Assembly (NCBI RefSeq): GCF_026342405.1
Contig: NZ_JAPEMU010000001.1
Coordinates: forward strand, 8,618,001-8,682,000
Origin: Kitasatospora sp. NBC_00240
GTDB taxonomy: Bacteria > Actinomycetota > Actinomycetes > Streptomycetales > Streptomycetaceae
DNA length: 64,000 bases
Direction of reading: 5' to 3'
Shown one piece after another: positions 1 through 64,000 of this stretch. The position numbers were made by a program, and so were the translations under genes. Every line of letters begins with the position of its first letter. Within the stretch, counting starts at the first letter, position 1. The notes below the pieces were generated by a model. The model ran no database searches. It was not told where the DNA came from and saw only the letters and a program-made list of their open reading frames with translations.

Positions 1-1
1 G

Positions 2-127
2 CACTTCGACTACTCCCAGGGCTGCGCCATCGCCATGGTCATGACCGCCCTCATGCTCGCCGTCATCGGCGCCGCCATGGGCCTGCGCAGCCTCCTCTAC
101 CGCGGTTCGACAGGAGGCAAGGGATGA
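2..127 (+). CDS. ABC transporter permease, C-terminal end (partial)
   Basis: The window opens inside this gene; only the last 41 codons and the TGA at 125-127 are visible. They encode one hydrophobic helix (starting around IAMVMTALM) followed by a short basic, glycine-rich tail, a usual end for an integral membrane permease. The stop overlaps the ATG of the next permease by 4 bp (ATGA), so the two are translationally coupled and would pair as the two channel subunits of one importer. The assignment rests mainly on that coupling, because no EAA loop lies in the visible part. Confidence 0.6.
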   Translation, partial: HFDYSQGCAIAMVMTALMLAVIGAAMGLRSLLYRGSTGGKG

Positions 128-1026
128 GCACCACCACGCCCACGGCCACAACCCCCGCCACGGACCCGCCGGGCGGCTCCGGCACCCACCACCGGGCGGG
201 CCGGCGCCGCTCCCTGGCCCTGCGTCCGGGAAACTGGCTGGTCTGGGCCGCCCTCGCCTTCTTCTTCCTCAACCTCCTCGGCGTCATCGGCGCCGTCGTC
301 CTGAACTCCTTCGGCAGGACCTGGTTCGCGGGCTGGGCGCCGGACGGCTACACCGGTACCTGGTACAGCCGGGCCTGGAAGGAGTTCGGCCTCGGCCAGG
401 TGATGTGGGTGACCGTCGAGGTCTCCTTCCTCGTTGTGGCCCTGTCGCTGCTCCTGGCCGTACCCGCCTCGTACGCCCTGGCCCGACGTGACTTCCCCGG
501 CAAGCGCCTGCTGACCACCCTGTTCGTCCTGCCGATCCTGGTACCGCCGATCGCCTACGGCATCCCGCTGGCCACCGTGCTGTACAAGTTCCACCTGGCC
601 GGCTCCCTCACCGGCGTCGTCCTGGCCAACCTGGTGCCCTCCATCCCGTTCGTGGTCTTCACCATGACGCCCTTCATCGAGCAGATCGACTCCCGCCTCG
701 AAGCCGCGGCCCGGATGTGCGGCGCGTCGACCCGGTCCGTCCTCCTCCAGGTGCTGGGCCCGCTGCTCCTGCCGGGAATGCTCGCCGCGGGCATCCTCGT
801 GCTGGTCCGCACCTTCGGCATGTTCGAACTGACCTTCCTCACCTCCGGCCCCGACAGCCAGACGCTGATCGTGTCGCTGTTCTCGGCCGCCTTCTCCGCC
901 GGCATCCGCACGCCGCAGTCGATCGACGCCATGGCCGTCATCTACACCGCCTCCATGGCCGTCCTCCTCCTGGTCGCCCTGCGCTTCGTCAACCCCACCC
1001 AGCTGGTCGCCCGCAGCTCCAACTGA
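124..1026 (+). CDS. ABC transporter permease, PotC/CysW-like inner membrane subunit
   Basis: A 300-residue binding-protein-dependent ABC permease. The first 35 residues are Thr/Pro/Arg-rich and probably cytoplasmic; six hydrophobic segments follow, beginning at about residues 38, 98, 133, 165, 215 and 275. The cytoplasmic EAA loop that docks on the ATPase is clear near residues 188-200 (EAAARMCGAS). The organisation resembles the polyamine/iron/phosphonate branch more than classical sugar permeases, although two alpha-galactosidase-type genes follow 35 bp later on the same strand. The ATG overlaps the stop of the preceding permease gene. Substrate cannot be told from sequence; the ATPase and binding protein must lie outside the window. 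Confidence 0.85.
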   Translation: MSTTTPTATTPATDPPGGSGTHHRAGRRRSLALRPGNWLVWAALAFFFLNLLGVIGAVVLNSFGRTWFAGWAPDGYTGTWYSRAWKEFGLGQVMWVTVEVSFLVVALSLLLAVPASYALARRDFPGKRLLTTLFVLPILVPPIAYGIPLATVLYKFHLAGSLTGVVLANLVPSIPFVVFTMTPFIEQIDSRLEAAARMCGASTRSVLLQVLGPLLLPGMLAAGILVLVRTFGMFELTFLTSGPDSQTLIVSLFSAAFSAGIRTPQSIDAMAVIYTASMAVLLLVALRFVNPTQLVARSSN

Positions 1027-1061
1027 CCCCCACTCACGACAGCACGACCGAAGGACCATCC

Positions 1062-2837
1062 ATGACGTCATCGATACCGCACAGAGCTCCCCGTGCGGCC
1101 GGAGCCCAGCGCCGCAACTGGTGGAGCCTGTTCGCGGTGGCCGCGCTGCTGGCCTCCTTCCTGTACGGAACGGCGGTGTCCGCCGCTCCGCCCGCGGCCG
1201 CGTCGGCCAACGGCGCAGGCCTGAAGCCCCTGTCGGGCTGGAGCAGTTGGAGTTTCATCCGGAAGGATCCGACGGAGGCGAACATCCAGGCGCAGGCCGC
1301 CGCGCTGGCCTCCACCGGCCTGCTCGACCACGGCTACAACTACGTCAACATCGACGACTTCTACTACCTCGACCCGGGCACGGACGTCGACGCCTACGGC
1401 CGCTGGGTGATCGACAGCGCCCGGTTCCCGCACGGGATGAAGGCCGTCGGGGACTACGTGCACGGCAAGGGCGAGAAGTTCGGCATGTACCTCACCCCGG
1501 GTATCCCGGTGGCGGCGTACAACCGGAACACCCCGATCGAGGGGACGTCCTTCCACGCCCGCGACATCGTCTCCGACACCACGCACTACGAGACGAACTA
1601 CAACTTCCGCGACGGCTCGATGTACTTCATCGACTACGCCAAGAACCCCGCCGCCGCGCAGGCCTTCCTCAACTCGTGGGCGAAGCTGCTGGCCTCCTAC
1701 GGCGCGGACTACCTGAAGATGGACGGCGTCCACACCTCCGACAAGGACGACGTCCAGCACTGGTCGCAGGCCCTGGACCAGTCCGGGCGCCTCATCCACT
1801 TCGAGCTGTCCAACTCCCTCGACATCAACCAGGGCCCGTTCTGGAAGCAGTACTCCAACGGCTGGCGGGTCGGTGGTGACATCGAGTGCTACTGCAGCAC
1901 CCTGACGAACTGGAACGCCGTCTCCCAGCGGTTCAACACCCTGCCGGCCTGGGTGCAGTACGACTCCTCCGGCGGCTACGGCGACCCCGACTCCATCGAG
2001 GTCGGCAACGGGACGAGCACCGGCCTGACCGTCGACGAACGCCGCACCCAGCTCAGCCTGTGGGCCGTCTCGGCCGCGCCGCTGCTCATCGGCACCGACC
2101 TGACCCACATGGACGCCGGTGACCTGGCCCTGCTCACCAACGACGAGATCCTCGCCGTCGACCGGGCGGGCCGTCCGGCCCACCCCGTGGTCCAGGGCGC
2201 GCAGCAGCAGACCTGGTGGGCCTACAACTCCGACGGCTCCTACACCGTAGGCCTGTTCAACCTCGGCGGCTCCACCGCGAACGTCACCGCGAACTGGTCG
2301 GACCTGGGCTTCACCGGGAACGCCACCGTCCGCGACCTGTGGAGCCACACCGACCTCGGCACCTCCAACGGGAAGTTCACCGGCTCGGTCCCCAGCCACG
2401 GCTCCCGCGTGCTGCGCGTCACCCCGGCCGCCGGACACGGAACCATCGGCACCCAGCTGGTCAGCAAGCGCTCCGGCCGCTGCGCCGACTCCCCGCAGGG
2501 CACCACCTACAACGGGGTGCAGCTGGAGGTCTGGAACTGCGGCAGCAACGGCAGCCCGAACCAGAACGTCACCTACAACACCTCCAGCAAGACCCTGAGC
2601 CTCGAAGGCAAGTGCTTCGACGCGCACGACAAGCAGACCGCCCCCGGCACGCACGTCGAGATCTACGACTGCAACGGCGGGACCAACCAGCAGTGGAACA
2701 AGAACAGCAACGGCACCATCACCGGCGTCCAGTCGGGCCTCTGCCTGGACGTCACCGGCGCCACCAACCCCAACGGCGCCGGCCTGGAGCTGTGGACCTG
2801 CAACGGCGGCGACAACCAGCTGTGGACTCTCAAGTGA
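1062..2837 (+). CDS. Secreted GH27 alpha-galactosidase-type glycosidase with C-terminal ricin-type lectin domain
   Basis: 591 residues. A Sec signal with an Arg-containing start (RRNWW at about 18) and a hydrophobic core ends near Ala-rich residues 41-50. The GH27 barrel follows: LSGWSSWSF, the YNYVNIDDFYY strand near 92-102, the nucleophile in DYLKMDG (Asp221) and the acid/base in the WRVGGDIEC stretch (Asp273). A Greek-key beta domain comes next, then a CBM13/ricin-B trefoil (about 460-591) with repeated Cys and Gln-x-Trp positions. The fold splits terminal alpha-galactosyl (or, in some streptomycete relatives, beta-L-arabinopyranosyl) residues from polysaccharides outside the cell. A paralogue follows 47 bp downstream, so both are probably co-transcribed. 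The ATG at 1062 is chosen because it directly precedes the signal peptide; earlier in-frame codons overlap the permease gene. Confidence 0.9.
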   Translation: MTSSIPHRAPRAAGAQRRNWWSLFAVAALLASFLYGTAVSAAPPAAASANGAGLKPLSGWSSWSFIRKDPTEANIQAQAAALASTGLLDHGYNYVNIDDFYYLDPGTDVDAYGRWVIDSARFPHGMKAVGDYVHGKGEKFGMYLTPGIPVAAYNRNTPIEGTSFHARDIVSDTTHYETNYNFRDGSMYFIDYAKNPAAAQAFLNSWAKLLASYGADYLKMDGVHTSDKDDVQHWSQALDQSGRLIHFELSNSLDINQGPFWKQYSNGWRVGGDIECYCSTLTNWNAVSQRFNTLPAWVQYDSSGGYGDPDSIEVGNGTSTGLTVDERRTQLSLWAVSAAPLLIGTDLTHMDAGDLALLTNDEILAVDRAGRPAHPVVQGAQQQTWWAYNSDGSYTVGLFNLGGSTANVTANWSDLGFTGNATVRDLWSHTDLGTSNGKFTGSVPSHGSRVLRVTPAAGHGTIGTQLVSKRSGRCADSPQGTTYNGVQLEVWNCGSNGSPNQNVTYNTSSKTLSLEGKCFDAHDKQTAPGTHVEIYDCNGGTNQQWNKNSNGTITGVQSGLCLDVTGATNPNGAGLELWTCNGGDNQLWTLK

Positions 2838-2884
2838 CCCGTACGCCGTCGACAACCGACGCGTTCGCACAAGGTGGAGGAAAG

Positions 2885-4636
2885 ATGAGACTTCGACGGG
2901 TTGCGGTGGCGCTGGCGGCCGCCGTCGGCGTGGGGCTGGCGGGCCCGCAGGCGATGGTGCAGACGGCCTCGGCCTCGGACAACGGCATCGCCGTGAACGC
3001 CCCGCTGATGGGCTGGAGCGGGTGGGGGTTCCTGCAGCGGGACCCGTCGGCGGCCAAGTTCAAGGCCCAGGTGGACGCCCTGGTGTCGAGCGGGCTGAAG
3101 GACCTCGGCTACGTCTACGCCAACATGGACGACTTCTGGTACAAGTGCCCGGGCAGCCAGGGCCCGGACGTCGACGCCAACGGCCGCTGGGTGACGGACA
3201 CCTCGCTGTTCCCGAACAACGGCTCCACCGACGGCATGCAGGTCCTGGCGGACTACGTGCACAGCAAGGGGCTGAAGTTCGGCCTCTACGTGACCCCGGG
3301 CATCTCCGCCCAGGCGGTCGCGAAGAAGACGAAGATCATCGGTAGCTCGCACACGGCGGACGAGATCGCCACCACCAGCGGTGCGAGCAACTTCAACTGC
3401 AAGGGCATGCGCACCATCGACTTCAGCAAGCCCGGCTCGCAGGAGTTCATCGACTCCTGGGCCGACCAGTTCGCCTCGTGGGGGGTGGACTACCTGAAGC
3501 TCGACGGCGTGGGCGCGGCCAAGACCGCGGACGTGACGGCCTGGTCGAAGGCGGTGAAGCAGACCGGCCGCCCGATCGCGCTCAACCTGTCCGCCAGCCT
3601 GTCCGCCACCGAAGGCCCCACCTGGTCCTCGCTGGCCAACTCCTGGCGCATCGACGGTGACATCGGCGCCAGCCCGAAGGGCTACAGCTTCCCGCTCACC
3701 AGCTGGGCCAACGTCTCCAAGCGGTTCGACGACGCCGCGAAGTACCAGCCCTACGCCGGGAAGGGCGGCTGGAACGACCTCGACTCCTTCGGCGTCGGCA
3801 ACGGCGACGACGACGGCATCACCCCTCCGCAGCGGCAGACCAACATGGCGCTGTGGGCGCTGGCCAGCTCGCAGTACATGCTGGGCGCCGACCTGACCCA
3901 CCTCGACGCGGGTGACAAGGCGCTGCTGGCCAACAAGAGGCTCATCGCGATCGACCAGGACGGCATCCCCGCCTCCCGGTTCGTCAAGGACGGCAACGAG
4001 CAGGTCTTCGCCAAGCGTGAGAAGAACGGCACCTGGTACATCGGTGTGTTCAACACCGACACCTCGGCCAGCCACACCTTCAGCCTTCCGCTGGCCCGGC
4101 TCGGGCTCTCGGGCACGGCGAAGATCACCGACATGATCAACAACGACAAGCCGCTCGGCACCGTCAGCACCTACACCACCAGCGTGGCAGCCGGCGGCGT
4201 CGCGCTCATCTCCGCCGTCCCCACCTCCGGGACGGGCGGCACCGGCCAGCTGGTGAGCGCCCAGTCCGGCAAGTGCGTCGACACCGCCGGCGGCAACGTC
4301 TACTTCCCGGGCACCAAGGAGCAGATCTGGGACTGCAACGGCGGCATCAACCAGCTGTTCTCGCCGACCTCCTCGGGTGAACTGCGCACCATGGGCGCCA
4401 CCGAGTGCCTCGACGTGTACGGGGGGTCCACCAGTCCGGGCGCCAAGGTCGAGCTGTGGGAGTGCAACGGCAGCTCGGCCCAGCAGTGGACGATCAAGAG
4501 CGACGGCACCGTCGTCGCCCAGAATTCGGGCCTCTGCCTGGACGTGACGGGCGGGAGGACCGAGAACGGCACTCCGCTCCAGCTGTGGACGTGCAACGGC
4601 AGCTCGGCCCAGAAGTGGTCCCTGGCGCAGCGCTGA
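2885..4636 (+). CDS. Second secreted GH27 alpha-galactosidase-type glycosidase with ricin-type lectin domain
   Basis: 583 residues, preceded by a strong ribosome site (GGTGGAGGAAAG). A short Sec signal (residues 1-31, ending ASA) leads into a GH27 barrel with LMGWSGWGF, VYANMDDFWY, the nucleophile in DYLKLDG (Asp207) and the acid/base in SWRIDGDIG (Asp259). From about residue 455 there is a three-lobed CBM13 lectin domain with regular Cys-x-Asp and QxW motifs. Similar in plan to the upstream enzyme but clearly diverged, so the pair is an old duplication, probably giving complementary linkage specificity on galactomannan, arabinogalactan or xyloglucan side chains. No partial frameshift or missing catalytic residue was seen. 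A strong hairpin follows the stop. Confidence 0.9.
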   Translation: MRLRRVAVALAAAVGVGLAGPQAMVQTASASDNGIAVNAPLMGWSGWGFLQRDPSAAKFKAQVDALVSSGLKDLGYVYANMDDFWYKCPGSQGPDVDANGRWVTDTSLFPNNGSTDGMQVLADYVHSKGLKFGLYVTPGISAQAVAKKTKIIGSSHTADEIATTSGASNFNCKGMRTIDFSKPGSQEFIDSWADQFASWGVDYLKLDGVGAAKTADVTAWSKAVKQTGRPIALNLSASLSATEGPTWSSLANSWRIDGDIGASPKGYSFPLTSWANVSKRFDDAAKYQPYAGKGGWNDLDSFGVGNGDDDGITPPQRQTNMALWALASSQYMLGADLTHLDAGDKALLANKRLIAIDQDGIPASRFVKDGNEQVFAKREKNGTWYIGVFNTDTSASHTFSLPLARLGLSGTAKITDMINNDKPLGTVSTYTTSVAAGGVALISAVPTSGTGGTGQLVSAQSGKCVDTAGGNVYFPGTKEQIWDCNGGINQLFSPTSSGELRTMGATECLDVYGGSTSPGAKVELWECNGSSAQQWTIKSDGTVVAQNSGLCLDVTGGRTENGTPLQLWTCNGSSAQKWSLAQR

Positions 4637-4697
4637 CCCCGGCGTCCGACGGTGGTCGACCGTCCGTCCGACCGTGCCCAGGCCGCAGATACCAAGT

Positions 4698-4729
4698 GGC
4701 CGGGGCACGGTCGTTGCCGTGCCCCGGCC
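4698..4729. terminator. Strong intrinsic-type hairpin after the GH27 pair
   Basis: A perfect 13-bp stem (GGCCGGGGCACGG paired with its complement) closes a 6-nt loop TCGTTG at 4711-4716. It sits between the end of the second GH27 gene and the convergent IclR gene, so it can end transcription from both sides. There is no T-run, as is usual in streptomycetes. Confidence 0.85.
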
Positions 4730-4866
4730 TTCGGACGGTTGCCGGGATTCGCGTGGGTCCGTGCGGCGCGCGCGAGCCCCGAGCGGGGTCGCCCCGGGGC
4801 CGGCCGGGGCGGGAACAGGGCAGGACGCGGCGCGGCGCCGGTGGGCGCCGCGCCGCGTCGTCGGAC

Positions 4867-5646
4867 CTACAGGTGCCGGGTGGCCATCGCGAGCCGGTCG
4901 CGGGCGTCGAAGAGGGCGTCGCGCATCAGCTGTTCGCGCCCGGGGGTGAGCCTCGCGACCGGGACGGAACAGCTCACGGCGTCCCGCGCCGGAGTGCGGT
5001 AGGGAATGGCGATGCCGAAGCAGCGCAGGCCCGCGGTGTTCTCCTCGCGGTCCGTGGCGTAGCCGCGCTCGCGGATCCGGCCCAGTTCCTCGATCAGCTT
5101 CTCCCGGTCGGTGATGGTGAACTCGGTGACGGCCTCCAGCCGCTCCGGCAGCATGGCGCGCACCTGGTCGTCGCTGTGGGTGGCCAGCAGCGCCTTGCCC
5201 AGCGAGGTGGAGTGCGCGGGCAGCCGTCGGCCGACCCGGGTGAAGGGCCGCAGGCTGTGCTGGGACTGGCGGGTGGCCAGGTAGACCACGTCGGTGCCGT
5301 CGAGCCGGGCGAGGTGGATGGTCTCGGTGGTGTCGTCGGCCAGCCGGTCCAGGATCGGGCGGGACACCGCGACGACCGCGTCGCCGTCGATGTACGAGGC
5401 TCCCACCAGCAGCGCCCGTACCCCGATGCAGTACCGGGTGCCGGTGGCGTCGGTCTCCACCCAGCCGAGGCCCACGAGGGTGCGCAGCAGCATGTGGAGA
5501 CTGCTCTTGGGATAGCTCAGGGCCTCCTGCACCTCGGCCAGGCTGTGCATGCCGGGGCTGCCGGCGAAGTACTCCAGCAGCTGGACCGTCCGCAGGGCGG
5601 ACTTCACCTGGGAGCCGCCCGCTGCGGCAGTGCTGGGCACGGTCAT
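4867..5646 (-). CDS. IclR-family transcriptional regulator
   Basis: 259 residues. A winged helix-turn-helix occupies about residues 14-65 (VKSALRTVQLLEYF... LAEVQEALSYPKSSLHMLLRTL), followed by the IclR effector-binding domain (about 80-255) with the typical LPAHSTSLGKALLA and RERGYATDREENTAGLRCFGIAIPYR stretches. IclR proteins control carbon-source genes, frequently for sugars or aromatic acids. ATG at 5646 is preferred over the GTG at 5655 because AAGGGG lies 8 nt before the ATG but would touch the GTG. It converges on the GH27 genes; it could regulate them, but no shared site was found. A dyad at 5698-5710 is a candidate self-operator. Confidence 0.9.
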   Translation of the reverse strand: MTVPSTAAAGGSQVKSALRTVQLLEYFAGSPGMHSLAEVQEALSYPKSSLHMLLRTLVGLGWVETDATGTRYCIGVRALLVGASYIDGDAVVAVSRPILDRLADDTTETIHLARLDGTDVVYLATRQSQHSLRPFTRVGRRLPAHSTSLGKALLATHSDDQVRAMLPERLEAVTEFTITDREKLIEELGRIRERGYATDREENTAGLRCFGIAIPYRTPARDAVSCSVPVARLTPGREQLMRDALFDARDRLAMATRHL

Positions 5647-5697
5647 GCCCGCCACCCCTTCCGTTCCGCGGAGACGCCATCCGCGAGTTCAGTGACC

Positions 5698-5710
5698 TGT
5701 ATTCCGTACA
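5698..5710. promoter_or_regulatory. Candidate IclR autoregulatory dyad
   Basis: TGTATTCCGTACA is an interrupted palindrome (TGTA-N5-TACA) 52 bp upstream of the iclR ATG, in the only AT-richer patch of the leader. IclR regulators often bind short AT-rich dyads at their own promoters. Position and symmetry are seen; binding is inferred. Confidence 0.4.
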
Positions 5711-6060
5711 TCATACTGAACGGCTCGGGGCGCTGGGAGGTCCGTGCTGATCGAGCGGTGGGGTGGTCCCGCAGGCGGAGGCCGAGGGCCAGGACCGCGC
5801 GGCGTCGCGGCTGCGGCCCGGCGTACGACCGGCGGCTCCGGCGGCATCGCACGGGGCTCGGGCCCGGGGGCGGGTCATGGCCACCCGCACCAAGGCGGCA
5901 GCGGCCGCGCGGACGGCGCCGTTGCCCGGCGCAGGTCCACCACCTGCTGCCGCCGCACTGTCATGCGGGCCCGGGGGCGCCTGTGACGCCTTCCGGCCCG
6001 GTGGGCCTCGGACCATTCGACTCCCGGGTCCTCGACGGGATCGGATTCCGCGCGCCGCGG
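5711..6060. other. Intergenic stretch without a recognisable gene
   Basis: Very GC-rich sequence between the IclR promoter and the transposase relic. All reading frames here give Arg/Pro/Gly-rich, low-complexity products without family resemblance or ribosome sites. Nothing is called in it. Confidence 0.5.
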
Positions 6061-6352
6061 CGGGCCGTCCCCGAACGACGCCGCAGCGGTGCTGGGTGAC
6101 AAGGCGCATTCGAGCCGGCGATCCGCCGGCTGCCGCGCCATCGGAGCATCGCGGCCACGATCCCCGAGCGTCGTGACCAGGTGGCCGACCGGCGTCGACG
6201 TGGGGCTGCCGGCGGCCGTCCGCCCGCATTCGGCAAGGAGGTCCACCGGGCCCGCAATGTGGTGGAGAGGTGCTTCGCCCGCCTCAAGCGGTTCCGTGCG
6301 GTCGCCGCCAGGTTCGACAAGCTCGCCGACCGCTACCGGGGGCGTCGTGGGT
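6061..6352 (+). pseudogene. IS5-type transposase relic (C-terminal part, frameshifted)
   Basis: The C-terminal third of an IS5/IS427-like DDE transposase can be read in two frames. From 6077 the frame gives AAVLGDKAHSSR, and from about 6119 it must shift by one base to continue as IRRLPRHRSIAATIPERRDQ and then GGRPPAF, RNVVERCFARLKRFR and ARFDKLADRYRG. These are the familiar ADKAYSSR, GGRPPAFD, VERCFNRLKxFR and RYDKxA motifs, including the catalytic Glu in the VERCF segment. The N-terminal two thirds and both terminal inverted repeats are absent. The relic abuts the 3' end of the convergent FtsX-type gene, so it marks an old insertion or deletion breakpoint. Confidence 0.8.
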
Positions 6353-6369
6353 GGTGGGGGTGGGGTTGG

Positions 6370-7491
6370 TCATCGGTTGGCTTCGAGTGCGCCGAGGGCC
6401 TGGACCTTGGTGATGCGGCGGATGGCCACCGCGGCGCCGGCGAGTCCCAGGACGATCAGCAGGGCGGCGGCGAGGGTGACCTGGTCGGTCTGGAGGGAGA
6501 AGGGGGCGGATCCGTTCATCGCTCCGCCCAGGGCCAGGCCGGCGGCGGTTCCGGCGGCGGTGGCGGCGAGCAGGACGGCGGCGGCCTGGGTGAGGGCGTC
6601 GCGCAGGATGTAGCGGGTGGAGGCACCGATCGCCTTCAGCAGGGCGATCTCGTGGCGGCGCTGGATGGTCCACACGGTGAAGAAGGAGCCGACGACGAGA
6701 GCGGAGATGGCGTAGAGGAAGCCGGGGATGAGGGTCATGGTGCTGGACTCGGCGGTGTAGCCGGGCGAGGCGCCGTAGGTGCCGGCCTTGTCGACGCTCT
6801 GGGTGCCCAGGATCCGGTCGGCGGTGGCGGTGTCGGTACTGGGGGCGAGTTGCAGGGCGACGGCGGTGGCCTGGTGGGCGACGGCGTCGGGGAGCGGGCC
6901 GGGCAGGCCGTAGTGGAGCTGCTGCCACAGCGGCAGGGGCGCGTAGACGACGCCGACGTGGCCGAAGGAGGCGTGGCCGATCGTGCCGACCACGGTCAGT
7001 TCGGTTCCGGTCTGTCCGGCAGTGAGGCGGTCGCCGACCGTGACGCCCTCCTTGATGACCTCCTCGCTGACCAGGACGCCGTTCGGGGTGCCGTCGGCCA
7101 GCGGGGCGCCGGACAGTGGCGCGGGGGCGAGGAAGCCGCCGGGCTGCACGCCGAGGCCGGCGAGGTCGAGCTGCTTGCCGCCGGCGCCGGCGAGCTGGGC
7201 GTGCACCAGCTGCTGGTCCAGCGGCTCGGCCTTGCGAACACCGGGCTGCTCGGCCCACCTCGCGGCGGTGTCGGTGTTGACGGTGGAGCGGGAGAACAGC
7301 TCGCCGGTGGCCGAGCTGTCGAAGGCGAGGTGGGTCACGGGCAGGGCGCGCAGGCCCGAGATGCCGGAATCGGCGAGGCCGCTGGCCAGTCCGGAAAGGA
7401 TCACCCCGAGGACGGCGATCATCCCGACGACGGCGCCGATCAGGGCGAAGCGCCCGCGGGCGAAACGCAGATCACGAAGAGCGAGAAACAC
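6370..7491 (-). CDS. FtsX-like (MacB-type) ABC transporter permease
   Basis: About 373 residues with the MacB/FtsX plan: one N-terminal membrane helix (FALIGAVVGMIAVLGVILSGLA, about 15-36), a large extracytoplasmic domain (about 40-240) and three C-terminal helices (about 245-270, 300-330, 340-365). Such permeases export lipids or peptides or transmit mechanical signals when paired with a LolD-type ATPase. No ATPase gene lies on either side, which is odd. GTG at 7491 is chosen because the conserved FLALRDLRFARGRF start follows it and GGAAGGG precedes it; a longer frame back to 7578 would overlap the upstream ABM gene. It begins 20 bp after the end of that gene, suggesting one transcript. Confidence 0.85.
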   Translation of the reverse strand: MFLALRDLRFARGRFALIGAVVGMIAVLGVILSGLASGLADSGISGLRALPVTHLAFDSSATGELFSRSTVNTDTAARWAEQPGVRKAEPLDQQLVHAQLAGAGGKQLDLAGLGVQPGGFLAPAPLSGAPLADGTPNGVLVSEEVIKEGVTVGDRLTAGQTGTELTVVGTIGHASFGHVGVVYAPLPLWQQLHYGLPGPLPDAVAHQATAVALQLAPSTDTATADRILGTQSVDKAGTYGASPGYTAESSTMTLIPGFLYAISALVVGSFFTVWTIQRRHEIALLKAIGASTRYILRDALTQAAAVLLAATAAGTAAGLALGGAMNGSAPFSLQTDQVTLAAALLIVLGLAGAAVAIRRITKVQALGALEANR

Positions 7492-7510
7492 GACAGGAGA
7501 CCCTTCCGCC

Positions 7511-7828
7511 TCAGACGCCGACGGAGGCGACGGTCTCGAACATCTCCACGCCGCCGCCCGCCCCGTCGGCGGGCTCACCGCCGTCGGACGGCCCGTGGGC
7601 GTGCGCGGCCCGGAAGGACTCCGAGCGCGTCGAGGCCCCGAACGCCTCCGCGTCCGCGAAGTCCATCACCGCCACGTACACCCCGCCCTCCTCCTAGGGG
7701 CGCAGCAACCGAGCCCCCAGCAGACCCGGCACGCCGGGCAGCGTCGCGCGCATGCTCCCCGTGAACCGCTCCTCGAACGCCGCCGCACCGGCCGCGGAGA
7801 CCGCTGTCCGGTTCATCACCGTGTACAT
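7511..7828 (-). pseudogene. Antibiotic biosynthesis monooxygenase (ABM)-like protein interrupted by an in-frame TAG
   Basis: From the ATG at 7828 a small ABM-domain protein reads MYTVMNRTAV...FEERFTGSM...GVPGLLGARLLRP and meets a TAG at 7696-7694. The same frame continues without any other stop for 60 more codons, giving EEGGVYVAVMDFADAEAF...SESFRAAH, exactly the second half expected of the fold (about 105 residues), and ends at TGA 7513-7511. ABM proteins are dimeric ferredoxin-like monooxygenases that act on quinols or haem. The single stop could be a recent mutation, or conceivably read through. It lies 20 bp upstream of the FtsX-type gene on the same strand. Confidence 0.75.
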
Positions 7829-8001
7829 CCGAAACCCACCTGTTCCAAGGCAGGACTGGGCACCGACAGGATTTGCCGACACCGATGTCAGCATCCTGGG
7901 CCTTAGTTCCCGACAGAGCTGTCAGTAAGATCTGCCCATGCGGGGGCCGACGCCAAGCCCACACCCGATGTGGCCTGCGGAAAGCATTCGTCAGACAGGC
8001 T

Positions 8002-8760
8002 CTAGGAGTCACGGGCACCGGCCACGATCAGCTCGCCGACGGCCGCCCGGAGGAGGTTCTGGACCTGGGGATCGAGCCGGTCGTCCGTGATGAGCAGGCC
8101 GATCTCGTCGAGCCGGGCGAAACCGCCGAGTCCGACGACCCCCCACTTGCTGTGGTCGGCGACGACCGCGACACGTCGGGCGGAGGCGATGAGGGCACGG
8201 TTGGTCTGCGCCTCCGCGAGGTCGGGCGTGGTCAGACCCGCTCTGTTGGAGACACCGTGGGCGCCGAGGATCAGCAGATCGACGTGGAGACCGCGGACGG
8301 CCTGGTCCGCGATCGGGCCGACCAGCGCCGCCGAGCGGGTGGACGAGCCGCCGGTCAGCAACAGCGACGGAGTGCGCGGGCCCCGCTCCTCGGCGGTGGC
8401 TCGCAGAAGGGCGGCGATCGGGAGCGAGTTGGTGACCACGGTCAGGTCGGGGACGTCCAGCAGGCGCCTGGCCACCGCGTAGGTCGTGGTGCCGGCCGAG
8501 AGGGCGACCACGGTGCCGGGCACCACGAGGGAGGCCGCCACCTCGGCGACGGCGTCCTTCTCCGCGGACCGCCGGGCGGCCCTGGCTTCGAAGCCGGGTT
8601 CGTCGTCGGGGACGGCCACGACGCCCCCGGCGGCCGTCCGGGCACGCCTGATCCGGGCGAACCCGTCCGGATCGCGTCGGACGGTCATGTCTGCGGCTCC
8701 GACATGCTCGATGAGGTCGGACACTGGTTCAACGCGCTGGTCCTTTCCGTTGCGCACCAT
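8002..8760 (-). CDS. DeoR/GlpR-family transcriptional regulator with shortened N-terminus
   Basis: 252 residues. The C-terminal DeoR sensor domain (about 75-235), a sugar-phosphate-isomerase-like fold, is complete: VALSAGTTTYAVARRL, LTVVTNSLPIAALL, LLLTGG, DLLILGAHGVS and VVADHSKWGVVG. The N-terminal DNA-binding domain is partial: the recognition helix VGAADMTVRRD is present but the helix that usually precedes it is about ten residues short, and the wing (RIRRARTAAGGVV) is only loosely conserved. DeoR proteins sense phosphorylated sugars. The start is the only ATG with the family's MVRNG-type beginning, but no good ribosome site precedes it, so the gene may be N-terminally damaged. Confidence 0.8.
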   Translation of the reverse strand: MVRNGKDQRVEPVSDLIEHVGAADMTVRRDPDGFARIRRARTAAGGVVAVPDDEPGFEARAARRSAEKDAVAEVAASLVVPGTVVALSAGTTTYAVARRLLDVPDLTVVTNSLPIAALLRATAEERGPRTPSLLLTGGSSTRSAALVGPIADQAVRGLHVDLLILGAHGVSNRAGLTTPDLAEAQTNRALIASARRVAVVADHSKWGVVGLGGFARLDEIGLLITDDRLDPQVQNLLRAAVGELIVAGARDS

Positions 8761-9060
8761 GGCGAACGCGAACCCTGCGCGTCCGCCCTGCGGGCCGCGG
8801 CCCAGGAGGTGTGCTGCCGTCGATCGGGCCCTCCCTGCCGGGACAAGGCTGCCGGTGGCGTCCTGTCCTGACGGACCCCACCGGCAGCAGTGGGTGAGGC
8901 GACCGCCCCACAGCGGTCGCTCACCGTTCCGTCGGACGTGCCGGGCAGGACCGTCGCGTCCTGGGGGCGGCCGGTGCGGGCCCGGTTCCGACGGAGATCG
9001 GGGGAGTTGTCCGCCGGCTGGAGCGGATCAGCCGGCCGGTGCGGGATCCCGGCGTCCGGG
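8761..9060. other. Intergenic region between symporter and DeoR genes
   Basis: 300 bp with one clear element, the hairpin at 8848-8888 described separately. No reading frame with coding character was found, apart from overlapping Arg/Pro-rich shadows. Confidence 0.5.
8848..8888. terminator. Hairpin downstream of the symporter operon
   Basis: GCTGCCGGTGG at 8848-8858 pairs perfectly with CCACCGGCAGC at 8878-8888, and GTCC/GGAC inside the loop extends the stem. It lies about 170 bp after the symporter stop and just before the DeoR gene on the same strand. Confidence 0.65.
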
Positions 9061-10644
9061 TCAGGCGGGCGAGCCGGTCAAGGACCGTGCTTCCAGCTCC
9101 GGGTAGGGGACTTGGGCGCCGGTCCGGCGTGCGCCGATCCTGCTGCCGGCCCAGCCGAGGAGGAACCCGACCGGGATGGAGACCAGGCCGGTGGTGTGGA
9201 GCGGGAACCAGGCGAAGTCGCTGTCCGGGAAGAGCGCGGCGGGGTTGCCGGAGACGGCGGGTCCGAAGAACTGCAGCAGCAGGCAGCAGCCGAGCCCGCC
9301 GTAGACGGTCCACAGGAGGCCGGTACGGGTGTAGCCCTTCCAGAACAGTTGGTACACCAGGGTGGGAAGGATCGCCGACCCGCCGATCGCGGCGCACACA
9401 TGGGCGAGGAACTGCACGGGCCAGGTGTAGCAGACGGTCGCGAGGGCCAGCGTGGCGCAGCCGACGGCCACGGTCGTCCAGCGCACCGCCCTGATCTCGG
9501 CGACCGCCGTCATCCGGCTGTCCCGGCCGGTGTGCGCGAGCAGGTCGTGGACCAGCGAGGACGCCGCTGTCAGCAGGAGCGCGGCGACCACGGAGAGGCT
9601 GGTGAGGAAGACCGCCGAGACGACCGCGGCCTGGAGCAGACCGTCGGAGTCCAGCCGGTCGGCCAGGAGCAGCAGGGCGTTGCCGCCGCTGGCGTCGGAC
9701 GCGACCACGGCGCGAGCGCCGACCACCGCGGCGACTCCGAGGCCGAGCACGACGGCCATGACGTGCAGGACGGCGACCATGGTCAGGGCACGGGTGGCGG
9801 AGTGCCGGGCGGCGGGGCCGCTGCGGGCGGAGTTGAGGCGCATCAGCATGTGGGGGGCGACGGCCGCGCCGAGGATCACTGTCATGAGGAGGGACAGCTG
9901 TTCGGTCCGGCCGGTGAGGCCGGTTCCCTGCAGCAGGCCCGCTCCGAAGTAGTCGTCCGGCCGTCCGCTGCCACGGGCCGCCTCCTCCAGCAGCGTGCCG
10001 GGGTTCCAGCCCAGATGGGCCAGCAGGGCGAGGACGAGCACGGCCAGGGCGACGAGGAGCAGGACGGTCTTGACGGCCTGCAGCATGCTGATGCCGCGCA
10101 TGCCGCCCACGGCCGCGGCGCAGACCATCATCAGGCCGATCAGCACGGTGCAGGACTGACCGGCGCCGATGCGGGGCAGTCCGACCATGACGGCCGTGGC
10201 CCGGCCGGCGGCGGACAGTTGCACCATCGCCAGGGGAAGGCAGTAGCACAGGGTGGCGACGGCGCCGGCGATGCGGGCGGCCCGGCTGGAGAACCGGGCG
10301 CGGAAGGTGTCGCCGAGTGTGAAGTGGCCTATGTTGCGCAGTGGTTGGGCGAGCAGCAGCAGGACGCCCATGGCGGCGGCCGAGCCCACGGTGAGGGTCA
10401 TGCCGTCGAATCCGGCGAGCGCCACGGACCCGGTGGCGGGCAGCAGGATGAGGACCGAGACGTAGTCGCCGCAGAGCGCGAGCGCGTTGCGCAGCGGGGT
10501 CAGGTAGCTGCGCGCGGTGTAGAACTCGGTGAGGTCCTCGCCGTCCGAACCGGAGATCAGGCAGAGGAACAGGGTGGCGAACACGGTGAGCAGGAATGCC
10601 AGGAAGGGTGCTGTCGTCACGCCCCCGTCGGCGAGTCGGGTCAC
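9061..10644 (-). CDS. Sodium/solute symporter, ActP (cation-acetate symporter) type
   Basis: 527 residues, about 13 hydrophobic helices over the whole length. Family landmarks include the GGMRGISMLQAVKTVLLL helix, the PHMLMRL motif and TSLSVVAALLLTAASSLVHDL, which place it in the acetate/monocarboxylate branch of the SSS family. It would couple sodium or proton entry to uptake of a short carboxylate across the cytoplasmic membrane. The GTG at 10644 overlaps the TGA of the upstream DUF485 gene by 4 bp (GTGA), matching the yjcH-actP arrangement known from other bacteria. A second GTG at 10620 is possible. The substrate is inferred from family only. Confidence 0.88.
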   Translation of the reverse strand: MTRLADGGVTTAPFLAFLLTVFATLFLCLISGSDGEDLTEFYTARSYLTPLRNALALCGDYVSVLILLPATGSVALAGFDGMTLTVGSAAAMGVLLLLAQPLRNIGHFTLGDTFRARFSSRAARIAGAVATLCYCLPLAMVQLSAAGRATAVMVGLPRIGAGQSCTVLIGLMMVCAAAVGGMRGISMLQAVKTVLLLVALAVLVLALLAHLGWNPGTLLEEAARGSGRPDDYFGAGLLQGTGLTGRTEQLSLLMTVILGAAVAPHMLMRLNSARSGPAARHSATRALTMVAVLHVMAVVLGLGVAAVVGARAVVASDASGGNALLLLADRLDSDGLLQAAVVSAVFLTSLSVVAALLLTAASSLVHDLLAHTGRDSRMTAVAEIRAVRWTTVAVGCATLALATVCYTWPVQFLAHVCAAIGGSAILPTLVYQLFWKGYTRTGLLWTVYGGLGCCLLLQFFGPAVSGNPAALFPDSDFAWFPLHTTGLVSIPVGFLLGWAGSRIGARRTGAQVPYPELEARSLTGSPA

Positions 10645-10973
10645 CGGCCTGCTCCGTCGGTGCGGTGCGGGGGCTCGGTGAGCGGGTCGCAGTGTGTGCG
10701 GACGTCGCGGTCGAACCGGTGGGCGGTGACCAGCAGCAGTACGGCCTGGGTCAGGAACAGCAGGATGCTGACGGTCAGTCCGCCGCCGATGCCGGCCGCG
10801 ACGCTGCTGCCCATCTCGTGGGGCAGCAGCAGGACCACCGCGAAACAGCCGATGTTCCACCCGAGGAAGCGCCGTCGTGAACGCGTCGCGGCCCGCCGCA
10901 GCCGCTGCAGGGGCACGGCGTCGCCGGCCGCCGGAGGTCTCGCCCCGGGGGGCGAGAGGTCGAACGGGCTCAT
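10641..10973 (-). CDS. DUF485 (YjcH-like) small membrane protein
   Basis: 110 residues. A proline-rich start is followed by a basic segment (RRAATRSRRRFLGWN) and two membrane helices (about 47-62 and 70-92), with HRFDRDV after the second, as in DUF485/YjcH proteins. These occur almost always directly upstream of ActP-type symporters and are thought to be an accessory subunit. GGGAG lies 6 nt before the ATG, and the stop overlaps the symporter start, so the two are translationally coupled. Confidence 0.82.
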   Translation of the reverse strand: MSPFDLSPPGARPPAAGDAVPLQRLRRAATRSRRRFLGWNIGCFAVVLLLPHEMGSSVAAGIGGGLTVSILLFLTQAVLLLVTAHRFDRDVRTHCDPLTEPPHRTDGAGR

Positions 10974-11149
10974 GTGGTCTCCCAGGTGGGGTGAGGTGTG
11001 GGGGAACTGCCTGGCCGCCCGCGTGCGGCGTGGGCCCCGGCAACGGGCCGTCGGCGCCGTCGGGGCGGATCCGCGGAGGGCCGCACGGTCGGCGGTGGTG
11101 ACGGGTCGCGATGGTGCGGCGGGGGCGTCAGGCTCGGCGCTCCGGCCGG

Positions 11150-12316
11150 TCAGCCGCGGGGGGCGGTCAGCGACGCCCCGGCGGCGGCCGCGACCTGCTT
11201 GAGCCTGTCGACCCAGGACTCGATCCGCTCCGCCGGTGCGGAGGCGGGCAGAGCGGTCATCCGGATCGCCATCGGGGGCAGATCCGGGCCGGTGGGGACG
11301 GGAGCGACGATCGACGCGAGGTCGTACACCTCGCCCGGCAGGAGGTCGGGGCAGAACAGTTCGGCCAGCTCGGAGGTGGCCTGCTGGACCGCGCGCTCGT
11401 GTCGGGGCAGGCGGTCGGAGAGCTCGAACGCGGACAGTGCCGCCTGCTGGTGCCGGAGCAGTCGCGGCTCGGCGGCGAGCAGGGAGTACCCGCACTCGCG
11501 TACCTTGTCGAGCCGGGCACGGTGCAGATCACGGCGGTCGAGGCCGTCGTCCGGGGCGCGTCCCAGCCACTCGTCGACCTCCGCCGCCGGCGAGTCCACC
11601 AGGAAGGCCGCTCCGAGCGGCGGGATGATCGGCTGCCGGTGGCCGAGCGGGAACGGCTCGGCGACGGACCCCCGGTTCGCGGCGAGCACCTGCACGGCGT
11701 CCCCGCGGATCTTGACCAGGACACCGCAGTTGACCGCGAACTCGGCGCTGAGGTCCTCGACCTGGGAGCGGATCGTCTCGGCCAGCTGCGCCGCCTGGAT
11801 CAGATCGGGGTCCGGTCCGGCGATGAAGGACCCGGGGGAGAACCGCCCGTAGCCGCCCTGGAAGAACAGCAACGGGAGCGTCGACCGCTGGACGGCCAGC
11901 TCGTGGACGAGCCCGAGGACGATGAAGTGGTCGCCGGCCTCCCGGATGTCCTGGTAGGTGCACTCGATCCAGGACACGGCGCCCTCGAGAACGGGCGAAC
12001 CGAGCGGCCCGGGCCGCCAGCGCACGCCGTCGAACTTCTCCGCCCCGCCGGTCGCCATCCGGCGGCACAGCGACTCCTGATCGGCCGCCAGGACGTTCAC
12101 GCAGAACGCCGGGGCGGTCCGGAGGTGCTCGAAGCTCCTGGAACCGACGGCCGGGAAGAACGCGACCATCGGTGGATCCAGGGAGACCGAGGAGAACGTT
12201 CCGACGACCATGCCGGCGGGGCGTCCGTCCTCGGCCACCGCCGTGACCACGGCCACCCCGGTCGGGTAGTGCCCCAGCGTTTCGCGGAACAGCGCGGAAT
12301 CGACGGCCTTGACCAT
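11150..12316 (-). CDS. Flavin reductase with C-terminal IclR-effector-like domain
   Basis: 388 residues. Residues 1-165 are an FMN/FAD split-barrel flavin reductase: LGHYPTGVAVVTAVAEDGRPAGMVVGTFSSVSLDPPMVAF, then FCVNVLAADQESLCRRMA. After a linker, residues 185-385 resemble the ligand-binding half of IclR regulators (LGAAFLVDSPAAEVDEWL, LDKVRECGYSLLAAEP) but no helix-turn-helix is present. Known two-component hydroxylase reductases such as HpaH C1 carry a C-terminal effector-sensing domain, so this one may be stimulated by the aromatic substrate. AGGAG precedes the ATG. It follows the ABC permease by 68 bp on the same strand, so it is probably the last gene of the transporter operon. Confidence 0.85.
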   Translation of the reverse strand: MVKAVDSALFRETLGHYPTGVAVVTAVAEDGRPAGMVVGTFSSVSLDPPMVAFFPAVGSRSFEHLRTAPAFCVNVLAADQESLCRRMATGGAEKFDGVRWRPGPLGSPVLEGAVSWIECTYQDIREAGDHFIVLGLVHELAVQRSTLPLLFFQGGYGRFSPGSFIAGPDPDLIQAAQLAETIRSQVEDLSAEFAVNCGVLVKIRGDAVQVLAANRGSVAEPFPLGHRQPIIPPLGAAFLVDSPAAEVDEWLGRAPDDGLDRRDLHRARLDKVRECGYSLLAAEPRLLRHQQAALSAFELSDRLPRHERAVQQATSELAELFCPDLLPGEVYDLASIVAPVPTGPDLPPMAIRMTALPASAPAERIESWVDRLKQVAAAAGASLTAPRG

Positions 12317-12384
12317 GAAAGCTCCTTCAGTTGCTTGTGCCGTCGCGGACGCCCGGTGGGAGCCGGGACGCCCGCCACGGGCTT

Positions 12385-14664
12385 CTACCGGCTGCCGGGC
12401 TGCGGACGCCGGAAGCGACCCAGTCCGATCCTGCGGGTGGCGGGGGCCCGTCGCCAGGCGGCGAGGCCGACGGCGGCGAGGAGGGCGGTGCCGTTGAAGA
12501 GGTCGGGGATCCAGATGGGCAGGCCGGCGAGTTGCAGGCCTTTGACGCCGACGGCGAGGGTGTAGGCGGCGACGACGGTGCCCCAGATGTTGAAGCGGCC
12601 GCCGCGGAACTGGGTGGAGCCGAGGAAGACGGCGGCGATGACGGGGAGCAGGTAGCCCGGTCCGACGGTGGGGTCTCCGGTGGACAGCTGGGAGGTCAGC
12701 AGCAGCCCGGCGAGCCCGGCGACCACGCCGGAGGTCATCAGCGCGAAGAGGATGACCCGGGCGGGGCGCACCCCGACCAGCGCGGCGGCTTGCGGATTCC
12801 CGCCGGTGGCGTAGACGCGGCGGCCGGCCGGTGTGCGTTCGAGGACGTACCAGAGGAGTCCGGCGACGGCGAGCATGATGTAGACGGGGTAGGTGATGCC
12901 GAGGAGTTGGCCGGTGCCGAGTTCGGCGAAGCCGGTGGGGATGTTGACGATCTGCTGGCTGCTGGAGATCCAGGCGATGGCCGCGGCCAGCAGTGAGCTG
13001 ACGGCGAGGGTGGCGATGAAGGAGGGGATCCGGGCGCGGGTGATCATCAGCCAGGAGAACAGGCCGACGGCCGCGCCGGCCACCAGTGACAGCAGGATGG
13101 CGAGTGGGGCGGGTACGTTGCCCACCAGCAGGCGGGCGGCGAGGATGGCTCCGAGTCCGACCTGGGCGCCGATGGCGAGGTCGATGACGCCGGCCGCGGT
13201 GGGGACGACCAGGCCGACGGCGACCAGGCAGGTGACGGCCTGGTCGGAGAGCAGGGAGCGCCAGGTGCCGGAGGTGAGGAAGGTGTCGGGGACCCACAGG
13301 GCGAACACCAGGACCATGAACGCGAGCAGGTACAGCGCGGAGATGTTGCGGAACGCCACCGCCCGCCGGACCCGCACCGACCAGGGCAGCTCCGGCAGCT
13401 CGGACACCGCGTCCGGGGCGGCGCCGTCAGCCGCGTGCTCCGAGGACATGGCGGCGTCCGCCGTGGCGGCCCGGGCGAGCAGCTCGCTCCGTCGGGCCCG
13501 CCTGCCGGCCCAGGCGGTGGTCGTGTTGTTGCGGATCAGCCGGAGGACGGCCTCCCGGCGGCTCACCTGCGGGCGTCGCCAGGCGGCGAGGCCGACGGCG
13601 GCGAGGAGGGCGGTGCCGTTGAAGAGGTCGGGGATCCAGATGGGCAGGCCGGCGAGTTGCAGGCCTTTGACGCCGACGGCGAGGGTGTAGGCGGCGACGA
13701 CGGTGCCCCAGATGTTGAAGCGGCCGCCGCGGAACTGGGTGGAGCCGAGGAAGACGGCGGCGATGACGGGGAGCAGGTAGCCCGGTCCGACGGTGGGGTC
13801 TCCGGTGGACAGCTGGGAGGTCAGCAGGACGCCGGCGAGCCCGGCCACCGCGCCGGAGGTCATCAGCGCGGACAGGACGATCCGGGAGATCCGGACACCG
13901 GCCAGCGCGGCGGCCTCGCTGTTGCCGCCCATGGCATCGACGTTGCCGCCGGTGGCGTAGACGCGGCGGCCGGCCGGTGTGCGTTCGAGGACGTACCAGA
14001 GGAGTCCGGCGACGGCGAGCATGATGTAGACGGGGTAGGTGATGCCGAGGAGTTGGCCGGTGCCGAGTTCGGCGAAGCCGGTGGGGAGGTTGACGATCTG
14101 CTGGCTGCTGGAGATCCAGGCGATGGCCGCGGCCAGCAGTGAGCTGACGGCGAGGGTGGCGATGAAGGAGGGGATCCGGGCGCGGGTGATCATCAGCCAG
14201 GAGAACAGGCCGACGGCCGCGCCGGCCACCAGTGACAGCAGGATGGCGAGTGGGGCGGGTACGTTGCCCACCAGCAGGCGGGCGGCGAGGATGGCTCCGA
14301 GTCCGACCTGGGCGCCGATGGCGAGGTCGATGACGCCGGCCGCGGTGGGGACGACCAGGCCGACGGCGACCAGGCAGGTGACGGCCTGGTCGGAGAGCAG
14401 GGAGCGCCAGGTGCCGGAGGTGAGGAAGGTGTCGGGGACCCACAGGGCGAACACCAGGACCATGAACGCGAGCAGGTACAGCGCGGAGATGTTGCGGAAC
14501 GCCACCGCCCGCCGGACCCGCACCGACCAGGGCAGCTCCGGCACCTTCGGCAGCTGGGACAACGCGTCCGGGGCGGGCACCGCTGGAACCGCCTCGGACG
14601 TTGTCGCGGTCGCCGTGCTCCGCGTGGGGTCCGGATCCCTCTTGGTTGTCTGCATCATCCTCAC
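12385..14664 (-). CDS. Fused tandem RbsC-type ABC permease (two permeases in one polypeptide)
   Basis: 759 residues containing two whole ribose-type permeases. Copy 1 is at about 45-375 and copy 2 at about 430-740, joined by a basic linker around residues 376-428. Each copy has about 8-10 helices and the family motifs VPTAAGVIDLAIGAQVG and GPGYLLPVIAAVFLGSTQFRGG. The two are almost identical in DNA except for a patch after YATGGN. There is no stop between them; an internal ATG at 13449 lacks a ribosome site. RbsC-type channels normally form dimers of identical or paralogous subunits, so this encodes a covalent dimer. GTG 14664 overlaps the ATPase stop (GTGA); ATG at 14658 with GGAG 5 nt before it is an alternative start. 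Energised by the neighbouring ATPase. Confidence 0.88.
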   Translation of the reverse strand: MRMMQTTKRDPDPTRSTATATTSEAVPAVPAPDALSQLPKVPELPWSVRVRRAVAFRNISALYLLAFMVLVFALWVPDTFLTSGTWRSLLSDQAVTCLVAVGLVVPTAAGVIDLAIGAQVGLGAILAARLLVGNVPAPLAILLSLVAGAAVGLFSWLMITRARIPSFIATLAVSSLLAAAIAWISSSQQIVNLPTGFAELGTGQLLGITYPVYIMLAVAGLLWYVLERTPAGRRVYATGGNVDAMGGNSEAAALAGVRISRIVLSALMTSGAVAGLAGVLLTSQLSTGDPTVGPGYLLPVIAAVFLGSTQFRGGRFNIWGTVVAAYTLAVGVKGLQLAGLPIWIPDLFNGTALLAAVGLAAWRRPQVSRREAVLRLIRNNTTTAWAGRRARRSELLARAATADAAMSSEHAADGAAPDAVSELPELPWSVRVRRAVAFRNISALYLLAFMVLVFALWVPDTFLTSGTWRSLLSDQAVTCLVAVGLVVPTAAGVIDLAIGAQVGLGAILAARLLVGNVPAPLAILLSLVAGAAVGLFSWLMITRARIPSFIATLAVSSLLAAAIAWISSSQQIVNIPTGFAELGTGQLLGITYPVYIMLAVAGLLWYVLERTPAGRRVYATGGNPQAAALVGVRPARVILFALMTSGVVAGLAGLLLTSQLSTGDPTVGPGYLLPVIAAVFLGSTQFRGGRFNIWGTVVAAYTLAVGVKGLQLAGLPIWIPDLFNGTALLAAVGLAAWRRAPATRRIGLGRFRRPQPGSR
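12449..13396. repeat. Direct repeat copy A (permease domain 2)
   Basis: About 948 bp that recur at 13574-14542 in the same orientation. Apart from scattered single changes (for example an Ile/Leu codon difference near 12938), the copies match base for base in the parts compared, except between about 12700 and 12805. Confidence 0.9.
13574..14542. repeat. Direct repeat copy B (permease domain 1)
   Basis: The 969-bp partner of copy A. The 21-bp length difference lies wholly in the diverged patch (about 13825-13950), where this copy encodes an additional VDAMGGN segment after YATGGN. Confidence 0.9.
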
Positions 14665-16208
14665 TCCGCTCCGCTCGTGCCGCTGTTGCTTCCGGCCGTC
14701 TGGAGGCCCAACTCGTCGCGGACCAGGCGTTCCTCGGTCAGGGACTCACGCGGAACCTCGCTCACCACCCGGCCGTCCTTGAGCACCAGCACGCGGTCGC
14801 ACAGGGACACCAGTTCCTTCGTGTCCGAGGAGCAGACCAGGACGCCGGTCCCGTCGCGCCGCGCGTTCAGGACCAACTCGTGGAGGGCCGCTATCGCGCC
14901 CACGTCGACGCCCTGGGTGGGTTCGTCGAGCAGGAGCACGCGAGGGCGGACGCGCAGCCACTTGGCCAGCACGATCTTCTGCTGGTTGCCGCCGCTGAAC
15001 AGCTTCAGCGGTTGCTCGGGATTGGGCGGGCGAAGCCCGACGGTGTGCATCCAGGAGCGGGTCTGCGCGCGCTCGGCCCGCCTGTCCAGACGCCAGAAGG
15101 ACCGTCGCAGCGGACGCAGCAGCGGCAGCGTCAGGTTCTCCCGGACACTCATGTCCATGACCACGCCGCTACGGCGGCGATCGGCGGGTACGTACGCCAT
15201 CCCGCTGCCGATCGCCGCGCCCGTGTCGTCGGGGACCAGCTCCCGTCCGTCCACCTCCACCCGGCCGCCGGACCGGTGTCGGGCACCGAACAGCATCGGC
15301 GCGAGCTGCTCCCGCCCCGAACCCAGGATGCCGCTGATCCCGACGATCTCGCCGGCCCGCAGGGTCAGCGAGAAGTCGCTGATCTCCCCGCCGCCGAGGC
15401 CGGTCACGCTCAGCACCGGCTCACCGGTCCCGCCCCGGTGCGTCACAGCCGTCCCGTCGATCTCGCGACCGGCGATGAGCGTCACCATCGTGTCGTGGTC
15501 GAGTTCACCGGTGGCCTGCTCGGCGACGACGCGCCCGTCTCGCAGCACCACCACCCGGTCGGCGAGTTCGAGTACCTCGTCGAGCCGGTGGGAGATGAAG
15601 ACGACCCCGGCCCCGGACGAGGCGACCCGCCGGATCGCCTCGAACAGCACCTTCACCTCGTCGCCGTGCAGCGCCGCCGTGGGCTCGTCGAGCACCAGCA
15701 CGTTGTCCGGACGGCTCCAGCCGTCCATCGCCCGGGCGATCGCGACGATCGCCCGCTGCGCCGGTGACAGCTTCCCGACCGGGACCGTCACGTCCAGGGT
15801 GGCGCCGAACCGGGCGATGAGCTGCTGGGCGTGCCGCCGCTCGGCGGCCCCGCGGACGGGGGCGAACGCCCGTCCGCGCTCGGACCTGCCCAGCCCGAGG
15901 TTCTCCACCGTCGTCAGGATGTCGGCCAGACCGAGATCCTGGTGGATGAAGTGCAGGCCCTCGCGGGCGGCCGCTCCCTCCATCAGCGCGCCCTCGGCGT
16001 CACGGACCTCGATGACCGTCCCGGGATCGGCCTGGTGGACACCGGCCAGAACCTTGACCAGGGTCGACTTGCCCGAGCCGTTGTGTCCGAGCACCGCGAC
16101 GACTTCCCCCGGACGGACCTCCAACGACACGCCGTCCAGGGCCTTCAGACCCGGGAACGTCTTCGACATGCCCTCGATCCGGAGCAGTGGCGCCGCGGTG
16201 TCCGTCAT
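14661..16208 (-). CDS. ABC transporter double ATPase, RbsA/MglA type
   Basis: 515 residues with two ATP-binding cassettes. The first (1-240) has Walker A GHNGSGKST near residues 41-49, a weak signature (LSPAQRAIVAIARA) and Walker B VLVLDEPTAAL. The second (about 255-500) has a degenerate P-loop (GILGSGREQL), signature FSGGNQQKIVLAKWL and LLLDEPTQGVD. This asymmetric pair is typical of ribose/galactose-type importers and energises the fused permease. The ATG at 16208 overlaps the TGA of the binding-protein gene by one base (TGATG). Although the family is called sugar importers, the neighbours (flavin reductase, FAH hydrolase, NmrA-like reductase) point to a cyclic or aromatic substrate. Confidence 0.92.
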   Translation of the reverse strand: MTDTAAPLLRIEGMSKTFPGLKALDGVSLEVRPGEVVAVLGHNGSGKSTLVKVLAGVHQADPGTVIEVRDAEGALMEGAAAREGLHFIHQDLGLADILTTVENLGLGRSERGRAFAPVRGAAERRHAQQLIARFGATLDVTVPVGKLSPAQRAIVAIARAMDGWSRPDNVLVLDEPTAALHGDEVKVLFEAIRRVASSGAGVVFISHRLDEVLELADRVVVLRDGRVVAEQATGELDHDTMVTLIAGREIDGTAVTHRGGTGEPVLSVTGLGGGEISDFSLTLRAGEIVGISGILGSGREQLAPMLFGARHRSGGRVEVDGRELVPDDTGAAIGSGMAYVPADRRRSGVVMDMSVRENLTLPLLRPLRRSFWRLDRRAERAQTRSWMHTVGLRPPNPEQPLKLFSGGNQQKIVLAKWLRVRPRVLLLDEPTQGVDVGAIAALHELVLNARRDGTGVLVCSSDTKELVSLCDRVLVLKDGRVVSEVPRESLTEERLVRDELGLQTAGSNSGTSGAE

Positions 16209-17404
16209 CAGGACGCCCGCCACAGGGTGGCGAACCGCTGGGCGAAGTCGGGGAACGCCGACCAGCCACGGGTGGGGTCGAAGGTGATGTCCTGCTGCTC
16301 CAGGAACTGCTCGGGCACCTCGCCGGCCTCCTCGCTCGCCGTCGGCCGGCCACCCTCGATCAGACGCGCCGCCGCGTCGACGGCCGTCCAGGTGGAGACC
16401 GGGAAGTCGATGTTCAGTGCGGCGGTCAGCGCGCCGTCCTTGATGTCCTGCAGGTTGCCGGCGGTGGGGCCGAAGCCGACGGTCGTGACGGACAGGCCGG
16501 CGGCCTTCAGCGCCGCGGGCAGGCCGCCGGCCGCCGAGAGGCTCACGAACACCGCGGCCTTCGTGTCGGGGTGGGCCTGCAGGTCGGTCACCACGGTGCG
16601 CGGCGCCGTCGTGCCGATGGTGCTCACGTCGATGGGGACGACACGCACCTTGCAGGACGGGCAGTTGGCCTTCATCTCGTCCTGGAAGGCCTTCTGCACC
16701 GGGGTCGAGATGTCGAGGGCGGGCAGGGTGTAGAGCACCGTTTCGGTCTCCGCGCCCTTCTTGGCGATCACCCAGTCGGCGAGGAGCTTGCCGTTGCGCC
16801 GACTCAGGTCCTCACCGAGGTAGTTGAAGGTGATTCCGTACGGCTTGACGTCCTTGGCGATCTGCAGGGAGACCACCTTGGTGCCGGCGTCGCTGAGCTT
16901 CTTCAGGCCACCGCCGAACAGGGCCGGGTCGATGGCGCCGAGGAGCACGGCGTCCGGATTCATCGAGCCGACGCTCGACGCGGCGGCCTGCGCGGTCTGT
17001 GCCGTCGCACCGGCGTTCACGACCGTCAGCGTTCCGCCGAGCCCCTTGACCGCCTGCTGCACGAACGTGCCCACCAGGGCGCAGATGGGTGTCGAGCACT
17101 GCAGATAGACGAACTTCTTGCCGGCCGGCAGCTGTTGCGCCAGCTGGTCGGACACCGGAAAGGCGGTCGGCGGGACGGTGTAGCCCTGGATCGCCGCCTT
17201 CGCCGCGTCGACGTTCGCCGCCTGCCCCGGTGCCGCGGCCGGGCCCGACGGGGTGGCCGAGCCGGCCGAGGAGCTGCAGGCCGCGACCGATACGACGGTG
17301 ACCGCCGAGATGCACGCCGCGGTCACCCGCCAGGCGGTGCGGCGGTTCGAGCGCCGTCCGCGGGTGGCGCTGCTGGTTCTGGCGTCACTGAACTTTGCGA
17401 GCAT
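16208..17404 (-). CDS. ABC transporter substrate-binding lipoprotein (periplasmic-binding-protein-like)
   Basis: 398 residues. An N-terminal basic region and hydrophobic core end in a lipobox (SVAAC) with lipidated Cys43, followed by a Ser/Gly/Pro-rich tether. The mature part is a two-lobed sugar-type binding protein: KFVYLQCSTPICALVGTFVQQAVKGLG, NPDAVLLGAIDPALF, FNYLGEDLSRRNGKLLADWVI, PDTKAAVFVSLSAAGGLPAALKAAG. It delivers the ligand to the permease outside the membrane. First gene of the operon SBP-ATPase-permease-flavin reductase; AGGAG precedes the ATG. A site matching the GntR palindrome lies about 105 bp upstream (17510-17526), so repression by the adjacent GntR protein is likely. Confidence 0.92.
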   Translation of the reverse strand: MLAKFSDARTSSATRGRRSNRRTAWRVTAACISAVTVVSVAACSSSAGSATPSGPAAAPGQAANVDAAKAAIQGYTVPPTAFPVSDQLAQQLPAGKKFVYLQCSTPICALVGTFVQQAVKGLGGTLTVVNAGATAQTAQAAASSVGSMNPDAVLLGAIDPALFGGGLKKLSDAGTKVVSLQIAKDVKPYGITFNYLGEDLSRRNGKLLADWVIAKKGAETETVLYTLPALDISTPVQKAFQDEMKANCPSCKVRVVPIDVSTIGTTAPRTVVTDLQAHPDTKAAVFVSLSAAGGLPAALKAAGLSVTTVGFGPTAGNLQDIKDGALTAALNIDFPVSTWTAVDAAARLIEGGRPTASEEAGEVPEQFLEQQDITFDPTRGWSAFPDFAQRFATLWRAS

Positions 17405-17509
17405 CTTCTACGCTCCTGATTGGTACGCGAGGGAGGGTTCGACGTGGCGAACAGGCTCGTCCGGGCGCTGCCTCCGCGAGCTCCGCGCGGCGTCTTCCCG
17501 AGATAATTG

Positions 17510-17526
17510 AGCCGAACCAATAGGCC
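17510..17526. promoter_or_regulatory. GntR-type operator, transporter side
   Basis: Read on the minus strand this is GGCCTATTGGTTCGGCT, matching 14 of 17 positions of the perfect palindrome at 18655-18671. It lies about 105 bp upstream of the binding-protein ATG. Confidence 0.65.
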
Positions 17527-17601
17527 GTAACCCTGCAATGGGGCGCCGGGTGTGTCAAGGCTTTTGCGGGGCCGTGACGTCCGCGTTTCAGGACGGTTAT
17601 A

Positions 17602-17618
17602 AACCTAATGGTTGGGCC
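17602..17618. promoter_or_regulatory. GntR-type operator, middle copy
   Basis: AACCTAATGGTTGGGCC matches 14 of 17 positions of the palindrome at 18655-18671. It lies 76 bp from the transporter-side site, a spacing compatible with cooperative looping. Confidence 0.6.
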
Positions 17619-17851
17619 TGATAGGCAGGCGCCTCGGCCGGCCCGGCCGTGTCGACACGCAGGTGGGACGCGACCGCCGGGCCGGCGCCGCGGGGTCCGG
17701 AGGTCCGACCGGGCACGGCTCGGCCCCCACCGGGCTCGGCTCGGATCGGTCCGGGCTCGGCTCGGCCCGGCGGGACATGCCGCTGGCCCGGCCGCCGAGG
17801 TTCCGTTCGGGGCCGGGCTTCAGGGACTACGAAGGGTTGCGCTTGCCGGGC

Positions 17852-18526
17852 TCAGCCCGAGTGGCGGTGCGCCTCGGCGGCGTGCCGGGCGGCGGTGACA
17901 TCGCCCGCGACGATGGCGTCCACCAGGTCGCTGTGGACCTTCAGTCGCTGCGCCAGGTAGTCGCCGTCAGGGGACTGGGAGTTCACCAGCGACACCTGGT
18001 TGACGAACTCGTAGAGGCCGACGTAGGTGCCTCTCAGCACGGTGTTCGGCGAGATGGCCGCGATGCGAAGATGCAGGTCCCAGTTGAGCGAGACGAACCG
18101 CGTCACGTCGTCGAGGCTCTTCCTCATCGCGGTGATCAGCGACTTGAGCTCACGCGCGTCCTTGGCCGAGCGGTACTGGGCGGCATGGGCGGCGACCAGC
18201 GGTTCGAGCTGCTCGCGGACCTCGATGGCCCCGGCGACCGCCGACGGCTCGCCGTGCACGGTGAGAAGCGTGCGCCCCAGTCGGACCACGGGATCGGTCG
18301 CCGCGACGAAGATTCCGCCGCCGGGGCCGGGTCGGACCACGATCCGTCGGCGCTCCTGGAGCAGCCTGATCGCCTCGTTGACGGTGGCCCTCGCGACGCC
18401 GGTCTGCTCACGCAGGTCGGCCCGGGTGCCGATGTGGTCGCCGGGGCGCAGCCCACGCTTCTCGATCGAGTCCTCGACGTAGGCCACGACCTCCTCGGCG
18501 CGGGAGCGGGGTGCGGGAAGGACCAT
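17852..18526 (-). CDS. GntR-family transcriptional regulator (FadR/FCD subgroup)
   Basis: 224 residues. A winged HTH (about 8-70) shows RAEEVVAYVEDSIEKRGLRPGDHIGTRADLREQTGVARATVNEAIRLLQERR. The FCD ligand domain follows (about 85-215) with helix EVREQLEPLVAAHAAQ and His residues suitable for metal or acid binding (LHLRIAA, HSDLVDAIVAGD). Such regulators usually sense organic acids. It is flanked by three copies of a 17-bp palindrome and a partial one touching its own ATG, strongly suggesting it controls itself, the transporter operon and the FAH/NmrA genes. No clear ribosome site precedes the ATG, which lies 6 bp from the partial operator. Confidence 0.9.
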   Translation of the reverse strand: MVLPAPRSRAEEVVAYVEDSIEKRGLRPGDHIGTRADLREQTGVARATVNEAIRLLQERRRIVVRPGPGGGIFVAATDPVVRLGRTLLTVHGEPSAVAGAIEVREQLEPLVAAHAAQYRSAKDARELKSLITAMRKSLDDVTRFVSLNWDLHLRIAAISPNTVLRGTYVGLYEFVNQVSLVNSQSPDGDYLAQRLKVHSDLVDAIVAGDVTAARHAAEAHRHSG

Positions 18527-18532
18527 GGATGG

Positions 18533-18545
18533 AGCCTAACGGATA
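18533..18545. promoter_or_regulatory. Partial GntR-type site at the gntR start
   Basis: AGCCTAACGGATA keeps the left arm (AGCCTAA) and centre of the 17-bp palindrome, and lies 6 bp upstream of the gntR ATG. It may serve autoregulation. Confidence 0.4.
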
Positions 18546-18654
18546 CTTCCGACGGCCTGCCCCCTGATCGGTCGGGCGACTGCGGCGGACCAGCGCAATC
18601 CCGTCGGCCGACGCCTTGACGGAACCGCCCGGGGATCGCATGCTGGGTCATCAA

Positions 18655-18671
18655 AGCCTAATGGTTAGGCT
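18655..18671. promoter_or_regulatory. Perfect GntR-type palindromic operator
   Basis: AGCCTAATGGTTAGGCT is a perfect inverted repeat with 7-bp arms and a 3-bp centre, 120 bp upstream of the FAH gene. Two 14/17 matches occur at 17510 and 17602 and a partial one at 18533, all around the gntR gene. Confidence 0.8.
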
Positions 18672-18790
18672 CATTTCCTCCGGGATCGCTCGGCGCCCGG
18701 ACCTCGGCCCGTTCCCCGCGCGGCCGGCACCCGGACCAGCCCCCGCCGGCGCCCGTGGACGAGGGAACAGCGAAGCTGGAAGGCGTTGCG

Positions 18791-19660
18791 ATGAGACTTG
18801 TTGGCTACCGCACGGCGGCAGGCAGTGCGATCGGTCGGCTCGACGGTGAGTCCGGGCTGGTGCCGCTCGGCGGCGCGGAGCAGTTCTGGGCCGACCCCGC
18901 ACAGGCCGTCCTGCGCCCGACCGGGACGGCCCTGGACATCACCCGGCTCACGCTGGTGCCGTCCGTGCCGCCCACCGCGCGCGTCCTGTGCGTCGGGCTG
19001 AACTACGCCGACCACGTGGCCGAAGGGACGTTCCAGCGGCCGACCCACCCCGCCGTCTTCGGCCGCTGGACCAGGTCACTCACCGTCTCGGAAACGCCCG
19101 CGCCGGTCCCCGCCGGCGAGCAGGGCCTGGACTGGGAGGGTGAACTCGCCGCGGTCATCGGCCGGGAGACGAAGGACGTGTCGGCCGACGACGCGCTGGA
19201 CGCCGTCTTCGGCTACGCCGTGTTCAACGATCTCACCGCCCGCAACGCCCAGCACCGCACCACCCAGTGGACGGTCGGCAAGAACGCCGACCGGAGCGGG
19301 CCGATGAGCGGAATCGTCACCGCGGACGAGGTGGGCGACCCCGGGGCCGGCCTGCGCATCGTCACCCGGGTCAACGGCGCGGTCGTGCAGGACGGCAGCA
19401 CTGCGGACATGATCTTCAGCGTCGGCGAGATCGTCTCCTACCTCAGCAGGGCGATGACGCTGTACCCGGGAGATCTCATCGTCACCGGCACTCCCCAGGG
19501 TGTCGGGTACGCCCGTCGGCCACCGCGGTTCCTCCACGCCGGGGACGAGGTGACGGTCGAGATCGAGCGCGTCGGCTGCATCCGCACACCGGTCGTCGCG
19601 GCCGCTGAGGCCGTCATGACCACGCGGCCGCCCCGGGCCACGGCGCCCCGGGCGGCCTGA
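18791..19660 (+). CDS. Fumarylacetoacetate hydrolase (FAH) family protein
   Basis: 289 residues. FAH-fold C-terminal domain from about residue 65: VLCVGLNYADHVAE, the metal-binding acidic cluster in LDWEGELAAVIG and VFNDLTARNAQ, the GKNADRSGP loop and TGTPQGVGYARRPPRFL. These enzymes use Mg/Mn to cleave C-C bonds or isomerise or decarboxylate 2-oxo acids at the end of ring-degradation routes. GGAAGG is 8 nt before the ATG at 18791; an in-frame start 36 nt earlier has none. Preceded by the perfect GntR palindrome and followed by an NmrA-like gene. A close paralogue lies at 50850-51713 in the second catabolic cluster. Confidence 0.9.
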   Translation: MRLVGYRTAAGSAIGRLDGESGLVPLGGAEQFWADPAQAVLRPTGTALDITRLTLVPSVPPTARVLCVGLNYADHVAEGTFQRPTHPAVFGRWTRSLTVSETPAPVPAGEQGLDWEGELAAVIGRETKDVSADDALDAVFGYAVFNDLTARNAQHRTTQWTVGKNADRSGPMSGIVTADEVGDPGAGLRIVTRVNGAVVQDGSTADMIFSVGEIVSYLSRAMTLYPGDLIVTGTPQGVGYARRPPRFLHAGDEVTVEIERVGCIRTPVVAAAEAVMTTRPPRATAPRAA

Positions 19661-19727
19661 TCGACGTCCCGTCCCGGCCCCGGCCGGGGCGGGCACAAGC
19701 ACAGCACACCGCACGAAGGAGACGACA

Positions 19728-20597
19728 GTGATACTCGTTACAGCGGCGAACGGCAACCAGGGCAAGCTGCTGATCCCACGCCTGCTGGCGGCCGGAGTCG
19801 CTCTTCGCGCCTGTGTCCGCTCCGACGAATCGGCTCGGACTCTCCGCGCGGCCGGCGTCACGGACATCGTGGTCGGGGACCTCAGCGACCCGGACGTCCT
19901 GGTCCGGGCCATGGACGGCGTCGAGAAGGTCCACTACGTCGGGCCGGCCCTGCACCCCCGGGAACGCGACATGGGCTTCGCCGCCATCGACGCCGCCCGG
20001 GCGGCCGGCGTGCGTCACTTCGTCTTCAGCTCGGCGCTCCACGCGATCATCACGGACCTCGTGCAACACGGGATCAAGCGCGACCTGGAGGAGCATCTCC
20101 TCTCCTCGGGGCTGGAGTTCACCATCCTCCAGCCCGCCAACTACATGCTGCGCCACCGGCTCGTCCCCGCCTTCGAGAAGGGCGTCTTCCTGCTGTCCTG
20201 GGCACTCGACCGCCGCCAGTCGATGGTGGACGTGGGCGACGTGGCCGAAGTGGTCGCCGGCGTCCTCCTCGACAGTGAGCGCCATGCGGGCGCCACGTAC
20301 GAGCTGGTGGCGCCCGGGCGCTACACCGCCCACGACCTCGCGAAGGTCGTGGCCGAGGTGACGGGCCGCGATGTCGTCGCCGAGCAGATCGACTCGGAGG
20401 TGTTCCTCCGAGCCGCCCTCGGAACCGACAGTCCGGCCGAGTTCCCCTACCAGGCCCGGCTCCTGCGGGCGATCACCAGCCGCTACAGCAGTCACGACTT
20501 CATCGGTAACCCCAATGTCCTGACCTGGCTGCTCGGCCGACGGCCGACGACGTTCGAGGAGTTCACCCGGACGGAGTTCGCCGCCTTCACGGGTTGA
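19728..20597 (+). CDS. NmrA/HSCARG-like NAD(P)-binding protein
   Basis: 289 residues, atypical short-chain dehydrogenase. The N-terminal Rossmann motif is VTAANGNQGKLLIPRLL (about 4-20), with ACVRSDES after strand 2, VVGDLSDPDVLVRAM and HFVFSSALH. It lacks the usual Tyr-x3-Lys catalytic pair, having instead HGIKRDLEEHLLSSGLEFTILQPANYM, as in NmrA-type redox sensors and some reductases. GTG is used with AAGGAG 7 nt upstream. It follows the FAH gene by 67 bp and is probably in the same GntR-controlled transcript; its role could be reduction of a pathway intermediate or redox sensing. Confidence 0.85.
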   Translation: MILVTAANGNQGKLLIPRLLAAGVALRACVRSDESARTLRAAGVTDIVVGDLSDPDVLVRAMDGVEKVHYVGPALHPRERDMGFAAIDAARAAGVRHFVFSSALHAIITDLVQHGIKRDLEEHLLSSGLEFTILQPANYMLRHRLVPAFEKGVFLLSWALDRRQSMVDVGDVAEVVAGVLLDSERHAGATYELVAPGRYTAHDLAKVVAEVTGRDVVAEQIDSEVFLRAALGTDSPAEFPYQARLLRAITSRYSSHDFIGNPNVLTWLLGRRPTTFEEFTRTEFAAFTG

Positions 20598-20715
20598 GGG
20601 CGGTGCACCGGGCGGCCGGCCGTCGTCCCGTCGGGACGTTGGCAGGGACGACAGGAGGTTCGCCGGGACGATGCGAGGAGAACCACCGGGCGGGCACGGT
20701 CGCGCCTGCCGCGGA

Positions 20716-20752
20716 TCGGGGGCCGGCGCGACCGCTGGTGCCGCGCCGGCCC
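20716..20752. terminator. Bidirectional terminator hairpin
   Basis: GGGGGCCGGCGCG at 20716-20728 pairs perfectly with its complement at 20740-20752 around an 11-nt loop. It lies between the convergent NmrA-like and GH6 genes. Confidence 0.85.
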
Positions 20753-20774
20753 CCGGCCGGACTCAGCGCAGGTT

Positions 20775-22070
20775 TCAGCGCAGGTTGAGGTTGAAGGTGA
20801 GGGCCGGTGCGGCGTTCTGCACGAGGGCCCGTGCCTGAGCGGGCCACCACTCACCGGCGGCCGGGTCCACGATGCCGTACTCGGGATCGACGGTGCCGCC
20901 GGGGATACTGCGGTTGCACTGGCCGTCGGACTGGCCGACGGTCTTGATCCAGAGGTAGGCGTCCACCAGGGGGACGCCGGTGTCGGCCGTGGGCCGGGCG
21001 CCGATGCCGCGGCCGGGTGCGTTGCACCAGGTCTGCGGGTCGCCGGTGTACTTGTCCTTGGGCGGGGTCCACGCGCCGCGGCCGTTGCGGCCGGTGTCGA
21101 CGACGAAGTGGGTGAGCTGTTCGGCGGGCGCGGTCCCGACGTTCTGCTGGAACCACAGGTCGGTCCAGTGCCAGGTGTTGACATCGTCCGGGTCTACCGC
21201 GTTGCCGGGCTGCCCGTCGTTCGGCGCGACGGGGGAGTAGTACTGGTCCGCGCACCAGTCGGCGTGTCCCTCCGCCCAGGCCGGGCCCTTGGTCGCGAAC
21301 CAGAGACAGTTGGAGACCCAGGTGCCGTAGCGGGTGTTCTGTTCGGTGGTCAGGTTGTTGGAGACGTTGAGCGACAGCCCCTGGGTGCGGGCCACTCCGG
21401 CCTGCAGCAGGCGCTGGGCGATGGTGCCGACGCTCCTCCAGTGGCTGTTGCCCGCGTCCAGGTAGACGGAGGTGCCCGGCTGCGTCTCCAGGGCGTCGAC
21501 GGCCGCGTTGAGGTCGGCGAGGCGACCGGCGGTGAGGGCGCCGGTGGGATCGGAGTCCGGGCCGCAGTCGGAGGGCAGGTTGGCGAGCCCGTCCGGTTCC
21601 AGCACGACGACGGCTCTGCCCTTGCCGATGCCCCCGGCGAAGGCCTTGATCCAGGCCTGGTACTCGGCGTCGGACTGCGCGCCGCCGGCCGAGTACAGCG
21701 AGCAGTCGCGCAGCGGGATGTTGTAGGCCACGAGCACCGGTACGGTCCCGGCGCGTCCGGCGTCCCGCATCAGCTTCTCCACCCGGTTCCGCACCTCGGC
21801 GGGGGTTCCGCCGGTGAACCAGGTGGCCTCCGGCCAGCTCGCCAGCTTGGCCATCGTGGCGGCGCCGGCCAGGTCGTGGCCCTTCAGGTCGGTCAGGGCC
21901 TGGCGGGCGGCGTCGCTGGCGGGGTCGATGTAGAACCGGGTGCCGGCGGGCAGGGTGTGGCCGACGGCGGTCGCGGTCGGTGCGGGTGCGGCCGTCGCGG
22001 GGGCGGCGAGGCCGAGTACCAGCGCGACGGCGGCGGCGGGAAGCACGGTTCTGGGAAGGCGGCGTGTCAT
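20775..22070 (-). CDS. Secreted glycoside hydrolase family 6 cellulase
   Basis: 431 residues. A Sec signal (RRLPRTVLPAAAVALVLGLAAPATA, residues 3-27) precedes a GH6 barrel. Key signatures: LVAYNIPLRDCSLYSAGGAQSD containing the catalytic acid, AVVVLEPDGLANLPSDCG, VYLDAGNSHWRSVGTIAQRL, FVVDTGRNGRGAW and WIKTVGQSDGQC. It inverts the anomeric centre while cleaving beta-1,4-glucan; insertions in the loops suggest a cellobiohydrolase-like tunnel, but endo/exo mode cannot be fixed. There is no cellulose-binding module. It follows a second GH6 gene on the same strand after a terminator-like hairpin, and probably belongs to the CebR-type regulon seen upstream. Confidence 0.92.
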   Translation of the reverse strand: MTRRLPRTVLPAAAVALVLGLAAPATAAPAPTATAVGHTLPAGTRFYIDPASDAARQALTDLKGHDLAGAATMAKLASWPEATWFTGGTPAEVRNRVEKLMRDAGRAGTVPVLVAYNIPLRDCSLYSAGGAQSDAEYQAWIKAFAGGIGKGRAVVVLEPDGLANLPSDCGPDSDPTGALTAGRLADLNAAVDALETQPGTSVYLDAGNSHWRSVGTIAQRLLQAGVARTQGLSLNVSNNLTTEQNTRYGTWVSNCLWFATKGPAWAEGHADWCADQYYSPVAPNDGQPGNAVDPDDVNTWHWTDLWFQQNVGTAPAEQLTHFVVDTGRNGRGAWTPPKDKYTGDPQTWCNAPGRGIGARPTADTGVPLVDAYLWIKTVGQSDGQCNRSIPGGTVDPEYGIVDPAAGEWWPAQARALVQNAAPALTFNLNLR

Positions 22071-22104
22071 CGGGTTCCTCGGGCTTCGGGAGGTGGTGGC
22101 GGGT

Positions 22105-22142
22105 GGCCCGGCGCGCCAGACTTCGGGTCGGCGCGCCGGGCC
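22105..22142. terminator. Hairpin between the two GH6 genes
   Basis: GGCCCGGCGCGCC at 22105-22117 pairs perfectly with GGCGCGCCGGGCC at 22130-22142, with a 12-nt loop. It may end or attenuate the transcript of the upstream GH6 gene before the downstream one. Confidence 0.8.
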
Positions 22143-22195
22143 GGGTGGGAGGGGGACGGGCGGGGCGGGGCGGGCGGCTGGGGCCCCGGGCGGGC

Positions 22196-23158
22196 TCAGT
22201 AGCCGTAGATCATCTTGTAGGCGACCTCGGGGAGGAACTGGCCGGCTGCCGAGCCCGCTCCGACGCCGCAGTTGCCGTCGGACTCGCCCGGAGTCTTGAT
22301 CCACAGCAGCATCTCGGCGCCGCCGCCGAGCTGGGTCGGAGTGCCGGTCTTCCGGCCGGCGGGGTTGCACCAGGCGCCGTTCGAGCCGTTGCCGTTGCGG
22401 CTGGTGTCGACGGCGAAGGGCTTGGTGTAGCCGTAGGAGGACTTGAGGGTCGAGTTGACCGAGTCGGCGTAGGCGGTGTTCTGGGCGGTGGTGTAGAAGT
22501 TGGAGACGTTCAGCGAGAAGCCGTGGGTGCGGCTGAGGCCTGCGGCGTTCAGATGCTGGGCCATCGTGGACGAGCTGATCCAGCCGGGGTTTCCGGCGTC
22601 GAGGTACACCCAGGTGTTGGGGGCCTTGGTGTTGAACTGGGTGATGGCGTTGTTGAGCAGGGCGTTGCGGCTGGAGATCTGGGCGGACGTCATGCAGCTC
22701 TGGTCGCCGAGCGCGTCGGGTTCCAGGACGACGACGGCGGGGCGGCTGCCGATGCCGCTCGCGAAGGCCGCGATCCAGGTGTCGTAGGCGGCGGCGGATC
22801 CCGCGCCGCCGGCGGACTGGCCGCCGCAGATGTCGCGGTCAGGGATGTTGTAGGCGACCAGGACGGGCAGCTTGCCCGAGGCCTGGGCCGCGCCGACGTA
22901 GGCACCGGTGGCGGTGCCGATGGTGCCGCTCCAGTTGCCGAACCAGCGCGCCATCGGGACGGCGGCGATGGAGGCCTTGATCGCGGCGGCGCGCCCGTCG
23001 GCCGGGTTGGCGGCCGCCCACGTGGCGGCGCTGGAGTTGGGGTCGACGTAGAAGCCGTTGGTGCTGGACACCGGGTCCGCGTGGGCGGCGGTGGGGGCCG
23101 CGAGCGCCAGCGGGAGGGCGAGCAGGACCGCTGCGGTCCGGCGGGAGTATCTGCGCAT
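22196..23158 (-). CDS. Secreted glycoside hydrolase family 6 endoglucanase
   Basis: 320 residues, compact single-domain GH6. The Sec signal is RRYSRRTAAVLLALPLALAAPTAAHA (2-27). The barrel shows LVAYNIPDRDICGGQSAGGA with the catalytic Asp, AVVVLEPDAL, VYLDAGNPGWISSSTMAQHL, GFSLNVSNFYTT, FAVDTSRNGNGSNGAWCNP and LLWIKTPGESDGNCG. The short loops compared with the neighbouring GH6 suggest an open cleft and endo action on beta-1,4-glucan. No carbohydrate-binding module. GAGG is present before the ATG. Its upstream region contains TGGAAGCGCTTCCA-type boxes, so it should be repressed by the divergent LacI-type protein. Confidence 0.92.
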   Translation of the reverse strand: MRRYSRRTAAVLLALPLALAAPTAAHADPVSSTNGFYVDPNSSAATWAAANPADGRAAAIKASIAAVPMARWFGNWSGTIGTATGAYVGAAQASGKLPVLVAYNIPDRDICGGQSAGGAGSAAAYDTWIAAFASGIGSRPAVVVLEPDALGDQSCMTSAQISSRNALLNNAITQFNTKAPNTWVYLDAGNPGWISSSTMAQHLNAAGLSRTHGFSLNVSNFYTTAQNTAYADSVNSTLKSSYGYTKPFAVDTSRNGNGSNGAWCNPAGRKTGTPTQLGGGAEMLLWIKTPGESDGNCGVGAGSAAGQFLPEVAYKMIYGY

Positions 23159-23266
23159 GGTGGAACCTCTTCTCGGGTGGGGGCGCCGGACGGCCGGATG
23201 GGGACGGCGGTGCGGCGCGGAGCGAGGTGCACGACGGCGGGGCGGGCGCGGCGTCGCGGTCGGGTT

Positions 23267-23284
23267 TCAGCCCCAGGGGGCTGA
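23267..23284. promoter_or_regulatory. Inverted repeat in the GH6 leader
   Basis: TCAGCCCC followed by AG and GGGGCTGA, an almost gapless 8-bp dyad about 110 bp upstream of the GH6 ATG. It could be an extra operator or a leader hairpin. Confidence 0.35.
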
Positions 23285-23334
23285 CTGCCGAAGCGTTGCC
23301 GGGGTCCGTACGACGGTGACTGGAAGCGCCATTG

Positions 23335-23348
23335 TGGAAGCGCTTCCA
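23335..23348. promoter_or_regulatory. CebR-like operator box
   Basis: TGGAAGCGCTTCCA is a perfect 14-bp palindrome centred on CG, the form bound by LacI-family regulators of cellulose genes in actinomycetes (CebR prefers TGGGAGCGCTCCCA). A half site TGGAAGCGCC lies at 23321-23330. Confidence 0.75.
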
Positions 23349-23467
23349 GTCTGCGTCGCAGCCACCCGTCGCTGCGGGACCATCGTGGATCCCTTCTCGG
23401 AACTGTGTCAAGAGTACTTCCGCAACGTGCCTTCACGTGGGTGCCGAAGCTGTGTACGGTTCCATAC

Positions 23468-23483
23468 CGGAAGCGCTTCCGGT
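23468..23483. promoter_or_regulatory. CebR-like operator box near the LacI-type gene
   Basis: CCGGAAGCGCTTCCGG, a perfect 16-bp palindrome sharing the GGAAGCGCTTCC core with the box at 23335, 66 bp upstream of the LacI-type start. Suggests autoregulation. Confidence 0.75.
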
Positions 23484-23548
23484 CGGTGATCGATCGAACC
23501 CGTCCGGGGAGCTACCCTCCAGAGGTACCGAGATCGGGGAGAAGAGCC

Positions 23549-24562
23549 GTGACAGACGAATCGACGCGCCGACGGCCGACCCTGGACGAGGTGGCCGAGC
23601 GCGCGGGCGTCTCCCGCACCGCCGCGTCCAGGGTGATCAACAACGCACCCCACGTCAGTCGCGACAAACGCGAGGCCGTCCAACGCGCGATCAGGGAACT
23701 GGGCTACGTACCCAACCCCACCGCCCGGGCCCTGGCGACCCAGCAGGCGGGAGCGGTGGCACTCATCGTCTCCGGGGACGACCCCGCGGTCTTCGCCGAC
23801 CCGTTCTTCGGCCAGGTCGTCGCAGGCGCCACCACCGTCCTGGAGGAGACCGACCTCAACCTGATGCTCTGTCTGGCCACCTCCACCCGCGGCCAGTTGC
23901 GCGTACAGCACCTGCTTCGCACCCGCGCCGTCGACGGCGTCATGCTGATGGCGCTGCGCGAGGATGACCCCCTCACCCGCCTCGCCCTCGACGCGGACAT
24001 CCCCGCCGTCTTCGGCGGCCGGCCCCTGGGGCAGGAGGTGCCGTCCTTCGTTGACGTCGACAACGTCGGCGGCGCCCGGGCCGCGACCGAGCACCTGATC
24101 TCACTCGGCCGCACCCGCATCGCGATGATCACCGGCCCGCTGGACACCGACGTCAGCCGCGCCCGCCACCGCGGCTACCGCGAGGCCCTCACCCTGGCCG
24201 GGCTCACCCCCCACGGCGAGGAACCCGGCGACTTCACCGAGCTCGGCGGGATCACCGCCATGGACTCACTGCTGGCCCGGCACCCCGACACGGACGCCGT
24301 CTTCGCCGCCAACGACAACATGGCGGCGGGCGCGCTGCGGGCGCTCCGCCGCGTAGGCCGCGCGGTACCGGGCGGCATCGCGGTCGTCGGATTCGACGAC
24401 CTGCCGGTCGCCGAGGTGTCCGACCCGCCGCTCACGACGATCCACCAGCCCATCCAGGCCCTCGGCCGGGAGATGACACGGATGCTCCTCGCGCTCATCG
24501 CGGGCGGGGCCCCCAGCCCGCTGATCCTGCCCACCCGGCTCGTCCGGCGCGAATCCGCCTAG
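23549..24562 (+). CDS. LacI-family transcriptional regulator (CebR-like)
   Basis: 337 residues. LacI HTH at about 10-57 (PTLDEVAERAGVSRTAASRVINNAPHVSRDKREAVQRAIRELGYVPNPTARALA) with hinge helix, then a periplasmic-binding-protein-like sensor domain to the end (PFFGQVVAGATTVLEE, FGGRPLG, VDVDNVGGARAATEHLISLGRTRIAMITGP, DAVFAANDNMAAGALRAL, VVGFDDLPVAEVSDPPLTTIHQP). It likely binds cello-oligosaccharides and represses the two GH6 genes through the GGAAGCGCTTCC boxes in the divergent region. GTG at 23549 is selected because the HTH begins ten codons later and GGGAGAAG precedes it; a longer frame upstream would run through its own operator. Confidence 0.9.
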   Translation: MTDESTRRRPTLDEVAERAGVSRTAASRVINNAPHVSRDKREAVQRAIRELGYVPNPTARALATQQAGAVALIVSGDDPAVFADPFFGQVVAGATTVLEETDLNLMLCLATSTRGQLRVQHLLRTRAVDGVMLMALREDDPLTRLALDADIPAVFGGRPLGQEVPSFVDVDNVGGARAATEHLISLGRTRIAMITGPLDTDVSRARHRGYREALTLAGLTPHGEEPGDFTELGGITAMDSLLARHPDTDAVFAANDNMAAGALRALRRVGRAVPGGIAVVGFDDLPVAEVSDPPLTTIHQPIQALGREMTRMLLALIAGGAPSPLILPTRLVRRESA

Positions 24563-24648
24563 GAGCTGTTCGGTCGCTCCGGGCAACGCCGTGTGACATC
24601 CGTGAATCTGGTTTTCGAAGGTCTCGCGGAGTGAGGCAAAAGGGCGGC

Positions 24649-25122
24649 ATGGACAACGCCGTACTTGAACAGAGGCTGGACGAGACCTTCGATCACGCTG
24701 TCGTGCACCACGGATACGCCAACTACATGCGTGACTACGAGGTCATCGTCCATGCAACGGCTGATCCCCGCACCAACATCATGCCGTCCTACCTGCGGTA
24801 CCTCTTCAGGCACTGCGTTGAGGCGCGGTGTGAGACGTCAGTGCCGGCGGAGACCTGGCGGATCTCTCTGGACGACCGGCTCATCGACTACGAAACGGGC
24901 GTCGACCTCGACGGATACGTCTGGGGTGTGAAGTGGCACTGCCTGTACCCAGGAGCCACGCTTCTCCCTGAGTCGGAGGCGGCCCGGCGCTGGTCCGAGA
25001 GCCTCGGGATCGACTTCCATGAGGTACGCATGGAGACCAACGCGCACAACCTGACCCTGCTCTTCTCCGACCTTCAGGTGCGCGAGATGCAGGTTGGATA
25101 TGCACCGTTCGTCGCGGAGTAG
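24649..25122 (+). CDS. YxiG-like conserved hypothetical protein
   Basis: 157 residues from the ATG at 24649 (an in-frame GTG at 24631 is possible). No signal or membrane segment. The sequence LDETFDHAVVHHGYANYMRDYEVIVHATADPRTNIMPSYLRYLFRHCVEA, then SLDDRLIDYETGVDLDGYVWGVKWHCLYPGA and the end HNLTLLFSDLQVREMQVGYAPF resemble proteins labelled YxiG-like in actinomycetes; in Bacillus the yxiG gene sits among antitoxins for a contact toxin, but function is unproven. Codon use is less GC-biased than in neighbours and it stands alone beside an insertion sequence, suggesting horizontal gain. Role: unknown, possibly immunity. Confidence 0.65.
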   Translation: MDNAVLEQRLDETFDHAVVHHGYANYMRDYEVIVHATADPRTNIMPSYLRYLFRHCVEARCETSVPAETWRISLDDRLIDYETGVDLDGYVWGVKWHCLYPGATLLPESEAARRWSESLGIDFHEVRMETNAHNLTLLFSDLQVREMQVGYAPFVAE

Positions 25123-25204
25123 CTGTCCGTGGCGTTAACGGTTTGGTACGGATCAGGCACGAATTTCGATAAGTCGCTCGAGAGGCCGGCACCGTCTGCG
25201 GCCG

Positions 25205-25213
25205 GTCCGACAG
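25205..25213. repeat. Target-site duplication, left copy
   Basis: GTCCGACAG directly flanks the left end of the IS256-type element and is repeated exactly at 27085-27093. A 9-bp duplication fits this family. Confidence 0.85.
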
Positions 25214-25235
25214 GACGAATAGTCAAGAGTTGTGG
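25214..25235. repeat. Left terminal inverted repeat of the IS256-type element
   Basis: 22 bp starting GACGAATAGTCAAG, matching the complement of 27063-27084 at 16 positions, with the inner TTGTGG identical. Confidence 0.8.
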
Positions 25236-25252
25236 GTGAGTTGGCCTGCCGA

Positions 25253-25711
25253 TCAGGGTTTGAGGCTGGCCTTGGCGGTGTTGCGGATCCGTTTGGTGCG
25301 GCCACGCTCAGCGAGAAGCTCAGTGGCCTCGGTGCTCGACATGGAGGCGGCCTTGCGCTGGAGCCAGTCGGATGACTCAAGCAAGGCGTCCGGGCGCCAG
25401 GGCTGCCTGAGCGTGATGGCGCGGAAGAGGGACAATTCCTGCAGGCGCCGGGTCAGGAACGGATGGCGGACCGTGGCCCGGGCCATCGAGGCGGCCCATG
25501 GTTCGTAGGCGGGTTCGGGGTGGAGGTCGGCGGCTCGGCGGTCGAAATGGCGGATGACGGCTGACTGGGCCATCGCCTGGTCCGAATCGGTGAGGACCTC
25601 GCTGACCAGGTCGGACTCGTCGGAGTCGGTGACCTGCTCCAGCGCGCTGAGGTAGGCCCGGAAGCGGAGGTGCTCGGCCGGCTCGTCCTGCGGGACATCC
25701 TGAAGGTTCAT
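25253..25711 (-). CDS. IS accessory protein of unknown function, coupled to the transposase
   Basis: 152 residues, acidic N-terminal half (EQVTDSDESDLVSEVLTDSDQAMAQS) and a basic C-terminal half with repeated Trp-containing motifs (YEPWAASMARATVRHPFLTRRLQELSLFRAITLRQPWRPDALLESSDWLQRKAA). No catalytic motif, signal or membrane helix is recognised. Its ATG overlaps the transposase stop (ATGA), and its stop lies 39 bp from the left IS end, so it is inside the element. IS256 elements usually carry one gene; this may be a regulator of transposition, an accessory subunit or a passenger. I do not recognise a family. Confidence 0.7.
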   Translation of the reverse strand: MNLQDVPQDEPAEHLRFRAYLSALEQVTDSDESDLVSEVLTDSDQAMAQSAVIRHFDRRAADLHPEPAYEPWAASMARATVRHPFLTRRLQELSLFRAITLRQPWRPDALLESSDWLQRKAASMSSTEATELLAERGRTKRIRNTAKASLKP

Positions 25712-26961
25712 GCGGCCAGCTCCTGCCGCTCGACCAGGACGCCGCTCTCGAACCGGGCGCCGGCGCGGACCAAGGGGACCAGATGGGCGCCGGTGATCGC
25801 GCGCCAGCGGGCCTGGGCGGACTCGACAAGCTTGAAGACCATCGCGAGGGCCGCGGCCGGGCTGCCGGCGCCGCGGGTGACCTTGGTGCGGAGCTTGACC
25901 GTGGAGAACGTCGACTCGATCGGGTTGGTGGTCCGCAGGTGGATCCAGTGCTCGGCCGGGAAGTCGTAGAACGCCAGCAGTTCCTCGGCGTCGTCGGTGA
26001 TCTTCGTGACGGCCTTGGGCCACTTCGTACCGTAGGTCTTGGCGAACGCCTCGATCGCCTGCTCGGCGTGAGTCCGGTCCTCCGCGTTGTAGATCTCCTG
26101 CATCGCCTTGGTCGCGCCCGGCTGGGCGGACTTCGGCAAGGCGTTGGTGACGTTGCGGGCTTTGTGAACCCAGCACCTTTGATGCCGGGCGGCCGGGAAC
26201 ACCTCGGCCAGGGCCTTCCACAGGCCCATCGCGCCGTCGCCGACCACGAGTTCGGGGTCGCGCATGCCGAGTCGGCGGCAGTCGCGCAGCAGGTCGGCCC
26301 ACGACTCGGTGGACTCCCGTAGCCCTTCGGCGATCGCGGTCAGCTCTTTGGAGCCGTCCAACCGGACTCCGAGCAGGACCAGGACACACGAGTGGGCCTG
26401 GCCGAGCCGGACCTTCGGGTGCACGCCGTCGGCCCACACGTAGACGAAGTCGCGATCCGACAGGTCGCGGTCCTGGAAGGCGGCGTGGTCGCCCTGCCAC
26501 GGCCTGGTCAGCCGGGTCACGGCCGCGACCGACAGCCCGGCGGTGCCGCCGAGGAACTGCTCCAGCGCGGGCACGAAGAAGTCCCCGGACGACAGTCCGT
26601 GCAGGTAGAGCAGCGGCAGCACCTCGGAGACCTTCGGCGACTTGCGGCACCACGGCGGCAGGATCTTCGAGGAGAACCGCTGCCGTTCACCAGTGGCCTC
26701 GTCGACACGTCGGTCGTTCACCCGCGGGGCCTTCACCTCGACCGGGCCGGCCGCGGTGACCACGGTGCGGGGCCGATGGTGGCCGTTGCGGACCACCGGA
26801 CGCCGGCCGACCTCGTCGGTCTCGGCCGCCAACTCGGCCATGTACTGGTTGCCTTCTGTTTCCAGGGCGGCGGCGAGCATGAGGCGGGCGCCCTCGCGCA
26901 CGATCTCGTCGATCAGGGAGCCGAACTGGGTGGAGCCGTCGTCGGTGACTACGCTGAGCAT
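25708..26961 (-). CDS. IS256-family (mutator-type) transposase
   Basis: 417 residues, the usual family length. The DDE residues are visible: FVYVWADGVHPK (Asp1, about 166), PELVVGDGAMGLWKAL (Asp2, about 236) and HLRTTNPIESTFSTVKLRT (Glu, about 345), together with the HQRCWVHKARNVTNALPK Cys/His signature of the mutator superfamily. It cuts and rejoins the element ends. ATG at 26961 lies about 120 bp inside the right terminus. No frameshift or stop was found, so the enzyme should be functional. Confidence 0.95.
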   Translation of the reverse strand: MLSVVTDDGSTQFGSLIDEIVREGARLMLAAALETEGNQYMAELAAETDEVGRRPVVRNGHHRPRTVVTAAGPVEVKAPRVNDRRVDEATGERQRFSSKILPPWCRKSPKVSEVLPLLYLHGLSSGDFFVPALEQFLGGTAGLSVAAVTRLTRPWQGDHAAFQDRDLSDRDFVYVWADGVHPKVRLGQAHSCVLVLLGVRLDGSKELTAIAEGLRESTESWADLLRDCRRLGMRDPELVVGDGAMGLWKALAEVFPAARHQRCWVHKARNVTNALPKSAQPGATKAMQEIYNAEDRTHAEQAIEAFAKTYGTKWPKAVTKITDDAEELLAFYDFPAEHWIHLRTTNPIESTFSTVKLRTKVTRGAGSPAAALAMVFKLVESAQARWRAITGAHLVPLVRAGARFESGVLVERQELAA

Positions 26962-27062
26962 GGGCGTGCCTTCCCGACCCGCGCTGCAACGCGGGCCTAC
27001 TCGGAGGCCATCAAAGGATCATTCGGGAAGGTACGCCCTCCGCGTGCCCTTCCGAAACCGAT

Positions 27063-27084
27063 CCACAAGTCCTGAGCATTGCTC
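27063..27084. repeat. Right terminal inverted repeat of the IS256-type element
   Basis: CCACAAGTCCTGAGCATTGC and two further bases; complementary to the left repeat at 16 of 22 positions. Confidence 0.8.
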
Positions 27085-27093
27085 GTCCGACAG
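27085..27093. repeat. Target-site duplication, right copy
   Basis: GTCCGACAG, identical to 25205-25213, immediately after the right terminal repeat. Confidence 0.85.
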
Positions 27094-27627
27094 TTGCTCC
27101 GACGGCTGTGCCGGGACTCGCGGTGAGAGAGAATGCGCTGAATGACGACTTGAAGAGCAACAGCCGGACGGCAGCACTGGCGCAAGGTCGGGAGCGGCTG
27201 GTCCGTGCCCGGTGGTGAGCATCGGATCTGCGCTGCCTGCGGAACGCCGGTCCAGTCGTACCAGTACCGCCTTCATCCACCCCCCTTCCCCCTGAACAAC
27301 GGGAGGGGCTTCTACGTTCGGAAACACGGCTGGTCGAGTTCCTGGACCGTCAGACCCGAGAAGGCAGAGGTCAGCCTTCATCGGGCAGGCATTCGTGAAA
27401 GCCGATCAACGTGTTCCTCACACGCGACCAGCATCCACCTAGAAGTGACGGAGTATCACCTCGCGCACAGAGGCACGATCGACTTCACGAAATCCGTACC
27501 TGAACCTTTGGTACGGCCTCACTTTTCCGGTCGGACCTGGCCCCGGCTTGTGCGACGGGCCCTTGTGTTCCGGCCCGGAGCGGCCCCGCTTCCGGTCTGC
27601 AGTGGCACCGCTTTGAAGCGGGCGGTG
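27094..27627. other. Low-GC intergenic stretch, no confident gene
   Basis: About 530 bp, AT-richer than the rest of the window. Only overlapping short frames are present; one (27205-27987, plus strand) contains CAACGTPV but has no ribosome site, unlike codon use and antisense overlap with the DUF4279 relic, so it was not called. Probably decayed mobile DNA. Confidence 0.45.
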
Positions 27628-28081
27628 TCAGTCGTTGCTGGGCGTCATGTCGTATTCGCCGACATCCAGATCTGCGCCGGTTGCGGCGAGGAAGTCCATC
27701 ACTGCGCGGTCCAGGTGCCAGCCGAAGAGGTTCGTGTCGTCCGGCGAGCCGGAGGGCTGCGCATCATGCCGGTTGAAGTAGCGGTGGACCTGCAGAATCG
27801 CACCCCCGGGGCCCTCCTCGGCTGCGAGACGGGTTGTCAGATTGGTGAGCGCCTCCATGCAGGGCCGGAGCCGGCCGAGGACCTGGTCGATCTGCTCATC
27901 GTCTGGCAGGCCGGGCTCGCAGCAGACAACCTTCCAGCAGTGACAGAACGGGATGAGGTGAGGTGGTCAGACTCCCCCGCACCGTGACCTCGTCCGGTTC
28001 TACGCCAAGCAGCTGGGTGATCTCGTCGGCAGTGGTGCCCACGCTGGAGACTGCAAAGTAGACGAACTGAGTCAACGACAC
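27628..28081 (-). pseudogene. DUF4279 protein gene broken by a frameshift
   Basis: From a GTG at 28081 the frame gives LTQFVYFAVSSVGTTADEITQLLGVEPDEVTVRGS, the standard start of DUF4279 proteins. After about 27950 this frame runs into a nonsense tail and stop, while a neighbouring frame continues HCWKVVCCEPGLPDDEQIDQ, EALTNLTTRLAAEEGPGGAILQVHRYFN and LFGWHLDRAVMDFLAATGADLDVGEYD, the expected remainder. One single-base indel near 27940-27955 would restore a protein of about 150 residues. DUF4279 members have no proven function and are often found among toxin-immunity genes. A sequencing error is the alternative to true decay. Confidence 0.75.
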
Positions 28082-28170
28082 CCGCAAAGAGTACCGACGC
28101 AGCCTCAAGGCACCTCGGGGCTGTCCGGTCGGTCATGTGACTATCACCGGTCTTAGTCGTTGGTCCGGTC

Positions 28171-28447
28171 ATGGGGCGGGGTGATCTGACGGAGGCGGAG
28201 TGGGAACGGCTGCGGCCGTTCCTGCCGGTCAGCAACAGGCGGTGGCCGGTGCCGGGACCACCGGCAGGTGATCGACGGGATCCTTCACCGGGTACGGACC
28301 GGCGTGCACCGGCGTGACCTGCCCGAGCGGTTCGGGCCGGGGAAGACGGTCTGCGAACGCCACCGGCTGTGGTCGGCCGACGGGACGTGGGAGCGGCACC
28401 TCGGCACCGTCACCGCGGCTGCCCTCGTCGGCTGGCTCCGCACATGA
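28171..28447 (+). pseudogene. IS5-type transposase relic (N-terminal part, frameshifted)
   Basis: ATG at 28171 starts GRGDLTEAEWERLRPFLPVSNRR, the classic N-terminus of IS5/IS427-like transposases. After about 28235 the frame must shift to continue CRDHRQVIDGILHRVRTGVHRRDLPERFGPGKTV and ERHRLWSADGTWERHL. The rest of the gene is absent and the sequence runs into unrelated DNA ending TGA at 28445-28447. It is the complementary half of the type of relic seen at 6061-6352, though not necessarily from the same copy. Confidence 0.8.
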
Positions 28448-28582
28448 TCGACCGGACAGCTCCTGGACGATCGATCCGGCTGTGATCCGGTTCGTACGGC
28501 TTCGCTCCTGCGGCGGTCGTAGGGGCCGCGCTCCGGTGGCCGCGAGGTCGGGCTCGCAGGCGCGGGCGCGGCAGTTCATGGC

Positions 28583-28630
28583 GGTGGCCCGGATCCGGCC
28601 CGGTCGCTGCCGGGTCGGATCCGGGCCACC
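28583..28630. terminator. Very long perfect hairpin
   Basis: A 21-bp stem (20 Watson-Crick pairs and one G-T) closes the 6-nt loop TCGCTG. The left arm begins GGTGGCCCGGATCCG and the right arm ends CGGATCCGGGCCACC. It lies about 75 bp after the stop of the minus-strand gene at 28703 and probably ends its transcript. Confidence 0.85.
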
Positions 28631-28702
28631 ATCGCGCCGGCGAGCAGGTCGAACAGGGGGCATCGACCGACGGTGAGGGTCCGGGTCCGGGCCCGGAGCT
28701 TC

Positions 28703-29398
28703 TCAGGCGCGGGCCGCCGCCGCTGCGGTGATCCAGTTCCTGAACTCGATGGCGAAGTGCCGGAGGTGGTGCTCCAGGACGTCGTCCGGGCAGGAGGTGG
28801 GCATGTAGACCGACAGGCTGGAGGTGAAGCCGTCCGCGGTGTCACCGAACTGGATCAGCACCCGCCCGATGATCGTGCCGTCCGCGAGGAAGAGGTTCGT
28901 GGCCTGCTTGTGCGGGAACTCCGCCTCGGGGAGGCGTTCCGCCGCGTCCTCGGCCCAGGTCATCGCCTCGGCGCCCCAGCTGCCCAGGTAGAAGGAGGCG
29001 ATGTGGGGGCCGATGTTCTCCACCACGTGGACCGATCCGTCCTCCTGGTCGGTGATCGAGTAGTGCTCCGGGTGCGCCGCGAGGAGAACGCTCTCGTCGC
29101 TGAAGGCCTTGCCCATCCAGCCCAGGAATTCGCCCGAGGTGAGGCCCTGCGTGGCGAGCACCGTCGTCCGTCCGGTGAAGCTGCCGTCGGAGGTGCGGGC
29201 GCTCTCCCGCAGGGCGGCGTTGCCTTCCTCGATGTCCGCGGCCAGGAGGTCGAGCAGGCCCTGACGTCCCAGTCGCTCCCTGAATCGGGCCACGGCCCGG
29301 CGGGCGTAGAAGAGTTCGAAGTCGTCGATGCTGCCGGTGCCGGAAGGTCCGGACACCAACGCCACGGTCACGGGCAGTGCGGTCTCGTTCACGGTCAT
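28703..29398 (-). CDS. Conserved hypothetical protein
   Basis: 231 residues without signal or membrane helix. Noticeable stretches are DDFELFYARRAVARFRERLGRQGLLDLLAADIEEGNAALRES, then ATQGLTSGEFLGWMGKAFSDESVLLAAHPEHYSI, SVHVVENIGPHIASFYLGSWG and DGTIIGRVLIQFGDTADGFTSSLSVYMP. The C-terminal half looks like a compact beta-rich ligand-binding domain, but I cannot name a family. GGGAG is 9 nt before the ATG. It is divergent from a TetR gene with a shared 100-bp promoter region, so it is probably the target of that repressor. Ends at a strong hairpin. Confidence 0.7.
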   Translation of the reverse strand: MTVNETALPVTVALVSGPSGTGSIDDFELFYARRAVARFRERLGRQGLLDLLAADIEEGNAALRESARTSDGSFTGRTTVLATQGLTSGEFLGWMGKAFSDESVLLAAHPEHYSITDQEDGSVHVVENIGPHIASFYLGSWGAEAMTWAEDAAERLPEAEFPHKQATNLFLADGTIIGRVLIQFGDTADGFTSSLSVYMPTSCPDDVLEHHLRHFAIEFRNWITAAAAARA

Positions 29399-29412
29399 CC
29401 CGGCTCTCCCTA

Positions 29413-29430
29413 AAATGCGAACGCGAATTT
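29413..29430. promoter_or_regulatory. Candidate TetR operator between divergent genes
   Basis: AAATGCGAACGCGAATTT is an imperfect palindrome (AAAT...ATTT with CG steps) in the short AT-rich region between the hypothetical gene (minus) and the tetR gene (plus), 15 bp from the ATG of the former. Confidence 0.45.
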
Positions 29431-29499
29431 ACATTATCGATAGTAGGCGGGCCCGTGCATTGCTTGTCAAGGGCATCCGCGGGGGCCGCCACCGTTACC

Positions 29500-30159
29500 A
29501 TGCGGAACATGACTGCTGAGCCGAACCATCGGGCGCACTACCGGGAACCCCGGCAGGCCCGCAGCGCCGAGACCCTGGCTCGCGTCCTCCAGGCGGCCGA
29601 GGAAATCGTCTCCTCGGCCGGCCTGGAGGAGATGACGATCACCGGCGTCGCGGCCCGCGCCGGCGTGTCCGTCGGCTCGATCTACCGCCGCTTCGAAGGC
29701 AAGGACCAATTGGTCGCCGCCCTGACGGAGCGGATGCTGGAACGCCGCGAGCAGTACGTGGCCGAGCGGCTGCGCCAGGCCGAGCCCTCGCTCTCCGGCG
29801 TCCTGGACGCCTACGCGCAGGCACTGCTGCAGTCCTTCGCCGACAGCAGCAGTCTCTTTCCCGAGCTGCTGCGGGCACGGGGAACCGATGCGCCGGACCG
29901 CGGTGCCCGCACCATCACCGAGATCCAGCGCTACCTGGTCGAAGCGGCGACCCCCTGTGCGGGCGAGATCCGGCGATCCGACCCGCAGGCGGCACTGGAC
30001 ACGGTGGCCCGTGCCGTCCTCGGCGCCTGCTTCCACACCTCCGTCCACCCCGACCGCCCCGTCGGCGAGGTGGCCCTGCGCCGGTACGCGGACGAACTCA
30101 GCGACATGGCGACCGCCTACCTCCGCACTCCCGACCGCAGCCCCGCCGCTCACTCCTGA
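29500..30159 (+). CDS. TetR/AcrR-family transcriptional regulator
   Basis: 219 residues. TetR HTH at about 22-68 (RVLQAAEEIVSSAGLEEMTITGVAARAGVSVGSIYRRFEGKDQLVAAL), followed by a helical ligand-binding domain typical of AcrR-like members. Starts at ATG 29500 (MRNMTAEP); ATG 29509 is an alternative; neither has a strong ribosome site. Divergent from the hypothetical gene at 28703-29398, which it most likely controls through the AT-rich dyad between them. Converges with the flavin monooxygenase gene, separated by a hairpin. Confidence 0.88.
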   Translation: MRNMTAEPNHRAHYREPRQARSAETLARVLQAAEEIVSSAGLEEMTITGVAARAGVSVGSIYRRFEGKDQLVAALTERMLERREQYVAERLRQAEPSLSGVLDAYAQALLQSFADSSSLFPELLRARGTDAPDRGARTITEIQRYLVEAATPCAGEIRRSDPQAALDTVARAVLGACFHTSVHPDRPVGEVALRRYADELSDMATAYLRTPDRSPAAHS

Positions 30160-30168
30160 ACTGCCGAC

Positions 30169-30195
30169 GGGGCCGGACGCCGGCGCCCCGGCCCC
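30169..30195. terminator. Hairpin between convergent tetR and monooxygenase genes
   Basis: GGGGCCGG at 30169-30176 pairs with CCGGCCCC at 30188-30195; the intervening GCC/GGC bases can extend the fold. Sits in the 71-bp gap between two convergent stops. Confidence 0.6.
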
Positions 30196-30230
30196 AGGGG
30201 GCAGCCGCGTTCCGGGGGCGCCGGAGGACC

Positions 30231-31502
30231 TCAGACGGTCTTGTCCGGTGCGGCCGGCGCGAAGCGGTCCAGGGTGGTGATCCCCGCGACCTTGTGCGGC
30301 TGGGCCCCGGCCATCAGCCGCCCGTAGTTCTCGGAGAGGGCCTCGAGGTTGAGGGCGCCGTGCAAGGTGATGACGCGCGCGTCACGCCAGGCCCGCTGGA
30401 TGGGTTCGCTCTGCATGATCGCGGTCGAGCCGGAGTTGCGCTGGAGCAACTCGATCGCCTCCGCGCACCACTTGGCCGCGTAGGCCGTCTCGACGAGGAC
30501 CCGGCCGCTGAACATCTGCATGTACGCCGGATCGGCCGGGGTGCCGGCGGCGGCGAGCGCACCGAGGCGATCGGTCTCCTCGGCGTTGGCCCGGGTCATC
30601 AGTGTGGCCGACTGGATCTTCGAGTGGACCTCGGCGAGCAGCAGGTGGGTGAGGGGAGCCTCCAGCTGGTTCTTGTAGGTGGTGCCGCGGACGGGCCGGC
30701 CGGCGGAGCGCTCCAGGAACCGCTCCAGGGCGCCCTGGGCGAGGCCGATCGACATCCCCGCCATGGTGCTGAACGCCCAGCCGAGCGAGGGCACCTTCCA
30801 GAGATCGCCCTTGAGGCCGTTGTCGAGGCTCCCGTCGACGATGTGGCGGAAGTCGACGCCGCGGTGCTCCGGGACGAAGAGCTCGTCGCCGGCGAGGGTG
30901 ATGGAGACGCTGCCGGTGGCGCACATGCCGGCGACCTGCCAGTCGTCGAGGAACCGGAGTTCGTCCCGCGGAACCTGCAGGGCCACCAGGTAGGGGCCCT
31001 CGCCGTCGTCGGCGAGGCAGCCGAGGTTCGTGAACGGCGCCCAGAGCGCGTCGCTCCCGAAGGTCCAGGGTCCACCCGAGACGACCCAGCCCCCCTCGAC
31101 CCGCTTCGCGCGCCCTCGGGAGGCCGGGAAGTGGCTCGAACCGGCGACCCGCGGCCCGACCCATGCGGGGCCGTAGACCTCCTCGACCACGCGAGCGCCC
31201 GAACCGGCGGGAATCCAGTTCGTCGAGGCTCCCGCCCAGACGCTCCACCCGCAGGAGCCGTCCCACTTGGACACCTCGGCGATGACGTCCAGCTGCTCCC
31301 GGACGGTCAGCTCGTAGCCGCCGAACTCGGCGGGGCTGCCGATGTCGAAGACGCCGGTGGCGTGCAGGTCGGCGATGGTCTCGTCCGAATGGCGGCCCGC
31401 GCGTTCCGCGTCCGCCGCGCGCTCCCGCAGGGTGGGCCCGAGTGCGCGCACCTTTTCGAGAATCGTTGTCAGCCTGTCGGACGTGTCGTGGGTCGAAGCC
31501 AT
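30231..31502 (-). CDS. Acyl-CoA-dehydrogenase-fold flavin monooxygenase (HpaH/HsaA-like oxygenase component)
   Basis: 423 residues. Helical N-terminal domain (LRERAADAERAGRHSDETIADLHATGVFDIGSPAEFGGYEL), then KWDGSCGWSVWAGAS, the beta domain (GGWVVSGGPWTFGSDALWA; VPRDELRFLDDWQVAGMCATGSVSITL) and a C-terminal bundle with the conserved LQRNSGSTAIMQSEPIQRAWRDARVITLHGALN. This is the group D two-component monooxygenase pattern (C2-HpaH, HsaA), not a true acyl-CoA dehydrogenase: the catalytic Glu region is absent and a reduced-flavin partner is needed. Flavin reductases are encoded at 12316 and 45913. A TGTCAACA-type site 460 bp upstream links it to the cluster at 44-52 kb. Confidence 0.85.
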   Translation of the reverse strand: MASTHDTSDRLTTILEKVRALGPTLRERAADAERAGRHSDETIADLHATGVFDIGSPAEFGGYELTVREQLDVIAEVSKWDGSCGWSVWAGASTNWIPAGSGARVVEEVYGPAWVGPRVAGSSHFPASRGRAKRVEGGWVVSGGPWTFGSDALWAPFTNLGCLADDGEGPYLVALQVPRDELRFLDDWQVAGMCATGSVSITLAGDELFVPEHRGVDFRHIVDGSLDNGLKGDLWKVPSLGWAFSTMAGMSIGLAQGALERFLERSAGRPVRGTTYKNQLEAPLTHLLLAEVHSKIQSATLMTRANAEETDRLGALAAAGTPADPAYMQMFSGRVLVETAYAAKWCAEAIELLQRNSGSTAIMQSEPIQRAWRDARVITLHGALNLEALSENYGRLMAGAQPHKVAGITTLDRFAPAAPDKTV

Positions 31503-31965
31503 CGTCGTTGTCTCCTGTAAGGGTGTTCGTGCAGATCGAGGGTTGCTCCGGTCCGGGCCGGGAACTCCTCGGCGGTACTGTCGCCGACCGGACGTCGCCG
31601 ACCGGACGTCGTCGCCGACGCGACTCGGGCGACCGAGCCGACGGCCGGAAGTCCGGAGCCACCGCCGGGCCGGTGAACAATGTCCGCACGGTCGTGGTAT
31701 TCGATTCTGGCTGGACGGCGAGTCGAATGCTCGCAGCGGCTTTCGTCGGCGGCCGGCGCAGCTCGCAGGTGATTCCGCCGAACGTGGCGTCGACGTACCT
31801 GCCGCACGGATCCCGGGCGAGGGGCGCGGGTCGGACGGCGGCTGTGCGGCCCGGGTCCGCGCAGCACCGTTCGGCGTGCGCGCTCTCGGGTGGCCGTGCC
31901 GCGAGCGGCAGCCCGCCGGCCCGGCGGAAACGAATGCCGTGATGGGTACGCTAAGAGGGCGTACC

Positions 31966-31986
31966 GCAAAGTGTCAACATTTCTGC
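31966..31986. promoter_or_regulatory. TGTCAACA-type operator, site 1
   Basis: Core AAAGTGTCAACATTT, close to the 6-2-6 inverted repeat AAATGT-CA-ACATTT. On the minus strand it contains TTGACA followed 18 bp later by TAGCGT, so it overlaps a plausible promoter reading toward the monooxygenase gene. Confidence 0.7.
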
Positions 31987-32175
31987 CGCGTTTCGCTGGG
32001 ATCGACTCGCCGTGAACCCGGGGCATCCGAGGCCGGCCTGCCCGGCGGCCGGCCCTGGGTGCCCGAGGTAGGCGATCATTCTGCGTGGTGGGGGCGCCAG
32101 GAGTCCCCCGGCTCGGGAGTGCGGCAGGCGGCTGTCGCAGGCCCTCCGTGGCGGCGCCGGGGCGGCGAGCACGGC

Positions 32176-32196
32176 GAAGAGTGTTGACAGTCTTTC
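32176..32196. promoter_or_regulatory. TGTCAACA-type operator, site 2
   Basis: GAAGAGTGTTGACAGTCTTT on the plus strand, overlapping a TTGACA -35-like hexamer reading toward the SnoaL-like gene. The following CGGTAGCTCCTG (32196-32207) recurs exactly, in the same relative place, beside site 3. Confidence 0.7.
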
Positions 32197-32563
32197 GGTA
32201 GCTCCTGATGATGGTGCCCATGTCCGCCACCTCCGTCGGCCCCGTGCCGTCGCTGGTCATGGTGGGAGCCGAGCCGGGCGCCGCCCTGCAGGACCGAGCG
32301 AAGGCAGTGCCGTCGCCGCTGGCCGGCCCCTGACCGGGGCCGCATGCGAGCCGCGACGTGCCGCCGCAGCTACCGGCCCGGAGTCGGGGAGCGTGCCTCC
32401 TCGACAGGCCGGCGCGGCGCTCGGCCGCGCTTCCCGCGCGACACTTCCGCCGCCGGCATCGAGCCAATTCTCCGATGCGAATTCGGCGTGGTAAACGAAG
32501 ACAGACAAGGCTGCGATCGGGTATTCCCGCCCGTTGGCAGCTTCAGGAACAAGGAGAGCCGGC

Positions 32564-33085
32564 ATGGTCGAGCACGACAAGGCAGCGATTATCGAGGCCC
32601 TGAATCTTTACGGTCTGGCGCTGGACGCGCACCAGTGGGACCTGTTCGACCGGGTTTTCGCCGAGGACGTGACGGCGGAATTCGGCCCGGCCGGGGCCGC
32701 CTGGAAGGGTCTCGCCGAATTCAAGCGCTCTTTCGCCGAGTTCCACGACAGTCTCGACAGGCACCAGCACACGATGATGGGCCACGTGGTGCACGTCGAC
32801 GGCGACAAGGCCTACGCGTTCAGCTACGGCAACTGGCTGCTCGTGCGCGAGTCCGCCGAGGGCGGCCCGTCCTGGGAGGGGACGGGCTGGTACGACGACG
32901 AGCTCGTCCGGACCGAGCAGGGCTGGCGCATCAAGCACCGTGTCTGCCGGCTGATGGCCTGGACCGGCAACCCGCTGGTCCCCGAGCCGAACGCCGAGCA
33001 CCACCCCGACATGGAGACGAACGTGCTGCGACGGCACGCCGAGGACGGGAAGATCGCGTTCCTGAAGGCGATCCAGGCGAAGTAG
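32564..33085 (+). CDS. SnoaL/NTF2-like protein
   Basis: 173 residues. The cone-shaped NTF2 fold is recognisable: DKAAIIEALNLYGLALDAHQWDLFDRVFAEDVTAEFGP, FKRSFAEFHDSLDRHQHTMMGHVVHVDGDKAYAFSYGNWLLV and GTGWYDDELVRTEQGWRIKHRVCRLMAWTGN. Such proteins act as cyclases, isomerases, dehydratases or ring hydroxylase subunits on small hydrophobic substrates. AAGGAGAGCC precedes the ATG. It is divergent from the flavin monooxygenase with two shared TGTCAACA-type sites between them, so both should respond to the same inducer. The catalytic Asp-His pair of SnoaL/ketosteroid-isomerase types cannot be assigned safely. Confidence 0.82.
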   Translation: MVEHDKAAIIEALNLYGLALDAHQWDLFDRVFAEDVTAEFGPAGAAWKGLAEFKRSFAEFHDSLDRHQHTMMGHVVHVDGDKAYAFSYGNWLLVRESAEGGPSWEGTGWYDDELVRTEQGWRIKHRVCRLMAWTGNPLVPEPNAEHHPDMETNVLRRHAEDGKIAFLKAIQAK

Positions 33086-33254
33086 GCGCGGATCCGCTCC
33101 GAGCCCGGCGGACACGGCAGGAGAGTTGATCAGGGCCGAGGCGCCGGACCGGGCGCGAGCCGGCGCGTGGTCATGTCGATCACGCCGCGGCGAGGTCACG
33201 CAGGCGCTCGGCCGGGGTCTCCCGGCCGGGCGTTTTGCGTGGGCCGCCCCGGAG

Positions 33255-33398
33255 CTCTGTGGCGACGGCGACGCGGTGGTGACGGCAACTCTGTGGTGGC
33301 GGCGGCGACGCGGCGGTGACGGCAACTCTGTGGTGGCGACGGCGACGCGGCGGTGACGGCGACTTCGCGGTGACGGCGACGCGGCGGTGACGGCAACG
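33255..33398. repeat. Tandem repeats, about 34-37 bp units
   Basis: Units beginning CTCTGTGG and ending GACGGCAA start at 33255, 33289 and 33326, with a degenerate fourth at about 33362-33398. They fill the gap between the SnoaL-like gene and the 3' end of the phosphatase gene. No reading frame is supported; the 352-bp gap holds nothing else. Confidence 0.75.
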
Positions 33399-33437
33399 AG
33401 GTGTCGCCGTCCGAACGGCTTCCGGGCCGGATCGATC

Positions 33438-35804
33438 TCAGGGCTGGAGCGTCTGTTCGGCCCAGATGGTCTTGCCGCTGAGCCCGTACCGGCTGCCCCA
33501 GCGGGTGGAGAGCTGGGCCACCAGGAACAGACCGCGGCCGCCCTCGTCGGTGGTGAGGGCACGGCGCAGCCGGGGCTGGGTGTTGCTGGGGTCGCTCACT
33601 TCGCAGATGAGCGTGGTGTCGTGGATGAGTCGAAGTCCGACCGGCCCGCCGGCGTAGCGGATGGCGTTGGTGACGAGCTCGCTGACGATCAGTTCGGTGG
33701 CGAAGCCCAGCTCGTCCAGCTTCCACTCGGCGAGTTTCCCGGCGACGGCGAGCCGGGCGTCCGCGACGGCCGCCGGGTCGGCCGGGAACTCCCAGTGTGC
33801 GACCGCGTCGGCAGGCAGGGCATGGGTGCGCGCGAGCAGCAGGACGGTGTCGTCACGGGCCGGCAGGTGCGCGCCCTGGGCGACGAGGGACCCGCCCACC
33901 GAGTTCAGGGTGCGACCGGCGCCGCCGAGACCGGTCAGCCGGTCGGCGATGCGGTCGACGTCGCCGTCGTAGCGCTGGGTCAGGCCGTCGGTGTAGAGGG
34001 CGATGAGGCTGTCGGGGCGGAGTTCGACGGTGCTGGGCTCGAAGGGCAGGCCGCCGATGCCCAGCGGGGGGCCGGGACGCATCGGCACCGGCTCGGCTGT
34101 GCCGTGCGGGGCGAGGAGGAGCGGTGGCGGGTGCCCCGCGGAGGCCAGGGTGCACCGGCCCGCCACCGGGTCGTAGATCATCACCAGGCAGGTCGCGCCG
34201 ACGGTGTCGCGGTGCGCGGGGTCGGCCTCGGCGGTCAGGCGCGCCACCAGGCCGTCGAGCTGGGTGAGCAGTTCGTCCGGGGAGAGTTCCAGGTCCGCGA
34301 GGGTCTGGACGGCGGTGCGCAACCGGCCCATGGTGGCGGTGGCGTGCAGTCCGTGACCGGTGACGTCGCCGACGACCAGGGCCGTGCGCAGCGAGGGCAG
34401 GGCGATCACGTCGAACCAGTCGCCGCCGATCCCTGCGCCGCCCGCCGCCGGCAGGTAGTGGCCGGCGGTCTCCAGGGTGCTGGTGCGGGTGGTGGCGCGC
34501 GGGAGCAGGCGCTGCTGGAGGGCGGTGGCGGCCCGGTGCTCGCGGGTGTAGCGGCGGGCGTTGTCGATGGCGAGTGCGGCGTGCGCGGCGATCTCGGACA
34601 GCAGGTCGGTGTCCCGCCGGTCGAACGGCTCGGGGTGCTCGGTGCGCCACACCGCGGCGGCGCCGAGCACCAGGCCCCGGGCGTAGAGCGGGGCGAGAAG
34701 CAGCGAGTGGCCCTGCTCGGGGGCCGCTGCGCGGATGAAGGCCGGATCGCCGAGGCTGCTTTCCAGGGTGGCCCGGTCGACGACGATCGCCCGTCCCTGC
34801 TGGAACCGGCGGATCAGCGGGCTGTCCGGGAACGCCGGGATGGCCGCTCCCACCTGGAAGAGTGCGGCAGGCCACTCCCCGTGCGCCGGGCGGACGGCGA
34901 TCCGGCGAAGGTGCAGGTCGCCCGCGCCGAGGATGCGGGCCGGCTCGTCACCGACCAGGACGGCTTCCGCGAGGTCGACCCACGCCAGGTCGCCGAAGGC
35001 GGGGACGAGCACGTCGGCGATCTCCTGGGCGCTCCGTCCCACGTCCAGGGAACGGCCGATCGCGGTGGAGGCCCGATGGCGCAGTTCCAGCCGGCGGGCC
35101 GCCTCGAACTGCGCCGTGGCATTGGTGAACAGCACGGCGACCCCTGCAGGCCTGCCCCGGACGTCCTCGGTCCGTACGGCCGACACCGAGAGGGCCCACT
35201 CCGCGCCCGGTCCGCCGGCCGGGCGGGCCCGCTGCTCGCGGGCGACCACCGGCTCACCGGTCTCCAGCAGTTCCTGGAGGGTGGCCTCGACCTCGGTCGC
35301 GTCCTGCGCCCGCATCACGTCGCCCAGTCGACTGCCGGCCAGGAACGACATGCCCTCGAAGGAGAGGGAGCCGAGATTGCTGCGCACGACGGCCAGGCTC
35401 GCGTCGCGCAGCACGAAACCGATTCGCTCCTGGCCCAGCAGGGCGCGCAGCACGGCCGCCCCCTGCTGCGCGTCGGCGGCCCGGTCGGCGGCGACCGCCA
35501 GGATCAGGTAGCGGGTGGGCGGCCCTACGGGCAGGACCCGGTACGCCACCGTGACCGTGCCGCCCGAACCGTCGACCAGCCGTGCCGTGCCCGCACTCGT
35601 ACGGTCTCCGCCGGTCGAGTCGTCGCCGGTCGGTACGCGCCGGTCGGCGACGAGCCGCAGGAGCGACCGGCCGCAGACCTCGGTGGCCGGCCGGCCCAGC
35701 AGGTCCGCCGCTTCCGGGGACCACCACACCACCACGCCACGTGCATCGACCAGGGCAGCCGCGACATCGGCGAGGACGACGCTGTCGCCGGTGGAGGCAC
35801 TCAT
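33438..35804 (-). CDS. PAS/GAF sensor phosphatase: SpoIIE-type PP2C fused to HATPase_c
   Basis: 788 residues from ATG 35804 (a GTG at 35816 is in frame). Order: PAS near 10-100 (ALVDARGVVVWWSPEAADLLGRPATEVCGRSLLRLV), a second PAS-like segment (about 110-220), GAF (about 245-415, ending TDLLSEIAAHAALAIDNARRYT), PP2C/SpoIIE (about 430-630: GGDWFDVIALPS...VVGDVTGHGLHATATMGRLR, ASAGHPPPLLL, LIALYTDGLTQR) and a GHKL ATPase (about 660-785: SELVTNAIRYAGGPVGL, DEGGRGLFLVAQLSTRWG). These streptomycete proteins switch anti-sigma/anti-anti-sigma partners by dephosphorylation in response to signals. All PP2C metal-binding Asp residues look present. No sigma factor is adjacent. Confidence 0.93.
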   Translation of the reverse strand: MSASTGDSVVLADVAAALVDARGVVVWWSPEAADLLGRPATEVCGRSLLRLVADRRVPTGDDSTGGDRTSAGTARLVDGSGGTVTVAYRVLPVGPPTRYLILAVAADRAADAQQGAAVLRALLGQERIGFVLRDASLAVVRSNLGSLSFEGMSFLAGSRLGDVMRAQDATEVEATLQELLETGEPVVAREQRARPAGGPGAEWALSVSAVRTEDVRGRPAGVAVLFTNATAQFEAARRLELRHRASTAIGRSLDVGRSAQEIADVLVPAFGDLAWVDLAEAVLVGDEPARILGAGDLHLRRIAVRPAHGEWPAALFQVGAAIPAFPDSPLIRRFQQGRAIVVDRATLESSLGDPAFIRAAAPEQGHSLLLAPLYARGLVLGAAAVWRTEHPEPFDRRDTDLLSEIAAHAALAIDNARRYTREHRAATALQQRLLPRATTRTSTLETAGHYLPAAGGAGIGGDWFDVIALPSLRTALVVGDVTGHGLHATATMGRLRTAVQTLADLELSPDELLTQLDGLVARLTAEADPAHRDTVGATCLVMIYDPVAGRCTLASAGHPPPLLLAPHGTAEPVPMRPGPPLGIGGLPFEPSTVELRPDSLIALYTDGLTQRYDGDVDRIADRLTGLGGAGRTLNSVGGSLVAQGAHLPARDDTVLLLARTHALPADAVAHWEFPADPAAVADARLAVAGKLAEWKLDELGFATELIVSELVTNAIRYAGGPVGLRLIHDTTLICEVSDPSNTQPRLRRALTTDEGGRGLFLVAQLSTRWGSRYGLSGKTIWAEQTLQP

Positions 35805-36055
35805 CGTGTTGATCACCGCCTGTGCTGCTCACGGCCTGGGCGGAACCCGTGGCAATCTTCATTATGGATGTTCTGACTGGATAGTGGCAGTTTGTCCCTG
35901 GCGGGCACGCCCCGGCCCGGTCGCTCGGGCCGGAGGTCGTGGGGCTGGGACGGCTTCGGGCCGGCCGCCGCCCCGGGGGGCCCGAGGAGCCGTCGGAACG
36001 CCGGTCGGCCGGTACCCGGTGCGACCGGGCCGGTGGGAGCGGCCAGGTGTATCGG

Positions 36056-37795
36056 CTAGGCGTTCTTGACGGGGAGCTGCAGGTAGGAGGCGCGGTCGCC
36101 GCCGGTGTGGATGATGTGCTGTCCACTGTTGCGGGGGATGTAGTCGCGCGTCATCGGCATCAGCCCGCCCAGCGCGTTCTGCGCGCTGACGACCAGCCGG
36201 AGCTGCTCGCCGGGATGGAACACCAGCCCGATCGGCAGGAGGTCGATCTCGACGTCGACGACCTCGCCGGGGCTCAGCTTCTCGATCCGGTCGAAGCTGT
36301 GGGCGGGCACGTCCTCGGTCGCCAAGGCCTTGTCCAGGTGCCGGGCGGACACCCGCAGGCGCCCGTTCGAGCCCTTGTAGCGCAGGACCGAGGCGCCGTG
36401 CTCGGTGAGGTCGTGCAGCATCGCGCTGCGACCGGGCACGGTGAACTGCTGGAGGGGCGTGCCGTGCCGGTCCAGCTTCTGGACCAGGACGAACAGGTCC
36501 ATGTCGTCGGCGCCGTCCGCCTCGACCCACAGTCGGGCCATGGGGTAGCCGACCATCGTCGTCTCCTCGGCGAAGCCGACCACGAAGGAGGCCAGCGCGG
36601 ACTTCGACTCCGCTCTGTAGGCCGCCTGCGCCCCCTCGGCGGGCTGCGCGGTGGTCAGGGTGCGCGAGCGGGCATCGAGGTAGTACTTCGTGCGGGTGAC
36701 GTCCGCCGGCGGGAAGGAGTCCGCGGCCAGGTCGACGCGGTCGCCGCCTTCGAGGTCGAGCAGGCTGTAACGGACGCGGGGCGTCTGCTCCCAGCCGTTG
36801 TCCTCGCCCTTCAGATAGTGGTCGAAGAAGCGGCGCAGGTCCTCGACGTGCTCCTCGTCGTAGTAGTCGGGCCACTCCTGCGTGTTGTGGATGCGCAGCC
36901 ACTTGTCCTCGGAGGCGATCCGCCGCCAGCCGCGGAACGTGCCCGCCGTGTGCAGCGTGTTGGAGTAGCTGGCGACGACATAGGCCGGGACGGTGACGCG
37001 CTCGAACCGCGGGACCTTGTCCTCCCACAGTTCGTCGACCAGCGGGTGGCGTTCCGCCTCGGTGAGGATGTCCTCGCGGAGGTTGTTGCCCTCGTAGCTC
37101 TGCTTCTGGAGTCGTTCGGCGAAGCCGATGTCGGGCATGCCGCCGCGCAGCACGAGATCGCGGTAGACGTCGCTCAGGCCCTCCCAGGGGTTGATGGCCG
37201 CGAGGTGCGGCGGCTGCTCGGCGGCGGTGAACCACTGGGCGATCGCGAGGTAGGAGGTCCCGCTCATCGCGACCTTGCCGGTGCACCAGTCCTGAACCGC
37301 CAGCCACTCGATCAGGTCATGGCAGTCCTGGCCCTCCTGGCGTCCGAACATGACGCTGTCGCCCTCGGAGTTGGCGATGCCGCGGGGGTCGGGGTTGCAG
37401 ACGGCGTAGCCCTGCGCGCACCAGTACGCCGGATCGGGGCCCTCGAACTTCTGCAGGCCCGACAGAGTCCCGTTGTCGATGCCGAGCATGGTGAACAGGC
37501 CGAGGACGCTCGGGGCGGTGCCGTGGTTCTTGCCGTACGGGCTCCAGGCGACGATGACGGGCACCTTCTCGGTGCCGGCGGGGCGGAACACGTCGACGCG
37601 AATGGTGACACCGTCGCGCAGGGTGACGGCGACGTCCTTGTCGAGCACGATGTCGGTCGGCAGGGTCCGGAATCGGGGATCGATCCGGGAGCCCGCCGGC
37701 AGGGTCCGGGTGCCGGGCTCGAACTCGTTCATGAGTCCGTGCACGGGGCCCGCCTGGTAGTGCGACGGCTCGAACGACTTCTCTTCCTGGATCAT
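36056..37795 (-). CDS. CocE/NonD-type alpha/beta hydrolase (X-Pro dipeptidyl-peptidase S15 family)
   Basis: 579 residues. N-terminal alpha/beta-hydrolase (VAVTLRDGVTIRVDVFRP, SPYGKN, NPDPRGIANSEG) with nucleophile Ser181 in KVAMSGTSYLAIAQW, an inserted cap domain, and the C-terminal jelly-roll (about 370-579) typical of cocaine esterase and glutaryl-acylase relatives. It hydrolyses esters or amides; the substrate is unknown. GAGGAAA precedes the ATG; no signal peptide, so cytoplasmic. About 300 bp upstream is one of four copies of a 30-bp block that also precedes a two-HTH TetR gene, acs and a membrane-protein gene, so it is likely part of that regulon. Confidence 0.88.
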   Translation of the reverse strand: MIQEEKSFEPSHYQAGPVHGLMNEFEPGTRTLPAGSRIDPRFRTLPTDIVLDKDVAVTLRDGVTIRVDVFRPAGTEKVPVIVAWSPYGKNHGTAPSVLGLFTMLGIDNGTLSGLQKFEGPDPAYWCAQGYAVCNPDPRGIANSEGDSVMFGRQEGQDCHDLIEWLAVQDWCTGKVAMSGTSYLAIAQWFTAAEQPPHLAAINPWEGLSDVYRDLVLRGGMPDIGFAERLQKQSYEGNNLREDILTEAERHPLVDELWEDKVPRFERVTVPAYVVASYSNTLHTAGTFRGWRRIASEDKWLRIHNTQEWPDYYDEEHVEDLRRFFDHYLKGEDNGWEQTPRVRYSLLDLEGGDRVDLAADSFPPADVTRTKYYLDARSRTLTTAQPAEGAQAAYRAESKSALASFVVGFAEETTMVGYPMARLWVEADGADDMDLFVLVQKLDRHGTPLQQFTVPGRSAMLHDLTEHGASVLRYKGSNGRLRVSARHLDKALATEDVPAHSFDRIEKLSPGEVVDVEIDLLPIGLVFHPGEQLRLVVSAQNALGGLMPMTRDYIPRNSGQHIIHTGGDRASYLQLPVKNA

Positions 37796-38266
37796 TGCCG
37801 TTTCCTCTATCTGTGGGTGGGGCGGGGCCGGTTCTGTCCGTGCCCGCCGGCGCGGTCCCATCACTGGGCGGCCCGCATTCACTGCCTGACGGCCGGCGAG
37901 GGACAGAGCGGATGGGGGTCGAAGCCCGGGGGCTCGGAGGGGGTGTCCACGATCGGGAGGGCCCGCACGCCGTACGCTGCGCCGGCTCGGCTCCGGGGGC
38001 GACTCGGACTGCTTCCTACGGGCGGTCGGCTCGGTAGGCGTGCGGGCCCGAAGGGGGTGGGGAGCCCTGCAACCCGAAGCGCGACACCTTTATCAATGTA
38101 ATCTGTACTTGAGTTCCAGTCCAGGGAGTGGACCGATCACGACCACTCGACCGATCACCGACGGTCCCCAACGCTGCCGGCAGCGGCCAGGACAGCTTCC
38201 GGGGGCGGTCACGACCGCTGGTGCACCGGGAGCGGGCCCGAACGGACGCCCGCGCGGCCCGACGCC
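37796..38266. other. Intergenic region with a long-operator copy
   Basis: 471 bp between the hydrolase start and the meaB stop. Contains the 30-bp block at 38093-38122 but no recognisable gene. Confidence 0.55.
38093..38122. promoter_or_regulatory. Long TetR-type operator/promoter, copy A
   Basis: Contains TCAATGTAATCTGTACTTGA and then GTTCCAGTCC. On the minus strand it offers TGGACT, 17 bp, TACATT, a promoter reading toward the CocE-type hydrolase. Matches copies at 55193, 55420 and 56975. Confidence 0.7.
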
Positions 38267-39259
38267 TCAGTCGGTGCTCCTGCCGAACGCGCTCAGGATC
38301 CGCTCGGCTGCCAGCGCCGCCGCCAACTCGCCCTTCCTGACCTGCCGTTCCAGGGCGGGTGCCAGTGCGCGCACGGTCGGGTGGTTGTGCAGCCGGCCCA
38401 GGAGTTCGTCGTGGACCATGGCCCAGGTCCAGTCGATCTGCTGGTCGCGTCGCTTGGCCTCCAGCGCCCCGGTCGCGTCCAGGATCTGCCGGTGCTGCTG
38501 GAGCCGCTCCCAGAGCTGGTCCAGTCCGGCGCCGCCCAGGCCGCTGCAGGTGAGGACCGGCGGGGTCCAGGCCGCGTCCGGGGCCTGGAGCAGCCGCAGT
38601 GCGCCGGCCAGCTCGCGGGCGGCCGCCTTGGCGTCCAGCTCGTGCGGGCCGTCGGCCTTGTTGACGGCGACGATGTCGGCGAGCTCCAGGACGCCCTTCT
38701 TGATGCCCTGGAGCTGGTCGCCGGTGCGGGCCAGGGTGAGCAGCAGGAAGGTGTCGACCATGCCGGCGACGGTGGTCTCCGACTGGCCGACGCCGACGGT
38801 CTCCACCAGGACGACGTCGTAGCCGGCGGCCTCCATCACGACCATGCTCTCGCGGGTCGCCCGGGCCACCCCGCCGAGGGTGCCCGAGGTCGGCGAGGGA
38901 CGCACGAACGCGTTCGGGTCGACCGCGAGCTTCTCCATCCGGGTCTTGTCACCCAGGATGGAGCCGCCCGTCCGGCTGGACGAGGGGTCGACGGCGAGCA
39001 CCGCGACCCGGTGGCCGAGGCCGGTGAGCATGGTGCCCAGGGCCTCGATGAAGGTGGACTTGCCGACGCCCGGGACGCCGGTGATACCGACCCGCACCGC
39101 GTTGCCGCTGTGCGGGAGCAGCTCGACCAGCAGGCGCTGGGCGAGGACGCGGTGGTCGGGGCGGGTGGACTCCACCAGGGTGATGGCCCGCGCGATGTAC
39201 GCGCGCGAGCCGTCCCGCACCCCCTGGATGTACTGGTCGAGGTCGATCGTCCGGGCCAT
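38267..39259 (-). CDS. meaB: Methylmalonyl-CoA mutase-associated GTPase MeaB
   Basis: 330 residues. Walker [10 protein letters not shown] (about 60-68), [18 protein letters not shown] switch region, [10 protein letters not shown] (Walker B/switch II), and the NKADG guanine-recognition motif. MeaB chaperones adenosylcobalamin loading and protects methylmalonyl-CoA mutase from inactivation. It is the third gene of mutA-mutB-meaB, 13 bp after mutB. The ATG at 39259 begins the usual [11 protein letters not shown] start. Complete and ordinary. Confidence 0.95.
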
Positions 39260-39272
39260 CGGCGTCAGCGGC

Positions 39273-41476
<2,204 letters not shown>

Positions 41477-41480
<4 letters not shown>

Positions 41481-43360
41481 CGTGCCGCTCCGATCTCGTC
41501 GAGGACCGAGGTGAGGACGGCGACCGCGTCGCAGCCCGCGAAGACGTATCCGTCCACCCCGGCCTTTTGGTACGCCTCGCGGTGCTCGCCCGGCTTGCCG
41601 GCCAGCAGCACCCGCCGCGCGCCGGCCGCCTTCAGTGCCGCGGCGACGGCCTCGGCGTGCTCGGCGTACAGCTTGTCGCCGGAGCACAGGCAGGCCACGC
41701 TCGCTCCGCCGGCGGTGAAGGCCTCGGCCAGCGCGGCCGCCTCGGTGCCCTCGCCGGTCACGGTGGCCAGGCCGCCGGCCTGGAACAGGTTGGCGGCGAA
41801 GGAGGACCGGCCGGTGTGCACGGCCGCCGGCCCGATCGCCGCCAGGAACAACCGGGGGCGTGCACCGGCCGCGGCCAGGACCGCGTCCGACCGGTCGCGC
41901 AGCGCCTCGAACGCCTGACCGCTCCGCACCAGCGGCAGGCCGCCACCGGGTCGCACCGGCAACGGCTCGCGGATCGGCAGCTGCTCGCCGAGATTCGGGA
42001 ACTCGCTGACGCCGGTGACGGGTTCGCGGCGGTGCGCGAGGTCCGCGGAACGCCCGGCCCAGGTCGCGGCGACCCGCTCGCCCACCAGCCCCGAGACGAG
42101 CGCTGCGCGCTGCCCGCCGGCCCGCTCGATCTCCTGGAACCAGGCCCAGGCGGCGGCCGCCAGCTCCTCTGTCAGGCGCTCCACGTACCAGGAGCCGCCG
42201 GCCGGGTCGATCACCCGAGCCAGGTGCGACTCCTCCAGCAGGATCGACTGCGTGTTGCGGGCGATCCGGCGGGCGAAGGCGTCCGGCAGGCCCAGCGCGC
42301 TGTCGAACGGCAGCACCGTCACGGCGTCCGCCCCGCCCACACCCGCCGCCAGGCAGGCCACCGTGGTGCGGAGCATGTTCACCCACGGGTCGCGCTCGGT
42401 CATCATCACGCTCGAGGTGACCGCGTGCTGGCGCTGCGCGGCGGCCTGGGGCGCGGCACCGGCCACCTGGGCCACCCGCGCCCAGAGCCGGCGCGCGGCG
42501 CGGAACTTGGCGATGGTGAGGAACTGGTCCGCGGTGGCCGCGTAACGGAACTCCAGCTGCCCGCAGGCCTGGTCCACCGTCAGCCCGGCCGCGGTCAGCC
42601 CCCGCAGGTAGGCGACGCCGGTGGCCAGCGAGCAGCCGAGCTCCTGCGCCGCCGAGGCACCCGCATCGTGGTACGGCAGCGCGTCCACCGTCAGGGCACG
42701 CAGACCCGGGTACTGCCCGGCGCTACGGACCGAAAGTGTTGCGGCGTCGTCGAGCAGCGCGTCGGTGGTGCTGTCCACGCCGGTACGGGCCAGCAGGCCC
42801 AGCGGGTCGGCACCCAGGGAGCCGGTGGCGACTTCGGCGGGCACTCCGCGCTCCGCGAGGACGGCGAACAGCCGCTCGGCGGCGGTCCGGGCCCCGGCGC
42901 CGGCGTCGAGCACCACTGCGGCGAGGTCCAGGTGGACCCCCTTCAGCGCCTCGGCCAGCGCGTCGACGGGCACTCCGCCTTCGTCGACCGCCAGCCACAG
43001 CGACGTGACACCGTTCTCCAGGTCGGCGAGCACGGCCTCGTTGGTCCGGCGTGGGTCCGGGTCGGCGTGCCACTGGCGCACGTCCCAGCCGGACAGGACC
43101 GATCCCTCGGCCCGGCCCCCGCGCACGAACGGCGGGAAGCCCGGCAGCCCGGGATCGGCCGCCGTGTCGTCGGCGGTGTACAGCGGGCGGGCGCGAAGCC
43201 CGTCCTGAAGCCCGGTGGTGAGGGCGTCCTCCGCCGCGAATCCGGAGAGCTCTTTGCCGGACCTGTGCAGGACGCCCTCCACGAGGAGCCGCCACTGCTC
43301 ACGTGTGCTGTCGGGGAACTCGGCGGCGAGAGTTGGCCCGTCGTGGGGCGGGACTGTCAT
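41477..43360 (-). CDS. mutA: Methylmalonyl-CoA mutase small subunit
   Basis: 627 residues. Related to the large subunit but lacking the cobalamin DxHxxG motif, as expected for the structural partner. Landmarks: [104 protein letters not shown] and [28 protein letters not shown]. First gene of the mut operon; GAGG precedes the ATG. A TGTCAACA-type site lies about 300 bp upstream (43657-43677), so the operon may be co-controlled with the catabolic genes. Confidence 0.95.
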
Positions 43361-43656
43361 GGAGGTCCTCACAGAGGCGCTGGACGACGTGTTGGGGTGG
43401 CAGGGCGGCCGGTACGGCCGAGGAGGCGCGTTGCGCACCGTCGCCCGGGCCCGGTCGATCTGCGGGCGACCGGGCCGTGGGCGGTGCGTTCGGCGGCGCC
43501 GGAAGCGGACGGAATCCGTACCGCCTCGCGGCCGGCCACCACGCAGTCCGAAGCGTGTGCACCGCACGGCGTCCCGGCCCGTCACGCCCGGGGGTGGAGG
43601 GGGCGTGACGGGCTCCGCAGGGGGTGTTGCGGTCAGGCTACTCAACAGGAGCTACC

Positions 43657-43677
43657 GCAAAGATGTCAACACTTTGC
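43657..43677. promoter_or_regulatory. TGTCAACA-type operator, site 3
   Basis: Core GCAAAGATGTCAACACTTTG, an interrupted palindrome with GCAAAG/CTTTGC arms. Preceded by CAGGAGCTACCG (43646-43657), the exact complement of the sequence after site 2. On the minus strand it places TTGACA for transcription toward mutA. Confidence 0.7.
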
Positions 43678-43903
43678 TGGCTGACCCGCCGGGGATTCGG
43701 TCTCCCTGGGCCGCCGGTGCCGGAGGGTGGGCCCGATCGGCGCCCGCCGGGGCCACGGTCGGGGGATCGCCGCCGGCATCGGCGAGGCCACCGCATATTT
43801 CCTGCTCTTCGGCGCCAGTGCGGACGGCCCGGGAGTGCTCCGAGGCTTCGCGGTCGGTCGGGTCCGCCGAAGTCGTCCCGATGTCAGGCCTCAGCGAGCC
43901 TGC

Positions 43904-43925
43904 GCCAAAATGTTGACATCTTTGC
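43904..43925. promoter_or_regulatory. TGTCAACA-type operator, site 4
   Basis: Core CAAAATGTTGACATCTTTG. TTGACA at 43912-43917 is followed after 16 bp by TATCGT, giving a good promoter toward the cupin operon. Confidence 0.72.
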
Positions 43926-44214
43926 TGTGACTCGTATCGTGGTGTCCCAGCCGCCACCCTCTTCGGCCGGGTCAGTGACAGCCCGTCGAAGGCGGCCCGG
44001 GGCAGGTGCCCGACAGGGGCCGCACCTACACCCCCGGTGAGGGCGTGGCCGACACCGTCATCGTCCGCCGCGTCCTCACCGCCCTGGAGAGGAGCGGGCA
44101 GCCGCTGCCCATGCGCCTGCTGCCCGCCCGCCCCGCGCCCTGTCGCCGACCGGGCCACCGCCACCACCGCCGCGAGCACCTGACCCGCCGCCCGCCAGAA
44201 TCGAGTACCACGCC

Positions 44215-44592
44215 GTGCCGATCGACATCACCCAACTCATCCAGGCCCAACGCTTCGAGCCCGTCGGCCACAGCGGCGTCGGACCCGTCCACCTCTTCGG
44301 CGGCGAGCGCTACGACGGTGCCGTGACGGTGGCCCTCTCGCACTACCTGCCCGGCGGCCGGGCCGACATGTCACCCGTCCCGGTGGAGACGCTCTACCTG
44401 GTGCTGACGGGCAGCCTGACCCTTCTCGACGCCGACGGCGCGACCCACGTCCTGAACGCCCTCGACGGGGCTCGGCTCACGACCGGGACGCTCCGCGGCG
44501 TCGAGAACCGCACCAACCTGCCCGCGAGCATGCTGGTGATCCGCCCGAACCCGGACGGCCCGCAGGCGAACGCGCCGGAGGCCCGGTCATGA
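44215..44592 (+). CDS. Cupin-like small protein
   Basis: 125 residues starting at GTG 44215. A single cupin barrel is suggested by VTVALSHYLPGGRADMSPVPVETLYLVLTGSLTLLDADG and the second motif GTLRGVENRTNLPASMLVIRP. The histidines that usually bind metal in both cupin motifs are missing (only Glu of motif 1 remains), so it is probably not a metal dioxygenase. Its stop overlaps the CoA-transferase start by 4 bp (ATGA). First gene of the presumed catabolic operon; weak ribosome site. Could bind a small acid or act as an isomerase or decarboxylase. Confidence 0.75.
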   Translation: MPIDITQLIQAQRFEPVGHSGVGPVHLFGGERYDGAVTVALSHYLPGGRADMSPVPVETLYLVLTGSLTLLDADGATHVLNALDGARLTTGTLRGVENRTNLPASMLVIRPNPDGPQANAPEARS

Positions 44593-45782
44593 GCGGGCCG
44601 CTCGACGGGCTGCTCGTCGTCGACCTCACCCGCGCCCTCGCCGGACCGCAGGCCGCGATGATGCTCGGTGACCTCGGAGCCCGCGTGATCAAGGTCGAGA
44701 GCCCCGCCGGGGACGACACCCGGTCCTGGGGCCCTCCCTTCGTCCGCATCGGTGACAACGCGCCCGAGTCGACGTACTTCCTTTCCTGCAACCGCAACAA
44801 GGAATCGATCGCCCTCGACCTGAAACGGGACGAGGACGCACAGGTGCTGGCCCGGCTCATCGAGCGGGCGGACGTCCTGCTGGAGAACTTCAAGCCGGGC
44901 GCGCTGCGGCGGCTCGGATTCGGCAACGCGCGGCTGATGGAGCTCAACCCGCGCCTGGTGACGCTGTCGATCAGCGGATTCGGGCACGACGGCCCCGAGT
45001 CCCACCGCGCCGGGTACGACCAGATCGCCCAGGGTGAGGCCGGACTGATGTCCCTCACCGGACCGGATCCCACCGACCCCCAGCGCGTCGGCGTTCCCAT
45101 CGGCGACCTGCTCGCCGGCATCAACGGCGCGTTCGGCGTGCTGGCGGCACTGCGGGAGCGCGACCGTACCGGCCTGGGACAGGTCGTGCGCACGTCGCTG
45201 CTCTCCGCCGTCGTCGCGGCGCACGCGTTCCAGGGAACCCGCTGGACGGTGGCGGGCGAGGTCGGCCGTGCGCAGGGCAACCAGCACCCGACCATCGCCC
45301 CGTACGGCCTGTTCCGCTGCTCGGGCGGGAGCGTGCAGATCGCCTGCGGGAACGACGCCATGTGGCACCGCCTCTGCGCCGCCTTCGACCTCGCCGACGA
45401 CGACCCGCGCTTCGCGACGAACGCCGACCGCACGGCGAACCGGGCCGAGCTCACCGAGATCCTCGAATTGGTGTTCGCCGGGTACGAGCCGGAAGCGCTC
45501 CTGCGGCGCCTCGCCGAGATCGGCATCCCCGCCGGCCGGGTCCGCACCCTCGACGAGGTCTACGAGTGGGAGCAGACGCGCTCGCAGCAGCTCCTCGTCG
45601 ATGTCGAGCACCAGAGCCTGGGGAAGATCACCCTGCCCGGCTCGGCCCTGCGGACCTTCAGTGTCGACTCCACGGGCGCGGAGACCGAGACGACCCGCGT
45701 CGACCACGTCGCGCCCCCCGTCCTCGGCGCCCACGCCGACGCCATCCGCGACTGGCTGAGCGAAACCCCGGCCCGGTCCTGA
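44589..45782 (+). CDS. Family III (CaiB/BaiF-type) CoA transferase
   Basis: 397 residues. Family start GPLDGLLVVDLTRALAGPQAAMMLGDLGARVIKVESPAGDDTRSWGPPF, then FLSCNRNKESIALDLKRDED, LLENFKPGALRRLGF, and QVVRTSLLSAVVAAHAFQG. The catalytic Asp of the family should lie in the GDLLAGINGAFGVLAALRERDRTG segment just before it. It moves CoA between carboxylic acids, activating a pathway acid for beta-oxidation-like steps. Coupled to the cupin gene; next gene begins 130 bp later. Confidence 0.9.
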   Translation: MSGPLDGLLVVDLTRALAGPQAAMMLGDLGARVIKVESPAGDDTRSWGPPFVRIGDNAPESTYFLSCNRNKESIALDLKRDEDAQVLARLIERADVLLENFKPGALRRLGFGNARLMELNPRLVTLSISGFGHDGPESHRAGYDQIAQGEAGLMSLTGPDPTDPQRVGVPIGDLLAGINGAFGVLAALRERDRTGLGQVVRTSLLSAVVAAHAFQGTRWTVAGEVGRAQGNQHPTIAPYGLFRCSGGSVQIACGNDAMWHRLCAAFDLADDDPRFATNADRTANRAELTEILELVFAGYEPEALLRRLAEIGIPAGRVRTLDEVYEWEQTRSQQLLVDVEHQSLGKITLPGSALRTFSVDSTGAETETTRVDHVAPPVLGAHADAIRDWLSETPARS

Positions 45783-45912
45783 GACCGCGAGAGGTCCGAG
45801 GGTCGGGTCCAGTGGTCCGACGCCGGGCGGCATGACAACCGATGACACCCGGGCGACCACGCCCGCGCCAACCGGAAGCGAGCGCTGGGCGCCGGCCGGG
45901 GAAGGAGTTTCG

Positions 45913-46407
45913 ATGAGAGGTATCGAGCCGGTGACGGCCGCGGACCAGCTGCGGCGGGCCTTCGGGTGCTTCCCCTCCGGGGTCACCGCCCTGTGCGCGC
46001 GGCGTGGCGGTGAGCCCCTGGGCCTGGCCGCAAGCTCGTTCACGTCCGTCTCCATGGACCCGCCGCTGGTGTCGGTGTGCATCCAGCACACCTCCACCAC
46101 CTGGCCGAAGCTCCGGGAGCAGCCCCGACTGGGACTGAGCGTCCTGGCCGAGGGGCAGGACGACATCTGCGCACGGCTGGCCAGCAGGACGGGCAACCGC
46201 TTCGCGGGGACGGACTGGTACTCCTCCGGCAACGGCAGCGTCTTCCTGGACGGAGCCACCCTGTGGCTCGACTGCACGATCCACGAGGAGGTCCCGTTCG
46301 GGGACCACGACATCGTCCTGTTGCGGATCCTCGGGCTCAGCGCGTCCCCGGACACCTCCCCGCTGGTCTACCACGCCAGCCGTTTCCGGAGTCTGGCCAC
46401 CATCTGA
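45913..46407 (+). CDS. Flavin reductase (small component of a two-component monooxygenase)
   Basis: 164 residues, a single split-barrel domain: AFGCFPSGVTALCARRGGEPLGLAASSFTSVSMDPPLVSVCIQHTSTTW, LGLSVLAEGQDDICARLA, WLDCTIHEEVPFGDHDIVLLRILGL and the final YHASRFRSL. It supplies reduced FMN/FAD to a group D oxygenase; the class A enzyme in the same operon reduces its own FAD, so the likely partner is the oxygenase at 30231-31502, which carries the same upstream operator type. GGAAGGAG lies 6 nt before the ATG at 45913; the in-frame ATG at 45832 has no ribosome site. Confidence 0.88.
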   Translation: MRGIEPVTAADQLRRAFGCFPSGVTALCARRGGEPLGLAASSFTSVSMDPPLVSVCIQHTSTTWPKLREQPRLGLSVLAEGQDDICARLASRTGNRFAGTDWYSSGNGSVFLDGATLWLDCTIHEEVPFGDHDIVLLRILGLSASPDTSPLVYHASRFRSLATI

Positions 46408-46418
46408 GCAGCCGACGT

Positions 46419-46436
46419 GCCGCCCTCCAGGGCGGC
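46419..46436. terminator. Short hairpin between flavin reductase and MDR genes
   Basis: GCCGCCCT and AGGGCGGC flank two bases. With the 99-bp gap this may be a partial terminator or processing site inside the operon. Confidence 0.4.
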
Positions 46437-46506
46437 CGCGGCCGCTCACAGCCGTCACACAGGCCGGTCGACGACGTCGTTCCCCCGGCCTTGAAAGTGG
46501 AGATCC

Positions 46507-48006
46507 ATGCTGCGAGAAGGAAGACTCGTCGGACCCGTTGTCGGTCTGCGGTACCAAACCCCCACCTGCTCGGGATTCACCGACGGGGAGGGACGCTTCG
46601 AGTACCGGGACGACGAAGTCGTCACGTTCTCGGTGGGTGCCGTGCCGGTCGGCACGGCACCGGGAGCCGAGCGGCTCACCGTCGCGGACATCGTCGGGGG
46701 GGTGCACGGGGATCCCGGCCGGCCGGCCGGCACGGGTCCGGGTCCGGCGAACATCGCCCGCTTCCTGCAGGCGCTCGACCGGAGCGGGACCAGCGACGGC
46801 AGCATCACCCTGAGGTCCGGGACCCATGAGCCGGCAGGGGACCGCCTCGCCGGATCGGGCCACGGGCCGGTGCGGCCCGACCCGCAGGAGGGGATCCCGG
46901 CGGCGATCGTCGACGCCCCCGGCGCCGAACCGCGCCTGGGCACGGTCGTGCTGCCGTCGCGGACGCCCGGCAGCACGCTCGTGGCCGTGGTGGCGGCCCC
47001 CCTGAACCCGCTCGACCTGGTCATCGCCTCGGGGACGTTCCACTCGGCCCGGCACGAGGCCCCCTACGTCCCGGGCAGCGAATGCGTGGGCGTGGTGCTC
47101 GACTCGGATCGCTACCCCATCGGCTCCTGGGTCTACGCCGAGTGCCACGCCTCGCCGGCCACCCCGGGTACCTTCGCCACCCAGGTGCTGGTCGCCGACG
47201 AGGACCTGCTGCCGCTGCCCGACGGACTCGACCCGGTGCTGACCGCGGCGGTCGGCAACTCCGGCACGGCGGCGTTCATGCCACTGATCGAGAACGCCGC
47301 CCTGCGGCCGGGGGAGACGGTGCTCGTACTGGGAGCCACCGGCGCGGTCGGAAAGCTGGCGATCCAGGTGGCGCGCCGCAGCGGAGCGGGCCACGTGGTC
47401 GGGGTCGCCCGCGACCGTGCGGCGCTGGACCACCTCCTGCCGCTCGGCGCGGACGCCGTCGTCGAGCTGCGTACCGGTGAGAGCGTCGAAGAGCTGGCGG
47501 CTCGCCTGCTGGCGGCGAGCGGGCCGGTGGACGTCGTCCTCGACGGCGTGTACGGGCTGCCGCTGGAGGCGGCTCTGCAGGTGTGCGCGCCACGGGCGCG
47601 GGTGGTCAACATCGGCAACCCGGCCGGTGCGACCGCGCAGGTGCCGGCCGGTCTGCTGCGGGGCAAGCAGCTCACCCTGTCCGGATTCGCCGGCCTGCAC
47701 ACCCCGTTGCGGGACAAGCAGCCGGCACTGACGTGGCTGTGGAGCGCCCTCGCCCGCGACGAGCTCCAGGTCGAGGTCCGCACCTTCCCGCTCGAAGAAC
47801 TTCCGACGATGTGGCGGGAGCAGGCGGGCTCGCCGCACGCCAAGTGCGTGGTCCTGCCAGGAAACGCCGACCGCCCGCGATCCGTCCCGATCCGACCGGA
47901 GCAGACGACCGTGACCCCTGCCCCCGTACTCCCCGGCTCCGCACCGGCCTGCGACCGACCGGCTTCCTTCGCGGGCAGCCCGGATGCGGGGGAGTCGGCC
48001 GCATGA
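46507..48006 (+). CDS. Zinc-type MDR oxidoreductase fused to an N-terminal repeat-like domain
   Basis: 499 residues. Residues 125-450 form a quinone-oxidoreductase-like MDR enzyme: VVAAPLNPLDLVIASG, VPGSECVGVV, AVGNSGTAAFMPLIENAALRPGETVLVLGATGAVGKLAIQVARR (NAD(P) fold), with no zinc ligand cluster visible. Residues 1-70 are unexpected: GRLVGPVVGLRYQTPTCSGFTDGEGRFEYRDDEVVTFSVGAVPVGT follows the GxVxGLxYxTxTxSGxTDxxGxFxY pattern of small beta domains normally found in secreted proteins. The C-terminal 50 residues are disordered-looking. The stop overlaps the FAD monooxygenase start (ATGA). Function: probably reduces an enone or quinone intermediate. Confidence 0.85.
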   Translation: MLREGRLVGPVVGLRYQTPTCSGFTDGEGRFEYRDDEVVTFSVGAVPVGTAPGAERLTVADIVGGVHGDPGRPAGTGPGPANIARFLQALDRSGTSDGSITLRSGTHEPAGDRLAGSGHGPVRPDPQEGIPAAIVDAPGAEPRLGTVVLPSRTPGSTLVAVVAAPLNPLDLVIASGTFHSARHEAPYVPGSECVGVVLDSDRYPIGSWVYAECHASPATPGTFATQVLVADEDLLPLPDGLDPVLTAAVGNSGTAAFMPLIENAALRPGETVLVLGATGAVGKLAIQVARRSGAGHVVGVARDRAALDHLLPLGADAVVELRTGESVEELAARLLAASGPVDVVLDGVYGLPLEAALQVCAPRARVVNIGNPAGATAQVPAGLLRGKQLTLSGFAGLHTPLRDKQPALTWLWSALARDELQVEVRTFPLEELPTMWREQAGSPHAKCVVLPGNADRPRSVPIRPEQTTVTPAPVLPGSAPACDRPASFAGSPDAGESAA

Positions 48007-49634
48007 CGACGCGACCCGATCCCGATGCCGCAGCCCTGTCGCCCGTCGTCGACTGCGTGATCGTCGGCGGCGGCCCGGTCGGCCTGCTGACCGCCGTCCT
48101 CCTCGGGCAGGCCGGCCTGCGGGTGTCCGTCGTGGAGCGCCAGCCGCAGCGGTATCCGTTGCCGCGGGCGTGCACCATCGACCACGAGGCGCTGCGCATC
48201 CTGCAGGCCGCAGGACTCATGGACGACCATGCCGGCCTGTTCGAACCGTCCCAGGGCGAACGTGGCGGGTACGAGTTCCGCAACGGCGAGGGCGAACTTC
48301 TGCGGGCCATCGACTGGAACAGGCCCGCCGAGTCGGGGTGGGCGAACACCAACGGCTTCTACCAGCCCGACCTGGAGACCGCCCTCGAGGACCTGGCGGT
48401 CTCGACGCCGGGTGTCACGGTCCACCGCGGACGGACCTTCCAGCACCTGGTGCAGGACGACGGGGGAGTGACCGTCAGCGTCGCCCCCACCGGGCAGCCG
48501 GGCAGCGTCGTGCAGGTCCGTTCCCGGTGGCTCGTCGGCGCGGACGGGGCCAACAGCCCGGTCCGCACCCTGCTCGGCATCGACGTCGGGGATTCGGGGT
48601 TCCAGGCCGACTGGCTGGTGGTGGACTACCAGCCGCTGGTCGAGGAGGACTGGAGCGCCTTCGTCACCCAGTACTGCGACCCGGCGCAGCCGGCCACCGC
48701 GGTCAACAGCGGTCCGGGCCGGCGGCGGTTCGAGTTCATGCGCCGCGCGGACACCACCGTCGAGGAACTGGGACTGGACAGCACGGCCTGGCGGCTGATG
48801 GCGCCCTGGGGCGTGACGCCGGAGACGGCCCGGCTGGAGCGGCACGCCGTCTACACCTTCCGCGGACGGTGGGCGCACAGCTGGCGCGAGGGGAACGTCT
48901 TCCTCGCGGGTGACGCCGCCCACCTGATGCCCCCGTTCCTCGGGCAGGGTCTCTGCGCGGGCCTGCGGGACGCCCGGGCGCTCAGCTGGCGGATGGGCAT
49001 GGTCCACCGCGGGCTGGCGCCGTCGGCGGTGCTCGACACGTACGGGCCGGAACGCACCGGACACGTCCGGGAGATCATCGACGAGGCGGTGGCCGCCGGA
49101 CGGGTCATCTGCGAACTCGACGTGGACCGGGCCGCCGCCCGGGACGCGGCGATGAGACGGGCCGGCGGTCCCGACGCCGCTGCCCAGGAGCCCCCGCACC
49201 CCCGCCTGGGCGAGCCGTCGCTGACGCTCGCGAGCAGGGGCGCCGACGGGCGGCTGGCGCCGCAGGGCCGGGTCCGCGCCGGCGACCGGGTGGGCCTGTT
49301 CGACGATCTCGTCGGCGGTGGCTGGCAGTTGATCAGCCGTGCCGGGGACCCGGCCCGGCTCCTGGGCGACGCCGACCTGAGGTGGTTCCGGGAGATCGGC
49401 GGCGTGCTCGCCGACGTGTCGGGCGAAGGCCCCGTCCAGGATCTCGACAATGCCTACGAGCGCTGGTTCACCGAGCACGGGTGCGACGCGTTCCTCGCCC
49501 GGCCGGATTTCTACGTGTTCGCGGCCGGCGAGCACACCGACATCCCCCGTTTCGTCTCGCTCCTGCGCCAGGCGTTCCAGCCGGCCGCACAGGACCGGGT
49601 CCGTCCACGAGGAAACCAAGGAGGTTCGTCATGA
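48003..49634 (+). CDS. Class A FAD-dependent monooxygenase (MhpA/PheA-like aromatic hydroxylase)
   Basis: 543 residues. GxGxxG nucleotide motif VDCVIVGGGPVGLLTAVLLGQAGLRVSVVERQ (about 15-46), the DG motif LVGADGANSPVRTLLGI (about 178-194), and the GD motif EGNVFLAGDAAHLMPPFLGQGLCAGLRDA (about 298-326). The C-terminal thioredoxin-like dimer domain is present (GRVRAGDRVGLFDDLVGGGWQLI). It inserts one oxygen atom ortho to a phenolic hydroxyl using NAD(P)H and O2. Coupled by 4-bp overlaps to both neighbours (MDR before, DUF3500 after), so it is the core of the pathway. Confidence 0.92.
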   Translation: MTTRPDPDAAALSPVVDCVIVGGGPVGLLTAVLLGQAGLRVSVVERQPQRYPLPRACTIDHEALRILQAAGLMDDHAGLFEPSQGERGGYEFRNGEGELLRAIDWNRPAESGWANTNGFYQPDLETALEDLAVSTPGVTVHRGRTFQHLVQDDGGVTVSVAPTGQPGSVVQVRSRWLVGADGANSPVRTLLGIDVGDSGFQADWLVVDYQPLVEEDWSAFVTQYCDPAQPATAVNSGPGRRRFEFMRRADTTVEELGLDSTAWRLMAPWGVTPETARLERHAVYTFRGRWAHSWREGNVFLAGDAAHLMPPFLGQGLCAGLRDARALSWRMGMVHRGLAPSAVLDTYGPERTGHVREIIDEAVAAGRVICELDVDRAAARDAAMRRAGGPDAAAQEPPHPRLGEPSLTLASRGADGRLAPQGRVRAGDRVGLFDDLVGGGWQLISRAGDPARLLGDADLRWFREIGGVLADVSGEGPVQDLDNAYERWFTEHGCDAFLARPDFYVFAAGEHTDIPRFVSLLRQAFQPAAQDRVRPRGNQGGSS

Positions 49635-50764
49635 CGACAACGCCGCATCCCGAGGGGGACCTTCCGGAGGCGCACCGGCCGCGCGAGGGAGGTTCGTTCG
49701 ACGCGACGCTGGTCACGTTCGCGGCGATGGTGCTGTTCGACGCCCTGAGCGCCGATCAGCGCGCGCGGGTGCTGCTGCCCCGCACCGATCCCGGCCGGAC
49801 GCACTGGAACTTCCTGCCGGAGTCCGGCCGGCACGGCCTCCCGCTCTGGGACCTGGACCGTCGTCAGGAGGTGCTGGCGCACCGGCTGATCGCCGAGTCG
49901 ATGTCGATCCCGGCCTACGCCCGGGTCATTCAGGTGATGGCCAACGAGCATGTGCTCCGCGAGCTCAACCTGCCCGTGTTCGGGCACACCGCGGCCGCCT
50001 TCCGCGACGCCCGCGGTTACTTCCTCACCTTCTTCGGCCAGCCGCAGCCGGACACGACCTGGGGCTGGCGCCTGGTCGGCCACCACCTGTCGATCAACGT
50101 CACCGTCGTCGACGGCGACCTGCTCAGTGCCACCCCCTTCCTGCTCGGCGCCGAACCCGCCCGCTTCGGGCCCTTCCGGATCCTGGGCGAGGAGGAGGAC
50201 ACCGCCTTCGCCCTGCTCGACAGCCTCACCGGCCCCCAGCAGCGGCAGGCGATCATCCACTCCAAGCCGCCGGCGGACTTCGTCACCCGCACCGTCGCGA
50301 CCATCGGCGAGGTCGAGTACCCGGCCCTGCACGGTGTCGGTCGCCGGGACGCGATGATCACCGACGAGGACCGCAAGGCCCTGGCCTACTTCCGGGCCCA
50401 TCCCCGTGGTATCCGCGCCGGTGACCTCTCGGCCGTCCAGCGCGCGCACTTCGACGACCTGCTCGCCAGGTTCGTCGAGCGTTCCCGTCCGGGTCAGGTC
50501 GGCTTCGAGATGGACCGGATCGCGGCCGCCGGCGGGGTCGAGGAGCTGCGCTTCGCCTGGGCCGGCGGCACCAGCATCGAACAGCCGCACTACTTCCGGA
50601 TCCAGGGTCCGGTCACCCTCGTCGAGTTCGACAATGCCGAGGACAACGCCAACCACGTGCACAGCGTCTGGCGCGACCCCTCGAACGACTTCGGCGCCGA
50701 CCTGCTGATCCAGCATCACCTCGACCATGACCACACCGGCCCGCACGCGGACCACGCCGTTTGA
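49631..50764 (+). CDS. DUF3500 family protein
   Basis: 377 residues, no signal or membrane segment. The pattern is that of DUF3500: FAAMVLFDALSADQRARVLLP, THWNFLPESGRHGLPLWDL, WGWRLVGHHLSINVTVVDG, FLLGAEPARFGPFRILGEEEDTAFALLDSLTGPQ and the His-rich end EFDNAEDNANHVHSVWRDPSNDFGADLLIQHHLDHDH. The clustered His and Asp residues look like metal ligands, but activity is not established for the family. Translationally coupled to the aromatic monooxygenase and followed by an FAH hydrolase, so a role in ring opening or cleavage of the hydroxylated intermediate is a reasonable hypothesis. Confidence 0.85.
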   Translation: MTTTPHPEGDLPEAHRPREGGSFDATLVTFAAMVLFDALSADQRARVLLPRTDPGRTHWNFLPESGRHGLPLWDLDRRQEVLAHRLIAESMSIPAYARVIQVMANEHVLRELNLPVFGHTAAAFRDARGYFLTFFGQPQPDTTWGWRLVGHHLSINVTVVDGDLLSATPFLLGAEPARFGPFRILGEEEDTAFALLDSLTGPQQRQAIIHSKPPADFVTRTVATIGEVEYPALHGVGRRDAMITDEDRKALAYFRAHPRGIRAGDLSAVQRAHFDDLLARFVERSRPGQVGFEMDRIAAAGGVEELRFAWAGGTSIEQPHYFRIQGPVTLVEFDNAEDNANHVHSVWRDPSNDFGADLLIQHHLDHDHTGPHADHAV

Positions 50765-50849
50765 ACAGCGGCGCCGCCGCTCGCGGCGCACCAGCCAGCA
50801 ACGTCAGAGGGGTCCTGGGCCGAGTCCCGGAGACCGGAAAGGGAAATCA

Positions 50850-51713
50850 GTGAGAATCGTGGGCGTCAGGCGATCGCAAACCGACTCCGCCGTGGAGGTC
50901 GCGGCCCTGTCCGAACAGGGCGACGAAGTCACGGTCCTCGGTTCGCTCGCGGACTTCTGGGCCGACCCGGCGGGGCATCTCTCCCGGCAGCCCGCCGGCC
51001 CGACCCTCGCTGTCGCCTCGGTCGAGCGGGTTCCTCCCGTACTCCCCGGCGCGCGCGTGTTCTGCATCGGGCTCAACTATTCGGACCACGCCGCCGAAGG
51101 CAGTTTCCGCGACCAGGAGCTGCCGCCGTACCCCACCCTGTTCGCCCGCTGGCCCCAGTCCCTGAGCGTGGACGGGACCGAGGTCCCCGTGCCCTCCAAC
51201 GAGGACGGACTGGACTGGGAGGGCGAGGTCGTCGCCTGGGTCGGCGCCCCGCTCGTCGACGCCACTCCGGAGGAGGCGCTGGCGTCGGTGGTCGGGTACT
51301 CCGCGTTCAACGATCTGACCGCCCGCAGGGCGCAGAAGCTGACTTCCCAGTGGATCCTGGGCAAGAACGGGGACCGGTCCGGGCCGATCGGACCGATGGT
51401 TCCCGTGGCGGAGGTCGGCGACCTGAAGCAGGGCCTGCGGCTGCAGACCCGCGTCAACGGCGAGACCATGCAGGACGCCTCGACCGATCAGATGATCTAC
51501 CCGGTCGGCGAGACGCTGTCCTTCATCTCGCACACCCTGTCACTGCGCCCCGGCGATCTCCTCGCGACCGGTACGCCGGCGGGAGTCGGCTATGCGCGCA
51601 CGCCCCCTCGGCTGCTGCAGCCCGGGGACGTGGTCGAGGTCGAGGTGGAACGGCTGGGCATAGTGCGCAACACCGTGGTGGGCAACCACCGTCGGTCGGA
51701 ACAGGTCTCCTAG
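50850..51713 (+). CDS. Fumarylacetoacetate hydrolase (FAH) family protein, second copy
   Basis: 287 residues, GTG start with AAAGGGAAA upstream. FAH-fold signatures: VFCIGLNYSDHAAEGSF, metal site LDWEGEVVAWVG and AFNDLTARRAQKLTSQW, GKNGDRSGPIGP, QTRVNGETMQDASTDQMIYPVGE, and ATGTPAGVGYARTPPRLLQPGD. It should hydrolyse or isomerise a beta-diketo or oxo-acid product of ring fission. It is clearly paralogous to the FAH protein at 18791 (shared long motifs over the whole C-terminal domain), implying that the two gene clusters process similar intermediates. Last gene of the operon. Confidence 0.9.
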   Translation: MRIVGVRRSQTDSAVEVAALSEQGDEVTVLGSLADFWADPAGHLSRQPAGPTLAVASVERVPPVLPGARVFCIGLNYSDHAAEGSFRDQELPPYPTLFARWPQSLSVDGTEVPVPSNEDGLDWEGEVVAWVGAPLVDATPEEALASVVGYSAFNDLTARRAQKLTSQWILGKNGDRSGPIGPMVPVAEVGDLKQGLRLQTRVNGETMQDASTDQMIYPVGETLSFISHTLSLRPGDLLATGTPAGVGYARTPPRLLQPGDVVEVEVERLGIVRNTVVGNHRRSEQVS

Positions 51714-51831
51714 CTCCGCCGGCGACCGTTCGACGGGACCGGCGAGCCGCCTGTCGAGGGCCGCTGGGCCTTCGTCGGCCGGGGCGGAGGAGGACGCGGT
51801 CGGTTCGCGGGTTCTCGCCCGCGGGAGTCCT

Positions 51832-51852
51832 AGAAGTGTCAACATTTTTCGC
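51832..51852. promoter_or_regulatory. TGTCAACA-type operator, site 5
   Basis: Core AGAAGTGTCAACATTTTTCG, about 200 bp upstream of the gntR gene at 52054. Points to autoregulation and identifies that GntR protein as the best candidate for binding all five sites. Confidence 0.7.
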
Positions 51853-52053
51853 CGCCCCGTCGGAGTCCTGCCCCTCCCATGCGCCGGGAATGCGCGATCG
51901 GAGCGAGGGTGCAGCATCCGACGGGGCTGAGCCACCCGCGAAAGTGTCGGCAGACTGATGGTCGCCGTCGGATACGGTGGTACTTGCAGCTCGTCCGGGC
52001 GGGTCCAGGTGACCGCCCGGACGCCGTAGGGAAACGCGAAAGGCCGGCATGCG

Positions 52054-52782
52054 ATGACAGCACGGGTAGCCGAGGTGGCGAACACGCCCGCCCACCCCGA
52101 CGAGGTGAGCAGGGCCCACCATGCGCTGCGACGCGCCATCATGCACGGCGAGCTGCGCGCCGGCGACCCGCTGTCGCAGGTCGAACTCGCCCGGCAGCTG
52201 GGCGTGAGCCGCGGTCCTCTGCGGGAGGCGCTCAGAATCCTCCAGCGTGAGGGCTTCATCCAGCAGGAGTCCCAGCACCGTGCCCGGGTGGCGGCATTCA
52301 GCGACGAGGACCTCGACGAGCTCTACGCCATGCGTATCAGCCTTGAATCGCTGGCGATCGGGATCGCCGTCCCGCGCATGAGCGAGGAGCACCTCCGACG
52401 ACTCGACCAGTTGTTGCAGGAGATGGACGACAAGGCCAGCACCGGGGACGTCGAGCAGTGGGAGTGCCCGCACGAGGAATTCCACCGCGCACTGGTCCAC
52501 CCGTCCGGCCCGCGCATCGAACGGGAACTCGCCCTGCTGTCGGACCACGCCACCCGCTACCGGATGGCCTTCGTGTCGTGGAACCCCCTCGAATGGCAGG
52601 CGGGTACGAGCGAGCAGCACCGCACGATCGCCGAGGCGGTGAAGTCCCGCGACGCGAGTGCTGCCTCGCGCACCCTGGCGGCCCACCTCGGCCGCACCGC
52701 CCTCGTCGTCCTCTCGATCGCATCCCCCACGTACGAGCCGGTCCGCATCCGCAGAGCTCTCGCTGCCGCCTGCAGCTCGTAG
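52054..52782 (+). CDS. GntR-family transcriptional regulator (FCD subgroup)
   Basis: 242 residues. HTH at about 18-85 (SRAHHALRRAIMHGELRAGDPLSQVELARQLGVSRGPLREALRILQREGFIQQES) followed by an FCD domain (about 95-225: LDELYAMRISLESLAIGIAVPRMSEEHLRRLDQLLQEMDD, ECPHEEFHRALVHPSG, SEQHRTIAEAVKSRDASAASRTLAAHLGRT) with the Asp/His metal-effector residues. These sense carboxylic acids. It closes the catabolic cluster and has the TGTCAACA-type site 5 upstream. The ATG follows AAAGGCC by about 10 nt. Confidence 0.92.
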   Translation: MTARVAEVANTPAHPDEVSRAHHALRRAIMHGELRAGDPLSQVELARQLGVSRGPLREALRILQREGFIQQESQHRARVAAFSDEDLDELYAMRISLESLAIGIAVPRMSEEHLRRLDQLLQEMDDKASTGDVEQWECPHEEFHRALVHPSGPRIERELALLSDHATRYRMAFVSWNPLEWQAGTSEQHRTIAEAVKSRDASAASRTLAAHLGRTALVVLSIASPTYEPVRIRRALAAACSS

Positions 52783-52832
52783 CCGCTCCCGGTCCTGATC
52801 GCTTTCGGGTCGAACGGACCTGGTCGGACACG

Positions 52833-52869
52833 CCCCCGGGGCGGGACGGGACGCGACACCGCCCGGGGG
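52833..52869. terminator. Hairpin between convergent gntR and acs genes
   Basis: CCCCCGGGGCGG at 52833-52844 pairs with CCGCCCGGGGG at 52859-52869 with one bulged G. Located in the 114-bp gap between convergent stops. Confidence 0.7.
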
Positions 52870-52896
52870 ACGCCTCGGCAGATCCGGTACCGGGGA

Positions 52897-54909
<2,013 letters not shown>

Positions 54910-55192
54910 ATCTACGCTCTCTTTCTCAGATCCTTGATCGGGTGTTCCTGCGCGATATCGAGGCCCCGGCAGGCGTGGCCTCGTGGCGGCGCGCAGCGCC
55001 TCGGCCAGGACACGTCGGGTGCCGCCCAGCCGGCGCAGCAGAAGATCGCGGGGGCTTCCGGCCGTCGAGCGATGTGTCGCACGGCCGAGCCGGCCTCGGA
55101 GGCCTCGCGTGCGCCTGCGACCCGCGAGCCGGGCTCCGCGACCTCCTGGGGGTAAGGGTCCCCGGGTGTCTCTCCGGTGCGTGACATGCTTG

Positions 55193-55222
55193 TTAATTTA
55201 CTCTGTAGTCGAGTTTCAGTCT
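55193..55222. promoter_or_regulatory. Long TetR-type operator/promoter, copy B
   Basis: Contains TTAATTTACTCTGTAGTCGA and then GTTTCAGTCT. On the minus strand TAGACT, 17 bp, TAAATT forms a promoter toward acs; ACTC-N7-GAGT inside it is an inverted repeat. Confidence 0.75.
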
Positions 55223-55419
55223 AGATGATGCGCGCCCCGAAGTCGGCTGTCGGGCCCGGCCGGCGCCCGTTCATCGCCGCCGGCCCTGCCCCCGCTCGTC
55301 GCCCGCTCGTCGCCGGTTCATCGCCGGAGGTGCTACCCGAGGTGCCAGGTCGGAGACCACGGCGGTGGCCGGGCCCGGCGAAGGGGTCCGGTGGTGGTAC
55401 CGCGGGCGCCTGGCCATAT

Positions 55420-55449
55420 GGACTGAGACCCCAACACAGAGTAAATTGA
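55420..55449. promoter_or_regulatory. Long TetR-type operator/promoter, copy D
   Basis: On the plus strand TGGACT, 17 bp, TAAATT, ending 5 bp before the tetR ATG, so its transcript would be nearly leaderless. The complement carries TCAATTTACTCTGTG, matching the other copies. Confidence 0.75.
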
Positions 55450-55454
55450 CAATC

Positions 55455-56303
55455 ATGTCAGGTACCAAGGAGTCGTCAGGCCACCACGTTCCCCAGGCGA
55501 TCATCGAGGCCACGTTGCGGGCCGCGGACGCACGCCGGGTTTCCGTGGCCGACGTGACTCTGCGCGACATCGCCCAGGAGGCCGGGATCTCCCGCAGCAC
55601 CCTGCTGCGCCGGCTGGGCGGCACTCGGCAAACCCTGGACGAGGCGCTGCGCGCCGCCGGCGTCGAACCGGGAGGGCGGAAGCCGGTCAAGGAACGCGCG
55701 ATCGAGGCCACGGGCGCGCTGATCAGCAAGCAGGGGCTGGGAACAGTGACGTTCGAGCGCGTGGCGGCCGCGGCCGGGTGCTCCGTGCCCAGCCTCTACG
55801 CCGCCTTCGGCGGGCGCGACGAACTCCTGCGTGCGGTCTTCGAGCGCTTCACCCCGCTGGTCGACGTCGAGCGGTTCCTGGCCGCGCCGCACGGGGACCT
55901 GGAGGACACGGTCCGGCGCGTCTACCGGCTCCTGGTCGACGCCCTGGAGCGCGAGCCGCGTGTCCTGCCCGCCCTGCTGGCCGAGGTGTTCGCCCGCCCC
56001 GGCGACGAGAACGTCCAGTTCGTCTTCCAGAACCTCACTCCCCGCCTCCTGGCCGGCCTCGGGGAGTGGCTCGCCGGAGAAGCGGCCGCAGGCCGCATCC
56101 GTGACCTGCCCCTGCTCCTGCTCACCCAGCAGATGACCAGCCCGATCTTCCTGCATTTCCTGCTGCGCCCGGTCACCGGCCGGTTCGCCGCGGCCGGCCT
56201 GCCCACGGAGGACGAAGCCATCGAGACCTTCACTCAGGCTTTCCTCCGAGCCGTCGCCCTGCCTCCGCCCGACGAGAGCGGTCTGCAGCCGTCAAAGGGT
56301 TAG
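55455..56303 (+). CDS. TetR-family regulator with two helix-turn-helix domains
   Basis: 282 residues. Two TetR-type DNA-binding segments in tandem: the first at about 14-60 ([56 protein letters not shown]) and the second at about 78-125 (AIEATGALISKQGLGTVTFERVAAAAGCSVPSLYAAFGGRDELLRAVFERF), then an all-helical ligand domain to the end. Ordinary TetR proteins have one HTH of about 47 residues and total about 200 residues; the additional N-terminal HTH explains the length. No ribosome site precedes the ATG; the promoter-like copy D ends 5 bp upstream, so translation may be leaderless. Likely controls acs, the hydrolase at 36056 and the membrane gene at 57106. Confidence 0.85.
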   Translation: MSGTKESSGHHVPQAIIEATLRAADARRVSVADVTLRDIAQEAGISRSTLLRRLGGTRQTLDEALRAAGVEPGGRKPVKERAIEATGALISKQGLGTVTFERVAAAAGCSVPSLYAAFGGRDELLRAVFERFTPLVDVERFLAAPHGDLEDTVRRVYRLLVDALEREPRVLPALLAEVFARPGDENVQFVFQNLTPRLLAGLGEWLAGEAAAGRIRDLPLLLLTQQMTSPIFLHFLLRPVTGRFAAAGLPTEDEAIETFTQAFLRAVALPPPDESGLQPSKG

Positions 56304-56974
56304 GTCGGAGACATCCGGCCGGGGGCCTGCGGCGCGGCCGCGCGGGCGGTGCCACCACGGGGGTAGAGCCCGTCCGCCGCTCCGACGCGTGTCGGCCTGT
56401 CCCGCACGCGGCGCTGGCGGACCGCGACGCCGTTCCGTCCGGGTCCGACGCCGGTCCGGAACTGATGCCGGAGGGGCGCGAAGCCCGGTTGCCCTGAGAT
56501 CTGCCGGTGCGGACCCGGCGTCCGACCGCTGCGGCCGGTGCTGAGGATGTCGGTGGGTCCGGCCCGGCCGTGCCGAGCGCGCGCCTTCGCCGAACCCTCG
56601 CGTCGACGAAGCACCTCGACGGGGGCGCCGGTTGTGCCGGCCGGAGAACCCCTCGCCTTGGGCGATGACCTCGAATTGTCGTGATGACCTCGAACGGCGA
56701 CGAGGCCCCGCTGCCCGGCTCGACTCGTACGGGCCTGTCACCTGCCAGGCGTGCGTCGCATGCAGGGGTACAGGGGTACAGGGGCGCAAAGCCGAAAGCG
56801 CCGCGAGTTCGGACGTCGCTCCCCCCGACCCTTGCCCGATCGGAGTGTCCGCACGGCTGACTTTCTCCCTCTGCCCGCACGGCTGGCTCCCTGTTCCAGG
56901 GCCGGTGCTGGCGGTTGCCTCCGGAATCCCGGGGCCGGGACGGGGCGACGCCATCGTGAAGCCTGGAACCTGAC
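56304..56974. other. Intergenic stretch without a supported gene
   Basis: About 670 bp. A minus-strand frame (56954-56292) begins 20 bp after copy C of the operator, but its Arg/Pro/Gly-rich product shows no family and overlaps the tetR end, so it is not called. Confidence 0.45.
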
Positions 56975-57004
56975 TTAATGTACTCTGTAATCAGGTTCCA
57001 CAAT
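56975..57004. promoter_or_regulatory. Long TetR-type operator, copy C
   Basis: Contains TTAATGTACTCTGTAATCAG and then GTTCCA. It lies about 100 bp upstream of the membrane-protein gene at 57106; its promoter-like orientation is leftward, so for this gene it may act only as an operator. Confidence 0.65.
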
Positions 57005-57105
57005 ACGGAGCTCGACCGCCCGGAGCCGCCCGCCGGCAGCGCTCCGCTCCAGGCCCGCCCAGCAAAGCCCTGTCCGCGTGCGGCAGGAGGCATCGAAGGA
57101 GAGCC

Positions 57106-58104
57106 ATGTCCATGAACCCCTCGCAGCCCGATGCGGGCCGCCGCAAGCTGCCCCTGGTCGTTCTCGGCCTGGCGGCCCTGGTCGCCACGATGCTGTGTGC
57201 TTTCGCCCTCCCCTCCATCCACGGCGGTCCGCACCGTGTGCCCGTAGGCGTCACCGGGTCCCAGCAGGTTGTCGAGGATCTGCGGAGGAGTACCGACAGC
57301 AAGGCCTGGGACGTCCGCCTCTACAGCGACCCTGCCGCACTCCGGTCGGCGATCGAGGAGCGCGACGTCGCGGGGGGCCTCTCGGTCACCGCTCACGGAG
57401 TCGACGTCTACACCGCCACCGCCGGCGGTCCCTCGGCCACCGGCGCCCTCACCACCCTGGGCAGCAAGGTCGCCGCGCAGCACGGGACCCGGGCATCCGT
57501 CCAGGACTTGGTCCCCTTCACCGAGGACGACCCCCGCGGTGGCGGGCTGACCGCCGTGCTCCTGCCTCTGATCTTCGGCGGGATCTTCCCCGCCCTCATC
57601 CTCAGCAGCCTCTTCCCGGGGCACCGCGGACTGCGGACCCGCCTGTCCGGGGGTCTCCTGTTCTCCGTCGTCGCGGGCGCCGCCGTAGCCGCCGTTCTCC
57701 GGTTCGCCACCCACTCGATCAACGGCGACTACTGGCTCACCGCACTCGGACTGATCCTTGGCATGGCCGCACTCTCCAGCACCCTGATCGGCCTCCAGGC
57801 TTTCATCGGCATCATCGGCTTCGCCGCCGGGAGCGCGCTCATGATGCTTCTGGGCAACCCGCTCTCGGGCCTGACGACAGGCCCCCACTGGCTCCCCGAG
57901 GGCTGGGCCGCATTCGGGCAGCTCCTTCCGCCGGGCGCTTCCGGAAGCCTCCTGCGCGCCAACGGGTTCTTCGGCGGCGCCGGCGCCGGCCTGCCCGCCC
58001 TCGTACTGACCGCCTGGGCGGTTTTCGGTGTCGCTCTCGTCCTCCTCGCCGACCGGCGCGGGCAGCGCGCCATGTCCGTCCGTCGCGAAATCCTCTCCGT
58101 CTGA
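57106..58104 (+). CDS. Multi-pass membrane protein, YhgE/ABC-2-permease-like
   Basis: 332 residues. One N-terminal helix (LPLVVLGLAALVATMLCAFALPSI, about 15-38), an extracytoplasmic domain (about 40-145: VPVGVTGSQQVVEDLRRS, LRSAIEERDVAGGLSV, TTLGSKVAAQHGT) and about five further helices to the C-terminus. This is the plan of ABC-2-type or YhgE/Pip-related permeases, which export lipids or drugs. AAGGAGAGCC directly precedes the ATG. A copy of the two-HTH TetR operator lies about 100 bp upstream, consistent with a drug- or acid-responsive exporter. No ATPase gene is adjacent. Confidence 0.8.
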   Translation: MSMNPSQPDAGRRKLPLVVLGLAALVATMLCAFALPSIHGGPHRVPVGVTGSQQVVEDLRRSTDSKAWDVRLYSDPAALRSAIEERDVAGGLSVTAHGVDVYTATAGGPSATGALTTLGSKVAAQHGTRASVQDLVPFTEDDPRGGGLTAVLLPLIFGGIFPALILSSLFPGHRGLRTRLSGGLLFSVVAGAAVAAVLRFATHSINGDYWLTALGLILGMAALSSTLIGLQAFIGIIGFAAGSALMMLLGNPLSGLTTGPHWLPEGWAAFGQLLPPGASGSLLRANGFFGGAGAGLPALVLTAWAVFGVALVLLADRRGQRAMSVRREILSV

Positions 58105-58428
58105 GCCGAGGTGAGGGTGACAGCCGCTCTTCCGGACCCGGTCGGCGAGGAGGACGAGGACGACCGGTGGCCATGTTGCGGGGCGTCCGGCCGATCGGCG
58201 GGCGCGGGCTGCTGGGGGCTCGGGCTGCCTCCGCCGACCGTCGACCGGCCGGGTTCATGCCGAACCACCGACGCCCGCGACGGTGCGGCAGAGCGACACC
58301 CGTTCCCGGGAACAGCGCTCACTTCCGGCGACGGGTGGCCGCACCGGGCCTTCGAGGCGAACGGACCGTCGTTCCGGCAGCGGTGGCGCCGTTGCCGCCC
58401 GGCGTGAGCACCTTCGGGTGGCCCGCGC
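58105..58428. other. Gap between convergent genes
   Basis: 324 bp. The only marked feature is a 12-bp palindrome GTTCCCGGGAAC at 58302-58313. No gene is seen. Confidence 0.5.
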
Positions 58429-59247
58429 TCAGGGGGCCTTGAACAGTTGGGGGAAGCCCAGGGCCAGCCACGGTCGGCGGCCCCAGGCGAGCACGTTGCC
58501 GCGCAGGAGGGCGTCGGTGGCGCGGTAGCGGCCCAGGGCGATCAGGAGGAACGCCTCCGGCCCGGTGAGGATCGTGCAGTCCGGGCGGCGCGGCGGCTCC
58601 TGGCTCACCACGGCGGCGCCGTCCGTGAAGGTCACCGCGAACCCGTCCAGGCCGCGCACCCGCAGCCGGTAGCAGGCGCTGTGGCCGGCCGCGGCGTGCG
58701 CGTTCACCACCCACGGCATGGCCGTCCGTACGAACGGCATCGCCAGCTCGACGCGGTGCCGGTCGATCGGGTGGGGCCGCCCGAGAGCGACGGCGACGTC
58801 ATACAGGTGGCCCAGCATGTGGGTCAGCAGGTAGGAGCCGAGGATGTCCAGGCCCATCGGGCCCAGCGGGGTCGACACCGGCTCGGTGCCTGCACGCGGG
58901 CCGGCTGCCGCGGTGAACGCCCGTGCCTGCCGCGCGATCTCCTCGGCCAGCACGACCAGGTCCCGCTCCGACCGCTCCGCCAGCGACGCGGCGTTCGCCG
59001 CAGCCAGCGAGCCCGGGGTGCCGTCCCCGTACGGCCGGTCTTCGCCGGCGGCCAGTGCGGCCATCAACTCGTTGACCATCGCCAAGTGGGCGGCGGCCTC
59101 GGTGACCGTCCATTCCGCGCCGGGTATCCGGGCATCGCCGTGGCAGCCGGCGAGCAGGGCGACGGCCTCGTCGCCGACCGCGGTGACCGCCTCGAAGAGT
59201 GCGGTGCGCGCGGCGCCGGGGGAGTGCTGGGAGAGCGGGAGGGTCAT
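58429..59247 (-). CDS. Mycothiol-type maleylpyruvate isomerase-like protein (DinB fold) with SCP2-like domain
   Basis: 272 residues. The N-terminal DinB-like four-helix bundle has the metal-ligand pattern (WTVTEAAAHLAMVNELMAAL near 50-70 and LLTHMLGHLYDVAVALG near 140-157). The C-terminal SCP2/sterol-carrier-like domain follows (about 165-272: YRLRVRGLDGFAVTFTDGAAVV, LTGPEAFLLIALGRYRATDALLRGNVLAWG). Such actinobacterial enzymes use mycothiol as cofactor, in maleylpyruvate isomerisation or xenobiotic conjugation. The ATG at 59247 starts the conserved part; upstream frame extension is Pro/Gly-rich. It stands alone and its substrate is unknown. Confidence 0.85.
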   Translation of the reverse strand: MTLPLSQHSPGAARTALFEAVTAVGDEAVALLAGCHGDARIPGAEWTVTEAAAHLAMVNELMAALAAGEDRPYGDGTPGSLAAANAASLAERSERDLVVLAEEIARQARAFTAAAGPRAGTEPVSTPLGPMGLDILGSYLLTHMLGHLYDVAVALGRPHPIDRHRVELAMPFVRTAMPWVVNAHAAAGHSACYRLRVRGLDGFAVTFTDGAAVVSQEPPRRPDCTILTGPEAFLLIALGRYRATDALLRGNVLAWGRRPWLALGFPQLFKAP

Positions 59248-59960
59248 GGTGGTGAAGACTGGCCGACGGTTGCTGCCCTGTCCAGACCCGCGAACGAGCT
59301 CGACCGTAGTACGCCCCGCGAGGGGTGGGGGACCGCCGGGCGGCCCTCCCCCGCAGGAGAGGCGGCCGGCGGCGGTGCCGGTCGGCGCGTGGTACTCCGC
59401 CGTCTGTGAGGGATGGTCAGTTGTGCCCGACGCGTCGGGCGTTTCCGCCGACGTCCGGTGGAGCCTTCGCTCCCGCGAGGTCGCACCGTGTGGTCCGGGT
59501 GCCACGGTCTCGCTGCCCGTGGGGTACCGCGTGCCGCTCGTGGCGGCGTCGAGGTCGGGGAGCCGGAGCCTGGTCGCGCTCCGAGTGGCATGTTCGTGGA
59601 CGGATCTGTTCGTGTCCTCCCTGTGGTGGGGGCGTGTCTGCTGCTCATGGTTCCGGCCTGGGGCCCACCGGGGCCCACCGGGGCGTACCGGGCGTCGGCG
59701 AGGTGCGGCGTGGCGAAGCGGGTCCCCGGTCTGATTCAGTCAGCCATCAAACAAATACGCACTTTTGTCCACAGATATTGACACGACTTGATGCGAATGC
59801 TCCACTGTGCCGCGATGGCAGCGCAAACATGCACCTTCGGGAATGACGATGCGCCAGTAGTGGGCTCGCCCGGCCGGGACGCCGGGGTCACGTCCACGGC
59901 CCATTCGTCCCTCGCGCCTGGGACAGCTGCCCCTTACTTCCGGCGAACGGAGCCAACGCC
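59248..59960. other. Long upstream region of the GH95-type gene
   Basis: 713 bp. Most is GC-rich with GGGGCCCACCGGG repeats near 59660; an AT-rich island at about 59735-59800 contains TTGACA (59778-59783) and probably the GH95 promoter. No gene is supported. Confidence 0.5.
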
Positions 59961-62861
59961 ATGACCCTGCCCGACCTGCCCCTGGGCCGCAGAAACTTTC
60001 TCGGCGGGGCCGCCCTGACCGCTGGTGCTGTCGTGTTGAACGGTTGCCTCGTACCGTCCCGGGCCGCGGCCGCCGTGCCGCCGCAGGTCACCCTGCCCGC
60101 GCGCGGCATCTACGACACCACCCCCGCGTCCGCGTGGACCGACGGCTTCCTCACCGGCAACGGCGAGTACGGCGCGGTGCTCCACGGGTCACCGACGCTG
60201 GAGAAGGTGATCGTCAACCACCACCGCTTCGTGCTGCCGAACGGCACCCGCGACGTGGATCCCCCGAGGATCTCCACCCAACTGTCCCAGGTGCAGAGCA
60301 TGGCCCTCGCCGGCGACTACGCCGGGGCGACGGCCACCTTCGCCTCCGGTTGGGACCTGCGGTGGACCCAGACCTTCCACCCCGGGTACGAACTGCAGCT
60401 GAGCACCCCGGGCGTCACCACCGCCGACAACTACGCCCGGATCACCGACTTCCGTACCGGGGAGGTCACCCACACCTGGACCGACGCCGCCGGCACCTGG
60501 AAGCGGCGGGCCTTCACCTCCCGCGCCGACAAGGTCATCGTCCACGAGCTGCTCCCCGCCACCGGCCGGACCGTCGACACCGTGCTCAGCGTGAACACCG
60601 CCCTCGACGGTGTGCCGAGCAGCGTCTCCTACACCACCACCGCCACCGCGAGCGGCCGGGAAGGCTTCCTCAACCTGCGCGGCACCTACCCCGCGGGGCT
60701 CGGTGCCTACGGCTACGAGGGCGTCACCCGGCTCGTCGCCACCGGTACCAAGGCCACCGTCACCGTCAACGGCTCCACCCTGGTCGTCGCCAAGGCCGCC
60801 AAAGTGGTGCTGCTGACCAAGCTCGCCCGCTACGACACCGCCGGCGGCTGGGACGCCAAGCCGCTGCAGAGCGCCCTGGGCGCCCTGGGCGCGGACTACG
60901 CCACCCTGCTCGGCCGGCACAAGCCGCTGCACCAGGCGATGTTCGACGGCTCCAGCCTCGACCTCAACGTCTCCGCCGCTGACCGCCGGCTGTCCACCAG
61001 CGAGCTGACGGCACGCCAGAACGGCAACAGATCGGTCGTCGACCTCGCGCTGCTGGAGCGGATGTACGACTCCGGACGGTACCTGTTCGTCAGCTCCAGC
61101 GGGGTGCTCCCGCCGCGCCTGACGGGGATCTGGACCGGCAGCTGGGGCGGGGCCTGGGCCGACGACTTCACCACCGACGCCAACGTCAACTTCCAGGTCG
61201 CCGGCGGCAACATCCTCAGCCACGGCACCGCCATGCAGGGCTACTTCGACCTGATCCTCGGCCAGCTCGCCGACTGGCGCGACAACGCCGCCAAGATCTA
61301 CGGCACCCGCGGCTTCCTCGCCCCGACCCGCACCGACGGCGAGCACGGCCACATGCTGCACTTCAACGACAGCGACTTCCCCGGCCAGTGCTGGACCGGC
61401 GGCGCCGACTGGCTGCTGTTCCCGCTGCTGGAGTACTACCAGGTCACCGGCGACGCCGCCTTCCTGCGGGACAAGCTCGGCCCGGCCCTGATGGAACTCG
61501 CCCTGTTCTACGAGGACTTCCTCACCCGCACCGACGCCGCGGGGAAGAAGGTCTTCGTACCGTCCTTCTCGATGGAGAACTCGCCCTCCAGCACCGGCCG
61601 GATGCTCTCCACCAACGCGACCGGCGAGATCATGGCCGGCCGGCACGCCCTGCAGGCCGCGATCGACGCCGCCGACACCCTGAACACCGAACAGGGCGCC
61701 GGGCAGGGGGTGGCGCGCTGGACCGCGCTGCTCGCCCAGCTGCCCGACTACACCGTGAACGGCGACGGCGCACTCGCGGAGTGGTCCTGGCCCGGCCTCA
61801 CCGACCGCTACAACCACCGCCACGCCCACCACATGTACGGCGCCTGGCCCCTGCACGAGATCAACCCCGAGGACCGGCCGGACCTGGTCCGCGCCGCCGG
61901 CCGGGCCCTGGACCTGCGCGGCGACGAGAACTACTCGGCGCACGGCAGCCTGCACCGGGCACTCGCGAGGGCCCGGCTGAAGGACGGCGCCGGGGTCTAC
62001 GACAACGTCAGGAAGATCCTCGGCAGCAACATGGTGTGGCGCTCGCTGATGACCTCCCACAACCCCAACCTGGAGATCTACAACTGCGACGCCGCCAACA
62101 CCCTGCCGGCCGTCCTCGCCGAAGCCCTCCTCTACACCCGGCCGGGTGTCGTGGAACTCCTGCCGGCGCTGCCCGACCAACTCGCCAAGGGCACCATCAA
62201 GGGTGTGCAGGGCCGGGGCCGCGTGCGCGTCGAAAGCCTCACCTGGGACACCGCCGCCCGCACCGCCACCGTCATCCTCACCTCGGACATCACCCAGAAC
62301 ATCTCGCTGGTCTGCCGCCGCGGCATCACCTCGGTCTCCACCGCGGCGACCGTCACCCCCTCCCCGCTCGGCGGGCACGCCAGGAACGTGGCCCTGACGG
62401 CGGGCACCCGGACCACGATCACCCTGAAGACGCTGGCCGGGACCTACCGCCTGATCAACCGCAACAGCGGCAAGGTCCTGGACGTCTCGGGAACCTCGCA
62501 GTCCGACGGTGCCCCCGTCATCCAGTGGTACTGGACCGCAGGCGCCAACCAGAAGTGGCAGCTGGTCCCCGGCTACGACGGCTCCTTCCGCCTGTCCAAC
62601 GTCAACAGCGGCAAGATTCTCGACAACCCGGGCGCCTCCACCACCCCCGGCCAGGCCCTGGACCAGTGGACGGACACCAAGGCCCCCAACCAGTGGTGGA
62701 AGCTCGTCCCCAGCGCGACCGCCGGGTACTACAAGCTGGCCAACGTCTCCAGCGGCCTGTACCTCGACGTGGCCGGGTCCTCCGGTGCCGACGGGGCCCA
62801 GGTCGTGCAGCTGGCCGCTGCCGGCGCGACCAGCCAGGAATGGACACTCGAAGCCGTCTGA
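59961..62861 (+). CDS. Divergent GH95-type glycosidase with Tat signal and ricin-type lectin tail
   Basis: 966 residues. A twin-arginine signal (LGRRNFLGGAALTAGAVVLNGC, about 8-29) exports the folded enzyme; the Cys could be lipidated. The GH95 N-domain (PASAWTDGFLTGNGEYGAVLHGSP) and an alpha/alpha barrel follow (about 320-760: DANVNFQVAGGN, WTGGADWLLFPLLEYYQVTGDAAFL, NHRHAHHMYGAWPLHEI), then VVELLPALPDQLAKGTIKGVQGRGRVRVE. A ricin-B/CBM13-like trefoil is at about 830-966. GH95 enzymes remove alpha-L-fucose or alpha-L-galactose. The usual barrel motifs are noticeably altered, so specificity may differ. GGAG lies 9 nt before the ATG. Confidence 0.85.
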   Translation: MTLPDLPLGRRNFLGGAALTAGAVVLNGCLVPSRAAAAVPPQVTLPARGIYDTTPASAWTDGFLTGNGEYGAVLHGSPTLEKVIVNHHRFVLPNGTRDVDPPRISTQLSQVQSMALAGDYAGATATFASGWDLRWTQTFHPGYELQLSTPGVTTADNYARITDFRTGEVTHTWTDAAGTWKRRAFTSRADKVIVHELLPATGRTVDTVLSVNTALDGVPSSVSYTTTATASGREGFLNLRGTYPAGLGAYGYEGVTRLVATGTKATVTVNGSTLVVAKAAKVVLLTKLARYDTAGGWDAKPLQSALGALGADYATLLGRHKPLHQAMFDGSSLDLNVSAADRRLSTSELTARQNGNRSVVDLALLERMYDSGRYLFVSSSGVLPPRLTGIWTGSWGGAWADDFTTDANVNFQVAGGNILSHGTAMQGYFDLILGQLADWRDNAAKIYGTRGFLAPTRTDGEHGHMLHFNDSDFPGQCWTGGADWLLFPLLEYYQVTGDAAFLRDKLGPALMELALFYEDFLTRTDAAGKKVFVPSFSMENSPSSTGRMLSTNATGEIMAGRHALQAAIDAADTLNTEQGAGQGVARWTALLAQLPDYTVNGDGALAEWSWPGLTDRYNHRHAHHMYGAWPLHEINPEDRPDLVRAAGRALDLRGDENYSAHGSLHRALARARLKDGAGVYDNVRKILGSNMVWRSLMTSHNPNLEIYNCDAANTLPAVLAEALLYTRPGVVELLPALPDQLAKGTIKGVQGRGRVRVESLTWDTAARTATVILTSDITQNISLVCRRGITSVSTAATVTPSPLGGHARNVALTAGTRTTITLKTLAGTYRLINRNSGKVLDVSGTSQSDGAPVIQWYWTAGANQKWQLVPGYDGSFRLSNVNSGKILDNPGASTTPGQALDQWTDTKAPNQWWKLVPSATAGYYKLANVSSGLYLDVAGSSGADGAQVVQLAAAGATSQEWTLEAV

Positions 62862-63093
62862 CCGGTGACGACCAGGGACCCCACCTCCCCAGGGTGGGCG
62901 TCCTCCGCAGGCAGACCGCCGCTTCTCCCCGCCACTTTGCCCCGGCCTCTCTCGGGGTGCTGCGCCGGGTCGCCGTCCGGCCGCCGTCCTGACCCGCACC
63001 GTGCTCCGGCCGCGTTCGTCGTCGGCCCGCCCCGGTGATCGCGCCCGCTACGATGCGTGAGATCGGCAGGACAGGACGGCGGGGGTGCGTGGC

Positions 63094-64000
63094 GTGAGCG
63101 GGTACGGCGGGGGCGGGTACGGGGAGCCGGCGGGTGGTGCGGGCGGTCGGCCGCCGGCTGGGTGGCCGGGTCCGGGCTCCCCGGGCCTGGGCTCCCCGGT
63201 GCCGCCGCAGGGTTCCCCGTACGGTCCGCCGGCGGGGTATCCCTTCCCGCGGCCGGTTCCTCCGCAGGGGTACCCGTACGCCCAGCCCTACCTGCCGGGT
63301 CCGCCGCCACCCGTCGAGCCGTCGCGGGGCCGGAAGATCCTGCGCGGCGTCCGCAATCCCTTGTACGCCGCGCAGCGGGCCTTCCGGCCTTCGCGCCCAG
63401 GCGTGGTGGACGATCCGGCGGTCCGCAAGCTCCAGCTGTGGCGGACCGTGCTGGGGCTCGTCGCCTGGGTGGGCCTGACGGTCACCTACAACGCGGTGGT
63501 CAGCGCCGACGACGTCAAGGCCGTGGCGGACGACCGCCTCGACCAGAGCTGGACCAGTGTCCTGGTGCTGGTCTGCACCTTCCCCGTGGTGGTCGGCGCC
63601 TTCGTGGCGGCGGCGCGGGGCGGGCTGCGGCGCCGCTACCTGCGACGGGCCCTGCGGTCACTCGGCGCGGTGGTGGCCATGATGGCGTCCATGGGCACCG
63701 CCGCGCTCGCGATGGCGCCGGAGACGGCGGGGCTCCGGGACGCCGTCGGGCTGCCGGGAACGATCGCCCTCGGGGTGCTCTGCCTGTGGTCGGTCTGCTT
63801 CGCGCTGTACGGCATCGGCCTGTCGCTCGTGCATGTCTTCCGCACCGCGGACATCCATGAGGTGGTGCCGCCGATCCTCGCCGGCGTCCTGGTGTGGGAG
63901 ATGGCGCTCCTGGACGTCGTCACGGGCGCCTACCCCCAGGTCCCGCCGGGCGCCCGGGCGGCCTTCGTCCTCGGCGCCCCCGTCACCGTCACGGCCCTGT
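63094..64000 (+). CDS. Proline-rich N-terminus multi-pass membrane protein (partial)
   Basis: From GTG 63094, with a G-rich ribosome site, the frame is open to the window end (302 codons). Residues 1-75 are Gly/Pro/Tyr-rich (GYGGGGYGEPAGG, GYPYAQPYLPGPPPPVEP), typical of cytoplasmic disordered tails of streptomycete membrane proteins. Then come RGVRNPLYAAQRAFRPSRPGV and at least five hydrophobic helices (LWRTVLGLVAWVGLTVTYNAVV, SVLVLVCTFPVVVGAFVAAA, SLGAVVAMMASMGTAALAMA, GTIALGVLCLWSVCFALYGIGLSLVHVF, VVPPILAGVLVWEMALLDVV). No family is recognised. The C-terminus lies outside the window. Confidence 0.75.
   Translation, partial: MSGYGGGGYGEPAGGAGGRPPAGWPGPGSPGLGSPVPPQGSPYGPPAGYPFPRPVPPQGYPYAQPYLPGPPPPVEPSRGRKILRGVRNPLYAAQRAFRPSRPGVVDDPAVRKLQLWRTVLGLVAWVGLTVTYNAVVSADDVKAVADDRLDQSWTSVLVLVCTFPVVVGAFVAAARGGLRRRYLRRALRSLGAVVAMMASMGTAALAMAPETAGLRDAVGLPGTIALGVLCLWSVCFALYGIGLSLVHVFRTADIHEVVPPILAGVLVWEMALLDVVTGAYPQVPPGARAAFVLGAPVTVTAL

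Follow-up and report, generated by a model that had tools for sequence, protein, structure and literature searches.

A tandem-HTH regulator of the TetR family and a 37-bp four-element palindrome predicted as its operator

A TetR-family regulator encoded in a stretch of 64,000 nucleotides from Kitasatospora sp. NBC_00240 (the whole stretch analyzed, hereafter the window) was found to combine two helix-turn-helix (HTH) domains in one chain with a 37-bp palindrome of four elements at fixed spacing, which is present at four sites in the window and, among the genomes scanned, is restricted to those carrying the gene. With regard to its mode of action, we infer that the protein binds this palindrome as a dimer, that each type of HTH reads its own pair of elements, and that binding represses the genes concerned until a ligand induces them. 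In the reading that we hold to be probable, one regulator dimer would place four HTHs in four successive major grooves of the palindrome. An earlier note on this DNA had proposed that a double HTH reads an unusually long composite operator, and the comparison with relatives described here supports this proposal well.

TetR regulators are widely employed as sensors, with a specificity that is limited by short operators of 15–20 bp. A natural four-headed layout with a 37-bp address would give a far higher specificity than such operators, and the system would allow one to test directly how domain duplication shapes the evolution of operator length and helical phasing. Because the predicted operator is family-wide, targets should be predictable in many actinobacteria, including the recurrent monooxygenase and permease genes.

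Domain architecture of the regulator and its relatives

The features of the locus are compiled in Table 1. The list of open reading frames (ORFs) places the start of the regulator gene at an upstream GTG; the ATG at 55455 is the start chosen by reading. The Pfam profile TetR_N (PF00440) matched two stretches of the protein (whole protein, E 2.3e-15). When the segments were searched singly, HTH2 scored 41.7 bits against a cut-off of 24, and HTH1 22.3 bits, just below it. Among the HTH1 segments of six relatives, one (L064) exceeded the cut-off, three gave weaker matches, and no match at E 0.01 was obtained in the remaining two.

The AlphaFold2 (AF2) model of the whole regulator had a pLDDT of 84.5, and HTH1 modeled in isolation reached 89.9. 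The listed fold matches of HTH1 alone that carried a family name were TetR-type regulators, with weak E-values for a query of 67 residues (Foldseek E of at least 0.085 at probability 0.9–1.0; VIA Z of at most 8.0), and its TetR label is thus drawn from the agreement among the fold matches without any one strong match. On this modeling, HTH1 is predicted to fold as a TetR-type DNA-binding domain. Together with the two TetR_N stretches, this bears out the two tandem HTH segments described in the earlier note, which had also allowed that the first might prove to be no HTH at all. In the fold search with the whole model, the listed alignments began only at about residue 64, beyond which the model shows an ordinary TetR architecture, and this start does not argue against the existence of a solved structure that includes both HTHs; VIA-align gave Z values up to 17.5 over residues 76–266, with 182 residues aligned with 6azh. 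The profile search of solved chains left HTH1 uncovered, the best stretch of each of its 46 hits beginning at profile position 55 or later. The protein possesses the N-terminal TetR_N domain and the all-helical ligand-binding/dimerization domain that characterize the TetR/AcrR family, and a palindromic operator is predicted at its own promoter.

Table 1. Positions and strands in the window of the regulator, its domains, the predicted operators and neighboring features. Bit scores of the operators are from a family matrix trained without the window sites.
Feature	Position	Strand	Basis and remarks
Tandem-HTH TetR-family regulator	55455..56303	+	282 aa; ORF, two TetR_N stretches and AF2 model
HTH1	55494..55655	+	Residues 14-67; AF2 helices 14-27, 36-43, 47-53, 58-67
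Linker GVEPGGRKPV	55656..55685	+	10 residues between HTH1 and HTH2; conserved
HTH2, canonical TetR DNA-binding domain	55686..55850	+	Residues 78-132; helices 78-93, 100-107, 111-118, 121-132
Single TetR-type ligand-binding/dimerization domain	55851..56264	+	Residues 133-270; structural alignment
Predicted 37-bp operator, regulator's own promoter	55424..55460	-	26.0 bits; profile-model E 0.142
Predicted 37-bp operator heading the relic, upstream of acs	55182..55218	+	36.0 bits; profile-model E 1.8e-4
Predicted 37-bp operator upstream of the permease-like gene	56964..57000	+	36.2 bits; profile-model E 0.002
Predicted 37-bp operator upstream of the CocE/NonD-type hydrolase gene	38082..38118	+	34.1 bits; profile-model E 1.8e-4
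Relic: inverted, frame-broken copy of the regulator promoter and about 68 codons	54985..55227	-	71% identity, 244 columns, E 2e-30
Putative target: permease-like membrane protein	57106..58104	+	332 aa; name by reading
Putative target: CocE/NonD family hydrolase	36056..37882	-	TIGR00976, 238 bits; start codon uncertain
Possible target: acetate--CoA ligase (acs), downstream of the relic operator	52897..54909	-	NF001208, 1027 bits
GntR-like regulator ORF	52054..52782	+	By reading; adjoins the 3' end of acs

When 100 genomes, the window's own among them, were searched with the whole protein, 11 relatives were found in 60 same-genus genomes (46–53% identity over the best stretches), all of which align through both HTHs, ten in one piece and one split over two contigs; the remaining matches listed were partial, with E 6.6e-10 or weaker. 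No relative was detected among plasmid records at E 1e-20. A collection of 84,980 species was also scanned with two peptide patterns lying in HTH1 and the linker, which yielded 179 stretches and 104 confirmed relatives, the best 80 of which were kept. They belong mainly to Actinomycetota; two are from Nannocystis, and one is from an Acidobacteria bin that groups with a Mycobacterium in the tree and may be misbinned. The window protein itself falls in an 11-row clade (support 98/93), seven rows of which have the permease.

Since the peptide patterns lay in HTH1 and the linker, the conservation of HTH1 among the 80 relatives is biased. Conservation was also assessed in ten relatives from the whole-protein search, chosen without the patterns and all from the window's genus. 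In these, residues 44–56, which form the HTH1 recognition segment GISRSTLLRRLGG, were 97% identical to the window protein and constituted the most conserved segment measured, compared to 59% for the HTH2 recognition segment and 44% for the ligand domain.

The 37-bp element across the family and in the window

An ungapped 37-bp element, TGRNAY-N5-TANA-N7-TNTA-N5-RTNYCA, was present near the gene start in 76 of the 80 relatives, at a threshold of 15.3 bits, which was the best score among 80 reversed control loci. In three of the other four, a site lies 1–2.5 kb upstream, and the fourth (L086) is, by reading, a fragment. Motif discovery was performed on 76 promoter regions, i.e., those of the 79 of 80 proteins that were long enough minus three near-duplicates, and gave a summed log-likelihood ratio of 1153 (40 random starts) vs 150 and 166 for two shuffled sets (10 random starts). 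The matrix used to score the 80 loci was trained on these same promoters, and the held-out test was a cross-validation with the Mycobacteriales. A matrix built from 29 Mycobacteriales promoters placed 42 of the 47 others above all reversed controls; in the 64-kb window, its six best hits all fell on the four sites, two of which were hit a second time off register, and its maximum on the reversed window was 2.5 bits. With the training reversed, the 47 others recovered 23 of the 29 Mycobacteriales promoters, and the four best hits in the window were again the four sites.

The matrix was symmetric about position 22 (r 0.73). Complementarity was counted in the 73 of 76 sites above 15.3 bits, read in gene direction. 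For the outer arms, 13–18 bp from the dyad, it was 0.67 vs 0.13–0.35 at 16 neighboring centers, and for the inner elements, 4–7 bp from the dyad, 0.45 vs 0.12–0.34. The outer arms have another sequence than the inner elements and are the more strongly conserved. The four element centers lie at −15.5, −5.5, +5.5 and +15.5, in fixed steps of 10, 11 and 10 bp, and therefore all four are on the same side of the helix. The earlier note had seen a recurrent block of 26–30 bp, mostly not symmetric, and had taken the asymmetry as a sign that one monomer uses two different domains. That extent leaves out one arm of what is a 37-bp element, palindromic about its center across the family, and the argument from asymmetry was mistaken: the palindrome has two different elements per half.

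Of 76 relatives, 24 have the start codon inside an operator arm and 22 have a TANNNT hexamer at the dyad, 18 of them belonging to those 24; at ten other offsets, the hexamer was present in 0–12 of 76. This indicates that the predicted operator covers both the promoter and the start of a probably leaderless gene. At the window locus, too, the regulator gene is probably leaderless and starts inside its own operator, the start codon (55455–55457) lying within one arm of the 55424 site. A −35/−10 pair with a 17-bp spacer had been noted earlier for every copy of the block; by reading, it is present at 38093, 55193 and 55420 (TGGACT or TAGACT, then TAAATT or TACATT) and absent at 56975, and a strict sigma-70 scan of 54900–57150 listed none.

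Side by side, the four window sites vary in symmetry, the outer-arm pairs being complementary at 6/6 positions in the 56964 site, where the arms form a perfect 10-bp inverted repeat, 4/6 in the 55182 site, 3/6 in the 38082 site and 4/6 in the 55424 site. All depart from the consensus in the inner-left element (TTAA or TCAA), and the lowest score belongs to the site at the regulator's promoter. The recurrence of the block at 38093, 55193, 55420 and 56975 was confirmed, as its core AATKTAMTCTGTR occurs four times in the window (up to two mismatches) vs 0.46 expected; at one mismatch, the whole genome holds only two further places. The one-mismatch core places C1:1713220, upstream of a TetR-like gene with one HTH by reading, and C1:7953991 were rejected as operators, both being missed by the full profile model.

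This profile model was built from 61 hand-picked sites, the four in the window and 57 from the 76 relatives with a site, with some high scorers omitted. In the 10.4-Mb genome, it matched only the four window sites (E up to 10), all within 19 kb, which disposes of the suspicion, raised in the earlier note itself, that the block is a promoter shared genome-wide. Among the 100 genomes, 10 of 12 gene carriers and 0 of 88 non-carriers were matched (Fisher p 4e-12); the carrier matches hold partly by construction, several being rows of the model, and it is the zero among non-carriers that is independent. One to four sites per genome were found in each of the ten matched genomes. The other two carriers (G017 and G018) gave no model match at E 0.1, and by reading, a site is present in both.

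Additional sites were observed at some loci. Eight relatives of the Kitasatospora/Streptomyces clade (L075, L087, L095, L096, L105, L108, L111 and L116) have a second, weaker, overlapping site of 13.7–21.6 bits, at most about 45 bp from the regulator start. In another relative (L059), no site lies close to the regulator start; two sites with scores of 34.2 and 23.4 bits, separated by 50 bp, were found farther upstream, at about 1.04 and 1.09 kb, where they precede a neighboring gene.

Putative targets and a decayed inverted duplicate

The permease-like protein gave no Pfam or NCBIfam match; at E 0.001, it had matches in 53 of the 62 genomes searched, its own included. Seven other relatives have a homolog of it in their loci, with 57–58% identity in four cases and 28–37% in three. 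In Nocardia alni (L073), a CocE/NonD homolog adjoins permease and regulator, and another such homolog lies in locus L065. These permease and hydrolase homologs in relatives' loci support the prediction that the 56964 and 38082 sites are functional. No copy of the regulator gene was found around either site, the sole match to it nearby being 24 bp long (E 0.006) and about 160 bp from the 38082 site. The acs gene is possibly a target, judging from its position. An acylated compound as the ligand would be faintly suggested by the combination of hydrolase and permease, perhaps together with an acetate-activating enzyme. The commonest neighbor cluster among the 80 relatives is a flavin-type monooxygenase (name by reading), which lies within the fetched flanks of 29 loci and is often transcribed divergently to the regulator.

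Between acs and the regulator lies the relic of an inverted duplicate. Up to its indel, the differences from the regulator gene are spread evenly over the codon positions (15/14/14), a pattern as in unconstrained DNA. Since the 55182 site belongs to the relic, it arose by duplication; of the four copies described earlier, the one at 55193 is thus not of independent origin. Identity is 37/46 in the operator and start region, 72/115 from there to the indel and 64/82 beyond it. The idea that the relic operator was better kept than the coding part was dropped: its p of 0.04 came from the stretch up to the indel only, and against all the remaining relic the comparison is 37/46 vs 136/197 (p 0.15). 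The relic operator scores above the regulator's own (36.0 vs 26.0 bits). A 91-codon ORF at 54912–55187 was rejected as a gene; it overlaps the relic, and in 61 genomes other than its own, a single, weak match was obtained (51 residues, E 2e-4).

Proposed mechanism, alternatives and comparison with known systems

In the mechanism that we favor, the usual TetR DNA-binding domain is preceded by a second one acquired by fusion, giving the order HTH1, HTH2 and ligand domain, and the protein would form an ordinary TetR homodimer via its C-terminal domain, with four HTHs per dimer that dock into successive major grooves on one face of the DNA. The two HTH2 domains would read the inner pair TANA...TNTA, whose centers are 11 bp apart, the normal TetR spacing. 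This assignment agrees with the recognition-helix distances in known TetR–DNA complexes, which fit an 11-bp spacing and are given as 31–38 Å and 32–38 Å in the portions available of two papers (PMC4150764 and PMC11667970, respectively). The outer arms TGRNAY...RTNYCA, which lie beyond the inner pair by a further turn of the helix on either side, would then be read by the two HTH1 domains; these arms are the geometric remainder, and the conservation of HTH1 goes in step with theirs. A bound operator would have its −10 region covered, as would the start codon in the case of the regulator gene itself. The regulator would thus act as an autoregulated repressor, and its release by a ligand would induce the regulator gene, the permease-like gene at 57106, the hydrolase gene at 36056–37882 and possibly acs. 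Counting against this mechanism are the HTH1 score just below the TetR_N cut-off, the departures of the window sites from the consensus, the low score of the regulator's own site and the two carriers without a model match. By extension, tandem-HTH TetRs may form a widespread subfamily reading four grooves, in which the HTH1/outer-arm pairing is near invariant and the HTH2/inner pairing variable, a generalization about which our judgment is evenly balanced. If true, HTH1 and the outer arms would be a shared address, and HTH2 and the inner elements a private one.

A rather unlikely alternative is a pair of dimers side by side on the palindrome, one half-operator each, as in QacR and CprB, in which mainly one HTH per chain is used and the extra HTH either is a remnant or serves as a dimer–dimer contact. 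In its favor is a local pseudo-dyad at −11, where the left half-operator shows a complementarity of 0.46, the highest local value (other centers, 0.13–0.40); at +11, the right half-operator shows only 0.33, within the range of other centers. The right half of the matrix has a second symmetry peak (11 pairs, r 0.57; all other values at most 0.41), which also fits this arrangement, as do the long palindromes bound by the single-HTH TetRs QacR, CprB and MSMEG-3765. However, HTH1 contains the most conserved protein segment and would make a poor remnant, inner and outer elements are unlike in sequence and conservation, and eight HTHs for four grooves would leave half of them idle.

It is improbable that HTH1 and HTH2 of one chain form a pseudo-dimer on the half-operator TGRAA-N5-TTACA, in the manner of Mce3R, with the dimer joining two half-operators, possibly on separate DNA stretches. 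The same pseudo-dyad at −11 would suit this arrangement, and Mce3R itself uses both non-identical HTHs of its chain, according to the part of its report that was available (PMC11667970), but the regulator has no ligand domain between its two HTHs, and the half-spacing is fixed across the family, as the ungapped motif attests, which makes joint reading of both halves on a single DNA probable. That the block is a mere strong promoter common to neighboring genes, with the regulator binding elsewhere, is very improbable: the TANNNT hexamer at the dyad and the −35/−10-like pair at three window sites would agree with it, but the genome holds only four sites and the 88 genomes without the gene none, the outer arms are not promoter elements, and no fitting −35 accompanies the copy at 56964.

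The reading as one dimer on four grooves was then set beside known systems. A tandem-HTH TetR with a single ligand domain was not encountered in the open-access literature searched, as far as its partial listings reach, and Mce3R was the nearest among the matches listed; one passage was taken as loosely worded, since it gives the homodimer 46.9 kDa, the size of a one-HTH TetR. The predicted combination of an HTH1-HTH2-one-ligand-domain TetR with a 37-bp four-element palindrome would accordingly be a layout found in none of that literature.

In the available excerpts of its report, Mce3R (Rv1963c) is described as a double TetR repressor with two non-identical HTHs per chain and an asymmetric site of 25–27 bp (PMC11667970). 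The regulator is like it in having two non-identical TetR-type HTHs in one chain, a long operator and, by prediction, autoregulation. The two differ in that Mce3R consists of two TetR modules in a chain of 406 residues that pair within the chain, whereas the regulator, with its 282 residues, has the order HTH-HTH-one ligand domain and lacks two complete modules, HTH2 starting at residue 78, ten residues past HTH1. Moreover, the operator of Mce3R is non-palindromic, in contrast to the family's 37-bp element, with its symmetry of r 0.73 and arms 0.67 complementary over 73 sites.

An analogy in working, with an unrelated fold, is offered by the AraC type, to which MarA belongs, with two HTHs in one chain. 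Rob is another such protein, as stated in the accessible part of its source (PMC6018408). In the AraC type, the HTHs are usually C-terminal and there is no TetR ligand domain; the regulator matched the AraC profile PF00165 with 18.5 bits, below the cut-off of 26.6, over only 20 residues.

Closer in fold, over residues 78–270, are QacR, which binds a 28-bp operator as a tetramer (PMC4482099), and CprB, a dimer of dimers on its operator (PMC4150764), both as given in the source portions available. With these, the regulator would share four HTHs on one long operator; in QacR and CprB, they come from two dimers with one HTH per chain, whereas the regulator has two HTH domains per chain. Among single-HTH TetRs, MSMEG-3765 has a 36-bp palindrome, according to the available part of its report (PMC10663510). 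With such ordinary TetRs, TetR itself included, the regulator has in common the ligand domain, HTH2 and a predicted palindromic operator at its own promoter; unlike them, it possesses a second, N-terminal DNA-binding domain.
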